From Chaetoderma sp. LZ-2023a (Eukaryota > Mollusca > Caudofoveata > Chaetodermatida > Chaetodermatidae), in assembly GCA_034401795.1 (NCBI GenBank), contig CM067366.1, positions 73,269,087 through 73,333,086 on the forward strand: a stretch of 64,000 bases of DNA. The letters are read 5' to 3'. This document shows positions 1-64,000 of the stretch, one piece after another (position 1 is the stretch's first letter; each line of letters begins with the position of its first letter). The notes beneath the pieces were generated by a model. The model ran no database searches. It worked only from the letters and a program-made list of their open reading frames with translations, and had not been told where the DNA came from. A program made the translations under genes and the position numbers.

Positions 1-615
1 CTCACCTGAACCATGAGCATTTTAACGATTAACATTTCAACAGACTAATAGTTGCTTTAAATTCAGCAGTAACATATAATATACACAATTGGAATTCAGT
101 ATGAATGATATTGAGTAGGAAATTAATGATGGCCACTGACCACACAATCAGATTGAATTTTAGTATCCATCCAGCCATTAGAAAAAATGTAATAAGGCCA
201 GCAAACACAAATGTTTGATTGATCCAGGACAGTCATGTTTTATCATGGATCAGGTTCTCCTGAACAATCACCCTTAGTTATCACTAAAAACTAATGAGTT
301 TCAGTTTGATTCGAGATGTGATGTTCGAGAACATGATGGCCACTGGAACAAGAGGCGCACGGTGCCCGCATCGCTCTTCTGGAACAATTTGGCTAGTGAG
401 ATTTTGGTATATAAAGCTTTTATATGCTTTCCCGTTGATTTTCCGAAAATCCACCATGGCTAACAGAACTAGAAAGGACTACAAATAGAACCCTTAAAGA
501 ATTTAACATGAACAGAGAAATCCGTTCTAAACACACAAATGGTAACTGGAAAATAGTGCCAAAGCCTAGATGAGTGCCCACCAAATTGACCCGCAATGGT
601 CATTTCCAGAGTAAC
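1..615. other. No gene recognised
   Basis: AT-rich sequence with only short open frames. I see no domain, splice-supported exon or RNA gene here. Confidence 0.5.
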
Positions 616-619
616 CACC

Positions 620-960
620 CATCATATGACGTCATAATGAACTGCATGATGTGTGCAATGACATCATAACGAATGACGTCATGAATGATGTCGATAAGTA
701 CGTCACGAACGCATATTTTGAAGATGGTCTATGCGTTGTTGTACAAATTGTATGCCTTTACTATTTAATAAATATTCTGTTGAATATTTTGAAACTAATT
801 TGACAGGGCGCCAAATTATTTACAAAATATTCAACAGCTTCCCTGTATAGTTTTCAGGAAATTGATAGCTAGGGCATTCGGGGATCACACCACGAGGTGT
901 GGGTGGAGCTTAGCTAGTGATGGGCGGGGCATAGCTAAAAATGGAAAGGTCCATTGACCC
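620..960 (+). repeat. Dispersed composite repeat, copy 1
   Basis: The copy starts with a cluster of TGACGTCA-like sites (about 627, 659, 672 and 698). It continues through a collapsed hairpin-B unit at 777-837 and ends in a GC-rich tail containing GGTGTGGGTGGAGCTTAGCT and GGGCGGGGCATAGCTAAA. The same order recurs at 56948-57310, and in reverse orientation at about 25200-25522. It is therefore a genuine interspersed repeat about 340-360 bp long. Its class is unknown. Confidence 0.75.
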
Positions 961-1117
961 ACAATTAGCTTCATTTGAACAACCTGATCAATGACTCAGT
1001 TTCAAGGGTGTAAAGTCACATCTCGCGCTCATGCAAACATATATTTTAGCAGTTTTACTGTCAAAACCCATCAACAAACAAAAGCTCGATTTTCAACTGG
1101 TTCGCCAAAATGCTGAA

Positions 1118-2165
1118 ATCTGATTGGTCGATGGTGCCCATGTTTTTAATGTACTAACTTTCTTTGAACAAACCTGAATGGCCCCAATAGTCCCTAATCA
1201 TACTTCCAAAATTTCAGGTGGATCCATTCAGCAATTGAGAAGTTGTTTTCATGGAAATTACGTCATATAAGATGGCCGCTGATGAATTTGGCAAATCAAG
1301 TTCCCTTGTACAAACTCAGTTCAGCTGTTGGCCTAGATGATGTTTCATGAGTTTTGAATCGATCCCCAAGCGGTTTCTGAGAACATTTTTAAAGACATTT
1401 ATAAAAATCGGCTAAAATCAAAGATGACCACTGACGAAAATTGACAGATCGGCTTCGTTTGAAGATATTTCGATCTCTATTCTCTAACGATGCTTCCTGT
1501 CAAATATAATTGACATCAGCCCAGTGGTTCTCGAGAAGAAAACCTTTCAAATTTCCTATTACTTTAGTTATAGGAGTTTTTGGCAGGAAAAAGATCCAAG
1601 ATGGCCACCAAACCATTTATCCGACATTCTAGAAAGTGGACATTTGAAATCAGCATACCCAACAACCTATTTCAAACCAATTTCAGCTTCAAAATCCATC
1701 AAATAAAAAAGTCCAATATAGCCACAAAACACGTTACATTTTGATTGGCCCACGATTGCCATGGTTGGTGTATCAACTTCCCTTGAACAAACTTTAATGG
1801 CCCATACTCCCTAATCATATTTCCCAAATTTCGGCCCGATCCGCTTAGCGGTTCTGGAAAAGTTGTTTCCGCGAAAACTAGGTCATCAAAGATGGCTGCC
1901 AAAGCATTTGGCCAGTCAAGTTCCCTCGAACAAACGTGATTCCGCTCTTGCCCTAGATGATGTTTCATGAGTTTTGAATCTATCCCACAAGCAGTTTCAG
2001 AGATTTTTAAAGACGTTTCTAAAAATCGGCCAAAATCGAAGACGGCCATGGGCCAAATTGCCCAATCAGCTTCCTTTGAATAAACTTGGCTATCTATGCC
2101 ATAAGGATATTTCAGCCAAATATAATTTAAATTGGCTCAGTGGTTCTTGAGAAGTTATTTAAAGA
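1118..2165 (+). repeat. Two diverged direct copies, offset about 621 bp
   Basis: The blocks 1118-1545 and 1739-2159 align along their length. Both contain TTCCCT-GAACAAACT, AGATGATGTTTCATGAGTTT, a TTTTTAAAGAC segment, an AAGATGGC segment and a CAGTGGTTCT-GAGAAG end. A third, reverse-orientation relative lies at about 41595-42070 inside the Harbinger intron, so this is an interspersed family that is locally duplicated. There is no coding signal. Confidence 0.7.
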
Positions 2166-2240
2166 AAACGTTGATGGATGGACGCCAGACTGAGATACAT
2201 ACAGATGGACAGTCGCCATGGCATAATCTCACTTGGCCAT
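2165..2240. repeat. Short dispersed repeat with CCATGGCATAA core, copy 1
   Basis: This copy contains GATGGATGGACGCCAGAC, then GCCATGGCATAATCTCACTT, then GGCCATTCTGGC-AGGTGA. A close copy follows at 2868-2955. The GGCCATTCTGGC-AGGTGA end looks like an element terminus. Confidence 0.55.
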
Positions 2241-2244
2241 TCTG

Positions 2245-2865
2245 GCTAGGTGAGCTAAAAATGCACCAATCAAATTTCTGAATTTAAGTTCTGGAGCCAA
2301 TCACAATAGGGCTTATCCATGCAACCTTCGTTGAAATCCATCAGGTAGTTCTTGTAAGAAGTCATTTAAAGCTGTTAGCATTCATTTCCGATAGGATTTT
2401 TAGAAGTTATGAAAATCCAAGATAGCCGCCGGAAAAATCGACCAATGGAAATTCTGAATGGTAGTTCCAGAAACTATCACCATGGGGTACAGCTATCATA
2501 TTTGGTTAAAATTTGGTCATTGATTAAGGAGTACTGTTTTAAAAAAACTCTAAAATTTTCAACAAATTCAAGATTTTTACCAAATAAACTGCCCAATCAA
2601 AATTCTTAATAAAAGTTTGGGCGTGTACCACCATAGGCTCCGTCTAGCCAGGTGAAATCCAGCAAGCGCCTAATTATGAGGAGGTGTATTTTAACGATTT
2701 CCAGTATGATATTCATCCAAAAAATTCTGCCATCTGTCCGTCAACTTTTGCTTTAAAAGGCTACTCCTCATTAACCTCTTTTACTTTCTGGACACTACCG
2801 GCTAGCACCATAGGGTCCTTCAAGCCGAATTAAGTTGAAATCCGCCAACTGGTTAATGACGAGTC
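2245..2865. other. No gene recognised
   Basis: AT-rich spacer between two short dispersed repeats. It contains phrases related to the 1118-2165 repeat (for example AAAATCCAAGATAGCCGCC near 2412) but no gene. Confidence 0.45.
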
Positions 2866-2867
2866 GT

Positions 2868-2955
2868 CTTTTAAAGCAAAAGTTGATGGCCGGATACAGG
2901 ATGGACGCCAGACGATTGCCATGGCATAAACTGACTTGGCCATTCTGGCCAGGTG
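2868..2955. repeat. Short dispersed repeat with CCATGGCATAA core, copy 2
   Basis: Same order as the copy at 2165-2240: AAAGTTGATGG, GGATGGACGCCAGACGATTG, CCATGGCATAA, GGCCATTCTGGCCAGGTGA. Confidence 0.55.
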
Positions 2956-3004
2956 AACTAATAGCAAAGATAATTCATGTTTTTTACATTAAAGGATGCG
3001 CAAC

Positions 3005-3032
3005 CATGATGATGATGATGATGATGATGATG
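3005..3032 (+). repeat. (ATG)n microsatellite
   Basis: Nine ATG units are followed by TACTGTATCCTG and a GC-rich stretch that resembles the LINE 3' tail near 47458. It may be the 3' tail of a LINE remnant. Confidence 0.8.
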
Positions 3033-3168
3033 TACTGTATCCTGTGGTTGCAGTAGTTATAATATCATACAGCTGTAAATTCAGTGCCTTTGGAGAATTT
3101 GAAGTGTCTCTGTGCAGGTGTGTCTTGTCATATTCGCAGAACATGGTCAAACATTAGACCATTTTTAT

Positions 3169-3258
3169 TGGGCCACCTTCACTGACTGGAAGACATTGCT
3201 GCCTTAGGCAACAATGGTGGCCAGACAAATTAATTTTTAAAATATTCAACAAAATTAA
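3169..3258. mobile_element. Hairpin element family B
   Basis: An imperfect inverted repeat is centred on a GCTGCCTTAGGCAAC apex, with an arm running CCAGACAAATTAATTTTTAAAATATTCAACA. Other family B copies here have the same arm (TGTTGAATATTTTGAAA...). Confidence 0.5.
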
Positions 3259-3316
3259 GTTTTATATCACAAAGGATATATTTTTTCAGGGAATTGTCAG
3301 AGCAAAGGGTCAATGC

Positions 3317-3412
3317 TAACCACTCCAATGTCAGCATTCTATGTTTTACTGTGTCTATAGCAAAGAGAACTTGTGTACATTTTTAAACAATTTTGGTGGA
3401 CGATGTAGGTGA
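3317..3412. mobile_element. Hairpin element family C, half copy
   Basis: The sequence from AATGCTAACCACTCC through GTACATTTTTAAACAATTTTGG and GGTGGACGATG is the reverse complement of one half of the family C elements at 26568-26770 and 34307-35173. The other arm is missing. Confidence 0.5.
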
Positions 3413-3639
3413 AATTAGTTAGGCATTTGCCATATACATTATCAAAATCCAGTGTGATATGTGTTAGCAACTGCTGTAGTCTTGTCCATTTCATTGTCAA
3501 TCAGTTGGTAATCATGTCATTTCTAATCACTGCATGTCAGATCAAGCAACTGTGGGCGGATCTACAAGTCATTGGAAATATATTTCACATTGGACTTCAA
3601 TAACATATATGAAATAGACCTATCTAATTTTCATACAAA

Positions 3640-3905
3640 CCTGTTACCTGATTATTCTTAAAACTATTTGAGAAAGCTGTTGCTGCCTTAGTCAGCAACA
3701 ACTATCAATCAAATTGCTCAAAATAAATTCAGCAAGGGTTACTACATTGCTGACTATTTCAAAAACAATTTGATTGAAATTTGTTGCAGCAAGGATTTTC
3801 AGTTAAATTATTATATTGTCTAGATTATTTTAAGAACAATTTGACGGAATGGTGTTGCTGCTATAGGCAGGAATAATTCAGTCAACTTGTTTTGTAAATA
3901 ATTAG
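3640..3905. mobile_element. Two or three degenerate hairpin family B copies
   Basis: Inverted-repeat arms such as GAAAGCTGTTGCTGCCTTAG / CAGCAACAAC and CAATTTGACGGAATGGTGTT are interleaved with TATTTTAAGAACAATTTGA and AAATTGTTTT-like ends. They are degenerate. Confidence 0.45.
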
Positions 3906-4011
3906 CCTAGCATGCTGCAAACTCATTACAAGATTGCAGAGCGGCTCTTAGCTGGAGAACTCTGAGCATTTTCCTTAGCCTAATTTGACTGTCTTATCAG
4001 CTTACGATAGC

Positions 4012-4248
4012 TTTAAGCCTTAAATTTCTTCATGAAAATTTCAATTTTCTCAATGAAAATGTCAATTGGCAGAACAAGAGAAGACTATTTTTAAATGATT
4101 TAACACTGGAATATTGGAATGAGTGGCTCTGTTAAATCAAGCCAGTTGTTTCAGTTGTAAATTTTCTAAAATTATCTTCTCCAAATGGACATTTCTTAAG
4201 ACCACTGCTGAAGCTGTTTTGGTTGGTTTGAGTGTTAATTAGAGTTAA
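4012..4248. mobile_element. MITE family A
   Basis: An arm matching AAATTTCTTCATGAAAATTT...GACTATTTTT is followed by the family core and by the opposite arm (CATTTCTTAAGACCACTGC, GAGTGTTAA). The ends approach TTAA on the right. The core palindrome is partly decayed. Confidence 0.7.
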
Positions 4249-4266
4249 ATACTTGTATTTAATGAA

Positions 4267-4497
4267 TTAACCCTTCAACACTTATATCATCCAAAACGGA
4301 TTCTGCAGTGGTCTTGAGAAATGTCCATTTGCAGACCAAGAGCAGACTATTTTTGAAAATTTACCATTGCAATGAATAACCGTGCCAGTCATTCCATTGG
4401 TAGGTTTTCAAAATTTGTCTTCTATTGGTCTGTAAATGTACATTTTCTCTGAGAAAATTCAAATTTCCTTGAACAAATTAGAGGGTTAAAAGGTTAA
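4267..4497. mobile_element. MITE family A, full length
   Basis: The copy begins TTAACCCTTCAACACT and ends with GGGTTAAAAGGTTAA. It shows GATTCTGCAGTGGTCTTGAG and GTCCATTTGCAGACCAAGAG on the left, then the GTGCCAGTCATTCC half-core, then the ATTGGTCTGTAAATG arm. Both ends abut TTAA, as expected for piggyBac-type TTAA duplication; that class assignment is inferred from ends only. Confidence 0.8.
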
Positions 4498-4649
4498 ATA
4501 GTCTCTGTGTAAATCTGTTTTATGTGATTTCTTTACAGCATACAGTTCATTTACTCCAGCTACTTGCAACAGTAAGTAGCAACAAGATTTCATCAATGTA
4601 TTCTCTAAGCATTCACATTGTCAGCGATTTTAGTGAGAAAATTTCACAA

Positions 4650-4728
4650 ATATTCTGCACTTGGTCTGGAAATGGGCATTTGCTATGCAAAAAGACTCCA
4701 ATTTTTCTAATAACCATTAAATGGTTAA
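4650..4728. mobile_element. MITE family A arm left of the 34-bp array
   Basis: CTTGGTCTGGAAATGGGCAT through AATGGTTAA resembles the family A arm CTTGGTCTGCAAATGGACAT...GTTAA. It lies about 45 bp before the 34-bp array. Confidence 0.45.
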
Positions 4729-4774
4729 CAGTTTAAAGGTGAAGACTGGTCCAGAAAATCATGAGTTCTTCCTG

Positions 4775-6308
4775 CTGAATGTCCAGTATTGAGCCAGCCA
4801 ATCCACTGCTGAATGTCCAGTATTGAGCCAACCAATCCACTGCTGAATGTCCAGTATTGAGCCAACCAATCCACTGCTGAATGTCCAGTATTGAGCCAAC
4901 CAATCCACTGCTGAATGTCCAGTATAGAGCCAACCAATCCACTGCTGAATGTCCAGTATTGAGCCAACCAATCCGCTGCTGAATGTCCAGTATAGAGCCA
5001 GCCAATCCACTGCTGAATGTCCAGTATTGAGCCAACCAATCCACTGCTGAATGTCCAGTATTGAGCCAACCAATCCACTGCTGAATGTCCAGTATAGAGC
5101 CAGCCAATCCACTGCTGAATGTCCAGTATTGAGCCAACCAATCCACTGCTGAATGTCCAGTATTGAGCCAACCAATCCACTGCTGAATGTCCAGTATAGA
5201 GCCAGCCAATCCACTGCTGAATGTCCAGTACTGAGCCAACCAATCCACTGGTGGATGCCCAGTATTGAGCCAACCAATCCACTGCTGAATGTCCAGTATT
5301 GAGCCAACCAATCCACTGCTGAATGTCCAGTATTGAGCCAACCAATCCACTGGTGGATGCCCAGTATTGAGCCAACCAATCCACTGCTGAATGGCCAGTA
5401 TTGAGCCAACCAATCCACTGGTAGATGCCCAGTATTGAGCCAACTAATCCACTGCTGAATGTCCAGTATTGAGCCAACCAATCCACTGCTGAATGTCCAG
5501 TATTGAGCCAACCAATCCACTGGTGGATGCCCAGTATTGAGCCAACCAATCCACTGCTGAATGTCCAGTATTGAGCCAGCCAATCCACTGCTGAATGTCC
5601 AGTATTGAACCAACCAATCCACTGCTGAATGTCCAGTATTGAGCCAACCAATCCACTGCTGAATGTCCAGTATTGAGCCAACCAAATCACTGCTGAATGT
5701 CCAGTATTGAGCCAACCAATCCACTGCTGAATGTCCAGTATTGAGCCAACCAATCCACTGCTGAATGTCCAGTATCGAGCCAGCCAATCCACTGCTGAAT
5801 GTCCTGTATTGAGCCAACCAATCCACTGCTGAATGTCCAGTATTGAGCCAACCAATCCACTGCTGAATGTCCAGTATCGAGCCAACCAATCCACTGCTGA
5901 ATGTCCAGTATCGAGCCAACCAATCCACTGGTGGATGCCCAGTATTGAGCCAACCAATCCACTGCTGAATGTCCAGTATCGAGCCAGCCAATCCACTGGT
6001 GAATGTCCAGTATTGAGCCAACCAATCCACTGCTGAATGTCCAGTATTGAGCCAACCAATCCACTGCTGAATGTCCAGTATTGAGCCAACCAATCCACTG
6101 CTGAATGTCCAGTATTGAGCCAACCAATCCACTGGTGGATGCCCAGTATTGAGCCAACCAATCCACTGCTGAATGTCCAGTATCGAGCCAGCCAATCCAC
6201 TGGTGAATGTCCAGTATTGAGCCAACCAATCCACTGCTGAATGTCCAGTGTTGAGCCAAACAATCCACTGCTGAATGTCCAGTATTGAGCCATGCAACCA
6301 ATCCTCTG
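4775..6308 (-). repeat. 34-bp minisatellite, 45 copies, derived from MITE A core
   Basis: The unit starts CTGAATGTCCAG and runs through TATTGAGCCAACCAATCCAC. Unit starts at 4775 and 6271 are exactly 44 x 34 bp apart, so there is no net indel in the array. Variants are mostly single substitutions (TATTGAG/TATCGAG/TATAGAG, CAACC/CAGCC, GAATGTCC/GGATGCCC). The last unit runs directly into a MITE family A right arm (CTCTGGTAAATT...AAAATAGTCTTCTCTTGG). The unit itself aligns to the family A palindromic core (GAATGACTGG..TATCGAGCCA / GTCATTCCAGTGG). Several long minus-strand open frames cross it only because the unit lacks stops; I treat it as non-coding. Confidence 0.9.
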
Positions 6309-6366
6309 GTAAATTAAAGAAAAATAGTCTTCTCTTGGCCTGCAAATTATGGACATTTCTCAAGTT
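6309..6366. mobile_element. MITE family A right arm flanking the array
   Basis: AAAATAGTCTTCTCTTGGCC, TGCAAATTATGGACATTTCT and CAAG match the family A arm, directly continuing from the last 34-bp unit. This links the array to its parent MITE. Confidence 0.7.
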
Positions 6367-7474
6367 CAATGTAGAATCAATTATTGCGCGGCTCAGTCTG
6401 TTAGGCGATTCCACAGTAAACCAATTACTGATGAAGCGCTGAAGGGTCACCACAGAAGCAGAAAATGCCACAGATATGAGGGTACGATGAAAGTATGATT
6501 TTTTAAGCTGATGTATATAATACAGGTACGCAGGATGACTAACCTTGCTGATGGCGATAGATAAGTACACTGCCCTATCTTTCTGTAAATCTGTCGCTCA
6601 GGTAATTATGCCTAATTAATATTTCATAAACATTCACACCAGAGCGCCTTTGAAGTATTTTGAAAGTGATACCACTCAAAGGAAGCGAGATATGCGGTCA
6701 AGGATATTCTATTCAATCTGTGAAGGAATGGATCTATTCACTTTGAAGTGCTAATATTTATATGTGACCTCATGGACCAATCGATCATCATTAGACAAGG
6801 ACAAATTCATGCAATATCTGCATCATTGGTATATTTTATAATCGGTCCCGTGTGACATTAAGTATCTATTTTTTAAACAAAGTTGCCGAAAGCTACTGCT
6901 GTTGTGTTTTACGTTTTGACCCTAAAATTGGTACATGTCTTAACGGATCCCACGCACAAACAGCCACTCAAGTATGGAGATCACCCAAACAGAACCAGAA
7001 TAATTGAAAAAGGTGTCAAAAGTGGGCATTTAGAAAACAATGTTACTGAAAAATCAGTTATTGCATTTTATCTTTTGACCGCAACATCGGGATACGTCTT
7101 TGGGAACCCACAGTCCATCGGCAAATATCCACCAAGGTGTGGAGCTGATTGATCCCTTCAGCTAAGAACCAGAGTTTATATGAAAATATTTTTAAAATAA
7201 GACCAAGAAATACTCCCCCAACAAGGTCTCCATGCTCGCTGGTAACCCTTGCACCTAACGACGCGCATAAAAATATAAACAAATATTGTATGTACAAGGT
7301 TAAAATTCACACATTTCATGTCAGCATTTACATTGTACATTTTCAAAGATTTTTACTCATTTCCCGCTGTTCCATCTTATTTTGTTCTGTAGAGTTTAAA
7401 GAGTTAGTACTTTCACGAACCAAACATACATTAAAACTGCCTGACTGCTGAATTATTGCGGACAACATTTTCCA
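6367..7474. other. No gene recognised
   Basis: AT-rich sequence. Open frames of about 80-100 codons occur (6883-7152 and 7149-7451 on plus), but they show no recognisable domain or compositional bias. Confidence 0.45.
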
Positions 7475-7552
7475 GGGGACATAGCTCTTCACCTGGTCAA
7501 TATCTTGAAAACAATTTGACTGAAAGTTGTTCAGTCAAACTGTTTCCTAAAT
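7475..7552. mobile_element. Hairpin element family B
   Basis: Short inverted repeat with CTTGAAAACAATTTGACTGA AAGTTG on one side and TTCAGTCAAACTGTTTCC on the other. Confidence 0.55.
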
Positions 7553-7624
7553 ATTCAGATTTCTAGGGTTACTGTCCCTTGGACCATTTGACGTATTGTT
7601 CGGCGGTTTGTAGCAATCAGACAG

Positions 7625-7837
7625 TTGAGCCTCTAACACTCATATCATCTAAAAACGGCTTCTGCAGTGGTCTTGAGGAATGTCCATTTGCAGACCAAGA
7701 GATGAATATTTTTTTTAATTTAGCACTTGAATGACATTGTAATGCTAAATTTTCAAAATTCTTCTTCTCTTGGTCTGCAAATAGACATTTTCTATAGGAA
7801 GATTTTTCTTGAACAAATTTGAGGGGTGAAGAGTTAA
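7625..7837. mobile_element. MITE family A
   Basis: Begins GAGCCTCTAACACTCATATC and ends GGGTGAAGAGTTAA, with the usual CTTCTGCAGTGGTCTTGAGG and TTCTCTTGGTCTGCAAATAG arms. The palindromic core is decayed. Confidence 0.75.
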
Positions 7838-7896
7838 AGAATTGATCAAAGAATGGTCTTAGAAATCAGGCATTTTAGTCCAGGCAGATCAACCAT

Positions 7897-8102
7897 TTAA
7901 TTATAGAGCCGCTCAAACACCGCTTCTCCTCTGGTTGGTCTTGTGGAAGGTCAATCTGCGGGTCAAGAGAAAAACTATTTTTGGAAATTTACCACCACAT
8001 GGCTGGCTCATCGAGCCTCTTCTTTTGGTAAGCACATTAATATTCACTGAGCACGATTTTGTATTTTCTTGACCATGCAATCTCCATCATTAAAATATTT
8101 AA
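7897..8102. mobile_element. MITE family A, degenerate
   Basis: TTAA-flanked. Recognisable pieces are GCTTCTCCTCTGGTTGGTCT, AACTATTTTTGGAAATTTAC and GGCTGGCTCATCGAGCC. The right end matches the variant TTTTCTTGACCA...TTAA. Confidence 0.55.
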
Positions 8103-8113
8103 AGCTAACCTAT

Positions 8114-8336
8114 TAAACCTTGAATTTGTTCAAGAAAATTAAAAAATTTCTCATAGAAAGTGTAAATTTTAGACCAAGAAAAGACTGTTTTTGAAAATTT
8201 ATACACCGGAATGACTGGCTCGATACCCGAGCCAGTCATTCCGGTGTATAAATTTTCAAAAACAGTCTTTTCTTGGTCTAAAATTTACACTTTCTATGAG
8301 AAAATTTTTTATTTTCTTGAACAAATTCGAGGTTTA
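8114..8336. mobile_element. MITE family A as a near-perfect 223-bp palindrome
   Basis: The axis is at about 8225, inside CTCGATACCCGAG. The arms mirror each other for about 110 bp: GAATTTGTTCAAGAAAAT on the left against ATTTTCTTGAACAAATTC on the right. Unlike other copies, which have two different outer arms, both outer arms here are the same type. A further 66-bp A-type fragment follows at 8339-8404. Confidence 0.85.
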
Positions 8337-8400
8337 ACAGTAATTCCAGTGATAAATTTTCAAAAATATTCTTCTCTTTTGCTAATATGAGTGTTAAAGT

Positions 8401-8624
8401 GTTAATGATCAAGCTGGACCAAACTGCCCTCTGCAGTTGTCTTGAGGAATGTACATTTATAAACCAAGAGAGGACTGTCTTTGAAAGTAAACCATTGCAA
8501 TGATTGACTCGATAACCAAGCCAGTCATTCCAGTAGTATATTTTCAAAAATAGCTTTACCTAAGCATGTAAATAGACATTTAGTTTTGTATTTTCTTGAC
8601 CAATCCTGACCGTTAAAGTATTAA
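8401..8624. mobile_element. MITE family A, variant ends
   Basis: TTAA-flanked. It has CTCTGCAGTTGTCTTGAGGA, the core GATAACCAAGCCAGTCATTC, and the variant right end TTTTCTTGACCAATCCTGAC. It shares its left TTAA with the preceding fragment. Confidence 0.75.
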
Positions 8625-8629
8625 ATAGC

Positions 8630-9860
8630 TTTGTCCATCAGATTTAAATGGTCACACAGGGCTTGAGGCAGCAAACAGTTTCAGTCAAATTATCTTTAAA
8701 CACTCAATGGTGTGGTGAATGCAGTAATCAGCGCGCCATTCAAAGAAGACAGTCTAGCATTTCCCTGAGCAAGAGATCTTGGTGGTAGAGTGATTACACA
8801 CATTTTTCCACAAAATGTTTCATTATGGACAATGTCTCATGGAATTATATCACTTCTAACCAGGAGTGTCAGACCCTTCCCCACCACACCCGCTACACCA
8901 CAACCTCATCAATAAATGGCATGGTCAATGACATAGAATATGCAAACCCGCTATCTTTGCAAAGTAATCGTAAAAAAACAAGTAGTAATTTTGTAGCTCA
9001 GCATCTTAGCAAAATTACAAGCCACGCCACAATGTGTGCACACACATTCATCATGATTTCTGAAACACCCAGTATCGTATTTCCATTTAGATATTAATAT
9101 AAAACATGCTCATTATTTTGAACACTATTTGACTGAAACTTTCAATCAATCAAATTCTTCTCAAAATAGTTTAAATCCATAGCAACATTATAGCGCTATG
9201 CTGGCAGTACTTAGTGTTTACCTGACTCCATGACAACATGACACAATAGAATGAATGGCAGTATTAATGTGCGACTTCCTAATAATTTTCCAACCAAAAG
9301 CGAATCGCCCCAAGGAATGCATAAAAGTGTCAACATTCATTGAAGGCATGATGCAATCATTTACTGCGTTTCTCTGTCATCACATCACAGTTTCTCTGTG
9401 GCTGCATCCACTGATTAGACGTATGCCTAGCGCCAGCATCTCTGTCATACGCTAGCATATTCAGGAGACATATAATTGTACAAATGTGTTCTTCTATTTT
9501 CACTCTCAACATTTCTACGTAACTAGAAATTGATTTTCCTCCAAAGCTGCATACCTCGAAGGCTTGGCTGATACTAATCCGGCACACCTCATGTCTAAAG
9601 AGCGAAAATGCATCATTGTGCAACATTTGACGTTTAATCCTGGACTGAAATTGCCCCCATTCAGACACTATAAACACAGGAAGATGAATGCTCATGGCGA
9701 AGGGATTCGTAATACGCAATTATTGATGTGACTCTCCCTCCCTCCCTCCCTCCCTGTGAATAAATCGAGGTACCAAATATTCAGCAGGAAACATGTCGTG
9801 ATGTAAACTGTCTAAGGGCCGCAAGCTCCCAGCCAATAATTTTACCGGGCAATAGCTCTA
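8630..9860. other. No gene recognised
   Basis: Contains a degenerate hairpin B fragment (8645-8705), another at about 9112-9172, and a CCCT repeat at 9735-9757. A 120-codon open frame on minus (9357-9719) has no recognisable domain. Confidence 0.4.
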
Positions 9861-10013
9861 GGCTTGCTGAATATTTTGAAAAAGATTTCACTGAAAGTTG
9901 TTGGTGGCTTAGCTACCACAAACTTTCAGTCAGATTGTTTTCAAAATATTCAGTATATCCAGAGTTAAACCTAATGGAATATGTAGTCTGCAGGAATTCA
10001 GTAGGCAGAGGGT
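9840..10013. mobile_element. Longer repeat carrying hairpin B, copy 1
   Basis: The hairpin at 9865-9955 has the arms GCTGAATATTTTGAAA and TTTTCAAAATATTCAG, and the apex GGTGGCTTAGCTACCAC. Its flanks (CAATAGCTCTAGGCTT; CCAGAGTTAAACCTAATGGA, TCTGCAGGAATTCAG) recur around the hairpin at 24607-24765, so the mobile or duplicated unit is at least 170 bp. Confidence 0.65.
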
Positions 10014-10302
10014 TAATTAATCATGAAAAGTCAGTATTTTATCTGTAAAATGAAAACTGTTTATTGATCAGATAAAACAGATTTAATGTCAAATAACCAA
10101 ACTTCCTTCCTAATTCAGCGAAAAAATGAAAAAGGACACAAGAGATCAACAAATGTCGCATTAATAACAGGAAGACGACGTTTCCTTAATCCAGAAATTA
10201 CTCTATAGTCATAAAATGAATATCGTGTAATATCATTCATTAATCTTCTCGCCGATAAATTCCTGGTATCTCAATTACGAGGCTGACTACCAGACCTGAA
10301 AG

Positions 10303-10423
10303 CTGTTGAATATTTTGAGATTAATATGACTGGATGACATTGCTGCCTAATGCAGCAATGGCTTCCATTGATGCCTAAGGCAGCAATGGCTTCCAGTCAT
10401 ATTAATCTCAGAATATTTAACGG
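10303..10423. mobile_element. Hairpin family B with duplicated loop
   Basis: Arms GCTGTTGAATATTTTGAGAT and ATCTCAGAATATTTAAC flank an apex in which GGCAGCAATGGCTTCC-type sequence occurs twice in tandem (10369-10397 region). It is a two-copy intermediate of loop expansion. Confidence 0.65.
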
Positions 10424-10503
10424 AACAAGCAATATTTTGTGAAGAATTTAGTTTATTAGAGATCCGTCTTTGAAAGGGTTACTACGAGGACATGGCATGG
10501 CAC

Positions 10504-11496
10504 TTAACCCATTACACCTCAAATTCATTCAAAAAGGATTTCAATTTCCTCATAGAAAATGTCTATTTGCAGACCAATAAGACTATTTTTGAAATGTTAC
10601 CGGTTATCGAGTCAATCATTCCAATGTTAAAATTTCAAAAATAGTCTTCTCTTGGCCTGCAAATGGACAATGGCCGTATTTGATTGGTAGTTTCCGTTGT
10701 GTACTTACCGTCCATTGAGTGTTCTATTCAAGTGGTATCCCCATCTCCCAATATGGAGGGAAAGAGTGCTCTGCTTATTTAATGCTCATTTAGGACTGTG
10801 GAATTTTGTACAGTACGCTTTCATTGAGCGGAATTGCATTCGACTGATAGACTGACTAGTCAGACTGAGTTTCAAAACCATTAAAATTGTATCGTTTTGC
10901 ATTATTTGTTAAAATAGCAGCATAGCGTCAGGTTTTGAGCTTTCACTGCGATGACACCCTAATAAATTTAGGCAGACCCAGACTGCATATTGTCGCAACC
11001 CAAGGCTGTAGCATGGGGACAGGAAGCTGTTGCTGACACATATGCCTATGTACAGGCTAGTTACGATAGCTCGCGGTCAAAATAGATTCAGAATATTCAA
11101 CATAATTATTTCTTACATCATATATATCGTTTCATATTTGATTCTTCGTGTTGAAAGGGTTTAGCGCATGCACATTCCACACTTTAGAATAGATGTCTGA
11201 AAATAGTGCAATTAAATTTATCTAGAAATCATACGCCATAATAAAAATCTATTCAAGCTTTTGGTGGGAAATTTAAAGAATACCACGTGATAATGCGTTA
11301 TGTCGTAATTGCATTTTGAATATCTTCCATTAAGCAATTTTTCATTTGGAAGGTATTCTACCATTGAGTACTTTTTGTACACTGCGCAGGTGAGCGGAAC
11401 TTAGTAGTACTCAACGAAAAGGTTCCAATCGAATACCGCCAATAACTAATTAAAACTCCTGATTTTCTTGACCAATCGTGACAATTAAAGGGTTAA
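10504..11496. mobile_element. MITE family A split by a 771-bp insertion
   Basis: The left part, 10504-10670, runs from TTAACCCATTACACCTCAAA through the core GGTTATCGAGTCAATCATTC to TGCAAATGGACAA. The right end resumes at about 11460 with ATTTTCTTGACCAATCGTGA and closes with AAAGGGTTAA at 11493-11496. Confidence 0.6.
10671..11441. mobile_element. Non-autonomous TIR element nested in a MITE
   Basis: The left end TGGCCGTATTTGATTGG is the near inverse of the right end CCAATCGAATACCGCCA. Further in, GTTGTGTACT / AGTACTCAAC also pair. No transposase is encoded. No clear target duplication is seen (ACAA versus ATAA). The superfamily is unknown. Confidence 0.5.
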
Positions 11497-11520
11497 TTAG
11501 TGTAAGAATATTCAAGAGCA

Positions 11521-14500
11521 GAGGTATCTTCATCATCCTATTGCCACGTACAGCAGAGAGCTATGTGACTGGGCATATGATATGTATCTTCATCATCCTA
11601 TTGCCACGTACAGTGGAGAGCTATGTGACTGGGCGTATGATATGTATCTTCATCATCCTATTGCCACGTACAGTGGAGAGCTATGTGACTGGGCGTATGT
11701 TATGTATCTTCATCATCCTATTGCCACGTACAGTGGAGAGCTATGTGAATGGGCGTATGTTATGTATCTTCATCATCCTATTGCCACGTACAGTGGAGAG
11801 CTATGTGACTGGGCGTATGATATGTATCTTCATCATCCTATTGCCACATACAGTGGAGAGCTATGTGAATGGGTGTATGCTATGTATCTTCATCATCCTA
11901 TTGCCACGTACAGTGGAGAGCTATGTGACTGGGCGTATGTTATGTATCTTCATCATCCTATTGCCACGTACAGCAGAGAGCTATGTGACTGGGCATATGT
12001 TATGTATCTTCATCATCCTATTGCCATGTACAATGGAGAGCTATGTGACTGGGTGTATGTTATGTATCTTCATCATCCTATTGCCACGTACAGTGGAGAG
12101 CTATGTGACTGGGCGTATGATATGTATCTTCATCATCCTATTGCCACGTACAGTGGAGAGCTATGTGACTGGGCGTATGTTATGTATCTTCATCATCCTA
12201 TTGCCACGTACAGTGGAGAGCTATGTGAATGGGCGTATGTTATGTATCTTCATCATCCTATTGCCACGTACAGTGGAGAGCTATGTGACTGGGCGTATGT
12301 TATGTATCTTCATCATCCTATTGCCACGTATAGTGGAGAGCTATGTGACTGGGCGTATGTTATGTATCTTCATCATCCTATTGCCACGTACAGCGGAGAG
12401 CTATGTGACTGGGCGTATGTTATGTATCTTCATCATCCTATTGCCACGTACAGTGGAGAGATATGTGACTGGGCGTATGTTATGTATCTTCATCATCCTA
12501 TTGCCACGTACAATGGAGAGCTATGTGACTGGGTGTATGTTATGTATCTTCATCATCCTATTGCCACGTACAGTGGAGAGCTATGTGAATGGGCATATGT
12601 TATGTATCTTCATCATCCTATTGCCACGTATAGTGGAGAGCTATGTGACTGGGTGTATGTTATGTATCTTCATCATCCTATTGCCACGTACAGTGGAGAG
12701 CTATGTGACTGGGCATATGTTATGTATCTTCATCATCCTATTGCCACGTACAGTGGAGAGCTATGTGACTGGGCGTATGTTATGTATCTTCATCATCCTA
12801 TTGCCACGTACAGCAGAGAGCTATGTGACTGGGCATATGTTATGTATCTTCATCATCCTATTGCCACGTACAGTGGAGAGCTATGTGACTGGGCATATGT
12901 TATGTATCTTCATCATCCTATTGCCACGTACAGTGGACAGCTATGTGACTGGGCGTATGTTATGTATCTTCATCATCCTATTGCCACGTACAGCAGAGAG
13001 CTATGTGAGTGGGCATATGTTATGTATCTTCATCATCCTATTGCCACGTACAGTGGAGAGCTATGTGACTGGGCGTATGATATGTATCTTCATCATCCTA
13101 TAGCCATGTACAGCAGAGAGCTATGTGACTGGGCGTATGTTATGTATCTTCATCGTCCTATTGCCACGTACAGTGGAGAGCTATGTGACTGGGCGTATGT
13201 TATGTATCTTCATCCTTCTATTGCCATGTACAGCAGAGAGCTATGTGACTGGGCGTATGTTATGTATCTTCATCGTCCTATTGCCATGTACAGTGGAGAG
13301 CTATGTGACTTGGCGTATGTTATGTATCTTCATCATCCTATTGCCACGTACAGTGGAGAGCTATGTGACTTGGCGTATGTTCTGTATCTTCATCATCCTA
13401 TTGCCATGTACAGCAGAGAGCTATGTGACTTGGCGTATGTTATGTATCTTCATCATCCTATTGCCATTGTCAGTGGAGAGCTATGTGACTGGGCGTATGT
13501 TATGTATCTTCATCATCCTATTGCCACGTACAGTGGAGAGATATGTGACTTGGCGTATGTTATGCATCTTCATCATCCTATTGCCACGTACAGTGGAGAG
13601 CTATGTGACTGGGCATATGTTATGTATCTCCATCATCCTATTGCCATTGTCAGTGGAGAGCTATGTGACTGGGCGTATGTTATGTATCTTCATCATCCTA
13701 TTGCCACATACAGTGGAGAGCTATGTGACTGGGCGTATGTTATGTATCTTCATCATCCTATTGCCACGTACAGCAGAGAGCTATGTGACTGGGCGTATGT
13801 TATGTATCTTCATCATCCTATTGCCACGTACAGTGGAGAGATATGTGACTGGGTGTATGTTATGTATCTTCATCATCCTATTGCCATGTACAGCAGAGAG
13901 CTATGTGACTGGGCGTATGTTATGTATCTTCATCGTCCTATTGCCACGTACAGTGGAGAGCTATGTGACTGGGCGTATGTTATGTATCTTCATCATCCTA
14001 TTGCCATGTACAGCAGAGAGCTATGTGACTGGGCGTATGTTATGTATCTTCATCGGCCTATTGCCATGTACAGTGGAGAGCTATGTGACTGGGTGTATGT
14101 TATGTATCTTCATCAAACTATTGCCACGTATAGTGGAGAGATATGTGACTTGGCGTATGTTATGTATCTTCATCATCCTATTGCCACGTACAGTGGAGAG
14201 CTATGTGACTTGGCGTATGTTATGTATCTTCATCATCCTATTGCCATGTACAGCAGAGAGCTATGTGACTTGGCGTATGTTATGTATCTTCATCATCCTA
14301 TTGCCATTGTCAGTGGAGAGCTATGTGACTGGGCGTATGTTATGTATCTTCATCATCCTATTGCCATGTACAGCAGAGAGCTATGTGACTTGGCGTATGT
14401 TATGTATCTTCATCATCCTATTGCCATTGTCAGTGGAGAGCTATGTGACTGGGCGTATGTTATGTATCTTCATCATCCTATTGCCACGTACAGTGGAGAG

Positions 14501-15240
14501 ATATGTGACTTGGCGTATGTTATGTATCTTCATCATCCTATTGCCACGTACAGTGGAGAGCTATGTGACTGGGCATATGTTATGTATCTCCATCATCCCA
14601 TTGCCATTGTCAGTGGAGAGCTATGTGACTGGGCGTATGTTATGTATCTTCATCATCCTATTGCCACGTACAGTGGAGAGCTATGTGACTGGGCGTATGT
14701 TATGTATCTTCATCATCCTATTGCCACGTACAGCAGAGAGCTATGTGACTGGGCGTATGTTATGTATCTTCATCATCCTATTGCCACGTACAGTGGAGAG
14801 CTATGTGACTGGGCGTATGTTATGTATCTTCAACATCCTATTGCCACGTACAGTGGAGAGCCATGTGACTGGGCGTATGTTATGTATCTTCATCATCCTA
14901 TTGCCATGTACAGTGGAGAGCTATGTGAATGGGCGTATGTTATGTATCTTCATCATCCTATTGCCACGTACAGTGGAGAGCCATGTGACTGGGCATATGT
15001 TATGTATCTTCATCATCCTATTGCCACGTACAGTGGAGAGCTATGTGACTGGGCGTATGTTATGTATCTTCATCATCCTATTGCCACGTACAGTGGAGAG
15101 CCATGTGACTGGGCGTATGTTATGTATCTTCATCATCCTATTGCCACGTACAGTGGAGAGCTATGTGAATGGGCGTATGTTATGTATCTTCAACGTCCTA
15201 TTGCCACGTACAGCGGAGAGCTATGTTACCAGGCGTATGT
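11521..15240 (+). repeat. 60-bp minisatellite, 62 copies
   Basis: The unit runs from TATGTATCTTCATCATCC through CTATTGCCACGTACAGTGGA and GAGCTATGTGACTGGGCG. All 62 units are exactly 60 bp, with no indel over 3,720 bp. Variation is by substitution at a few sites: ACG/ATG/ATT in the middle, AGTGGA/AGCAGA, GACTGG/GACTTG/GAATGG, GCG/GCA/GTG. Variant order shows a higher-order duplication: 13081-13800 recurs at 13861-14760. Two plus frames stay open through most of it, giving 20-residue repeats with starts MYLHHPIATYSGELCDWAYV or CIFIILLPRTVESYVTGRML. The changes do not favour synonymous sites, so I consider it non-coding. Confidence 0.95.
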
Positions 15241-15675
15241 TAGTACGATCATGTAGCTTATGACCAGCGCACATAAGAGACAAAACACCTGTGACGTTTG
15301 TCACAAGTGATGTTTGTCATAAGTGACTAGGTGTAATTCATCATCATTAACACGCACACGAAGCCAATGTTTGTTAGTAATTTGAATGATCATGTAACGG
15401 ATAAAAATGGAACTATAACTCTGGTCATTTCACATATCACATGATCACTAAGTGATTGGTTTAATAATTGCTATTCCCTGCACCTCATCCACACGCCCTA
15501 CACACAAAGGAGTGATTTCAAGCTCACTGATGGCTGAATTATTAGGGCTGAAAATATATATTCCAAATTATTTTCTAGTTGCTTGTGATCAAAATCCCTG
15601 TCTCCATATTTTAGTTGCACACTGCTCTTTAAAAGCTAAAGATTTTTAGCAGCTGTCCTGGCTCTGTCCCACTGG
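15241..15675. other. No gene recognised
   Basis: This lies between the 60-bp array and the 3' end of the Gag-like gene. It contains a GTGACGTTTGTCACAAGTGA inverted repeat at 15290-15315. If the Gag belonged to a full retroelement, its polymerase should lie here, and it is absent. Confidence 0.5.
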
Positions 15676-15679
15676 CTAG

Positions 15680-17444
15680 TCAATTAGACTGGGTGCTATC
15701 CACCGGCTTGCCAAAATTGCGACTCTGAATTGTTCGCTTGGACGAGTTCGGGCATGTAGGTGCAGGGTGACCAGCCTTGCAGTTCCAACAGACATGCAAA
15801 TAGCGACAGAATTTTGCGAAGCAGCCACGGTTGCCATTGAAATTATTACAGATTTCCTTACCTAGGTAATTCACTTTCATTCTAGTACGGCCCCCATTAG
15901 CACCACTGTCAAAATTGTTCCTCCCGCCAGGACGAAAATATGGCCGGAATTCTAGAACCGAGGGACAAAACTTTGTTGTGTGATCATGTTGTTGACACAA
16001 GTCACAAGAGGTCAAAACCGACCCTGCCGTGACGGCCTGGATTATATCCCTGTCCTTAACCGACCAGTCAATTTTTTTGCCATGCTGTTGCAACCAGGCT
16101 GCTGCCTTGGCAGAAAATGCCCTATGGTATGCATAGAAAATCGATTTCCCAAACTGCGTATATAATTCGACAATCAACTGCAGATAACCATCAAGTTCCT
16201 GAATCCGTTGTGGGTATGCCTCACACATGATTTTTTTGTATACAATAAATGCTGACAAAAATTCTGAGTGTCAAATTCTTCTGCAACCTCACATCTTTGC
16301 GCATTCTCACAGCCATGCCTGTTTTTGCATCCATTGAGATTATCTCCCCTGTATTTGCATCAGGCATCAACAGCAGGGCTAGATTGACATCTTTACCTGC
16401 AATTATCGCCTGCCTCAAATTAGGAGACACAATCTCAATGCGTGGCAAGCTCTCCATCGCATAACCTTGACCATGCTTGGTTGCTGTCGGAACCTCTACT
16501 CCCAGACGATTTCCCCCAGTCAAGCACCCAGAAATAGGACCAAATGCCCTATCATCCTGGTTAAAAGTACAGTTTGCATTCGTCGCACCATCAGATCGTT
16601 CATCATACAGATCCCTCAAAGTAAAACCTGATAAAACAGGCAAATTACAGTTATTGTTACCTATACTTGGGCGTAGTCCCTCGTGGTGAAGGTGTTGGTC
16701 TGTATTAGTACCAGGAACAGTTGGCGTCACGAACGAATGAGAGTATGGTGATGACGATGGTGTAACTCCATCCAGGCCGGCACCGACACTCCTCTCACGA
16801 AAACTAGTGCCGGGTGATTGTAGGCCTGCCAGCCTACGTTGGAACGCCTCCAACTGCCGTGACAGGGCCCGCACCTCGAAATCTGTGCACCCCGTGTCAT
16901 AGTCATTGGGACCGAAATGATTACCTCCAGTGCTGGTCCCATCCCGTGTTATTGTTGTTGCTGTTCCATGATTGTTACGGTGGTTGCCATTTTGAAAGTC
17001 TATGTCATCGCTGCGCCGTTCTGATTGGCTAAGTCCGCCACACCCTTCCTCCGCTTGGTTCCCTGCCTCGATGACGTCACTCACCGGCCTGTCATTCATA
17101 ACAAACAACTGGACGAGTTGCGCTTTCCTAAAACTCGTCGGACAAACAATACCACGTTGTTTAAGTTTGTCACGCAAGGCCTTCGTACTCCAATTAACCG
17201 GTTCCGCATCGTCCCACACCGTCGACCTTTCGGTACCCGCACTGCTCGATCGAGACACAGCCGACACCCCCCGACTCCTAATTGAGTTTGGCTGCACGCC
17301 CCTGCAACCCCGCCTGCGGTCACGTGACGGAGAGCAGCTGTCAAAACTGACGTTTCTCAATGTTCCCGAAGCATTTGCTGCTAACCTCCGGATTGGAGAT
17401 CGACTACGCGTCGTGGGCGCGTTGCTAGCCGTGTTGCGGGACAT
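15680..17444 (-). pseudogene. Gag-like ORF of a DIRS-like or related retroelement, frameshifted
   Basis: Minus-strand gene in two overlapping frames (17444-16221, then 16258-15680); the switch lies near 16250. The N-terminal part is Ser/Arg-rich. It is followed by a SAP-like helix pair (about residues 87-120, with WSTKALRDKLKQRG), a low-complexity linker, and a conserved-looking block with SPNLRQAIIAGKDVNLALLL. The second part holds AFSAKAAAWLQQHG, a canonical zinc knuckle C-x2-C-x4-H-x4-C (CDLC...), a CCCH finger C-x8-C-x4-C-x3-H, and a last C-x2-C-x3-H-x4-C knuckle. This order matches Gag-like proteins that I associate with tyrosine-recombinase retroelements; that family call is from memory and moderate. 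No reverse transcriptase or recombinase follows, so it is a truncated remnant. Confidence 0.55.
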
Positions 17445-18330
17445 ATCAATAACTAGTTTTGTAGAAATTAACCTCGAACCTAATTCCTATGCTTCTTCTC
17501 AACCTATGCGTTCTCCAAACAGTAAACCCGCGTAAATAAAGCCACTTTATTAACTTATTAGGTATGTTCCACGGCTCACTGTAGTCACGGACACAAATTG
17601 ATTCGTTATTATTGTCAGCTAATCAACAGGCTAACATTTTCTAAACATCTAGTAAACTATAACTTTCATAAACTGGAATTGTATTACTTTTCACGACTAC
17701 GTTTCCCAGCTCACAGCAATTATTGAAAAACTGTCTTTATTTAACTATCTAAACTTTGACTTAAAACACCACTTTTTATCACAACGTTTAACAATATAGC
17801 AAAACTTAGCTTCAAAAACTTAGCTGTTCACAGACTGGCATCCAGAATGGAATGAACTGGGCGATTCCGCTATCAACTAACATGGTTACATTCTTGGACC
17901 AATTATGGTATAATCTAACTTGATTGGCTGAAATAATCATGCGATTCTGCAGAAGTAGTAGGCTGGTCGCTATGTACCTTCATGCAACCTAATATGGAGT
18001 GAAGACTGTTGCTTGACATCATCTTATTGGTATGCAGCTTGCACACCAAGAATTCCAAAAGTGTATGACTGATGCTATGATACCTACACCATCAGGGGAG
18101 CTAACTCTTCAGTACAACAGAAGAATGTACTAGCTACTATTTAATTTTGTTATTAAAGAGGAATTGGCCGTATGAAATATGCCAGTAGCCCTGCAATGTG
18201 TGCATCTGTTAATCATGTTTAATGGGTGTTAATCATTAAACTCCAATATATAGACAGACAGACTAGCGGACAAACCTACCACTTGTAGAGTGTGCGCCTG
18301 GTAGCATTTTTGTATTGATTAACTGTCTGG
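17445..18330. other. No gene recognised
   Basis: Upstream flank of the minus-strand Gag-like gene. It could hold that element's promoter or 5' repeat, but no direct repeat with the other side is visible. Confidence 0.4.
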
Positions 18331-18334
18331 CTGC

Positions 18335-18351
18335 TTTAGAGTTTGATTGAC

Positions 18352-18385
<34 letters not shown>

Positions 18386-19320
18386 CTTACTTGCTTGCTT
18401 GGTTGCTTGAGTCTTACTTGATTTGACAGGTTGCTTGATTTGATTGTTTGTTTGAGTTGATTGCTTGCATGACTTGTTATTTGACCTGATTGGTTGCGTG
18501 ATTTGATCTGATTGGTTGCATGATTTATTGCTTGAATTGGGTGCATGATTTGTTGCTTGAATTGATTGGTTGCGTGATTTGTTGCTTAAATTGATTGGTT
18601 ACGTGATTGCTTGCTTGAATTGATTGGGAGCGTCAGATTGATTGAGATTGATTGAGATTGATTGAAATTGATTGAAATTGATTGAAATTGATTAAGATTG
18701 ATTAAGATTGATTAAGATTGATCAAGATTAATCGAGATTGATTAAGATTGATTAAGATTGATTGATTGACTGGGATTTGCCTGATTGATTGGGGGCTTGA
18801 GTTGTTGCTTGATTTGATTGGTTGTTTCATTTGATTGGTTGTTTGATTTTGATTGCTTGCTTGATTTGATTGTCTGCATGACTTGTTGTTTGATTGGTTA
18901 CGTGATTTGTTGCTTGAATTTATTGGTTGCGTGATTGATTGTTTGATTTGATTGGTGGCGTGATTGATTGTTTGATTTGATTGGTTGCGTGATTGGTTGT
19001 TTAAACTGATTGGTAGCGTGATTGGTTGCTTGAATTGAATGGTTGTGTGATTGATTGGTTGTTTGAATTGATTTGTTGCGTGACTGGTTACTTGAATTGC
19101 TTGATTGGTTGTTTACCTAGTTGCTAGCTTGTCTGATTTGACTGATAGTTTGACTGGTTGTTTGATTGGTTGTGTGATCTGATTGCGTGCTTAATTTGAT
19201 TAGGTTTTGATTTGTGGTCTGCCTAGTTGAGGGATTGATTGGTTGCTTGTCTGCTTGACCGGTTTTAATTGATTGATTGGTTGATTGATTGATTGATTGG
19301 TTGCTTGTCTGTTTGACGGG

Positions 19321-19356
<36 letters not shown>

Positions 19357-19515
19357 AATTGACTGCCTAGTTGCTAGCTTGATTGATTGCTGATTTGATC
19401 GATAGTGTGATTGGTTGTTCGATTGGTGGTGTGATCTGATCAGTTGCTTGATTGGTTGGTTGATTTGATTGATTGATTGATTGGTTGCTTGTCTGTTTGA
19501 TTGGTTGATTGCCAA
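18335..19515. repeat. GATT-rich degenerate tandem repeats
   Basis: Runs of TTGATTGATTGATT alternate with longer variants such as TTGATTGGTTGCGTGATT, and a 10-bp phase GATTGATTRA occurs at 18640-18760. The tract ends about 10 bp before the first ATG of the Penelope-like ORF1, so it occupies the place of that element's 5' leader. The minus-strand frame of Asn/Gln/Ser repeats is a by-product. Confidence 0.85.
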
Positions 19516-19524
19516 GGCATTATC

Positions 19525-21120
19525 ATGGCTAGACAGAGCAGGGGAGGGAGAAAGGATGGCAATGAATCAGATTCACGCCACCAATCTTCTGCCCATGCTC
19601 GCCTAGTCAAGGTATACTATATGGTAATACAATGCTTCCATCACCTTGGTGTGTTGGGCAAGCGCATGGAGGCAGAGATACTGCCAAACTGCTTAGGCAA
19701 GAAGCTAAAAGAACTAAACAAGTTCTGCAAACCAGCCATGCCAAATGGAGATGTCCACTTTAACATTTGTAATGCTAATTTTGGTTGGGCTAAATCCATA
19801 GTACAAACTCTAATCAATCATTACAATTGCCAACTTGGCTGTATCAGATCCGAAATTATATTAGCCCAGAATCATTCCCACCTAGACGTCGGCCGTGCCA
19901 AGTCAACCGCCATTCGCTGGGCAAAAAACAATCATGGAAAAAGGCTTCATGATAAGGCTATTGCAGCCTTTTATGACTTTATCAGACCCATTGATCCTCA
20001 TTTTTTCCCTGCTGCCGTCAACAGAAATGCTACTCCAGTTCGTAAAACACCAGCCGAAACATCAGATTTTGTACCACCCTCTCAGGCTAAAAAGCGGGTA
20101 AGGTCACCTGCTGAGACCTCACCTCCAATCAAACGTACAGATACCAGGTGTTCTCCAGGCAGTGTCCCATCTACATCCTGTGATGGCAACATGCACTCAC
20201 CAATTAACCCATTGCTAATCCCATTACCTGAGTCACCACCACCCGCCGAAACCTCGGCACCGATCATACACATAGATATCAGGCCTTCACCAGTCTGTGT
20301 CCAATCTACATCCGTTAATGACGAGATGCAGTCACAAATTGATCCAGCATCAATCCCTTTACCTGAGTCGCCACCGCCTTCTGCACCATCATTCTCACCT
20401 GATGATTTCCCCCCGCTTCCACAGAGGGTAGCTAAATCCGATCGGATATCAATAGAAAACAAGCTGGGACTCACAACCCACACTACTCCAAAAGTACTGC
20501 AACCACGGTTCACACCATCTCCTCAGTCTAAGCCTAGAAAACCAACGAAGCTAGAGCAAAATACATTCTAGAAATTCCGGTATGAGTCATGCAACAAACC
20601 AAATTGGCAGCTCCCAACCATCAACAAAAAGATCCTGTTGCTTGGAGCATCTAACCTGAGCCGAATCAATGTGGCACCCCACCCAGAAATGCATGTAGCT
20701 TGCTTCCCTGGGGCATCTATCAATGATCTAAGAATGATCATTAATAGATACTCAGCGAAAGTCAAACCAGAAAAGATCATCCTAAATATAGGCATAAACG
20801 ATCGAGATAACCCGATCCTAGCCTCAGACAATCGGCTCAGGTTGTTGTTCAGCATGGTGAGGAAGAAGTTCCCTTCAGCGAGCATCTACTTCACTAAGTT
20901 AAACTTCTCAACCACTTCGACCCTGTATCAAAAACGTGCACTGGAGGCAATCAATTGTGTTGCTGAGTCTAGCAGGACCAAGTCCTCTGAGTCCGGCGTT
21001 ATTGTCATTCCACGCCTGCCACTCACAGAGTTCAGTGTGTGTCATGACAATATTCACTGGACTGAGAGAACTGCTAATGCTATCTATGGTAATTGGCTCA
21101 AGTTCCTTAATTTAAATTGA
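19525..21120 (+). pseudogene. ORF1 of the Penelope-like element: unknown domain plus SGNH hydrolase
   Basis: The ATG at 19525 is the first in frame. Residues 1-160 form a Lys/His-rich, probably helical domain I do not recognise. Residues 165-330 are Pro/Ser-rich with two diverged repeats, each ending PLPESPPP, then DDFPPLPQ. An in-frame TAG at 20569-20571 is followed in the same frame by an SGNH hydrolase: Ser in LLGASNLSR, Gly in FPGAS, Asn in NIGIND, Asp and His in HDNIHWTE. All four SGNH blocks are present. In CR1-group LINE ORF1 proteins and some DIRS-type elements such domains occur as putative esterases. The TAG is probably one nonsense mutation. The ORF ends TGA at 21118-21120, exactly at a slippery sequence leading into the reverse transcriptase frame. 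Confidence 0.7.
21111..21120 (+). promoter_or_regulatory. Candidate -1 ribosomal frameshift site joining ORF1 to ORF2
   Basis: In the SGNH frame the last codons read AAT TTA AAT TGA, so T TTA AAT fits the X XXY YYZ slippery heptamer in the correct phase, directly before the stop. A -1 slip gives TTT AAA TTG and enters the reverse transcriptase frame, which is closed by TAA at 21108-21110 just upstream and has no ATG of its own. Short stems are possible downstream (GGGT at 21125 or 21131 with ACCC at 21142; CCCAG at 21143 with CTGGG at 21156), but no strong pseudoknot is evident. Confidence 0.5.
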
Positions 21121-22954
21121 ATGAGGGTCAGGGTAGCATCCACCCAGAACTGGAACTGGGACTAGGTAGTAATGTTGTAAACTTAACCGGCTCCACATTA
21201 GGTGAAGCAGAACAGTCACTGCTTAACCTTGGCTTGACATTTGTCCCAACACCAAAATCTAAAACAGGTTTGGATGCAGATTTAGATAATGGCTTTACTG
21301 AAACTGCTGAATTTGGTCACCGAGTGAAATTGGCAGATTTTTTTCGAAACTCCAATAGTAATATTCCACCATTCATTGAAAAAAACGGCTGGGCTCCAAA
21401 CTTAAAATGTGTGACCCAGCAATCGGTGAAAGTATTAAACTTTACTCTGAACGTATTGAAAATACTACATTTCCAAATGATCAGCAAAATTTATCCTATG
21501 AGCAAAGCCAGGCCATATTAGGTTTATCTAGAAAAAGTGAAATTGTCATCAAACCTGCAGATAAAGGGTCGGCTACTGTAATAATGGATAAAGACAACTA
21601 CATCAAAGAAGCGCATAGACAGCTTAGTAATCCAAAGCATTACCGAAAACTAAATGAACCACTTTGGCAAAATAACTGTAGCAAATTCAACGAAATTCTC
21701 CAAAAAATGGTTGATAGCAAGAAGATAACTGAAAAGCAATTTAAATACCTGTGCGCAAAAGATGATTCGAAACCACGTACATTTTATCTTCTTCCTAAAA
21801 TCCATAAGTCTGTTGACTCGTGGACTGACCCAATGACACCACCAGGGCGACCCATTATTTCAGATTGTGGTTCGGAATCATATAGGATTAGTGAATTTAT
21901 CGACTACCATCTTCAGCCAATTGCAAATAGACATTTTAGCTATCTGAAAAACACTGAAGACTTCCTAGCCCATGTCTCTAAGATCTCGGTCCCTCCAAAT
22001 TCATTCTTAATTACAATGGACGTTGATGCTATGTACACAAACATTGACATCGAAAAGGGTCTAAATTCGATTCGTAGAGCGTTTGCCGACTATCCTGACA
22101 CAAACAGGCCCGACAGAGAGGTAATAGCTCTATTAGAGCTTAGTCTGAAGGGCAATGACTTTGAATTTGCTGGTGAAATTTTCCAACAAATTTGTGGCTG
22201 CGCAATGGGTAAGCGTTTCAGCCCAGGTTTCGCTAACCTTTACATGGCAGAGTGGGAAAAGGAAGCACTCGAAAACTGTCCAAATCAGCCGCTCATTTAC
22301 CGCAGGTACCTCGATGACATTTTCATGATCTGGCAACATAGTAAGGAAGCATTTACCGAATTTCTGGCCATTCTGAATAATCATGATCCGAATATCAAGC
22401 TAAAAGCTCAAATTGATGAGCTGTCCGTAGATTTCCTGGATGTAACTTTATACAAAGGTATAAAGTATGAAACAACTGGTTACTTAGACTACAAAGTTTA
22501 TTTTAAGCCAACCGACTCGCATCAACTACTGCACAAGAAATCATTCCATCCACCACATACTTTCAAGGGACTTGTAAAATCACAAATAATCCGTTTTCAT
22601 AGAAATTCGAGTGATAAGAAAAACTTTGAATCATCATGTTCGACCTTATTCAAAGCCCTCAAACCGAGAGGGTACTCTTCTCGGTTCCTGCATAAAATAA
22701 AGTCTGAAACTTTGCATAATTTGGAAATCATTCCGGATAATGCCAGAAATTCTCGGCCTACCAAAATTTGTCATAATCGTCCGATTATTGGTGATGGAGA
22801 ATCTCGGAAATGTGAAAAGAAAAGGTGTAAATTGGATAAATTTCTTCCTTCCCAGAGTACATTCATGAGCTTTCAAAACAAAAGCAAATTTCAAATTCAG
22901 TCGAAATTAGATTGCGATTCTGAAAATGTCATTTACTTAATTTCATGCAAATTA

Positions 22955-22957
22955 TGA
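22955..22957 (+). other. In-frame TGA at a conserved Cys position
   Basis: The frame reads ISCKL-TGA-QKQYVGET and continues open to 23425. Family members usually have Cys here (C-x-x-C before YVGET). It could be a one-base nonsense mutation of TGT/TGC or a selenocysteine codon. Confidence 0.6.
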
Positions 22958-23503
22958 CAAAAACAGTATGTTGGCGAAACGAAAGATCGACTAAGATGCC
23001 GAGCAACTAGACACCTTTCAGATATTAGACTAGAGGAAGAAACACATGTTGCTGAACATTTTAATCTTCCTGATCATTTAGTCACTCGTGACTTTGAAAT
23101 TATGCCTATCGAACATCTACCTCTTTCAGATACAACAGAGGAAACTGATAAACAAAGAAAACTAAGAGAATCGTTTTGGATTAAAGAACTCCAAACACAA
23201 TGGCCAAGGGGCATAAATTCGGACCCAGGCCTCTCGGATCAACGTGAAATTATCCCATTTACTCTCACATACAATCGGAAAAATGTTGAAATTGCGAAAA
23301 TCTTAAAGGATGAGTATCACAAATTACAGGACAATTTAAAACAACCATTCAACAAGCGTCCAGTAATTGCATTTAAGAAAAATCCTAATCTATGTGACAT
23401 CTTAGTAAAAGCCAAACTGAAATAAGTGTTCAAAACATCAATCAATGATTTATCATTGTATACTAATCAGGCCATATGGCATCTCTTAAACAAAATTGAC
23501 AAT

Positions 23504-23561
23504 CTCAGGTGATAAAATAAGCAAAAATATTTTCAATTTTTTCAATTTTGAAAATTCTGAG
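23504..23561 (+). other. Weak SECIS-like hairpin downstream of ORF2
   Basis: CTCAG (23504) can pair with CTGAG (23557). Just inside are TGAT (23510) and TGAA (23549), which fit the UGAN/KGAW quartet, separated by 35 AT-rich bases with an A-run near the apex. The composition is so AT-rich that chance is likely. Confidence 0.15.
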
Positions 23562-23648
23562 CCGGTGCGTTTACAATATTACATACATACACTGATCTAT
23601 AAGGTATTTTTCTGGAAAAATATTGCAATTACTATTGCCCGTCACAAA

Positions 23649-24038
23649 CAGGGTTCGTACACCTTTCTATATTTGAAATTCCATGACTTTTCCATGACCA
23701 AAATTTACCATTTTCTGTGACTTTCATGAATTAATTACTAGTAGAGTTTTTATGACATAGCTACATAAATTATAACCCGAGTTATTCTGCAAATGTCTGA
23801 ATATTGCGTCTTGCAACAACCAAGCCAAAGTCTTGTTTTGATAAGCTATTGCCATAATTCTTATTTTATAGTGGTGATGGCCGTAATTTATGCCAACAGA
23901 TTTCTTTTATTTTTCATTATTACCATTTTCCATGACTTTTCCATGAAAAATGCTGATTTTCCATGACTCTCCAGGCCTGGAATTTAAATTGTCAAATTCC
24001 ATGACTTTCCAGGATTTCCATGACCAGTACAAACCCTG
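23649..24038. mobile_element. Non-autonomous hAT-like element, copy 1
   Basis: The ends CAGGGTTCGTAC and GTACAAACCCTG are inverted. The interior is rich in CCATGACTTTTCCATGA. CACAAA(CA) occurs directly at both edges (23643-23650 and 24039-24046), close to an 8-bp target duplication. A second copy is at 36896. Confidence 0.65.
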
Positions 24039-24248
24039 CACAAACATCACCTGTATGCTCTAGGCATTACACCACATAAACATAGCGCTGGAAGTTTCAT
24101 GTGTTCATTTTTTGTTTGCAATGATATTACCATTTTCAAACCCCTAAGCCTCTTGTCAAGGTCTGTCTGTGCATCATAAATTCTGCTCAATTGCAACTGA
24201 TAGAGTTCAGTTACTGGGTAGTTTAAGCCATTGGACTCTTCTGCAAAC

Positions 24249-24484
24249 TTAACACTTTAACACTCATATCAGCAAAAACGGCTTCTGCAGTGGTGGTCAG
24301 AAATGTCCATTAGCAGACCATGAGACCATTTTTGAAAATTTACCACTGGAATGGCTGGCTCGATAATCAACCTAGTCATTTCAGTGATAAATTTCCAAAA
24401 ATAGTCTTCTCTTGGTCTGCAAATGGACATTTTCTATAACAAAATTTTAATTTTCTAGATCAAATTCGAGAGTTAAAGAGTTAA
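24249..24484. mobile_element. MITE family A, full length
   Basis: Begins TTAACACTTTAACACTCATA and ends CGAGAGTTAAAGAGTTAA. Both outer arms and the core (GGCTGGCTCGATAATCAACC / TAGTCATTTC) are present. Confidence 0.85.
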
Positions 24485-24606
24485 TTGAGTGCAGTTTGAT
24501 TATAAAGATGCTGGACAAGACTTTAGTGCTGCTATCAGACAGAATCACATGTGACAATGTACTTAACTATCTGACTGCTACAAGCCATGACAATAACTTC
24601 AATGGC

Positions 24607-24765
24607 CAATAACTTTGGACCTGCTGAATATTATGAAAACAATTTGACTGAAAGTTGTTGGTTACTTAGCCACTAACAAATTTCAGTCAAATTGTTTTCA
24701 AAATATTCAGCATATTCCAGGGTTAGACCTTATGGAATGTGTGATCTGCAGAAATTCAGCTGGCA
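24607..24765. mobile_element. Longer repeat carrying hairpin B, copy 2
   Basis: The hairpin at 24622-24712 has the apex GGTTACTTAGCCACTAAC and CAATTTGACTGAAAGTTG arms. The flanks match 9840-10013, including CAGGGTTAGACCTTATGGAA and TCTGCAGAAATTCAGC. Confidence 0.65.
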
Positions 24766-25200
24766 GTAACAGTAGTAGATTCCATCCTGCGGGTCACAGT
24801 CAGAGATGATGACTTCGTCTAAGTTACAAATCGTCCTGATAAAAGTGAGTAAAATTTGACTAAACGTCGCTTCCGCATCTATATTTAGCCAGGTGCCAGA
24901 GTTATCTCCCATTAAATCCAGTTTTCTCATAATTCAGAAGCGATACCTCACTTAAATCTTGTCGGTCATAACTGTACATTCCAGATAAAACCTACGAATC
25001 ACCTATGATGCATCATCGATCACAAAGTGGCATGTCACTTTAAAATGTCAGTGTTAAGAATATTTCCGTTCTCGCTAAGATCCAATCATCCCGCTTTATA
25101 TGGACGGGGAAACCATAAAAGTATGAAAACGTTGTCTTCATCGTAGGTGCAAAAAATGCTTTTCCGATTTCTCACTGATCCATGTGTAAGTCGACATGAC
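24766..25200. other. No gene recognised
   Basis: A 66-codon minus-strand frame (24730-24930) contains the GGGAGATAACTC repeat motif, so I do not treat it as an exon. Confidence 0.4.
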
Positions 25201-25209
25201 AGTGGCAAA

Positions 25210-25522
25210 TGGAGGCATAATCCCACGAGAGGTGTAGGGGTGACAAACTCAGTTTTAATATCGGCCCACTTTACTGTAGCCACATTACGGGCTGAGGTCT
25301 ATCAAGAAAGCCAGTTTTATCTATGCCCTGCCCATCTCTATTTAAGCTCCACCCACACTTTGCCCGTGTTGAAATCAATCGATCCCTACACTCACTGAAT
25401 AGCAATTTCCATAAAACTATACAGGTAAGTTATTTATTATTTTGAAACTAATTTGAATGGGTGCTGTTGCTCCCTATGGCAGCAACGGTGTCCAGTTAAA
25501 TTAATTTCAAAATATTTAACAG
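25210..25522 (-). repeat. Dispersed composite repeat, reverse copy
   Basis: CTATGCCCTGCCCATCTCTA and AAGCTCCACCCACACTTTG are the reverse complement of the GC-rich tail seen at 620-960 and 56948-57310. A hairpin B follows at 25427-25522 (GCTGTTGCTCCCTATGGCAG apex). Confidence 0.65.
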
Positions 25523-25572
25523 AATGTGTATTAAATAGTCACTATCATAATTACCACAGACATGCAATTCAA

Positions 25573-25696
25573 ACTGTTTCGATAAGCAAGCCAGTCATTC
25601 CAGTGGTAAATTTTCAAAAACAGTAATTTCTTGGTCTACAAACAGACATTTTCTATGAGAAAACGGAGTGTCTTGAACAAATTCGATGGTTAAAGT
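25573..25696. mobile_element. MITE family A, half copy
   Basis: Starts inside the core (GATAAGCAAGCCAGTCATTC) and keeps the TTTCTTGGTCTACAAACAG arm and a GGTTAAAG end. The left half is missing. Confidence 0.6.
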
Positions 25697-25728
25697 GTAG
25701 GCAAGACATTGTTATCATTTCATGAATC

Positions 25729-25948
25729 TTAACCATTTAACACGCATATGAGCCAAAAACAGCTTCTACAGTGGTCTTGAGAAATATCCATTTGCAGACC
25801 AAGAGAAAACAATCTTTGAAAATTTACAACTGGCCAGGAATGAGTCTCGATAACCGAGCCAATCATTCCAGTGGTAAATTTGTAAAACAGTCTTCTCTTG
25901 GTTTGAAATTTGAAATTTTCTTGAACAAGTTTACAGCTTAAAGGTTAA
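25729..25948. mobile_element. MITE family A, full length
   Basis: Begins TTAACCATTTAACACGCATA and ends AGCTTAAAGGTTAA. The core is GTCTCGATAACCGAGCCAAT. Confidence 0.8.
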
Positions 25949-26567
25949 GATAGGTAAGGTACTTGCTAAATTACAGCACCGAGAGCTTAGGTCATGTTTT
26001 ATGAATTCGGGGCCCAGGAAATAGTGGCTCTAATTCATGACCACATATCATAAAGGGCCACCTGTTGTAAGTGGTCACCTGTCTTAAAGAACCACTTGTT
26101 CAGCCTAGTCCCAATAGTTTTGCCCATTCCTTCATTTTCTACCGTGTGACAAGTTTTAAAATGTTCTTATTTGAAATCAGTTATTTCTTAATTCAGCCAC
26201 TCGATGTCGAACAAATCTATCAAACGATGAAGATTAGGTAATCATCATGTGACATTTCATGAAGACACACACTCTCAACACTGCCGAGAAACGTGTTTCA
26301 GGATTTGTTCCTCGGTCATGTCCCTTGCATCGAGAAAGGTAATCAGTGTGCCATTACAGGAAGCCACTGGACAAAATGCAGAAAATCTGCAGCTAATTTC
26401 TCTCATTTGTCCTGGGATCAGGGACAGTACAGGAGCGTGGTTAGCTGACGGGAAAACAGATTTACTCTGATCAAAACTTGGGCTATATTTAGCTCAAAGT
26501 GTATCCAAGTATAGCGATTCAATTGTAAAGGGAAAATTCAAACATCACTGTCATGCCACTGCATTAC
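25949..26567. other. No gene recognised
   Basis: A 73-codon plus frame (26249-26470) has no recognisable domain. Nothing else is seen. Confidence 0.4.
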
Positions 26568-26770
26568 TTAACTCTTGGCACTCTGACGTTAAAATTTTAA
26601 ATTTTCAAATTAAATTAAAAGATGAACTGGTGTTCATTTTTAAACAAATTTGGTGGAAGATGGTGCTGTCATAGACAGCAACATCGTCCACCAAATTTGT
26701 TCAAAAATGTACACCAGTTTCTTTGCTACCGGCACTGTAAAAAGATAGAATGTTGATAGCAGAGTAATTC
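26568..26770. mobile_element. Hairpin family C, unexpanded copy
   Basis: Starts TTAACTCTTGGCACTCTGAC. The palindrome is GTGGAAGATGGTGCTGTC / GACAGCAACATCGTCCAC with ATA at the apex. This is the single-copy ancestor form of the 14-bp array locus at 34307-35173. Confidence 0.7.
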
Positions 26771-27164
26771 AGAGTGAGAGTCATGACAAAAAGACAATAC
26801 ATTTCTATATGTTCCACATGTACAGCTACAAAATATATATCTGTGGATATAATAATTCTGAGGTGAAACTGATGTTCCGATTCTCATGCAGAAACCATCT
26901 TTTCATATGCAAATATTTAAACAGCGATATATGGAATATACCGTAACCATACTTATAAATGGAGTTTGAATAGAGAACAATTTCCTTTATGTATTTAAAA
27001 ATATCATTGGTGAAACGATCAGAAAACTAGAAAATGTTGTTTGACTCAGAGGGCCCTGCAATCACTGGAAATACCTTTCTCTATGTAGTAGGTAGGAATT
27101 TCTTTGAAACCTTCATACTATCAAAAATTAAAATTAAAAAACAAAAATAGGTTAAATATTTTGG

Positions 27165-27610
27165 GTGGAAATTGGCCTTTTAATGCAAAAACTTAAGATT
27201 TTTGTTAATTTACTTGTTTAAAAATAAAAGTTTTCTACGTTTTTGCATTAAAAAGCCAGTTTTCACCGAAAATCTTGGACCTATATAAGTAAATCCTCCA
27301 AAAGGTATGTCTACCCGTCACAAAGCTACTTGCTAAGTTTCATTAAATTATTTTAAGCGATTCCATACAATATGCCGATTATGTGAATATTGACAAAAAT
27401 CGTGAGTTTTCGTATTAAAATGCCCATTTTCACCAAAAATATGTTCCTTCAAAGGGCACATCTAGACATCATAAAGAAGCCACCTGCCAAGTTTCATTAA
27501 ATTATTTTAAGCGATTCTGTATAATATTGTGTTTACGAGGAAATTGACAAAAATCCTGAGTTTTTACATTAAAAAGCCCATTTTCACCCAAAATATTGGC
27601 TCTAACAAGG
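27165..27610. repeat. Diverged tandem plus inverted repeat
   Basis: A unit with GAGTTTT..ATTAAAA.GCC.ATTTTCACC and CAAGTTTCATTAAATTATTT TAAGCGATTC recurs at about 27216, 27392 and 27547. A reverse-complement copy of its start lies at about 27165-27210, so the left part can fold back. Confidence 0.6.
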
Positions 27611-27619
27611 TGAATTCTT

Positions 27620-28050
27620 CAAAAGGCCCTAATTATCCAGCATGAGCAATCAGAGATTGCAAACTCCCAGTTTTTGTGAATGATAGGGTGACCACAATTA
27701 TATGGCTATATAAGTAATTGAATTCCACAGAAATAAATGTCCACCACTTATTTAAGAAATACCCTTTTTTATAATTTATGAGAATTTTAAGAGTGGGCAT
27801 TTTACATAGAGACGTCAGCAAGACTTAGTGCGGCCCATTTGGAAGATTAGAGGGACCCTACGAAAGAGTGGTCTTATTACAGAGGCGATCAGCAAGTGTA
27901 GTATGACCACATTCTTAATTTTGGTGCATGCATGTTGTCAAATAAATGTACACTCATGAACATGCGCGCATGCACATGCACGCACGCACACACACACATG
28001 CACGCTCATGAACGTATCACATCCAAAGATGGTGAATGATAGCGTAACCC
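27620..28050. other. No gene; CA/CG-rich microsatellite
   Basis: CATGCACGCACGCACACACA-type sequence lies at about 27960-28010. Otherwise this is unremarkable AT-rich DNA. Confidence 0.5.
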
Positions 28051-28051
28051 G

Positions 28052-28291
28052 TTAACCCTTAAACGCTCAAATTTGTTCAAGAAAATTTCAATTTTCTCAT
28101 AGAAAATCTCCATTTGCAAACAAAGAGAAGACTGTTTTTGGAAATTTACCACTGGAATGACTGGCTCGGTTATAGATCCAGTCATTCTAGTTGTAAATTT
28201 TCAAAAACAGCCTTCTCTTGGTCTGCAAATGGACAATTCTCAAGATCACTACAGAAGCCATTTTTGGCCGACATGAGTGTTAAAGGGTTAA
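28052..28291. mobile_element. MITE family A, full length
   Basis: Begins TTAACCCTTAAACGCTCAAA and ends TGAGTGTTAAAGGGTTAA. It has the core CTGGCTCGGTTATAGATCCA and both distinct outer arms. It is one of the best-preserved copies. Confidence 0.9.
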
Positions 28292-28519
28292 TAGTGAAAC
28301 CAGCTAAAACCAGCCGCTGCAGTGGTCCTGAGAAATTGGCCCTATTACACAACAAGAGAAAACTATTTTTGATAATTTACTGCTGGAATTTCTGCTTCAA
28401 TAACTGAGCAAGTCATTCGAGTGGCAAGTTTTTAAAAAAACCACATTTCTCTTGGCTTGCAAATGAACAGTCAATAAGCAAAGATTTTGATTTTCTTGAC
28501 CACATTTTACTATTAAAGA
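28288..28519. mobile_element. MITE family A, variant ends, abutting the previous copy
   Basis: Shares the TTAA of the preceding copy. It contains CCGCTGCAGTGGTCCTGAGA, a decayed core and GATTTTCTTGACCACATTT. Confidence 0.7.
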
Positions 28520-28674
28520 CTAAAATGAATTTGTGTGAAAACTGCACGAATAGAAACAGCCTCTCGCTGAGCGATTGCCGGTATTTATAAGCGAGTAGAT
28601 ATCTCATATAGACACACATGAGCAGGAGTATTGACCAGAAAGATGAACTCTAAGTATGTCTATACAGATTACTG

Positions 28675-28830
28675 TTTAACACTCAAATTCACTAAATGAA
28701 AATTTTAATTTTCTCACAGAAAATGTCATTTTGTCAACCAAGAGATTATTTTTTACTTCTATTGGTCTGCAAATAGGCATTTCAAAGAGAAGTGCAGAAT
28801 CGGTTTTTAGCTGATTTGAGTGTTCAACCT
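28675..28830. mobile_element. MITE family A, core-deleted
   Basis: Keeps the two different outer arms (CTCAAATTCACTAAATGAAA; GATTTGAGTGTTCAACC) but lacks the palindromic core. Confidence 0.6.
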
Positions 28831-28834
28831 TTAT

Positions 28835-29405
28835 ACAGATGTCTAGAGAGTGATAATTAACACTCCATTGGCAACATACCAAGTACGGTACATACAGCAA
28901 ATCAATGTCCAGACGGTATTATTGACTGGCTTTAACGATTGCGGGAACTTGTAGAGAGGAAAGCTGAAATGTCACACATAGTCATCTTCATCATAGAGCC
29001 GTAGTCATCACCACAGACGTCATCATACTCCCCCCTACCACCACCCCCCACCCCCAACACACAGTCATCACCGCAATCACTGGCCCCATCACCACATAAG
29101 TAAATCTGTTTGGGACGATGGCCAGAAGATAATAGTGCCAGCGTCGCCTCGAGGTTTGGAAATGACAATGCAATCTACATGTCCATAATGATTACACGCA
29201 TGCACTAAAAACGGATTTGGAAGGAAGGAAATGTATTCAATCCATAGATAGATAGATAGAAAGTGCATTTATATTGTGCTGACCTCCATGCGATTGCATG
29301 CTCTAAGCGCTGCACATCTGATTTGACTGGTAATAATTGCTACAAGTTTCAATTTCTATTTGGGAATAAATATATAATGAAATAGAATTGGTGAATTATT
29401 TAAAG
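28835..29405. other. No gene recognised
   Basis: Includes a C-rich stretch (29030-29060), a GATA microsatellite (29247-29263), and a TTTATATTGTGCTGACC... AAGCGCTGCACA phrase typical of dispersed repeats. Confidence 0.4.
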
Positions 29406-29406
29406 T

Positions 29407-29633
29407 CTCCAATGGCCAAATTTGGTCGGGAATAACAAAATATTTGAATGTCCATTTTGAGACTAGGAGAAGACTATTTTTGAAAATTTAACACTGAAAT
29501 GGCTGGCTCGGGTTATCGAGCCAGTCACTTCAGTTGTAAATTTTCAAAAATACTATTCTCTTGGCCTGCAAATGGCCACACCTCAAGACCACTGAAGAGG
29601 TTGGTTTTGGCCGGCTTTAGCATGAAAGGATTA
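29407..29633. mobile_element. MITE family A
   Basis: The core GGCTCGGGTTATCGAGCC is intact, and the outer arms are moderately diverged (CAATGGCCAAATTTGGTC; GCATGAAAGGATTA). Confidence 0.7.
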
Positions 29634-29639
29634 GATTCT

Positions 29640-30535
29640 GTAATTGAACAACAGAAACCTAATTCCAAACTCACCATGATTTTTTGTGGACAATGTAATT
29701 TGTCTAAATTATATTAACTAATTTTCTGATGCCAATGGCCTTGACCTTTTGAGTGAGGGAAAACAGGTTAAGCAAACCCTTGATGAAAGACAGTCACAAA
29801 AAAACTTTTAAGTCAGCGATCACCGCTAGTTAGATGATTGCCTCTGGTGGCTAAACACTCATCGCAATCAAAGTCGCACTAACCTTATTTATAGTCAGGA
29901 CTCCAGCAATTCCTTAAATGGAAAATCTTTCAGCTAGATGTTTGTTCACTGTGATTGGCTTTCATGAACGAACCTCATCTCGGACAGTAACAGAGACAGA
30001 AACTGCCCGAACTGTTGACTGACGAATATTCAATTAAGAAACGTCTTTGTATTTCATCTATAGGTACGCTGTAGAAAGTGCAAAGAGCAACCATATCTGA
30101 CACGACGCTGTCAATCGATGATGCTGCTTTTATCATCAGTTGTCGATGACGATCACATGATTGTCGTAGGTGCTGTCTCTCCGTCATCAGAAAACAAATG
30201 AAAAACAAATACAAAGAGGGAACAAATTAAATTAAGGATACATTTTTATCCAATTATCGCGAGAACAAACACAGAATGTCCGCAGTGACAAGGCTGATGG
30301 CTTTATACCCTTATCAGTCTGGAAGTTATGGACAGTAGTTACCACACCATTGCTAAACTAACTGATAATTTTTGAAAATGATTGATTCTTAAGGCAGTAA
30401 CATGTTTCAGTCCAATCATCTTCAAAATATCTAGGCGGTTTCTTACTAATCTCCATTATAATCACCAGATATGTATTGATGCTATGAAAATGGCCAACTT
30501 TTGCAATCTGACTGGGTCAGAAATAAGATGACGGA
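29640..30535. other. No gene recognised
   Basis: A 79-codon minus frame (29975-30214) has ordinary composition but no recognisable domain. A degenerate hairpin B lies at 30362-30433. Confidence 0.4.
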
Positions 30536-30715
30536 TTTTTGTAATTTCATTTTGAGAATAGGAATATGAGAATGATTCGTCTAAACCATTTCAGCTGTGA
30601 ATTCACCTGAAACCGGATTTTGGTTACCCAAAGGATTGAATTCTTGCAAAGCAACTGTTTTATAATAAGTTTTCTTCAAGTTTAGTCCTGACTAATTTAT
30701 GCAAAACTTTCTTTC

Positions 30716-30956
30716 ATAACCCTTTAACCTTCGAATTTGTTCAAGAAAATCTAAATTTTCTCATTGAAAATGTCGATTTTCAGACCAACAGAAGACTATT
30801 TTTGAAAATCTATCATTGGAATGACTGGCTCGTTTATCGAGTCAGTCATTTCAGTGGTAAATTTTCAAAAGTAGTCTTCTCTTGATCTTCAAACTGACAT
30901 TCCTTAAGACCACTGCAGAAGCTGGGTTTTTTGCTGATTGAGAGCTAAAGGGTTAA
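30716..30956. mobile_element. MITE family A, full length
   Basis: Begins TAACCCTTTAACCTTCGAAT and ends AAAGGGTTAA. The core is CTGGCTCGTTTATCGAGTCA. It sits at the same place as the copy at 33650 within a duplicated block, so the insertion is older than the duplication. Confidence 0.85.
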
Positions 30957-31202
30957 ACAAGAGTTCTGCGGAATTAAGTCTTGTGTGTGTGTTTCTAATA
31001 TTTGATAAATATTATATAAGCTCAGATGTTTTGCCAAATGCCAAAAATATAATTCCGAATAAATGGTTTGATCGAATAAATTTTGAAACCCAAAATCAAG
31101 CGGATTAGGCAGGCCACAGTGAAGAAAAGGAAATTTTGAATTGAATGAATCAGATTGGTTGATGCGGTTACCAGAGAAGTGTACTGACTCTTGGCAAGGC
31201 GA

Positions 31203-31206
<4 letters not shown>

Positions 31207-31281
<75 letters not shown>

Positions 31282-31299
31282 TACACACACACACGCACA
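31207..31299. repeat. (CA)n microsatellite
   Basis: Long CA run with CATA and CACG interruptions at the right end. Confidence 0.95.
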
Positions 31300-31317
31300 C
31301 ACACGCACAAAACCATA

Positions 31318-31546
31318 TTAACCTGTCAATGGTCAAGCTGATCAAAACTGGCATCTGCAGTCCTCTTAAGGAATGCCCATTTGCAGGCCACGAGGATACT
31401 ATTTTCAAACTTTATCACTAGAATGACTGGCTCGATAACCGAGCCAGTCATTCCAGTGATAAAATTTATAAAAATTGTTTTCTCTTGGGCTGCAAAAGGA
31501 CATTCACTGAACATAAATTTATCCTTTGTTTAATATTGTCCATTAA
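31318..31546. mobile_element. MITE family A, variant ends
   Basis: Begins TTAACCTGTCAATGGTCAAG. The core GCTCGATAACCGAGC is perfect, and the copy ends near CCATTAA. It corresponds to the copy at 34007. Confidence 0.8.
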
Positions 31547-31548
31547 CC

Positions 31549-31786
31549 ACCATTTAACACTGAAATTTGTTCAATAAAATTTCAATTTTCTGATAGAAAA
31601 TGTCCTTATGCAGATCAAGATAAGACTATTTTTGAAAATGTACACACTGGAATGACTGGCTCCGTTATCGAGCCAGTCATTCAAGAGGTAAATTTTCAAA
31701 AATAGTCTTTTCTTGAGCTGAAAATGGACATTTCTCAAGACCACTGCAGAAGCTGTTTTTGGATGATGTGAGCCTTAAAGGGTTGA
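31549..31786. mobile_element. MITE family A
   Basis: Begins CCATTTAACACTGAAATTTG and ends CCTTAAAGGGTTGA. The core is GGCTCCGTTATCGAGCC. Confidence 0.8.
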
Positions 31787-31789
31787 TAC

Positions 31790-32450
31790 TAAATAGAAAT
31801 CTGTAACATATCTTACCATGAATTTCACGTAGCTTGTCTCATGAATTGAAGGAGCAAATACCTTTAGGAAGTGAACAAAACAATAATACGCAGTAAACTT
31901 TCGAAACACTGCAAGACAAAGCTGTAGATTGGCGATATGCTCACAAAACAAGATAAAACTTACTGTTGAATGTTTTGGACATAATTGGATTGGAGAAATT
32001 GCTGTATATAAGGCAAGCAATGTTTTCAAATCCACTTATGCTCAAAATATTCAACAGAACATTTCTTACTAACTAACAGGCTTCTGTTTTTATTTTGGAA
32101 ACATGTTAGGTTATTTCTGAGTTGTACCACACACCCACCCACACCCACCCACACCCACACGCATGATCAGAATACCCTCTTCTCGTTACGTGGCTAATAA
32201 AATTAATTGCTTCATTTTATATCAACAAACCAAAATCTAAAATATTTAAACAAATGCCATGACAAGGGAGATAACTTTGAACATGCACACATCTTATTAT
32301 TAAACCAGTAAGAATAACTTCCCTTGTTGTGACATGCACAAATCTTACTAGATAGAACACTTTGTCTGATAGCCTCCCTGATTGTGACATATCTTTGACC
32401 AGAAGTGGTTCAACCGCTGTTGCTTAAAGTGTTTAATGGTCAAACAAGAA
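31790..32450. other. No gene; hairpin B fragment and block II start
   Basis: A degenerate hairpin B lies at 31980-32062. From about 32200 the sequence (CAAAATCTAAAATATTTAAA, ATGACAAGGGAGATAA) matches 36380-36545. Confidence 0.5.
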
Positions 32451-33487
32451 TTGCTTCTGCCTTGAGGAATGTCTATTACTTCTGCCTTGAGGAATGTCCA
32501 TTGCTTCTGCCTTGAGTAATGTCTATTACTTCTGCCTTGAGGAATGTCCATTGCTTCTGCCTTGAGGAATGTCTATTACTTCTGCCTTGAGGAATGTCCA
32601 TTGCTTCTGCCTTGAGGATTGTCCATTGTTTCAACCTCGAGTATGTCCATTACTTCTGCCTCGAGTAATGTCCATTACTTCTGCCATTGCTTCTGCCTTG
32701 AGGAATGTCTATTACTTCTGCCTTGAGGAATGTCCATTGTTTCAGCCTCGAGTATGTCCATTACTTCTGCCTCGAGTAATGTCCATTACTTCTGCCATTG
32801 CTTCTGCCTTGAGGAATGTCCATTGCTTCTGCCTTGAGGAATGTCCATTGCTTCTACCTTGAGGAATGTCCATTGCTTCAATCTTGAGGAATGTCCATTT
32901 GCTTTATATACAAAATATAACCACATCAAAGAACTTGCAGGAATGGAGAAAAGGTTGAGTCAGAAATATTTGCGCAACCTTTACGCAAAACAACACCCCC
33001 TCCCCTCCCCCCCCCCCCCATCCACATGGTTTAAAGTTATATGATTATAAAAGCAGTAAAGCAAAGTTAGCTTTGTCACAAGCTCTAATTGATATGATAA
33101 TATATATTTCTGTAATAAATCCCTTCACCACTTCCTAAAATCTCCAAGCCTCTAGGAGCCTCTAGAATCATGGATACCTGGTTTAAAATAGTGCATCATT
33201 TTGCACAAAATATGCGGTATGTTAAAAAAGTCAGCTTATATTTATCTTTACAAAGCCTTGCTTGTCCTGCTCTTTTCTCTATTCATGTGCACAGCGCTAT
33301 ACTAAATTGTGTAATTCTGTTCAAGGGAGACAACTCTGTAGTTTGTCATCAATAATATTATGGTTATCTCCCATAAAATCACATGATAATATTCAAAGAA
33401 ATCATGTAAGTTGTAGAATATTTAAAGAAATGATTTGATTGAAAACTGTTGTCCAATTAGTATCAACTACTCAAATTTGTTCATGAA
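32200..33487 (+). repeat. Segmental duplication block II, copy 1
   Basis: Anchors shared in order with 36380-38060 include ATGACAAGGGAGATAA, CACTTCCTAAAATCTCCAAG, CTAGAATCATGGA, CAAGGGAGACAACTCTGTA, TCATCAATAATATTATG and GATTTGATTGAAAACTGTT. The 25-bp array lies only in this copy. Confidence 0.7.
32456..32895 (+). repeat. 25-bp minisatellite derived from a MITE A arm
   Basis: The unit is ATTGCTTCTGCCTTGAGGAA TGTCC, with TTGC/TTAC and GAGGAA/GAGTAA variants and a few 24-bp units. About 17 units are present, with an internal higher-order repeat (32581-32700 resembles 32710-32815). The unit matches the family A outer arm GCTTCTGCAGTGGTCTTGAG followed by AAATGTCCATTT with AGTGGT deleted, and the last unit ends in the arm sequence GGAATGTCCATTTGC. 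Confidence 0.85.
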
Positions 33488-33649
33488 AATAGGAATATGA
33501 GAATGATTCGTCTAAAACCTTTCAACCCTGAATTCACCTGATATTGAATTTTGGCTACCCAAGGAATAAAATTCTTGCAAAGCTACTGTTTTATAATAAA
33601 TTTTCTTCAAGTTTAATCCTGACTAATTTACGCAAAACTGTTTCTTTCC

Positions 33650-33864
33650 TAACCCTTTAACCCTCAAATTTGTTCAAGAAAATTTAAATATTCTCATTGA
33701 AAATGTCCATTTGAAGACCAAGAGAGGACTATTTTTGAAAATTTATCGAGTCAGCCATTTCAGGGATACATTTTCAAAAATAGCCTTCTCTTGGTCTGAG
33801 AATCGACATTTCTCAAGACCACTGCAGAAGCCGTTTTTGGCTGGTATGAGTGTTAAAGAGTTAA
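33650..33864. mobile_element. MITE family A, shortened core
   Basis: Begins AACCCTTTAACCCTCAAATT and ends TATGAGTGTTAAAGAGTTAA. One half of the core is deleted, leaving ATCGAGTCAGCCATTTC. Confidence 0.8.
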
Positions 33865-34006
33865 ACAAGAATTCTGCGGAATTAAGTCTTGTGTGTCTTT
33901 CTAATTTTTGATAAACATCATATAAGCTCAGATATTTTGCCACATGCACGGAGGAATGTACTGACTCTTGGCATGGTGAGCAACCCAACCCCAGCACAAA
34001 ACCATA

Positions 34007-34193
34007 TTAACCCTTCAATGGTCACGTCTTAAGGAATGTCAATTTGCAGGCCAAGAGGATACTATTTTCTAACTTTATCACTAGAATGACTGGCTCGATA
34101 GCCAAGCCAGTCATTCCAGTGATAAATTTTCAAAAATACTCTTCTCTTGGGTTGCAAACCAACATTTGCTGAGCATCGAAGGGTCAACATTAA
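34007..34193. mobile_element. MITE family A, variant ends
   Basis: Begins TTAACCCTTCAATGGTCACG. The core is GCTCGATAGCCAAGCC. It ends near GGGTCAACATTAA. Confidence 0.75.
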
Positions 34194-34306
34194 ACAAAGA
34201 AATCTTCATCAATATGTACTATTATTTCATATGATGAAGACTTTCTTGTACCTGGTCTATCGAATTGAAATGAGAAATTTCATGGGGCCAGTTTAACAAA
34301 GGGTAC

Positions 34307-35173
34307 TTAACCCTTACCAATGTGATGTCAAAATTTTAAATTTTCAAATTAAGTTAAAAGATGAACTGGTTTACATTTTTCAACAAATTTGGTGGAAGAT
34401 GGTGCTGTCGTAGAGGCGCTGTCGTAGAGGCGCTGTCGTAGAGGCGCTGTCGTAGAGGCGCTGTCGTAGAGGCGCTGTCGTAGAGGCGCTGTCGTAGAGG
34501 CGCTGTCGTAGAGGCGCTGTCGTAGAGGCGCTGTCGTAGAGGCGCTGTCGTAGAGGCGCTGTCGTAGAGGCGCTGTCGTAGAGGCGCTGTCGTAGAGGCG
34601 CTGTCGTAGAGGCGCTGTCGTAGAGGCGCTGTCGTAGAGGCGCTGTCGTAGAGGCGCTGTCGTAGAGGCGCTGTCGTAGAGGCGCTGTCGTAGAGGCGCT
34701 GTCGTAGAGGCGCTGTCGTAGAGGCGCTGTCGTAGAGGCGCTGTCGTAGAGGCGCTGTCGTAGAGGCGCTGTCGTAGAGGCGCTGTCGTAGAGGCGCTGT
34801 CGTAGAGGCGCTGTCGTAGAGGCGCTGTCGTAGAGGCGCTGTCGTAGAGGCGCTGTCGTAGAGGCGCTGTCGTAGAGGAGCTGTCGTAGAGGAGCTGTCG
34901 TAGAGGAGCTGTCGTAGAGGCGCTGTCGTAGAGGCGCTGTCGTAGAGGCGCTGTCGTAGAGGCGCTGTCGTAGAGGCGCTGTCGTAGAGGCGCTGTCGTA
35001 GAGGCGCTGTCGTAGAGGCGCTGTCGTAGAGGCGCTGTCGTAGAGGCGCTGTCGCAGAGGTGCTGTCGTAGACAGCAACATCTTCCAGCAAAATTGTTGA
35101 AAAATGTAAACCAGTTTCTTTGATATTGACACAGTAAAATATAGAATATTGACATCAGAGTGCTAAGGGTTAA
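34307..35173. mobile_element. Hairpin family C with expanded loop
   Basis: TTAACCCTTACCAATGTGAT on the left and ATCAGAGTGCTAAGGGTTAA on the right form TTAA-flanked inverted ends. The arms CATTTTTCAACAAATTTGGT / AAATTGTTGAAAAATG flank a 14-bp tandem array that replaces the simple apex seen at 26568-26770. Confidence 0.85.
34401..35072 (-). repeat. 14-bp minisatellite, 48 copies
   Basis: The unit is GGCGCTGTCGTAGA. The array is exactly 48 x 14 = 672 bp with no indel. The first and last units carry GGTGCTGTCGTAGA, which is the family C hairpin's own apex sequence (GGTGCTGTCATAGA at 26672). Three central units have GGAGCTG. The minus-strand reading frames through it (repeats of APLRQRLYDSASTT) are by-products of a stop-free unit. 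Confidence 0.95.
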
Positions 35174-35751
35174 AGACACTAGGGTACTTAAGTATGGCAT
35201 AAATATCAAATAAAGCATTCTGATTGGTCTCTTCTCTAGATTACTTATGTAACTTATGCACCTTTGTGAAACTAGCCCCTGAAGTCCACAAAATAATTGC
35301 ACACAGAAACAAGGTTAAGCACAGATTGCAGATCGTCGACATTTTTGCTACATTGCAAGGATTTTCCAGCTTATTTAAAATATCTGGATTTTTCCCATCA
35401 TGCCTAAGGTTGTGAAATTCCAGTGTTTACGACCTTTCTTGTGTTAAAATTTGAGCCAAATTGGACAAGTTGTTTTAGAGGTTTCTATAGATCCAGAATC
35501 TGGTTTTTGTTTATACGCATCAGGGCCAGTCTGGAAATCCTCTGCACGTATATGCATACACATGCACACACATATACGCATGCACGACGCACGCACGCAC
35601 GCACACACACACGCAATTGCACACATGTACAGCCAGACCTGAATGCCATCTTCCTGTTATGGGGCAAGCGAGTTGGAGAGACATCTATAGATTATTCACA
35701 CATGCATTCGAGCACACACACACACACACACACACACACCACGCATTCGCT

Positions 35752-35820
<69 letters not shown>

Positions 35821-35895
35821 TAAGAGCTCTATCAAGTCATCACAGAGTCAATAGAAGAAACATTTGAACAGCATAGTTTGAAAACAATGAACATT
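35174..35895. other. No gene; CA-rich microsatellites
   Basis: Holds CA/CGCA-rich stretches at 35557-35612 and 35714-35817. Frames here are His/Thr or Val/Cys repeats from the microsatellite, not genes. Confidence 0.7.
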
Positions 35896-35899
35896 GCTG

Positions 35900-36042
35900 A
35901 ATTTGCATGCCAGGAATATTTTTTTAATTTTACCACAGGAATGACTGACTGGCTTCTCTTGAGTTTTGGCCGTCCATTTGTGCATTTCTCAAGACCACTG
36001 CAATGGACGGTTTGGGCTGGCTTGACCACTAAAACAATTACT
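35900..36042. mobile_element. MITE family A, degenerate
   Basis: AATATTTTTTTAATTTTACC, GGAATGACTGACTGGC and TTTCTCAAGACCACTGCAAT are recognisable. The ends are lost. Confidence 0.5.
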
Positions 36043-36577
36043 TTGAGGAAATTTTAATTCAGCAACTTTCCAATTAAGGCTGACACAAACTAAAATCATA
36101 AGTTTCTGAACAGTATATTTTACTATAAAGGCAAGGACCGACCCACCCATTTGAAATAATTATCCAGTGAATCAGCCTATTTTTGGAATTTTATTAGCAA
36201 AATCCAGACTTTCTTAGCCTGACCAATATCTAATGATTATGATACCGCTTGACTGGACCTGAAGGCTAATAACCAAATAAGAGATGACAAGCGGGCCAGG
36301 TAAGGAATAGAATATTGGATGGAATTAGATGGGTCATCATGATTCATCAGGGTTGGTGAATGGATAGGTTTGTCGCTGAAAAGCAACAAATTAATTACTT
36401 CATTAGATCTAAACAATCCAAAATCTAAAATAGTTCAGCAAATGTCATGACAAGGGAGATAATGTCATGACAAGGGAGATAATGTTGACTATGCACAAAT
36501 CTTACTAGAGCAGTATGAATAACCTCCCTTATTATGACATGTTTATTACCATTTGCTGCAATTTTCTCTGTTTTTCT

Positions 36578-36702
36578 CCGTTATCGATCCAGTCATTCCA
36601 GTCAAAAATGTTTAAAAATAGGCTTCTCTTGGTCAGCAAATGGACATTTCTCAAGACCAGTGCTGAAGCCATCTTTGGCTGATATGAGTGGTAACGGGTT
36701 AA
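36578..36702. mobile_element. MITE family A, half copy
   Basis: Begins in the core (TTATCGATCCAGTCATTCC) and ends GATATGAGTGGTAACGGGTTAA-like at a TTAA. Confidence 0.65.
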
Positions 36703-36895
36703 TGGTCAAATTTGGTCAAGAAAATTTTAATATCTGCCTATTGAATGTCAATTTACAGGCCAAAAGAACAAAATTTTAAAACATTTATCACTGGAATGAC
36801 TGACTTGGTTATTGGGCCAGTCATTCCAGTGTTAAATTTTAAACAAAATTCCCTTAGTTTAGAAATGGACGTTCACTATTATAAGTATAATTTAT
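36699..36895. mobile_element. MITE family A, truncated by a hAT-like element
   Basis: Starts TTAATGGTCAAATTTGGTCA. The core is GACTTGGTTATTGGGCC. The right arm breaks at the CAGGG of the next element. Confidence 0.65.
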
Positions 36896-37276
36896 CAGGG
36901 TTCGTACACCCTTCACCGTTTGAAAGTCCATGACTTTTCCATGACATTTCATGATCAATGAACAAATTCCATGACCTCCAGGAATTAATATATAGAAGAT
37001 TTGTGTTTATGAGGTAGCGTCATAGCTCCAAAAATTATTCTGCAACATGTCTGAATATTGCCTCTTGCAACAACCAAGCGACAGTCTTGTTTTGATAAGC
37101 TGTTGTCGTAAGTTTTATTGCATAGAGGTGATTTATGACAACAGATTTCTTTTTATTTTACATGATTACCATTTTCCATAACTTTTCCATGTTCAATGGT
37201 AAAAAAGCTAATTTTCCAGGCCTTTCCCAGGCCTGAAATTTATATCTTCAAATGCCATGATTTTCCAAGATTTTTG
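36896..37276. mobile_element. Non-autonomous hAT-like element, copy 2, truncated
   Basis: Begins CAGGGTTCGTACACCCTTCA and follows the copy at 23649 through the CCATGACTTTTCCATGAC and TGCAACAACCAAGC stretches. The right terminus is lost at a junction with a MITE A core. Confidence 0.6.
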
Positions 37277-37384
37277 GAATAACTGGCTCGAGCCAGCCAT
37301 TCCAGTAGTAAATTCTCAAAAGTAGTCCTCTCTTGATCTGGATATCAAAATTTTCTTGAACAAATTTAAGGGCTAAAGGGTTAA
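37276..37384. mobile_element. MITE family A, half copy
   Basis: Starts at the core GGCTCGAGCCAGCCATTCCA and ends AAGGGCTAAAGGGTTAA. Confidence 0.65.
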
Positions 37385-38041
37385 TGAATGTCAATCGATG
37401 ATAAAATCCTATTGAATTTACTATTTTATTTTTTTTAATAATTAAATTTCTTCCGCATTATTATTATTACAAAATCCATCAATATCGAATGTCTATTATC
37501 TTTAGATCAGATTATTCCCACCCTACCCCACCCCAACTGTCAATGTCGGTAAATGTCACCCCCAAATTAAACTCATAATAGTCATGTGATTATAAGAACA
37601 GTAAAGTAACGTTATCATTGTCACAAAATCTTATTGAAATTATACACTTCTATAATAAATCCCATCACAACTTTATAAAATCTCCAAACATCTAGGAGTC
37701 TCTCGAATCATGGACGCCTGCTCTAAAATATTGCATCATTTTGCTCAGCAGAGTATTTGGTGTGTTCGAAATTCAACATAGATTTACAAAAGCCCTGCTT
37801 ATCCTGCTTTTCTCTCTGTATCCGTGTACACAGTTACACTACCGCACTGAGCAATTATGTTCAAGGGAGACAACTCTGTAATTTATCATCAATAATATTA
37901 TGATTATCTCCCTTATCACAATCCATAATTTGTGTTTCTTATCAGGCATAAATCACATAATAATATTCAAAGCCATCATTTAGGCCGTAGAATATTTAAA
38001 GAACTGATTTGATTGAAAACTGTTCTCCAATTAGTATTAAC

Positions 38042-38250
38042 TACTCAGATTTGCTCATGAAAATTTCAAATTTATCGTAGAAATTGTCCATTTGCAGATC
38101 AAGAAGATTTATTTACTAAATTTACCACTGGAATGACTGGCTTGGTTATCGAGCCAGTCATCAAGGGGTAAATTTTCAAAAATAGTCTTCTCCTGATCTG
38201 CAAATGGACATTTCTCAAGACCAGAAGCATTTTTTGGCCGCAAGGGTTAA
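38042..38250. mobile_element. MITE family A
   Basis: The core GGCTTGGTTATCGAGCC and both outer arms are present. It ends GCAAGGGTTAA. Confidence 0.7.
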
Positions 38251-38264
38251 CCCACAAGACAAGT

Positions 38265-38384
38265 ATTAATCAGACATTCCAATGGTAAATTTTCAAAAAT
38301 AGTCTCTTAGCATACATATATATGATCGTTCCTCAAGACCAGTGCAGAGGGCATTTTTGGCTAGCTTCTCTGTTAATATTTAAA
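38265..38384. mobile_element. MITE family A, degenerate half
   Basis: CATTCCAATGGTAAATTTTC followed by CTCAAGACCAGTGCAGAGG. Confidence 0.5.
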
Positions 38385-39028
38385 ACAATTAGAATAAAAA
38401 TTGTTATTGCCAATAGGTAGTTATATCTTTCAGTCAAATTATTGTCCAAAAAGTCAACATTCAGTAGATCTTATTTTTAGTTCATTTGACTTAATTATAG
38501 CTTAATGCCGAGTTATTTTCTGATGAATAGTGCTAAAGGTTAATGCCATGTCTAATTATTATAGATACATGTAAACCTTGCTATATAAATGTTGCATTAA
38601 AAAGTATTAGTATACAATGTATATAGTACAGTACTGAGTGAGAGTACTGAGCTCATGTATATAGAGTTTGAATAACACCTCTAATCCAGGGCCCGTATGC
38701 ATAAAGGTGGTTTAGGGAGAGTTTAGCTTAAACCCTGTGTAACTTTGCATTTACACCACTGTTCGTATGCATAAAGATGGGTTACGGTAAACCGTGGGTT
38801 AATAATTAAACCCATTGATTTACACCACTGTTCATATGCATAAAGGTGGTTTAAGATAAACAGTGGGTTATTATTAAACTCAGGTTAAGAGACGATATGC
38901 ATAAAACTGGTTTAGTTTAAACAAAGGTGCAAATACCTCAAAATATCCCAATTTTACTAAACCTACTCGGGGGTAGGTTTAAGCGTGGTGTTACTTCCAA
39001 AATGATCCGATATTACTCATTCTAATTT

Positions 39029-39250
39029 CATTCATGAAGTGATATGATTACTGATGATGACGATGATGGTGATGACAATGATGATGATGGTGATGACGAT
39101 GATGATGATGATGACGATGATGATGATGATGATGGCGATGATGATGTAGACGACGACGATGATGAAGATGGTGATGATTCGTTCGCGTGGAATGGAATAT
39201 GGGTACTAACAAAATGGAGATTAGCATGGAAAATGGAGATGGGGAAGAGG
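39029..39250. repeat. (GAT)n-rich tract inside Harbinger
   Basis: Imperfect TGATGATGACGATGATGG repeats. Long minus-strand Ser or Ile/Leu runs here are by-products. Confidence 0.85.
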
Positions 39251-39635
39251 AGGAGGGTGATGACGAGGTGATGGGACAGAGGGGGTGGGTGGCGGTGGCT
39301 AGGTGACGAGGCAGACACGTCGGCGAGAAGAAAGATGAAGCGCGTAATGCAGAGGCTCAAGAGGAGTAGGATAAACGAGTAGGTGGGAAAAATGATGATG
39401 ATGATAATAATAATGACTAATTCCAAAATAAATCGACATAGATATATTAATACAGTATATTAATCATTAATGCTTTGTGTTGTAAACACAAATTACTTTT
39501 ACAAAATTGATAACTTAACTGGGTTGACAATATTGATACCGATGAAAGATTGCCTGTATATCCGACTGTGTAACGGAAATATCATTTCATCAACACTACA
39601 TTACTGATTTTGTAAGTCTAATGAAATGAACATCG

Positions 39636-40706
39636 TCATATTTCCTCAAAATGATCTTCGATTAACCTTGTACGCACACATACTCCCTGCCTTGGCTCTT
39701 GAATTACCACATCTACTGGTGGATCGTCATCCAACTCCCCTTCAAAGTCCATTGGATCTCGCTGAAGTACCGCTATGTTATGCAAAACTGCAGTAGCAAC
39801 TATAACTAGCATACTCGTTTCAAATTTTACCCTCAAGTTGTAGTGCAGACAAGCAAATCCTCGTTTCCAAATACCGAACATTCTTTCAATTAGAGATCGC
39901 GTACGTCTTTGGCTCCTATTATAGTTGCGCTCACCTTGTGTCAAGGGATTGCGAAGAGGCGTCATTAAATATGGCAAACATGGGTATCCCGCATCACCGA
40001 GCAAATAACCTGAAATTCTGCCATCCTCAAACTCGTTTTTTATTTGCGACTCATCAAAAATTCGCGAATCATGTGTACTTCCTGGCCATCGTGCAACTAT
40101 GTTTGTAATCAAAGGGTCTGCAGAACATATGACCTGCACATTAATGGAATGATAACCCTATCTATTGAGGAAACGCGCAGCCTCTTCACCACCGGGGTTA
40201 GATATTCTAACATGTGTACAATCGATAAGTCCCACCACATTTGGAAAACCATGCATATCATGGAATGCTCGGTGTGTGTCACGGGTTGCATTCCGAGTTC
40301 GGGGCATGGTAACAAAGTCTGCTCTCATTTGTGCCAATGCCACGGTAACGCGTCTAACAGTTCTGCTCACAGTAGCTTGATGGACTTGAATGTGATCTGC
40401 AGTTGTAATCTGAAATGCACCATTACCATAGAATCTGAGAGTTATCAGTACCTGGAGGTACCGAGGCAATGAATAATTGCGATGTGTATTATGGCTAATC
40501 CTGTCTGCTATTAAATCGATAATGAAGATTGTGTTTTCTGTTATGAAACGAAATCTCTGACGAAATTCGTCGTCATTGTAATATTCAAAAGGATTTTGTC
40601 TGTCTCTGAATTGACGCTCTCTTCTTAAATGACGTAATGCATCAATACGATGAAGACGCCACACATTATGTAACGCATCTAACTGGCGTGCCATGATCTT
40701 AAACAT
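39636..40706 (-). pseudogene. HARBI1-like Harbinger transposase with one stop
   Basis: About 356 codons, close to the usual HARBI1 length of about 350. The N-terminal region contains a helix-turn-helix-like stretch (LPRYLQVLITLRFYGNGAFQ, then VHQATVSRTVRRV). The catalytic domain shows the first Asp in VVGLIDCTHVRI, the second Asp in WPGSTHDSRIF, LLGDAGYPC, and the Glu in RTRSLIERMFGIWK. The only break is a TAG at 40158-40160 in FLNR-stop-GYHSINVQ, where a Lys codon AAG is expected. The enzyme would excise and insert the element using the Myb-like partner for DNA recognition. The start is the ATG at 40706; a second in-frame Met (40694) is also possible. Confidence 0.9.
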
Positions 40707-41382
40707 GTGGGTGATTCAGGAAATAATCTCTAATGTAAACAACTATTAAAGTTGAACAATCAAATCATATAATACGGATTCTCAACCATAAACGATATAT
40801 CTACATGTCTAAAATATACCGGATTTTGTTCCAATATATTGTCAACGACATTTCAATAATAATAGGCGTATAAGATAACTGATTAATGGAAATCAACAGG
40901 AAGGTTCACCAATAGAACATAACACGTTTGTGAATGATGTGAAAGAAAATGTGACATGATAGGTATCCTAGGTTCGGCTTGTGGCATCACTTCCTTGGTC
41001 ACCAACTGAGATGTTCGGGTGCTGACGTTGTGCATATTCCCATTTCAGAGATGCTGTCTTTCGCTTAAGTTCTAGAATGTCCATTTTGACTTGATGTTGT
41101 TTCATTGTTAGCTCGTGTTCATATTTGGCAAATATTATCAGCTGATCTTCGGCGGAGATTACTTGTGAAAGAGGCAGATTGCTCTTTCTCTTGCTCGCGG
41201 TTATAAGCCGTGTACCTGACAGCTGTGACGTAGCAATACCGGTGGATGTGCCAGGCTGTGACTCATCTGATGTCGATTTACTCGTTTCTGATTGCTGGGA
41301 TGTCTCTTCTACAAGCTCTAAGGTATCATCACCATCGTCTCCTTCGTTGCTAGCCACGCTGAAAATAGATGGCAAAATTTTG

Positions 41383-41598
41383 TACATAAAATTTCAATTT
41401 TCTCCAAGGAGATGACCATTTGCAGGTCAAGAGAAGACTAGTTTTTATATTTTAACACTGGAATGACTGGCTCATTTATTGGGCCAGTCATTCCAGTGAT
41501 GATATTTTTAAAAAGTCCTCTTTTGGTCTTTAATGGGCATTTCATAAGAGCCCTGCACGTGCCGTTTTAGGTCAGCTCAGATGTGAAACGCGTAATTA
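41383..41598. mobile_element. MITE family A in the Myb-gene intron
   Basis: ATTTCAATTTTCTCCAAGGA, GACTGGCTCATTTATTGGGC / CAGTCATTCC and AGGTCAGCTCAGATGTGAAA. It begins about 25 bp from the splice acceptor. Confidence 0.7.
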
Positions 41599-41617
41599 TC
41601 TCTCAAGAACCACTGGG

Positions 41618-41875
41618 TAAGGGCGGCGGAACGATTTTGAGATTGGGTGGACGGACCCCGACCGAACCTGGGGAGGGGTGTTGACCTACCATTAACAGGG
41701 GGTCCGGGGTCTTCCCACAAAAATTGTTTGACACCTCTAAATAGTCATTTCGAGCAAATTTCAGGCACAATCACTTATTTTGGGGGGCATCATATATGGT
41801 GTCCCCCAAAAAAAGGGTTTTCATTGGGGGGGGGGGGGAACACCCCCCCCCCCACCCCCTGTTCCGCCGCCCATA
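41618..41875. mobile_element. hAT-type MITE with 8-bp target duplication
   Basis: The ends TAAGGGCGGCGGAAC and GTTCCGCCGCCCATA are inverted. CCACTGGG is duplicated at 41610-41617 and 41876-41883. The interior is G/C-homopolymer rich. It interrupts the CAGTGGTTCTTGAGA phrase of the older 1118-2165-type repeat, so the order of insertion is clear. Confidence 0.85.
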
Positions 41876-41883
41876 CCACTGGG

Positions 41884-42070
41884 TCAATACAATTATATTT
41901 CGTAGGAAGCATCCTTATGTCATAGAGATCCATGTTTGCTCAAATGAAGCCAATCGGGCAAAATCCAAGATGGCCGCCAGCGATATCGGTCGATCATTGG
42001 AAGCGTTTTAAACACTTCTGGAAACCGCTTAACAGATTGATTCGAAACTCATAGAGCAAGCGTAGACCTA
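41884..42070 (-). repeat. Reverse copy of the 1118-2165 repeat
   Basis: Together with 41595-41609 this aligns, reverse-complemented, to about 1330-1545 (AGGAAGCATC, AACCGCTT, TTCGAAACTCAT). Confidence 0.6.
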
Positions 42071-43273
42071 AATTGGCCAAGTTGACACTTGGTAAAGAGC
42101 ACACAAACCATATGCCAATATCAAACAATGACCAATGATATACAGCATATTGTCATATGGGCATTGCGCCATTTAGAAAAGAACGATGGAATAACAAATT
42201 GTTACATGTGCCATGCTCCGTTTACAGATGGGTGCGTCGGTAGCAGATTGACATAAGCGTCCGCTCCGGTACAAATGGGTGTGCAGATAACAAATTGGCA
42301 TACGGTCTGTGAGTCATTTACAAATGGACCAAATTTGTTAATAGGCGCACTACATTACTTCCGTATCTGTAAGCATATATGTGCATCCATTTTAACTTAA
42401 CTGCGTGCGTGCGTGCGTGCGTTTGGCATGATGGTGTGAGTGGAGTAGTGATATGTGGCTTTGGTTAGCTCTTACCAATGTGTGACGTCTATAGACTGCG
42501 TAGAACCAGGTTCACCAAGGGCAGACTTCCTTGTGGCATCGTCTTGTACGACATCGTCATCGAAAGGATTTTGGAACTGCTGAAATTCTGCTAGAATAAG
42601 GTGGAAGATTTTGGTGTCAAGGGCTGATGGCTCCTAGGGTCCTGGTCCCCCACTGGTTTTAGCTTTTTCACATTTTTGTTCCGCAAAGCTCTTCTTGGCG
42701 GCCAGTTTCATTTGCTTCCACTGTTCTTTAAGCTGCTTTACAGTTCTTGTTTCACCAAATTTCGCAATATGTGTTTTATGAAGACATTGGACCAAGCAGT
42801 TGTCTTCTTTCGATTGATTCCGGCATCAGTTTTCTTATCTTCAAGAACATTTATACAATCACGGACTGAGTCAACTAAAAATTCCTTTTCGGCATTGTCC
42901 CAATTTTTGGATCGTTTGCGTAACGTTGCAGTATCATTTAGCTCGGCACACGCAGGCCTACCTTTCTCTGTTTGCTTCATATTGGCTATAATGTCAACTG
43001 AAAACGTGTAGACCTAAATGCATGTCGCGAGTCATTGCATGCTTTTATGACCGTCGTCGACTAACAGCTTGCCGCGAATTTGACAAATTTTTGACACTAA
43101 ACAATGGTTTACTGATAAACTAAGGTTATGCTTAACCTTGGTTTAGCTACCCCGAGTTTACTTAAACAGCCCCTCGCGCATACCGATTTTGTTAAACCAC
43201 AAACAGTGAGTTAACTAAACTAAGTTTTGCTTAAACTAGTGTAAAGTTACACTTCCTTTATGCATATGGGCTC

Positions 43274-43738
43274 AGGTGTCTGTGTTTTAAAAGCTGAGAC
43301 ATTTCACAGAGGGGCTTGTTCAATAATTCCTTTGTTATGTAGGAGGGTATAATTACAGGGCAATTATCTTGTAATGCACTGCTTTCTTCACCCATTTCAT
43401 TCCATGCAGATGATAGTTATTCATTTACTGAGCACGATTGCTAACATCTTGATGAATAATTTTAACACAATTTGGTTAACTTGGGTCTACTTTATATATT
43501 TGAAATCATTTTAACTAATTTGTATGATTTTAAAGATGGCATGATTTCATAGAGATGAAACGCTGTTTCCAAGGAATGCAGAATAAAATAAGTTCAAGAC
43601 CAGTGGCTTTGATTGAATAAAGGAGATACAAAGCTCACATAGGATAAAAAGGTTTAATTGGTCACTGGTCAGGGAGAATTGAGTTAATTCAATAATGTAT
43701 TAAAGTTCATAGCATTTATCTGATCTTTATTTTGTCAA
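43274..43738. other. No gene recognised
   Basis: AT-rich flank of the Harbinger element. Nothing identifiable. Confidence 0.5.
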
Positions 43739-43739
43739 T

Positions 43740-43911
43740 TCAGAGAGTGGGAGATTTTTTCTGAAAATTTATGACTGGAATTACTGCCTCAGTTATCCAG
43801 CTAGCCACTCTAGTGGTAAATTTTCAAAATAGTCTTCCATTGGCCTGCTAATGAACATTTCTCAAACTCATTGCAGAAGGTGTTTTGGCCAGCTTAGGTG
43901 TTAAAGGGTTA
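43740..43911. mobile_element. MITE family A, partial
   Basis: GAAAATTTATGACTGGAATT, a CTCAGTTATCCAGCTAGCCA core and TTAGGTGTTAAAGGGTTAA are present. The left outer arm is lost. Confidence 0.65.
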
Positions 43912-44487
43912 AGGGCTAACTTGCTCATCACTGAATTATCAGTATCTCAAATTCTAGTCTTCAAACCAAACATATAACTAAGTTGTTATGATTTATTTTA
44001 ATAGAAACTATTGCAGCCATAGGAGACAAAAGTATTCAGCCAAATAAATTGTAAAATATTCAATAAAGTATCTAATAACAGCTGGCATAATAAATATCAT
44101 CAACCTGCATATAGAATGAAATGTGGTAAATGGTATCATATAGATCATTTAGGATGAAATGCATTAAGGGCATATAAACAGCAGTGTATAATTTACAGAT
44201 ATTACATGTACATTTTATAGCCACCAATGATCAGTAAATCTATGACAAATATGACTGGAATTGATTGGAATTGAATTGGAATTTATCAATTCCGGTCAAT
44301 TCAAATTATCTATTCCAAATCCAATTCCGGTGTCTTAAAATTTATCAATTCCAAATCCAATCGGAATTGACCCCAACTCTGCTGTCTGTCTATCTGTCCA
44401 TCTGGCGAGATAACACAAGATCTACTGGAAGGATCATCAATACACTTGGGAAGGAGGTTGCACTTTGGGTTTAAAAGACATCTGTGT
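43912..44487. other. No gene; degenerate hairpin B
   Basis: Hairpin B remnants at 43975-44070. An AATTCCAATTCCGGTCAATT-type inverted, repetitive stretch lies at 44250-44370. Confidence 0.4.
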
Positions 44488-44634
44488 CACTGAAGCAGTG
44501 TTTCTCATGGCATCTAAATTTTGGAGGTCCCAAGGACCCCACACCTAGAATTCTGAGGGTCCCAACCTGAAATTTGGGGGGTCCCAAATTTAAATTTGCG
44601 ATTTCCATGCTGTTTTTACTCATCCAGGCTAGAA

Positions 44635-45087
44635 TTAGAGAGTACCATGGGCTCACAGCTATGAATTATGATTTCTTGAGAAATGTTCATTTGCAGATCA
44701 AGAGAAGACTATTTTTGCAAATTTACCCCTTGAATGACTGGCTCGATAACCAAGCCAGTGGTAAATTTGCAAAATTAATCTTTTCATGATCTGCAAATAG
44801 AAAATTTTTACGATAAATTTGAAATTTTCATGAGCAAATTTGAGTAGTTGATACTAATTGGACAACAGTTTTCAATCAAATCAGTTCTTTAAATATGTTA
44901 CAGCTTACATGATGTCTTTGAATATTATCAAGTGATTTATGCGTGATAAGAAACACAAATTATGGATTTTAATAAGGGAGATAACCATAATATTATTGAT
45001 GACAAATTACAGAGTTGTCTCCCTTGAACATAATTGCTCAGTTTAGTATTAGAGAGTTCCATGGGCTCACAGCTATGAATTATGATG
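44635..45087. repeat. 38-bp direct repeat flanking a nested block
   Basis: ATTAGAGAGTACCATGGGCT CACAGCTATGAATTATGA at 44635 recurs at 45049 with one mismatch. Between them lie a MITE A piece (44671-44852) and a reverse copy of the block II sequence (CAAATCAGTTCTTTAAATAT ... GGAGATAACCATAATATTAT). Confidence 0.75.
44671..44852. mobile_element. MITE family A
   Basis: TCTTGAGAAATGTTCATTTG, the core GGCTCGATAACCAAGCC (one half shortened) and CATGATCTGCAAATAG. Confidence 0.7.
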
Positions 45088-45271
45088 GTCCAATGTTAAG
45101 ATTTGTGGGTATGTTTGTATAAAAACCTATAAAACTAGTTAGTATTTAACAATCATGTTGGATTTTCAGGGGTCATATGGGACTCACTTCCACAACCTTT
45201 GGGGGTCCCAAGTTGCATTTTGGGGTATATATACCCTCAAAAGGACCCTTATGAGAAACCCTGTACTGAAG

Positions 45272-46550
45272 GTTCCATTAATTAACCAAACTATGCAGTT
45301 AGCCTTTGATACAGTTGCATTATGGGTATTGAAGGAGAGGTTTTCATCTATGTGAAACACACACACACACACACAACTCCCCATCCTTTTGACTTGTAGA
45401 TGGTATGATGTGGCTGGTGTGTAGTGTCTGTCATATAATACTGGGTCCTAGGAGTGTTTGAACCAAAGTGCAGTACATGTGTTGTGTCTGTTATAAAATA
45501 TATTTGCCAAAACTGTGACCAGTGCCATGGTTAGGTGGTTGGGAGCCCAGATTCAGATCACTGGTGGGTCTGGGAGGCGGTGTCAGCAGCCTCTCGCAGT
45601 GCAGCCGTATGTGTTGACGGTGATCCTCCATCCTGGAAATTTTGACAGATAGATGCTCGAGAAGCAAGCTCCTTCATTTTGAGTGGTAAAAGATGCTTAT
45701 TTCACTGGGCCATATTAACATCAACAGAGTAATTTCAAAATTTATAGATAAAGAAATTACTGGTCAGGTGGGTGGGGGGGGGGGTGTCACTAGTTCATTG
45801 CTATGGCACTGACTGTGACCAATTACGTAGGTTATCTATACTGTCTTGAAGGTTGACACTGTTAGGGAGTGCCGACGTATGGTCGCCACGGTACAAGGTC
45901 ACTTGTGGCCCTCTCTGTGAGCTAAAAGGATGAAAATGCGAAAACTGGTGACAAAAATGTGCATAAATGTAAAGAGATTAATGTTTCAATAATTACACTA
46001 ATTTATCTGAAAATAGCTGCAAAATTACATACATACTGTAAGAATCATAATCTTGAGGAACTTTTGAAATGTGTTATTACGCCAGAGGCTTTCAATAAAT
46101 TCGAACCGAAACCGAAACTGTGATATGTATAAAACCCGGCACTCAGCTCTCAGGAAGCGGGATTCATTAATTACTTAGCTATTTTCTCACATGGACTCAC
46201 ATACGTATACTTATACTTATCACGTACTACCTTGATAGGCCATTTGGCCTGTAGGTAGATCATACAGTAAATGTATTGCATGTTATATAGGTTTCTTAGA
46301 TATGCAATGTTTACTGCAGAGCATCTGAAGTTCAAAGTTGTTTATTTTATAACATATTTTACATATATGTAGATTGAAAATGGGCAGTCCATCAAAGGCA
46401 CTGTCTATGAATCGATGGACCCCCTAACAAACAATACGAGACAGTGTACATGGCATAGGGGATGAAAGCTGATGTGATGCTGATGCTATGACATGTAGTA
46501 CATAGCATATAGCGTGGTGCTTATGCTTTTGCATGCACACACATATATAC
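45272..46550. other. No gene recognised
   Basis: Contains a short CA run (45357-45376) and a G-run (45770-45784). The stretch TAGGCCATTTGGCCTGTAGG at 46236 is palindromic. No frame longer than about 70 codons has identifiable content. Confidence 0.45.
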
Positions 46551-46558
46551 ACATACAT

Positions 46559-47391
46559 ATGAAAGAGTGGGCTGACACATGGCAGCTACGTTTCAACGCT
46601 ACCAAATGCAAGGTGATGCATCTAAGGAGGGCAAACAGCAAGCCACAATACACAATGATTGAAAATGACCAAGAGGTTATCCTGGAAGAGACGATGTGTG
46701 AGAAGGATCTTGGTGTCTACGTGGATAACACACTCAAATTTAGACATCATGCAGAAATAGCTGCTAACAAAGCAAATAGAATAGTCGGCATGATTCGGAG
46801 ATCTTCCGCTTTCGTAGAACTGAGCACATTTGTCATCCTATTCAAGAGCTTAGTTCGGCCACATCTGGAATATGGAAATGTAGTTTGGTCGCCATTGTAT
46901 AAAAAGGATATATAACTACTAGAAAATGCTCAACGCGTGCTACAAAGGTCATACCAGGATTTAAAGACATACCATACAAGGAACATCTCCACACACTGAA
47001 CCTACCAAGCTTAATCTACCGACGTCTGCGCGGTGATCTAATCGAAGCCTGTAAGTACACACATAACATCTATGATGTGGACTATGCTGAACTGCTACCA
47101 CTGGACAAAGGGGATCGTCCACGAGGGCACAGATATAAACTCCTAAAACAGCGCTTTAAGACAAACACCAGTAAATATTTCTTTAGTCACAAGATCACAA
47201 ACCACTGGAATAGCCTGCCAGACACAGTTGTATCAGCACCCTCAGTCAACGCCTTCAAAGGGAGATTAGACAAGTTCTACAAGGACATTGCTTACATGAC
47301 CGACTTTCCAATCACTCCCGTCCGCACCCACATGTCAGATAAACCGGTACTGGAAGATGAAGACTATGAAGGCAGTAAAAACCTGTCATAG
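46559..47391 (+). pseudogene. CR1/jockey-type LINE reverse transcriptase, C-terminal fragment A
   Basis: Starts after the catalytic motifs. WADTWQLRFNATKCKVMHL and EKDLGVYVDNTLKF belong to the thumb region, then FKSLVRPHLEYGNVVWSP. After a stop at 46913 and a frame change the C-terminal part continues: IYRRLRGDLIEACK, NHWNSLPDTVVSAPSVNAFK. These are standard C-terminal motifs of this LINE group. The 5' part is missing (5' truncation). A (TATG)n tail follows at 47427-47450. Confidence 0.9.
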
Positions 47392-47524
47392 GCTAACTAG
47401 CCTATACGACAGCAAACTCTATGTATCTATGTATGTATGTATGTATATATGTATGATTACTGTATTCTGCGGCTGTAGTAGTAGACACATCCTACAGCTG
47501 CAATCAGTCCTTCTTCGCCTTTGC

Positions 47525-48120
47525 TCACTGTGTCTTGTCTTCAGTCGAAATCCTTAGCTTCCTCAGGTCCATTCTTGACTTGAGTGTAGCGAGTCCTGCT
47601 TTCTTGAGGACACCTCGTTGCACGCTTAGCAGATTTATGCAATGACGTCCTCTCCTGGCTTTGTATTTACTGGCTCCGAGTAGGGCGAATTCCAAGGCTC
47701 TCTGTGCTGGTGTCTCGTCTGGCATCCTTAGCACTTGGCCAAACATGGGCCATCTTTGCTGGGCGACTTTTACAGACAGTGGCGACGTATTCCATCGTTG
47801 GAAATTATGCTGTCTAGCCATCTGTGTCCAGTGATGGTGTGTAGGTGTTTGCGGTAGCAGACATCGAGTTTGTCTAGAGCTGCCTTTGGAGCTGCCCAGC
47901 TGTTACAGTTTTACAGCATCAATGATACACAGGTTGCCTTGTATAAACGTAGCCTCTTTATAAAAGGGCATCTTTGATCTGCGAATCAATAGCTTCCAGA
48001 AGGACTGGAAAGCTATGTTCCCCATGACGCAGCGTGCAGTAATGTCAGCAGTACTGCAAAGCAGTGAGCCCAGGATTTTAGTTTTCCTCCATGGGTCGCT
48101 GCCATGAAGTGGGTCATCAT
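47525..48120 (-). pseudogene. LINE C-terminal fragment, different clade
   Basis: Motifs read KILGSLLCSTADITAR, then (frame changes) NSWAAPKAALDKLDVCYRKH, ITGHRW, RWPMFGQVLRMPDETPAQRA and RRGRHCINLL. This resembles the C-terminal region of L1/RTE-like LINEs rather than the CR1-type fragments beside it. The clade assignment is approximate. Confidence 0.65.
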
Positions 48121-48235
48121 TTTCTATGCATACATATATACACGCATATATACATACATATGCATACATAAATGCATACATAAATATACACATACATACA
48201 CATATATACACATACATATATACATATATACATAA
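48120..48235. repeat. (CATA)n-type microsatellite
   Basis: CATACATATATACACGCATA-type repeats. Confidence 0.85.
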
Positions 48236-48469
48236 GACGCACGGCAATTAATACATATACAATGTCGTTATTTGGGTGTTTTATCCCTAAATATATCTTA
48301 TGTAACCTCATGTAGTTACTGGATGAAAGGATTGCCCTATGTATCCAGATCCTCGCCTTCACAATTCTCCAACATAGCTGATGCGCTGTGTCTTGAAGAG
48401 TCTATACTGAGTTCTGCATCAAATTTGTACAATCAGTATACAGAAGCTGATGCCCTCTAGTTGTTGACT

Positions 48470-49760
48470 CCCTGAGTGGAATCTCTGGACTGCCATCTCT
48501 GTCATACAACCCCTGCAGCATCTAATAGCCCTCAATCATGTCGCATCTCAGTCTACAGTAAGTTAATGTTGGTAGCCTCAGTTTCACCAGCCACTCTTCA
48601 TAGCTAAGGTCCCTTAACTCTGATATCAGCTTTGTGGCTCTTCTTTGGACGTTCTCCATGGTGACAATGTCTTTCTTACGCATTGGATGCCACACTGCAT
48701 TGGCATACTCGAGGTGATGTCTGACTACACAATGAGAGGTTTTCCATGTCTAGATGCTCGAACGTCCTCCGCATCAGCCCCATCATTTTTGTTGCCTTGT
48801 TGACTTTCTCACTTATGTGATCCTCGAATGAGAGCCGGCCATCCACTGTGACACCTAGATCTTTCTCTTTGTTGATCTTAATCAGCCTATGCTTGGGCCC
48901 TTCTTCACTCTCACCTCTCATAAAGTAATCTCTGGTCTCATCTCCCTGACTTCTACCAACTGTCATTACTTTACATTCCTCAGGGTGAAACCGTAGCAAC
49001 CACTTGTCAGACCAATCCTGTAACTTAAACAGATCTTGTTGCAGCACCTTCTGGCCACCCTCGCTTTTGATCAAACGTGAGATCTTTGTATCATCAGCGT
49101 ACATATAAGCTTCTGATGTCAGAGTCTCTGGGAGGTCATTTATGTACAAGATAAAGAGGACTGGTCCTAGCACACTGCCCTGGGGATCCCGCTGATAACC
49201 TTATTCCATTCTGATGTGGAGTTGTTGACTATAACTCTCTGTGATCGGTCTGATAAGAAAGCTTTGATCCATTAATGGGCTTGCCCTGTTATTCCATATC
49301 TCATTAGCTTACTGAGGAGAAGCTGGTGAGGTACTGTATCAAACGCTTTCATAAAATCAAAGTATATAACATCTATGTTGCTGCGTCCCCCTAGTTTTTG
49401 GGTCCATCCATCTAGCACCTTCAACAACTGCAGTGACGTGGATCTGCCTGAAATGAAACCAAACTGCGTATTGCTGAACATGGAGTTACATTTCATGTGT
49501 TCAATGATGTGGTCTCTGATGATTGATTCCATCACCTTACACAATGTGCAGGTTATGCTCACTGGCCTATAGTTGCTTGCTGACTTATGACTCACTTTCT
49601 TTAAAATAGCAGTTGTGTTTGACGTCTTCCAATCCTTTGGTACCTTGCCTGTGCTGAGTGCTGTATTAAAAATTATTGTTAATGGCCTAGATATAACCGA
49701 TTACGTTTCTTTTAGGATTCTCGGATGTACTCCGTCAGGTCCAGGTGACTTGTCAGTTTT
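48470..49760 (-). pseudogene. CR1/jockey-type LINE reverse transcriptase, fragment B
   Basis: In order on minus: SPGPDGVHPRILKE; NYRPVSITCTLCKVMESII; the catalytic Asp in YFDFMKAFDTVPHQLL; a one-base loss at GIP(QG)SVLGP near 49187; FILYINDLP; MYADDTKI (catalytic Asp pair intact); WLLRFHPEECKVM; EKDLGVTVDGRLSF; then a frame change into LRLPTLTYCRLRCDMIEGY. The endonuclease and ORF1 are missing. The catalytic residues are intact, but at least two frame breaks make it inactive. Confidence 0.9.
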
Positions 49761-49798
49761 TATCTTCTGCAATCTTACTATCAGCCAGGGATAAATAT

Positions 49799-49808
49799 GC
49801 ACGCACGA

Positions 49809-49872
<64 letters not shown>
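49799..49872. repeat. (GCAC)n microsatellite
   Basis: About 18 perfect CACG units next to the 5' truncation point of LINE fragment B. Confidence 0.95.
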
Positions 49873-50108
49873 CACATACATCTATACCAACATATGCAAA
49901 TGCATACACAAACACCAGTTCACTTTATACATGTACAAACATGCATAATGTATGTATACACACTCACGCATGCATATACATGTTCATATACTAATACATC
50001 ATTGTGGTATTCTATGTTGGTGTATATCGTTTACTATTGATATGGTACGGAGGGTCGGATGGGGAGGGAAGGGAGAAGGTCTGCTGGCTGACCCGACATG
50101 TCTGAATA

Positions 50109-50141
<33 letters not shown>

Positions 50142-50145
50142 GTGC

Positions 50146-50218
<73 letters not shown>
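50109..50218 (-). repeat. (AGT)n microsatellite
   Basis: Nearly perfect AGT run. On minus it is (ACT)n, at the 3' side of LINE fragment C, and may be its tail. Confidence 0.95.
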
Positions 50219-50219
<1 letters not shown>

Positions 50220-50289
50220 ATTGCATCGTGTGATTTGTCTCATGTTTGTATTAAATATTATAAATTAACAGATAATCTATATCAATCAG

Positions 50290-52345
50290 ATGCATGTTGT
50301 GCATAGGTTCTTGTATATATCAAAAGGTAGTCCAATATGTATCTAATTGGTTTTTAAATCTATTTAAGCTTGGAAAATTAACGACAGATTCAGGTAACCC
50401 ATTCCAGTTGATAGTGATACGACTTGAAAAGAAATGCTGTCTTATGGTTTTATTTGCCCGTTTTTTGGATAATTTCAAGCCGTGTCCACGAGTTTTCGCT
50501 TTGTTATCTAATTCAAAATACTGACTTTGAATATGATAAATATTATGTAGATATTTATATGATTCAATCATATACCCCCACCCTTGCACGTCGATAGTAT
50601 AATGATGGAAGCTTCAAATGTTTAAGTCCATCGGGATAGTTGAGAGAACCTAAATAAGGCACCATTTTTGTTACTCTTCTTTGTACAGCTTCGAGGATTT
50701 CACAATCTTTAATGAACATGGGGCCGATGGGGGACTATGCACCATTGCAATATTCCAGGATTGGCCTTACAAGAGAAGCATACAATTTTACTAATGTTGG
50801 TGCATCCAAATAGGTATAAGATCGTCTGATTAATCCTAAAATTTTGTTAGCCTTATTTGCCCGTGTCTTACAATGTTCACAAAATTTAGTTGATTATCAA
50901 TATTAATACCGAGATCCTTGGCGACAGTATCTTCATTCAGTTTGACTTGTGTACTCCCGTTGTTTGCATAATACGGATACTTCTTGTTATTCAAACCTAA
51001 ATGCATTACACTACACTTCTCTGGATTTAAATGCATTTGCCATGTCTTCTGTTTTGTTCAGATCATCTTGAAGTTATGATGCATCTGATATGGAGCGTAT
51101 TTCTCTATGGATTTTTGTATCATCCCCAAATATGTGAACGTGTGAGCTTATATTGTCATGCAGGTCATTTACATAACAAATGAAAAGACGTGGGCCCAGA
51201 ACACTACCTTGAGGGACCCCACTGGGAACTTGCGCTTATTTAGAGTGTGTACCATTTACTACCACTGGTTGTTTTCTATTATAAAAGAACCATCTTATCC
51301 AATTTAAGAGCATTCCTTGAATACTATATTTCTCAAGTTTGAGTAGAAGTCGCAGTGTCGAATGCCTTGGCAAAATCTAAATGGAGAGCATCAATTGGCT
51401 CATTATGATCCAAGGCATATGTCCACATATCTAGAATGGCAATGAGTTGTGTGACACATGAGCGTCCCCTAATAAATCCATGCTGGTCTTTACCTATCAG
51501 ATTGTTGGTTTCCAAATGGGTTACTAAATGGTCTTTTATTCCAGTTTCCAGTATTTTGCACACAGCTGATGTCAGACTAATAGGACGATAATTGTTTATG
51601 GACTGTCTATCACCCTTTTTAAATAAGGGTGAGCCAGTTTCCAAAGGGATGGTAAATTTCCCTGCTTCAGCGAGTTTGTAAAGAGGTGAAGAAGGGGGGG
51701 GGGGTGTGTGTGGGGGTTGTAGGCTATGAGGCTGTTTAGTTCTTTCAAAACACATGGATATATCCCAAAAGAACCAGCAGACTTACTCGTATTGATACCG
51801 TCCTAATATTTTTTTTATCAACATGTCTTCTGTAATTAAGATCCCATTTAAAATTGTGGAATATTGTCTGTAGCTAAGGCAGGGCATATGGAACATATCC
51901 TCGTGTGTAATTTAAAATTGTGGAATATTGTCTGTAGCTAAAACAGGGCAGATGGAACATATCCTCGTGTGTAGAGACCGAAATGAAATATGTATTTAAG
52001 ATGTCAGCCTTCTCGGAATCTGAATTAGTGAGGGTTCCATTTGGTTTCTATAGGTCACATACAGAATTGTTTGTTTTCAGTTTAGATTTAGCATAATGAA
52101 AGAGAGCTTTTGGGTTATATTTTGATTCGGCTGCTATTTTTTGTTCAAAATTTCTCTTTGCTTTCCTGCATTCCTTTTTGCATGATTTCTGGCTTTTTTG
52201 GTAATACAAATAGTGATTATTGTCACATGTATTTTTCCATTTTTGAAAGGCAAGTCTCCTTTCTTTTAGATTTTCAAAGACACATGGATCCACTTCTGAC
52301 AGAAGGCATCAACTTGCCTCTGACGTCAGTTCTTGGTGGCATATA
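50290..52345 (-). pseudogene. CR1/jockey-type LINE reverse transcriptase, fragment C
   Basis: On minus: linker with FENLKERRLAFQKWKNTC and NPKALFHYAKSKLK; SPLFKKGDRQSINNYRPISL; HGFIRGRSCVTQL; DALHLDFAKAFDT (catalytic Asp); PQGSVLGP-like text; FGDDTKI (the usual Ala is Gly, Asp pair kept); HLNPEKCSVMHLG; AKDLGINIDNQLNF; ITINWNGLPESVVNFPSLN. Several stops and frame changes are present, and a 64-bp tandem duplication sits in the linker at 51847-51974. The 5' endonuclease part is absent. Confidence 0.9.
51847..51974. repeat. 64-bp tandem duplication within a LINE
   Basis: TTTAAAATTGTGGAATATTG ... ATATCCTCGTGTGTA is present twice with three changes. Confidence 0.85.
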
Positions 52346-52674
52346 CTGATGAGCTGAGTTAGTTGTTGGTTGTCATCGCATTCATGATTTGCTAGTAATT
52401 CTTTAGTGCAATTGTTATGAATAATTGGATCAGATTCAAAATTGAATAGCAGTGAATGTTTACTCAATAGTTTGTCTCATCTGGATTTAAAAGAGTTGAT
52501 AGATGGTGCATTGATAATGTGTTTGGGTAGTGTGTACCATTGGTCTGTGCAATGCAATGGGAATGAAAACTTTCTGACATTTAGAATATCTCTGATTATC
52601 TTAATTTTTAGTCTAGGACCTCTTATAATACTGTTATTGTCACAAAGGTTGATAAGATTTGATGGAGGTAGATC
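52330..52674 (-). pseudogene. LINE fragment D, 3' end, continues at 53345
   Basis: Minus motifs IRGPRLKIKIIRD, RKFSFPLHCTDQWYTLPKHI and INAPSINSFKSR are the C-terminal end of a CR1-type reverse transcriptase. The N-terminal side joins 53345-53624 across an insertion. Confidence 0.8.
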
Positions 52675-53344
52675 ATGATATGATATGGTATGATATCAGA
52701 TTCGGCTGTTTGCATTAGGCCTAAAGCCTGTCAGCCGATCCTAGTATTCTTCATCGGTTAAATCTGCACTAGACTGATAATTTCATATGTGCAATATAGC
52801 ATATAGGAACTGGCTATTTACAGATTAATTTTAGATAAAATCAATTATTCACTATATTATATACACTTTTGTGCAACAATCTGATATGTGCTCCAGAAAG
52901 AGCTCATTTTACTTCTGAGCAATGCCCTTTCTCTAAATGCAATGCACCTAACGTTTGCAGTTTATTTTACTTATTTCTTTGTTCATTTAACTAATTCACG
53001 TTTTCTTTTATTTACAGATGTGTTTTCACATCCCACTTATCTATCTCTCATTTGTTTTAAATCCTGATACTTTTTCACAACTCTAACTATTGTTCGTACA
53101 TTCATTCACATCTTTCACATAGTATTGCTATTGTGTTTCCACCCCATGCCTACCCTCTACATTTTCATTCAAATTGCTGGCGTGGTTCCACACACCCTGC
53201 ATATATTTCACTCTATATTAGGCTAGTGTGGTTCAACACTCCGCCTAACCGTTCCACATCCATTCCTTTGCTGGTGTGGTTCCACGCCCTACACAACTTT
53301 CACAGATTCGTTCAATGGCTGGTGTGGTTCCAATGGTTGGTGTA
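52675..53344. mobile_element. Unclassified insertion inside LINE D
   Basis: About 670 bp interrupt the LINE reading (HDLPPSNLINL before, LRGDMIEIYKMLHNKYYIW after). It contains three diverged copies of GCTGGYGTGGTTCCA (53180-53340). Its edge AAAGCCTGTCAGCCGATC also occurs at 58464. There is no coding content and no clear terminal repeats. Confidence 0.45.
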
Positions 53345-53624
53345 CTTATAAAGCCAAATATAATATTTGTTGTGAAGCATTTTATATATCTCAATCATAT
53401 CACCACGTAGTCTTTTGAATGTGAGTGTTGGTAAGTTGAGTTTTTTTACTCTTTCGCTATATGGTAAGTTACGCATACCAGCGATAAGTTTTGTGGCACA
53501 CCGTGGACACTTTCAATCACATTTACATGTTTCTTAGGAAAGGCGCCCATACTACATTTACATATTCGATGTGAGGCCTCACAAGGGATTTAAAGAGGTG
53601 CTTAATGTTGTCTTTATCAATATA

Positions 53625-55283
53625 TACACCTGTGCAAAAGTTAAGCACCACCCTATTGTTACGCACATGCGAGGGTATATTCATGTGCTATGAAGAAAAC
53701 AATAGCATAACCATTTATGTACCCATCCATCTTAGTGCAAGAGGTAATAATGCAACTAGAGGAATGCTGATTATCATGGTGGGGAAACACTGTATGTTTT
53801 TGTTTGAACTTGAAAACGAGGCCTGAATATGGTTACGTTGACACAACTGACAACTATTGCCCTACAGTTGACACACGTGGCTAGATTGTCATTAATGGTG
53901 TCTGAAAACGAAGTTTAACATCTGTGCACGAGTTTGAGACTGTCATTATTAATACCAGGTATATCCACCTTGTGCCTGGATGACGGCCTGGACACGACGT
54001 CTCATGCTGGTCACCAACCGACTGATACGCCATTGTGGTATTCGTTGCCATTCAAGATGGAGTGCGTCTGTTAATTCCTGTAGGTTCTGCACAGGAGGAT
54101 CCCTCCTTCTCACCATGTTTCCCAGAATGTCCCAGATATGCTCAATAGGGTTCATGTCAGGGCTCCTTGCTGGCCATGGTAGGGTTTCGATGGCATTCTG
54201 GCGGAGGTATTCATGCACAGCTCTAGCACGATGTGGTCGGGCGTTGACATCCATGAATATAGGGTGGGTTCCAGGTGCATGATTTACAAAATGAGGGACC
54301 ACAACTCTATCCAGTATGGAATCTTGATATCTTTGTCCATTTAGTGTTCCAGGTACAGTCAACAGATCCAGCTTACAATCAAATGAGATGCACCCCCATA
54401 TCATAACGGAACCTCCACCAAATGGAACTTCTTCCATGATGTTACGTTGGTCGTACGCCGTGCGTCTGGACCTCCATACACGAGTTCGACCATCTGTGGC
54501 ATGAAGCAGGAACCGACTTTCATCGGACCAGTGTACCCGTCTCCAGGATCTCATGTTCCAGTGTCTTCTTTCGTTGCACCACCTCAGACGCTCCTCTTTG
54601 TGGTGTGCAGTGAGGAGAGGACGTCTGACAGGTCTCCTAGCTTTCATGCCAGCAGCATACAGTCCCCTTTTGACGGTAGACATTGACACTATTGCGCGTT
54701 TCCCATTGCTGGCTGAGCACTCTGCTGTTGGTGAATGGAGATCTCCTAACAAGGCGTACTAGGGCTCGATCATCACGGGCAGTAGTCTTCTTCGGTCTTC
54801 CAGATCTAGGCCTGTCCTTCACCTCGTTAGTTTGCCCATGTTTTGCAATCAAACGACTGATTACAGTATGGTTAATGTTCAGCTGTCTGCCAATCTCTCT
54901 GCATGACATACCAGTGGTATGCATGCCTATGATTTGCCATTTCACAGGATCACTTAACCTTCGTCTTGCCATAGCGGTTCACAATCAAGAGCTAATTCTC
55001 TCTGTACAAATAAACCACGGTCATGAACACAAAATTCCTAATCTTGTCGCCTAAATCTGTATGTAATGTTCTACACCTCAAACTGGACTTTTACATAACT
55101 GAACACGTGTGCTGTTTCCCGCCACGCACGGACATCAAGCGGCGTGAAGTCATGCATGCATGTGCATTTCGTACTTGGAATTATGTCAGCTAACGCGGGG
55201 ACAAAAAGTATGGCAGCCTAGTTGTACCATCATGTTTCTACGTTCTAGTGTTTTTGCTGGTGCTTAACTTTTGCACAGGTGTA
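53625..55283 (-). mobile_element. Tc1/mariner element
   Basis: The inverted ends TACACCTGTGCAAAAGTTAA match on both sides, and the element is flanked by TA (53623-53624 and 55284-55285). It lies within LINE D/E. Length 1,659 bp, typical for Tc1. Confidence 0.95.
53949..54972 (-). pseudogene. Tc1-type transposase, frameshifted and catalytically dead
   Basis: The N-terminal paired-like domain has two helix-turn-helix parts (SCREIGRQLNINHTVISRL; then RSGRP and DRALVRLVRRSPFTNSR). A frame change near 54681 leads to STVKRGLYAAG and the DDE domain: the first Asp in VHWSDESRF, the second region MDVNARPHRA, the Glu in SPDMNPIEHIWD. The usual DNARPH is VNARPH here (GTC for GAC), so the second catalytic Asp is lost. 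With the frameshift this copy cannot transpose on its own. About 340 codons, the normal Tc1 length. Confidence 0.92.
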
Positions 55284-55690
55284 TAGTTAAATGTGCGTCT
55301 AATTAGTCCAATTATTTGATTGGCTTTGTTTATTTTTTCGTTCATGTGTTGGTAGAAACTTAGTTTTTCATCAATTATGACCCAAATGTATTGGTTTGTG
55401 GAGGAATAATCTAAGGTATGGTGGATAGAGTCCATTGTGTAGACATGTGGAACTCTGGTTCTTGAAGAAATTCTCATACTTTTACATTCGTCTGGATGCA
55501 GCTTTAGGAGTGAGTTTTCTTCCCAAAGGTACATAGAGTCTATATCTTGTTGCAGCGCATCACAATCTGGTTGTCTCAGGATTGATTTGGGTAGTTTTGT
55601 ATTATAAGCAAATAAGAATATTTCTGACCCACACTTAATTGCATCAGGCAAATCATTTACCTACATACAAGATAAAAATGATGATGCGAT

Positions 55691-56175
55691 CGTTATCCAC
55701 GTGGCATCGTGAAGAGAAATTCACATGAAATGGTAGAGGACTACACCGTGCTACTGCATACGATTTGTGCTCACCACACATACAAATATGGGTAACCTCA
55801 CTACTACTCAGACAGTTGAATGTGAATTAGGATAGTCTAACATTAGAATTTAACAGCATCCAAATGTCAATGGAACACACGTTTTGTCAGAAAACATTAC
55901 ATACTATTTAAGCTCCATTCTTATAGTATTATAAACGCTGTACATGTCCCCGGTGGCACATAGTGTAGACAATCCTTTCATGAATCCATATTTTCACAAT
56001 GGGAGGACGCATAGGAGGAGTCACCAGAACTACAACAGAAAGAGGCCTTGAGTCAAGCTGGCTCCCACGTACCACCAATCACAGTACACACTAAACCAGT
56101 ACTACTATCATGATTTGCAAACTGTACAGTAACTAATCATCCAACCACTGTACATTTAATGGCGTACATAGTAAT
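55691..56175. other. No gene recognised; 5' side of LINE F
   Basis: Between two LINEs of opposite orientation. The right part may be LINE F leader or the start of its first ORF. Confidence 0.4.
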
Positions 56176-56947
56176 TTGCCTAACACTGTAAATACACCAG
56201 AACATCCAAATTGTACGAACCTTTGCTTTCATACGTCTGTTTGTACTAATGTAGATTCTCTCTTTAATTGGAATGTTTTAAATACTGGTAATGTACCATA
56301 TGATTGTATCCTTAAGGCAAGTTGTTTCTCTATATCTACTAGAAACCATTTCACTTTACTTCCAGACGAATGTGTAAATAATGAACATTGCCAAATTCTG
56401 ACACAATCTCAGCCCAGCTCTACACTCATTAGAAATAAACCAAATAATGTAAATAAGCAATGTGCAAAATTAATCAATGAGGTTACAATTCTCTATGAAA
56501 ATGCTGTCGTCTTTACACGTGAAAAGAAAATTGAACTACTGCACCTAATACAAGATGAGCCACCAAATATCATAGCTATAGCTGAAGCCAAGCAAAAAAA
56601 CCCTACAAAACTCAACCGAGTATAGCAGACTGTAATCTAGATGGTGACAACATTGAAGACACAATATTATTACTACAATGGGAAGAGTTATCTTACTGTA
56701 CATAAGTAACTAATAAACATTGAGGAAAATATGCTTTAAGAATGCATCTTATGTGAGATACGATGCAAACATGAAACATTGCGTTTGGGAGTATTTTATA
56801 TAAGTCCAAATTCTAATAACCAAAAGCAATAGCGAACTCTCGCATACTTTAAAGGAAATACACATTGATAACCTGCACACTGTTCATGGGAGACTTTAAT
56901 ATGCCAAACATTAATTTACCTTTCCAGAGTATCCCTCTATCATCTGA

Positions 56948-57310
56948 CTCATATGACGTCATAATCAGCTAAGCGGCGTGTAAGATGACGTAATAATCAT
57001 TACATCATAAATGATTCTATATGGCCCGTCTTTAACTCTTAATAGTCCAACACATTGTACGAATTGCAACAGCATTTAATAAACATGCTGTTGAATTATT
57101 TTGAAACTAATTTGACTGGACGCTGTTGCTGCCATAGGCAGCAACACTGTCAAGTCAAATTAGTTCCAAAATATTCAATAGCTTACCTGTATAGTTTTCT
57201 GGAAATTGATTGTCCAAGTGTTCAGAGATCGATCGATCCTAACGCAAGCGAGGTGTGGGTGGAGCTTAGCTAGAGATGGGCGGGGCATAGCTAAAAATGG
57301 AAAGGTCCAG
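56948..57310 (+). repeat. Dispersed composite repeat, copy 2, inside LINE F
   Basis: CATATGACGTCATAATCAGC with further GACGTAA sites, a hairpin B at 57088-57181 (GCTGTTGCTGCCATAGGCAG apex) and the GGTGTGGGTGGAGCTTAGCT tail. It aligns to 620-960. It splits the LINE F endonuclease, which fixes its boundaries. Confidence 0.8.
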
Positions 57311-58191
57311 TGTTCAACAAACACATGTAACTCTAGCCTAGACTTTAGCTTTAAGTTTACTGAGTCAGTGCCAGACCGCTTCTAACAACAGCTAATTGCA
57401 ATGCCTACTAGAGGGTGTGTGTCTGACAAGCCAACAGTATTGGATTTACTCATTAATAATTACCCCTACCTGATGGATAATATTCATACAAATGTATCAC
57501 TTGAAAAAATGGACCATTCCACAATACAGATAAAGATGAGGATTCGTTTAAAATTTACTACTACAAGTAAAACAAGGGTTTGTATGATAAAACAGATTAT
57601 GAAGCTATACACAATTACTTAAATATAGACTGGAATACCCACCTGATATAAATGAACGATATTAATTATATGTGGCAGACCATATTTGAAATATGTCAAG
57701 AAGTTGAAAATTAATTTATTCCTAAAAGAACAATAAAAAACAAAAGGCATACACATCCTCTTGACCAAACAACAAGAGCCAAAATAAACAGGAAGACGCG
57801 ACTATGGAAAAAATATATTGATACAGGCGGTAATCTTAATATATATGAAGAATATTGTAAAACAAGAAACCAGGTCTGAAGAGAAACGAGAAATGTACAG
57901 AAACAATATGAGAAAAATATTTCTATATCTGCCGAAAAGTACAAAAATGTGCAATCCAAGACTAACGTCAATCTGGTATGCCATTCTGCAAATATCTAGT
58001 GGCATTACGCATGATACGGAAGTATCGTTTACAAAAGAAATGATAAAGATTTCAGATCAGTGTTTATCACTGAATCAGACAACATAATTTTTCCTACAAT
58101 ATAGCTATGAATATATATGTATTCGTTTGTATAAGGCAATGCAATATATGTTTCAGATGTTCGAATTGAATTGAATTGAATTAAATCGAAT

Positions 58192-58300
58192 CGCCAAATA
58201 TTCCTTCTAGATCTAACCAGCCAATACATGCAATCAAAATCACATCTAAAATTGCAAGATAAAAACTTATGAACCCCAACACTTCTACATCCCCCCGGGC
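58192..58300. repeat. 108-bp repeat, copy 1
   Basis: CCAAATATTCCTTCTAGATC ... CCAACACTTCTACATCCCCC matches 60243-60352 with only a few changes. Confidence 0.8.
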
Positions 58301-58499
58301 GTGATAAACACCATCCAAGATTACTTTATGAGCTAAGCCATGAACTAAGGCTGCCATTGTCAACTCTTTTTAATAAATCACTAAACCTGGGAAGATTACC
58401 ACAATGTTGGTTAAATGCAAACATTACACCAATTTTCAAAAGAGGAGAACAAACCACACCTGCAAAGCCTGTCAGCCGATCTTATTTATCACTTAGGAT

Positions 58500-60437
58500 T
58501 ACTTATGATGATTCCATGGACTCACGTCTGTGTAGCCTTTATGTCCACCTCTTCTTTTGCCACTGCTGCGTATGACTCACACACATGACTTCGTAGCGAT
58601 GCGACTTCCGCTGTAAAGTTGTACTTTACTTCCAGTGCTTCCCAAAATCTGTCTCGTCCTACCTCAAACAGAAAAACTGTTTTTGAGTTCACTGCAGCTT
58701 CCGGTAGGCTGTGCCACAACTCTGCTTGTGAATGAGTGTTTCCCGCATCCCTTCTTAAGGAGTCTCCAATTGTGTCCTCTCGTGATACTTTCTTTGACCA
58801 TTTCCATCATATTTCCAGTTACTTCTGAGTCGTATATTCCCCTCAGGACCTTGAAGGTCTCTAACATATTTCCTCCCGTGCATCTGTATCTGAGTGTTGG
58901 GAGTCCTAGTTTTCTTAGTCGTTACGGATAATCTAGCTCCTTCAATGAGGGGACTAATTTTGTGGCTCTCATCTGCACATTGGCCAGCATTAAGATATCC
59001 TTTCTTGTATGCGAACCTCATACACTCACCGCATATTCCAGATGTGGTCTCACGAGTGCTTTGAACAGACAACTCGCTGACCATCTCTTCACCACGGTAT
59101 GCAAATGGTAGTCTAATCAGGCTTATGATGCTGTTTGTCTTGTTCACATGTGCTTGCATATGGACTTTAAAGTTTATGTTTTTGTCAGCAACTGCTTCTC
59201 TGCCTTTTTCTTTGTCCACATTATCAAGAATAACATTTTCTCCCTTCATGTTGTATAAGTGGTAGGTTCTTTCTTTCTCAACTGTGGACCTTCCACTCTG
59301 TACTGTCATTATCTTACAGTTGTCCAGATGGAATCTTAGTAGCGAAGTCCTCGTCCATTTTTATAGTGAATTCAGGTCATTTTTGTAGTTTAACCTCATC
59401 CTCTGGTCCGCTAATCTCACGTACAGCTTTGTGTCATCTGGAAATAGGTATGTCCTTGGATTCACAGTTTCCAGCAGATCCTTTATGCATATTACAAACA
59501 ATATGGGTCCTAGGACACTGCCGTGTGTAATACCACTTGTTACAGTTTTGGTTCCAGAATTCACTCCATTTACTACCACCTTTTGTGTTCTTTGTGACAG
59601 GAAGCTTTCAATCCATTTTATTACTTGAGTAATAAAATGCATTTTATCTTGCTTAGTAGTCGTTGGTGTGACACCGCATTGAATGCTTTCATAAAGTCCA
59701 TGTATATGGTGTCGATTTCCCCTCATTTGTTCAAGATCTGGGTCCACTCATCCATGACTTTTATCAGTTGCAGATTAGTTGACTTCCCGGATAAAAATCC
59801 AAACTGCTGATTGCTAAAAGCTCATTCCTAATCATATGATCCACAATTTTGGCTCTAACCTACCTCTCCATTAACTTGAGTTGTCAAACTCGTTAGTTTA
59901 TAGTCCCTGGGTCTGACTTGTTGCCTTTTTAAAAAAAGAAAATAGCTATCACATTTGCGGTTTTCCAGGTACTTGGTACTTGTCCCGCTAACATAGGTTC
60001 CAGTCAGTAACTTAAACACTTCTTCTGTAGCTAGTGTGTCCTGAAATTCTTCCTTTAGTTCCTTTGTGTCAATTTTTGGTATAGTCCCAAATGATTCATC
60101 CATGAAGAAGTGGAGAAGTTTGACACCATATCTGCTTTTTCTTTATTGCCACTAGCTATCTTCAACTCCCCGCTCTCAGTGGTTTTCAGCTCAGAAATTT
60201 CTGTTTTGACTTTCCGTTTTGACTTTACATACTTTCAGAATTCTCCAAATATTCCTTCTAGATCTAAGCAGCCAATACATGCAATCCAAATCACATCTAA
60301 AATTGCAAGATAAAAACCTATGAACCCCAACACTTCTACGTCCCCCAGATTTTCTGGGGAGTTATTATATGCTTCCATAAATGTGTCTAGAGCATCTGCA
60401 AGATTTAGACCTTTAGTTTCGTTTCCCAATCTATGTT
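58500..60437 (-). pseudogene. LINE G: linker and reverse transcriptase
   Basis: On minus: WETKLKGLNLADALDTFMEA, then (after the 108-bp repeat) YVKSKRKVKTEISELKTT; EVFKLLTGTYVSGTSTK; NRHHIHG-frame against IDTIYMDFMKAFNAVSHQRL (catalytic Asp present); HGSVLGPILFVI; LFPDDTKLYVRL (Asp pair kept, Ala to Pro); INFKVHMQAHVNKTNSII; FKVLRGIYDSEV; MWHSLPEAAVNSKTVF. Many frame changes and stops. It belongs with ORF1 and endonuclease at 60695-62080. Confidence 0.85.
60243..60352. repeat. 108-bp repeat, copy 2
   Basis: Same sequence and same plus orientation as 58192-58300, although the two host LINEs have opposite orientations. It therefore inserted independently of them. Confidence 0.8.
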
Positions 60438-60449
60438 CAGTTCTTTTCT

Positions 60450-60682
60450 TCTTCTTCTTCTTCTTTTCGTTCGCTGATCATACCGCCAGTTCTGTAAGTG
60501 GCTATCGACATGATCATAAGCATTAAGTGCGTGGATCCATGGTTTATTAGAGTGTGCCGTGCGGCCTGGAACCTCCGTCTTCAGCACTCGAGGTTTCTGT
60601 CAGGGTTACCTCACCCTTACCTCCTTTAGTCGCCTCTTACGACAAGCAGATGATACGGAAGGTGTATTCTAAGCCCCACCTA
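60450..60682 (-). mobile_element. SINE with 12-bp target-site duplication
   Basis: CAGTTCTTTTCT flanks the element exactly (60438-60449 and 60683-60694). On minus it starts TAGGTGGGGCTTAGAATACA, contains CTTGTCGTAAGAGGCGACTA, and ends in a (GAA)n tail. Length 233 bp. I do not see clear tRNA A and B boxes, so the head type is undetermined; a conserved SINE tail domain is possible. Confidence 0.8.
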
Positions 60683-60694
60683 CAGTTCTTTTCT

Positions 60695-61245
60695 CATTGA
60701 GATATAATCACCTTTGAAATAGGTCCACGTCCCTGTTGTGATATCCATCTATGTACTGGTAGTACATGTAGACAAGTATAGAGTGGGGACTTAGGCCAAT
60801 GGGGCTCAGATATTCTAGATCCGTAATTAATTCTTCATTTGCAAGAATAAGGTCGAGAATATTGGGTTTGTTATTTAGCCTTATGCGTTATTACTATTTA
60901 ACATAAATACCCATCCCTTATGCTTTAATAAGTGTCCCCTTCAGCATCATTATATGATGTCCAAGTTTTCCTGTCTATACACGGTATTGAAGTCTCCCAT
61001 AATCAGCAAATGACTGAATTTATTTTCTACACTGCCAGTTTCTTTAATAATTTGTCTCAGCTCACACAGGTTTTCCAGGTATTTGGGGCCTTTGTATATG
61101 CAGCCTACCAATATATTTTCAGATATGCTTAGCTTTATTTTCAGCCATATAATTTCCTCAATGTTGCTTCCAATTTTAATTTCGACTGCTTCTAACTCTT
61201 CTTTTATATGTAAATCTGCGCTTCTCTTGTTGCTCCCCTCTACCT
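60695..61245 (-). pseudogene. LINE G endonuclease, partial
   Basis: Minus motifs HIKEELEAVEIKIG, LSISENILVGCIYKGPKY and HLLIMGDFNTVYRQ belong to the apurinic-type endonuclease. The N-terminal third is missing; the ORF1 stop at 61249 lies almost directly next to it, suggesting an internal deletion. The SINE sits between this part and the linker. Confidence 0.75.
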
Positions 61246-61248
61246 TGT

Positions 61249-62080
61249 TTAGAACGTGTTTATAATCTTTAAGTTATTTGCGGGGCATCGTATTATGAAT
61301 CTGTATTCGCCCGTTTCATTTAGTTTCTTCATCTCTTCTAGCTTCTCTCTGTTGAGTTTCCGTTCTGTGAAAGTCATATCATGTGCTATACTTATTTTCT
61401 TATATCTCTCCTCAATACCAGCCAAATTCTTGACATGACTTATGAAAGTTCCCTTGGTTTTTCATTTTACGTGGCTTCACTTTCGCATTCTTGCCATCTC
61501 TCTTCCCTAGTCTGACAATACTACTTATTTTCTTGCTCGGGCTTTCTAGTATCTTGCACAATTCATTTACATATATTGCATCCTCTTCTTTTCTCACCCC
61601 CACATTTTCACTCAATGATTCTTCACATCTATGGATGATTGTATTACATCTCCTTTTTTGCGTTCTGGAAGGTCACAAGCTTGTCCTCAACCACCTTGAT
61701 GCACACAGCTTCACTTTTAGCGTTCTCCATTTCTCTGTCTTCCTTTAGGAGTTCCTTTACCCATTCAACATCTGTTTTCTGCGCAAAATCCCTTTCTAAC
61801 TTCTGCACCCACCTTTCCATTTTCTCCACCTCTCTCTTCTGTTTCCTCTTCCGTTCGTAGATTCCTTATGGTAGTTTCTTCACATGGTGGACAACTTCGT
61901 TGTCTGCTCTTTTTGTCATCAGCTGCTATTCAGCACTTGTCAGGTTCAGGCTTCATTTATTTTTATTTTTTACAAAAAGTGTTTCGAGCCGTACTCACAT
62001 TCGAGTATCTCAGATTATTCGTCCATGTCCACCCATCCACACCATCTCGACCTCTTACTGATCCTTTTCTCGCAGGTTTT
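61249..62080 (-). pseudogene. LINE G ORF1
   Basis: Minus: a coiled-coil segment (KMERWVQKLERDFAQKTDVE, VKELLKEDREMENAKSE), a frame change near 61640, LCKILESPSKKISSIVRLG, KVKPRKMKNQGNF, then after another frame change LAGIEERYKKISIAHDMT, RKLNREKLEEMKKLNE and EYRFIIRCPANNLKI. TAA is at 61249-61251. It matches the ORF1 nucleic-acid-binding protein type of invertebrate CR1-group LINEs. Frameshifts make it inactive. Confidence 0.7.
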
Positions 62081-62143
62081 TAGTTGTTTAGTTCTCTGCC
62101 TTCCAGCTCCATAGCAATCAGGTAGGTCAGATGCCAATTAGAG

Positions 62144-62173
62144 GGGTGAGAGAGAGAGAGGGAGGGAGGGAAG

Positions 62174-62247
<74 letters not shown>

Positions 62248-62262
62248 GAGAGAGATTGACTA
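62144..62262. repeat. (GA)n microsatellite
   Basis: GA run with GGGAGGGAGG interruption on the left. Confidence 0.95.
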
Positions 62263-62269
62263 CCTTTAT

Positions 62270-64000
62270 AGATCTACACCACACAGATATACATATATAC
62301 ACAATAACAATTCCATTCTTGGCAGGGAACCATGTACATTTTGTATGGATTACGACGACCACAAATCAGTCTAGTCTTTTAAGTTGATCACGCTCTAAAA
62401 TAGCAATCGTACTCCATGAATTTGAAAACATCTGAAAGGTTGTTCGTTGACTTCACCATTTGGACATATTAAGCCATATGGTACATGATGTTGCTTGAAG
62501 TCTGAGCAACCATTGTTGAATTTGAAGATATCATATTAGTGCCAGATCCATCAAATGTGTACACGGTGTGCACACCCACTTCTCTATGCATGAGCATCCA
62601 CAGGAAAGTCTCCAGAGCGGATGGACATGTGTCCTCTTCCAAAAGCTTGGGGAAGGGGTGGGGTGTCTGAGGGTCCTTCCCATGTCGAGAATCTTTTTAA
62701 TCTAGAGACCCTCTGAGCCCAACTCATCTCCTGCATTTCTGGAGGTAAATAAAAAAAAATATGGACCCTCGCTAACTGTTAAACATGTTATGGACGGGGT
62801 TGGTAAGTGTTCAAATACCGATCTAGATCAACAGTGATTAGATAAGCTTACAAGCTGTATAGGAAGTGTGTATGGAGAGAGATAGGGAGTGTGTTAGATT
62901 AAGCATAGCATATGTCATTGTTGCCGCTAACGTGGAGACGGCGTTATATCATAATTCTGTTATTTGGAAAACAAGTTGCAATGGCATATAGTCACGAAGT
63001 GACTCAAATGAGGAAGATTTTCTGTTTTGAATCATATATTAGGCATGTATCAGATCTGTGGTGATATATATTGAACCATTGTTTAGTGCTTCGCTTGATT
63101 AGAAAAAAATTAACTCCAGGACTCTGTAAGATAATTTATTAATACATAACAAGTCAAATATTACGTTATTAAAACAAGTTAGCACAGAAGCACACTGCAT
63201 GAATATTAATATGTTTACATTTCTTTAAATATGCCTATGTACAATATCAGAAGTACATAATACTAGACGTATGAAACCATGTATTAGGTAAGGTTCATGC
63301 CTTGACCGCCCGATAGGCTTTCTAACATATGATGTGATGTATTGCTCCGTAAAATCTTACATTTTCTGCCTTTCCCAGAAAATGACTGATGAATCATGAG
63401 AGAAAAGTAGTCACGCTAATTTTGACTTCAGACAATATATAGTCAGCATTAAATTAAGCAAATTTGATCATAAGTCAATGCACATCTTTCAGCGCTGGTT
63501 GGACGCAGAGTTGACTAGGTGGTTGTGGTGAGGGGGGGGGGGGCGTGGTGGTGTTGGTGATGGTGTTGGTAGTGGCGATGGTGGTAGTAATCGCGTGGGG
63601 GATTATCATGTAGCATACACACTGAACTATGTGTAGAATTCACTGAGCACACGTACATGTAAATATTATTGTGTCATTAATTGTACTAAAGATCCAATGG
63701 CATGTTTCATACTTTATGTTTGTAGTCTATTAATGTAATATAATTGTTGATATCTTGGTCCAAAGTACGATTCTAATCTTCAGTTAACACAACGTGTATG
63801 ATGGGTAGATATAGGGCTATAATAGCCTAATCTTTATAAGTCATTTATTATTCAGTAGTGAAATAGTTTACACCAGTCTGCATTACTGTCCAATACTGGG
63901 ATGTTTAAACCATGCTAAAGAAAACAGGTCTCTTACAAGATTGGTGGGAGCAGTCTAAAGTGGTGGTCAACATATATAGGGGAATGCGGGGAACAACGGG
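62270..64000. other. No gene recognised
   Basis: Mostly AT-rich unique-looking sequence. A G-run and GGTGGTGTTGGTGATGG-type repeats occur at 63530-63590. No frame with a recognisable product. Confidence 0.45.

Follow-up and report, generated by a model that had tools for sequence, protein, structure and literature searches.

Penelope-like elements (PLEs) are retroelements related to telomerase, and little is understood of how they transpose. An esterase upstream of a reverse transcriptase (RT) is also a feature of ZfL2-1, a LINE of the CR1/L2 group whose ORF2 endonuclease is of the APE type. Like the element described here, ZfL2-1 (PDB 4c1b) places an N-terminal region, a linker and an esterase ahead of its RT; however, it contains a coiled coil and its ORF2 is that of a LINE, whereas the present element combines an N-terminal domain without a Pfam family with a Penelope-type RT and a GIY-YIG endonuclease. 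Canonical Penelope/Poseidon PLEs, such as PAc of Anolis (PMC11167929), likewise consist of an RT with a C-terminal GIY-YIG domain and occur in tandem copies. PAc carries a hammerhead motif upstream, where some copies of the present element have a candidate, hammerhead-like motif. PAc has a single ORF, whereas reading of the ORF2 described here apparently requires a -1 shift out of an SGNH ORF1.

SGNH esterases have themselves been reported in PLEs. Passages of Schneider et al. 2013 (PMC3905857), referring to RepBase families, state that such ORF1 proteins occur "even in Penelope-like elements", again with the esterase as ORF1p and in animal hosts; the structure of the PLE cases is not described in these passages, nor is a frameshift junction or an exchange of ORF1 and ORF2 mentioned there. 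In addition, the endonuclease-less rotifer Athena/Terminon PLEs associate a PLE RT with GDSL/SGNH ORFs, according to sections of PMC5408684 and PMC6431247, but these elements are telomeric, up to 40 kb long and endowed with many ORFs, whereas the present element has two ORFs, a GIY-YIG domain and tandem units of 5.8-8 kb. The sequence-only reading had seen here its best candidate for an undescribed system, which these reports do not bear out; the SGNH-ORF1 PLEs in the passages of PMC3905857 rule out an undescribed kind of element. As far as the literature searches reach, what is new is the probable fusion by frameshift in a PLE that bears an endonuclease, together with decoupled modules.

Within the window, the 64,000-nucleotide stretch of DNA analysed here, positions 18246-23592 hold a PLE copy that has been damaged; the element is multicopy in its host, an animal with a genome of 2.44 Gb. 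Four diverged ORF1 lineages (M, W, T and F) are present in this genome, and the window copy belongs to lineage W. Comparison with other copies places its 5' limit of homology at 18246 and its 3' limit at 23588-23592, so that the extent originally assigned, 19525..23425, was too short. The ORF layout proposed at that stage is confirmed by the translations, which contain an N-terminal domain, a Pro-rich linker and the GAS, FPG, GIND and DNIH motifs, followed by a PLE RT and GIY-YIG. The features of the copy are as follows.

18246..19524, + strand: 5' leader, made up for the most part of degenerate TTGATTG-type repeats; homologous to M-copy leaders
19525..20568, + strand: N-terminal part of ORF1, with the N-terminal domain (about 19594-20028) and the Pro-rich linker, from the translation and the four-lineage alignment
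20569..20571, + strand: in-frame TAG of the decayed window copy; the W copy L039 is open across this region
20572..21117, + strand: SGNH hydrolase domain of ORF1 (GAS, FPG, GIND, DNIH), from Pfam, PDB profile and Foldseek comparisons
21111..21117, + strand: putative slippery heptamer T TTA AAT, with the ORF1 stop (21118-21120) directly 3'
21111..21413, + strand: N-terminal part of ORF2, in the -1 frame relative to ORF1, from the translation; without Met
21410..22954, + strand: ORF2 past a lesion-type frameshift, coding for the reverse transcriptase (KPADKG, YLDD) and the beginning of GIY-YIG; open frame 21380-22954
22958..23425, + strand: remaining GIY-YIG endonuclease and ORF2 C-terminus with its stop, open in L002 and others
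23426..23592, + strand: 3' UTR ending in TTACATACATACA, a 3' end common to M copies

The window ORF1 follows an ATG frame from 19525 to the stop at 21118-21120 with the TAG as its single break, while ORF2, in the -1 frame from 21111, undergoes another change of frame around 21410 (both frames being open over 21380-21521) and encounters a TGA at 22955-22957 within the GIY-YIG domain. With these three lesions, the window copy is a dead relic. Its leader (18246-19299) is 77.5% identical to that of the copy L031 over 1085 aligned positions. A pattern search detected the hammerhead-like motif, with one extra A in the core, in L031, L033 and L060 (fold z of -0.96, -0.73 and -2.20, respectively); its stem II differs in sequence between M and F with pairing retained. 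The pattern had no match in the window copy or L061, and no Rfam hammerhead was matched in L031-L033 at E ≤ 2 or in window positions 14000-30000.

The hydrolase of ORF1 appears to be a divergent SGNH/GDSL member by its motifs rather than by Pfam cut-off. The catalytic S, G, N, D and H residues (blocks I, II, III and V) are invariant in the alignment of all four lineages, and Lipase_GDSL_2 is matched by the window domain (E=3.5e-5, under the curated cut-off) and by an intact M copy (E 1.8e-5), M, W and F scoring 20.4-25.7 bits where the cut-off is 32.9. In the T lineage, the only Pfam matches are Lipase_GDSL (13.5 bits against a cut-off of 23.6) and DUF6873 (14.1 against 27). The top match of the SGNH domain in a PDB profile search is the ZfL2-1 ORF1 esterase 4c1b (E 0.0032), and Foldseek on a low-confidence SGNH model returns sialate O-acetylesterase and PAF-AH. 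The N-terminal domain has no Pfam match at E ≤ 1 in the window sequence and is helical in a low-confidence model (pTM 0.36). ORF1 is under purifying selection, with a dN/dS of 0.14 between M and W (0.11 for the SGNH domain), 0.27 within M, and 0.06 between T and F, the last at a dS of 3.4 that is near saturation.

The element can be classified as an EN+ PLE by the RT motifs and C-terminal GIY-YIG domain of ORF2 and by its tandem arrangement. RT translations contain the YLDD active site and KPADKG, the N-terminal motif of PLE-type RTs, and the VIYLI...YVGET motifs of GIY-YIG are present in the ORF2 of L002. RVT_1 is matched at E=2.5e-6 by the window copy (27.8 bits, under the Pfam cut-off of 29.6) and at E 8.6e-8 by an intact F copy (32.6 bits, above it), and is absent from the Pfam matches of an intact M copy at E ≤ 1. 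The GIY-YIG profile is matched by the window copy at E=0.1, under the curated cut-off, and by intact M (E 2.2e-4, 21.9 bits) and F (0.0014, 19.3 bits) copies slightly under the cut-off of 22.6. At the amino acid level, the RT shares 31% identity with a different GIY-YIG RT family of this genome. Assignment to the CR1-group LINEs was rejected, the partner ORF2 carrying GIY-YIG and PLE-type motifs and not being a CR1-type ORF2.

ORF1 and ORF2 constitute one element. The genome yields 82 scored RT matches at 97-100% amino acid identity, 64 of them with a 769-codon open frame, and the window RT is 97-99% identical to the other 81; since open copies are nearly identical, the family appears to have been recently active. 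The 150 scored SGNH matches divide into 87 at 85-100% identity (W) and 63 at 70-73%. When loci were fetched by the SGNH domain, an RT lay downstream in all 12 W loci, the window included; when fetched by ORF1, this was true of 11 of the 14 T loci, the T copy being internally deleted in each of the other three. The copy search that the sequence-only reading had suggested thus recovers the same SGNH-RT order, and its proposal of a single PLE whose ORF1 is of SGNH type and meets ORF2 at a frameshift-type junction is upheld: the junction recurs in 56 of 58 loci, which represent 53 of 55 distinct places. L031-L033, although they contain the heptamer, were kept outside this count. Some loci overlap or duplicate one another, so not all are independent insertions; 39 distinct 1.2-kb junction contexts occur among 55 loci, with L035 and L036 identical. 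Tandem spacings are 7278 bp and about 8.05 kb, and F-lineage tandem units measure 5783 bp. No relatives elsewhere were confirmed in searches of viral contigs, genome contigs and plasmids (the last with the RT query only).

The strongest finding concerns the junction. The last sense codons of ORF1 read T TTA AA[C/T], a canonical -1 slippery heptamer (X XXY YYZ) in the 0 frame and within the ORF overlap. Heptamer and stop are present in the 56 loci as TTTAAAC followed by TAA (41) or as TTTAAAT, a weaker slip site, followed by TGA (15). Dual coding in the overlap by itself constrains TTTAAA, which weighs against reading the heptamer as a slip site, although this constraint presupposes translation of both frames. 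At the heptamer, CTTAATTTAAA is the sole identical block of at least 10 nt in the four-lineage ORF1 alignment; this 11-nt block, the longest shared by all four ORF1s, arose at the junction in 0 of 2000 codon shuffles and anywhere in 10 of 2000. A GLTFVPTP stretch near the ORF2 N-terminus is common to all four lineages, and the first ORF2 Met is residue 47 in T, 61 in F, 159 in W and 14 in M, its position in M being compatible with reinitiation in that lineage. Fusion of ORF1 and ORF2 by a -1 frameshift at the heptamer is probable.

By their divergence, the two modules have separate histories. Between M and W, dS is 1.70 in ORF1 versus 0.06 in ORF2; between T and F it is 3.39 versus 0.36, with the ORF1 value near saturation, and the signal of exchange is weaker for this pair. 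Sequence identity steps near the ORF1/ORF2 boundary, with a single step in the three W copies examined. No W-type ORF1 is joined to an equally old W-type ORF2 among the 12 W loci.

Taken together, these observations likely describe an autonomous, recently active PLE family with an ORF1 and a -1-frame ORF2, a slip-made fusion and ORF1/ORF2 exchange near the boundary. That an SGNH gene and a PLE RT came to lie side by side at a single locus by chance has practically no probability: nothing was found in its support, and although the window copy with its three lesions could, taken alone, have suggested it, the identical junction at 53 of 55 distinct places and in four lineages refutes it. The sequence-only reading had named an RT lacking the SGNH ORF, or an SGNH ORF beside another polymerase with a junction unique to this locus, as findings against one element. 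One result tends that way: in M and W, ORF1s that differ clearly are joined to nearly the same RT. Both ORF1s are of SGNH type, so the M/W pairing would represent module exchange rather than chance adjacency, and the junction is recurrent.

It is unlikely, though less far-fetched, that this is an ordinary esterase-ORF1 PLE in which ORF2 is expressed by termination-reinitiation or low-level internal initiation and the heptamer is a by-product of overlapping codons. Elements with such an ORF1 are already on record in passages of Schneider et al. (PMC3905857), the ORF2 Met lies early in M and T, and the stimulatory structure sought 3' of the heptamer was not found: the region folds no better than shuffles (z +0.3 to +1.4), and a simple pseudoknot scan gave none in M and, in W, a single one equalled in 9 of 60 shuffles. 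Against this, a separate start would lose GLTFVPTP in T, F and W, where the first Met lies beyond it; a TAA closes the -1 frame directly upstream of the heptamer; and the invariance extends to silent sites (CTTAA) that lie 5' of the overlap and are not part of the ORF2 frame. A more serious contender, which is possible but not expected, is homogenisation of ORF2 among lineages by gene conversion or recombination, with ORF1 diverging in place and nothing swapped in. In its favour, M pairs with W and T with F by distance in both ORF1 and ORF2, the two ORFs differing in depth alone; however, W ORF2 is 93.7-98.1% identical to M in DNA at 12/12 W loci, and this uniformity, with the single step, fits one event in a W ancestor better than many conversions. 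The modules would be decoupled either way.

Somewhat favoured, in sum, is a Gag/Gag-Pol-like PLE in which the slip site would set the ratio of an esterase "coat" to the fusion, and ORF1 would be traded between lineages as one piece close to that site, the polymerase staying in place. On reaching U UUA AA[C/U] at the ORF1 end, a minority of ribosomes likely moves back by one base, which would likely produce an ORF1-RT-endonuclease fusion and hence, like Gag and Gag-Pol, abundant ORF1 protein and scarce polymerase. More tentatively, the N-terminal domain may multimerise or bind element RNA, and the SGNH domain might act on lipid or acyl ester groups and so place or move the RNP at membranes, a role already proposed for the ORF1 proteins of CR1/L2 elements. 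The element would integrate through GIY-YIG nicking and target-primed reverse transcription, giving rise to tandem arrays and 5' truncations, and exchange near the boundary presumably occurs by template switching or recombination.

With abundant near-identical open copies, a conserved catalytic ORF1 and a testable slip site, this family offers a way to probe the function of esterase ORF1 proteins. It could show whether PLEs regulate the ratio of ORF1 to polymerase as retroviruses do, and the joining of two histories close to a slip site would reveal how coat-like modules pass between retroelements.

The damaged element copy in the window (18246-23592) comprises three coding parts:

From 19525, + strand: ATG frame with the N-terminal domain and Pro-rich linker (translation)
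After an in-frame TAG, + strand: SGNH domain (Pfam E 3.5e-5, below the curated cut-off)
Ending at 23425, + strand: reverse transcriptase (RT) and GIY-YIG, both read in frame -1, with a second frameshift near 21410 plus a TGA

The components that the sequence-only reading had named for 19525-23425 are therefore borne out by translation and Pfam matches. The RT match (E 2.5e-6) also lies below its curated cut-off, and GIY-YIG is weak (E 0.1) in this broken copy, which belongs to ORF1 lineage W, against E 2.2e-4 in an intact copy of lineage M. RVT_1 exceeds the cut-off in an intact copy of lineage F (8.6e-8) and is absent from the Pfam matches of the intact M copy at E<=1. Elsewhere in the window, two adjoining frames (15680-17486, - strand), one matching HeH/LEM (E 9e-4) and the other bearing zinc-knuckle-like Cys/His motifs, resemble the gag-like region of another element, and a minisatellite (11501-15256, + strand) is open as a 1251-codon frame of ~20-residue repeats. 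Repeats in inverted and direct orientation follow the element on its 3' side (24329-24444 and 25574-25928; 24622-24712) and likely represent another small transposon; matches to microRNA families in that stretch fall below those families' gathering scores.

Copies were sought in the 2.44-Gb assembly (2753 contigs), whose size and Penelope-like element (PLE) copies suggest an animal, and all copy counts are lower bounds. Out of 18016 first-look candidates, the RT search scored at least 82 matches at 97-100% identity; of these 82, 64 have a 769-codon open frame, and many are spaced in tandem at ~7.3 or 8.05 kb. With the window SGNH domain as query, at least 150 of 5440 candidates were scored, 87 of these 150 belonging to W (85-100% identity) and 63 to M (70-73%). 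Lineage T, first met adjoining a W copy, has at least 53 matches (83-100%), and F appears at about 66-70% among the matches listed in the T search. Two copies in an F array show no differences across 818 overlapping bases.

The two ORFs travel together. RT lies directly downstream at 12/12 W loci fetched by SGNH (the window included; L042 is truncated within ORF2) and at 11 of the 14 T loci that ORF1 retrieved; at the remaining three (L046, L047, L049) the T SGNH domain is cut mid-way and fused to the ORF2 3' end. Conversely, SGNH is present at 29/30 loci fetched by RT. This co-occurrence upholds the proposal of one element over a chance neighbour, and the SGNH-RT order recurs across M, W, T and F; among those 30 loci, RT copies lacking the SGNH ORF, which would have spoken against it, came to a single one, L016, 5'-truncated inside a microsatellite. 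The deletion derivatives L042, L046, L047 and L049, in which a T-type ORF1 cut mid-SGNH is followed by the ORF2 3' end and UTR, are candidate non-autonomous copies. A separate GIY-YIG PLE family of the same genome (L062:1731-5134; 31% amino acid identity, one copy read) has a 906-codon RT-GIY-YIG frame, overlapped in a different reading frame by an upstream 360-codon frame with no Pfam match and specifically no SGNH match, so the SGNH trait is not common to every PLE of this genome.

The four ORF1s (483-531 codons from the ATG) are alignable end to end, with identities to M of 65% (W), 50% (T) and 52% (F); the catalytic residues S, G, N, D and H do not vary. Searched against PDB, the SGNH profile matches the ZfL2-1 LINE ORF1 esterase best (4c1b, E 0.0032). 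The window domain, modelled from its sequence alone, gives a weak model (pLDDT 48, pTM 0.53), but Foldseek with it returned sialate O-acetylesterase (E 1.8e-5) and PAF acetylhydrolase (E 3.9e-5). No Pfam family matches the N-domain, whose all-helical model is too weak for use. Low Nei-Gojobori dN/dS values (M vs W, 0.14 in ORF1 and 0.11 in SGNH; 0.27 for ORF1 of two M copies) indicate that the ORF1 protein is maintained.

ORF1 ends in CTT AAT TTA AA[C/T] and a TAA or TGA stop. A TAA within CTTAATTT shuts the -1 frame there, which opens exactly from TTT AAA, so -1 fusion is possible only across T TTA AA[C/T], by its letters a canonical X XXY YYZ heptamer and a predicted slip site (21111-21117 in the window). 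TTTAAAC also serves as the coronavirus slip site. The heptamer occurs at 56 of 58 loci (41 TTTAAAC+TAA, 15 TTTAAAT+TGA), missing only at L016 and L049; as three locus pairs represent the same place, this amounts to 53/55 distinct places, some of which arose in tandem or by duplication (the 55 loci show 39 distinct 1.2-kb contexts). The frameshift-type junction described earlier recurs at these loci, with ORF2 in the -1 frame. When the ORF1 codons of the four lineages are aligned (1659 columns), CTTAATTTAAA is the sole identical nucleotide block of at least 10, and its Leu-Asn-Leu the only place where two or more consecutive codons are identical; only 2 of 20 invariant Leu use the same codon in all lineages, both at this block. 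Synonymous-codon shuffles gave an 11-nt identical block at the ORF1 end in 0/2000 cases and anywhere in 10/2000, and in-frame XXXYYYZ words occur at 12/2024 other codon steps of these ORF1s.

It is also conceivable, if unlikely, that ORF2 is translated by reinitiation or internal initiation and the heptamer is a by-product of overlapping codons. ORF2's earliest Met, at residue 14 in M and 47 in T, favours such a route; in T, F (61) and W (159), however, it comes only after the GLTFVPTP stretch common to the lineages. Reinitiation also gains from the RNA downstream: the 65-95 nt after the heptamer fold no more stably than shuffled sequence (z +0.3 to +1.4), and a simple scan for pseudoknots was empty in M and gave one at chance level in W, which counts against frameshifting. 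The modules themselves have separate histories: M and W have a dS of 1.70 in ORF1 vs 0.06 over the first 418 codons of ORF2, and T and F 3.39 (near saturation) vs 0.36. The T/F identity step falls inside the 100-nt block containing the heptamer, and the M/W step ~60 nt 3' of it (three W copies profiled), so in M/W the heptamer belongs to the older, diverged portion and yet has been retained. This contrast may reflect replacement of ORF1 or, with less confidence, homogenisation of ORF2 among lineages, as M pairs with W and T with F in both modules.

The M copies and the window copy terminate in TTTACAATATTACATACATACA or a near match, beyond which lies the next unit, a TACA run or other flank. 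M tails (e.g. L031:8153-8220) continue into variable TACA repeats, and L016 sits in a similar microsatellite; either target preference or tail synthesis by RT is possible. A pattern search identified a hammerhead-like motif in three leaders, two of M copies and one of an F copy, with stem II paired in both lineages by different letters and one extra A in the core, as in one viroid hammerhead. These motifs fold only mildly better than shuffles (z -0.96 and -0.73 in M, -2.20 in F). The same pattern found none in the window copy, whose homology to M leaders begins only at 18246, so that copy is 5'-truncated or has another leader. Tandem arrays of ~346-bp repeats, which we read as SINE-like from their tRNA-promoter-like boxes, directly flank or receive PLE copies (L032:1-2616, L031:8286-10000, L061), the L032 copy being 5'-truncated into one. 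One contig (G000:C18, 2.28-3.27 Mb), which may be other than animal nuclear DNA, carries the top-scoring GIY-YIG matches, among them a series of 127-codon frames repeated at 384-bp intervals.

Schneider et al. 2013 (PMC3905857) describe SGNH esterase ORF1 proteins, as here, for RepBase elements of the CR1, RTEX and Penelope-like kinds, and GDSL ORFs, resembling this ORF1, are reported for Athena/Terminon PLEs (PMC5408684, PMC6431247); canonical PLEs, unlike this two-ORF element, are reported to have a single ORF (PMC11167929). The association is therefore known and not the undescribed kind once suggested. Judged by their listings, none of the papers found in the open-access literature searched concerns PLE frameshifting, and within that scope neither the frameshift junction nor the decoupling of the modules has been published. 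Overall, these loci are probably best explained as an autonomous PLE family, recently active to go by its near-identical open copies, in which ORF1 would be fused to the RT and endonuclease through a predicted -1 slip.
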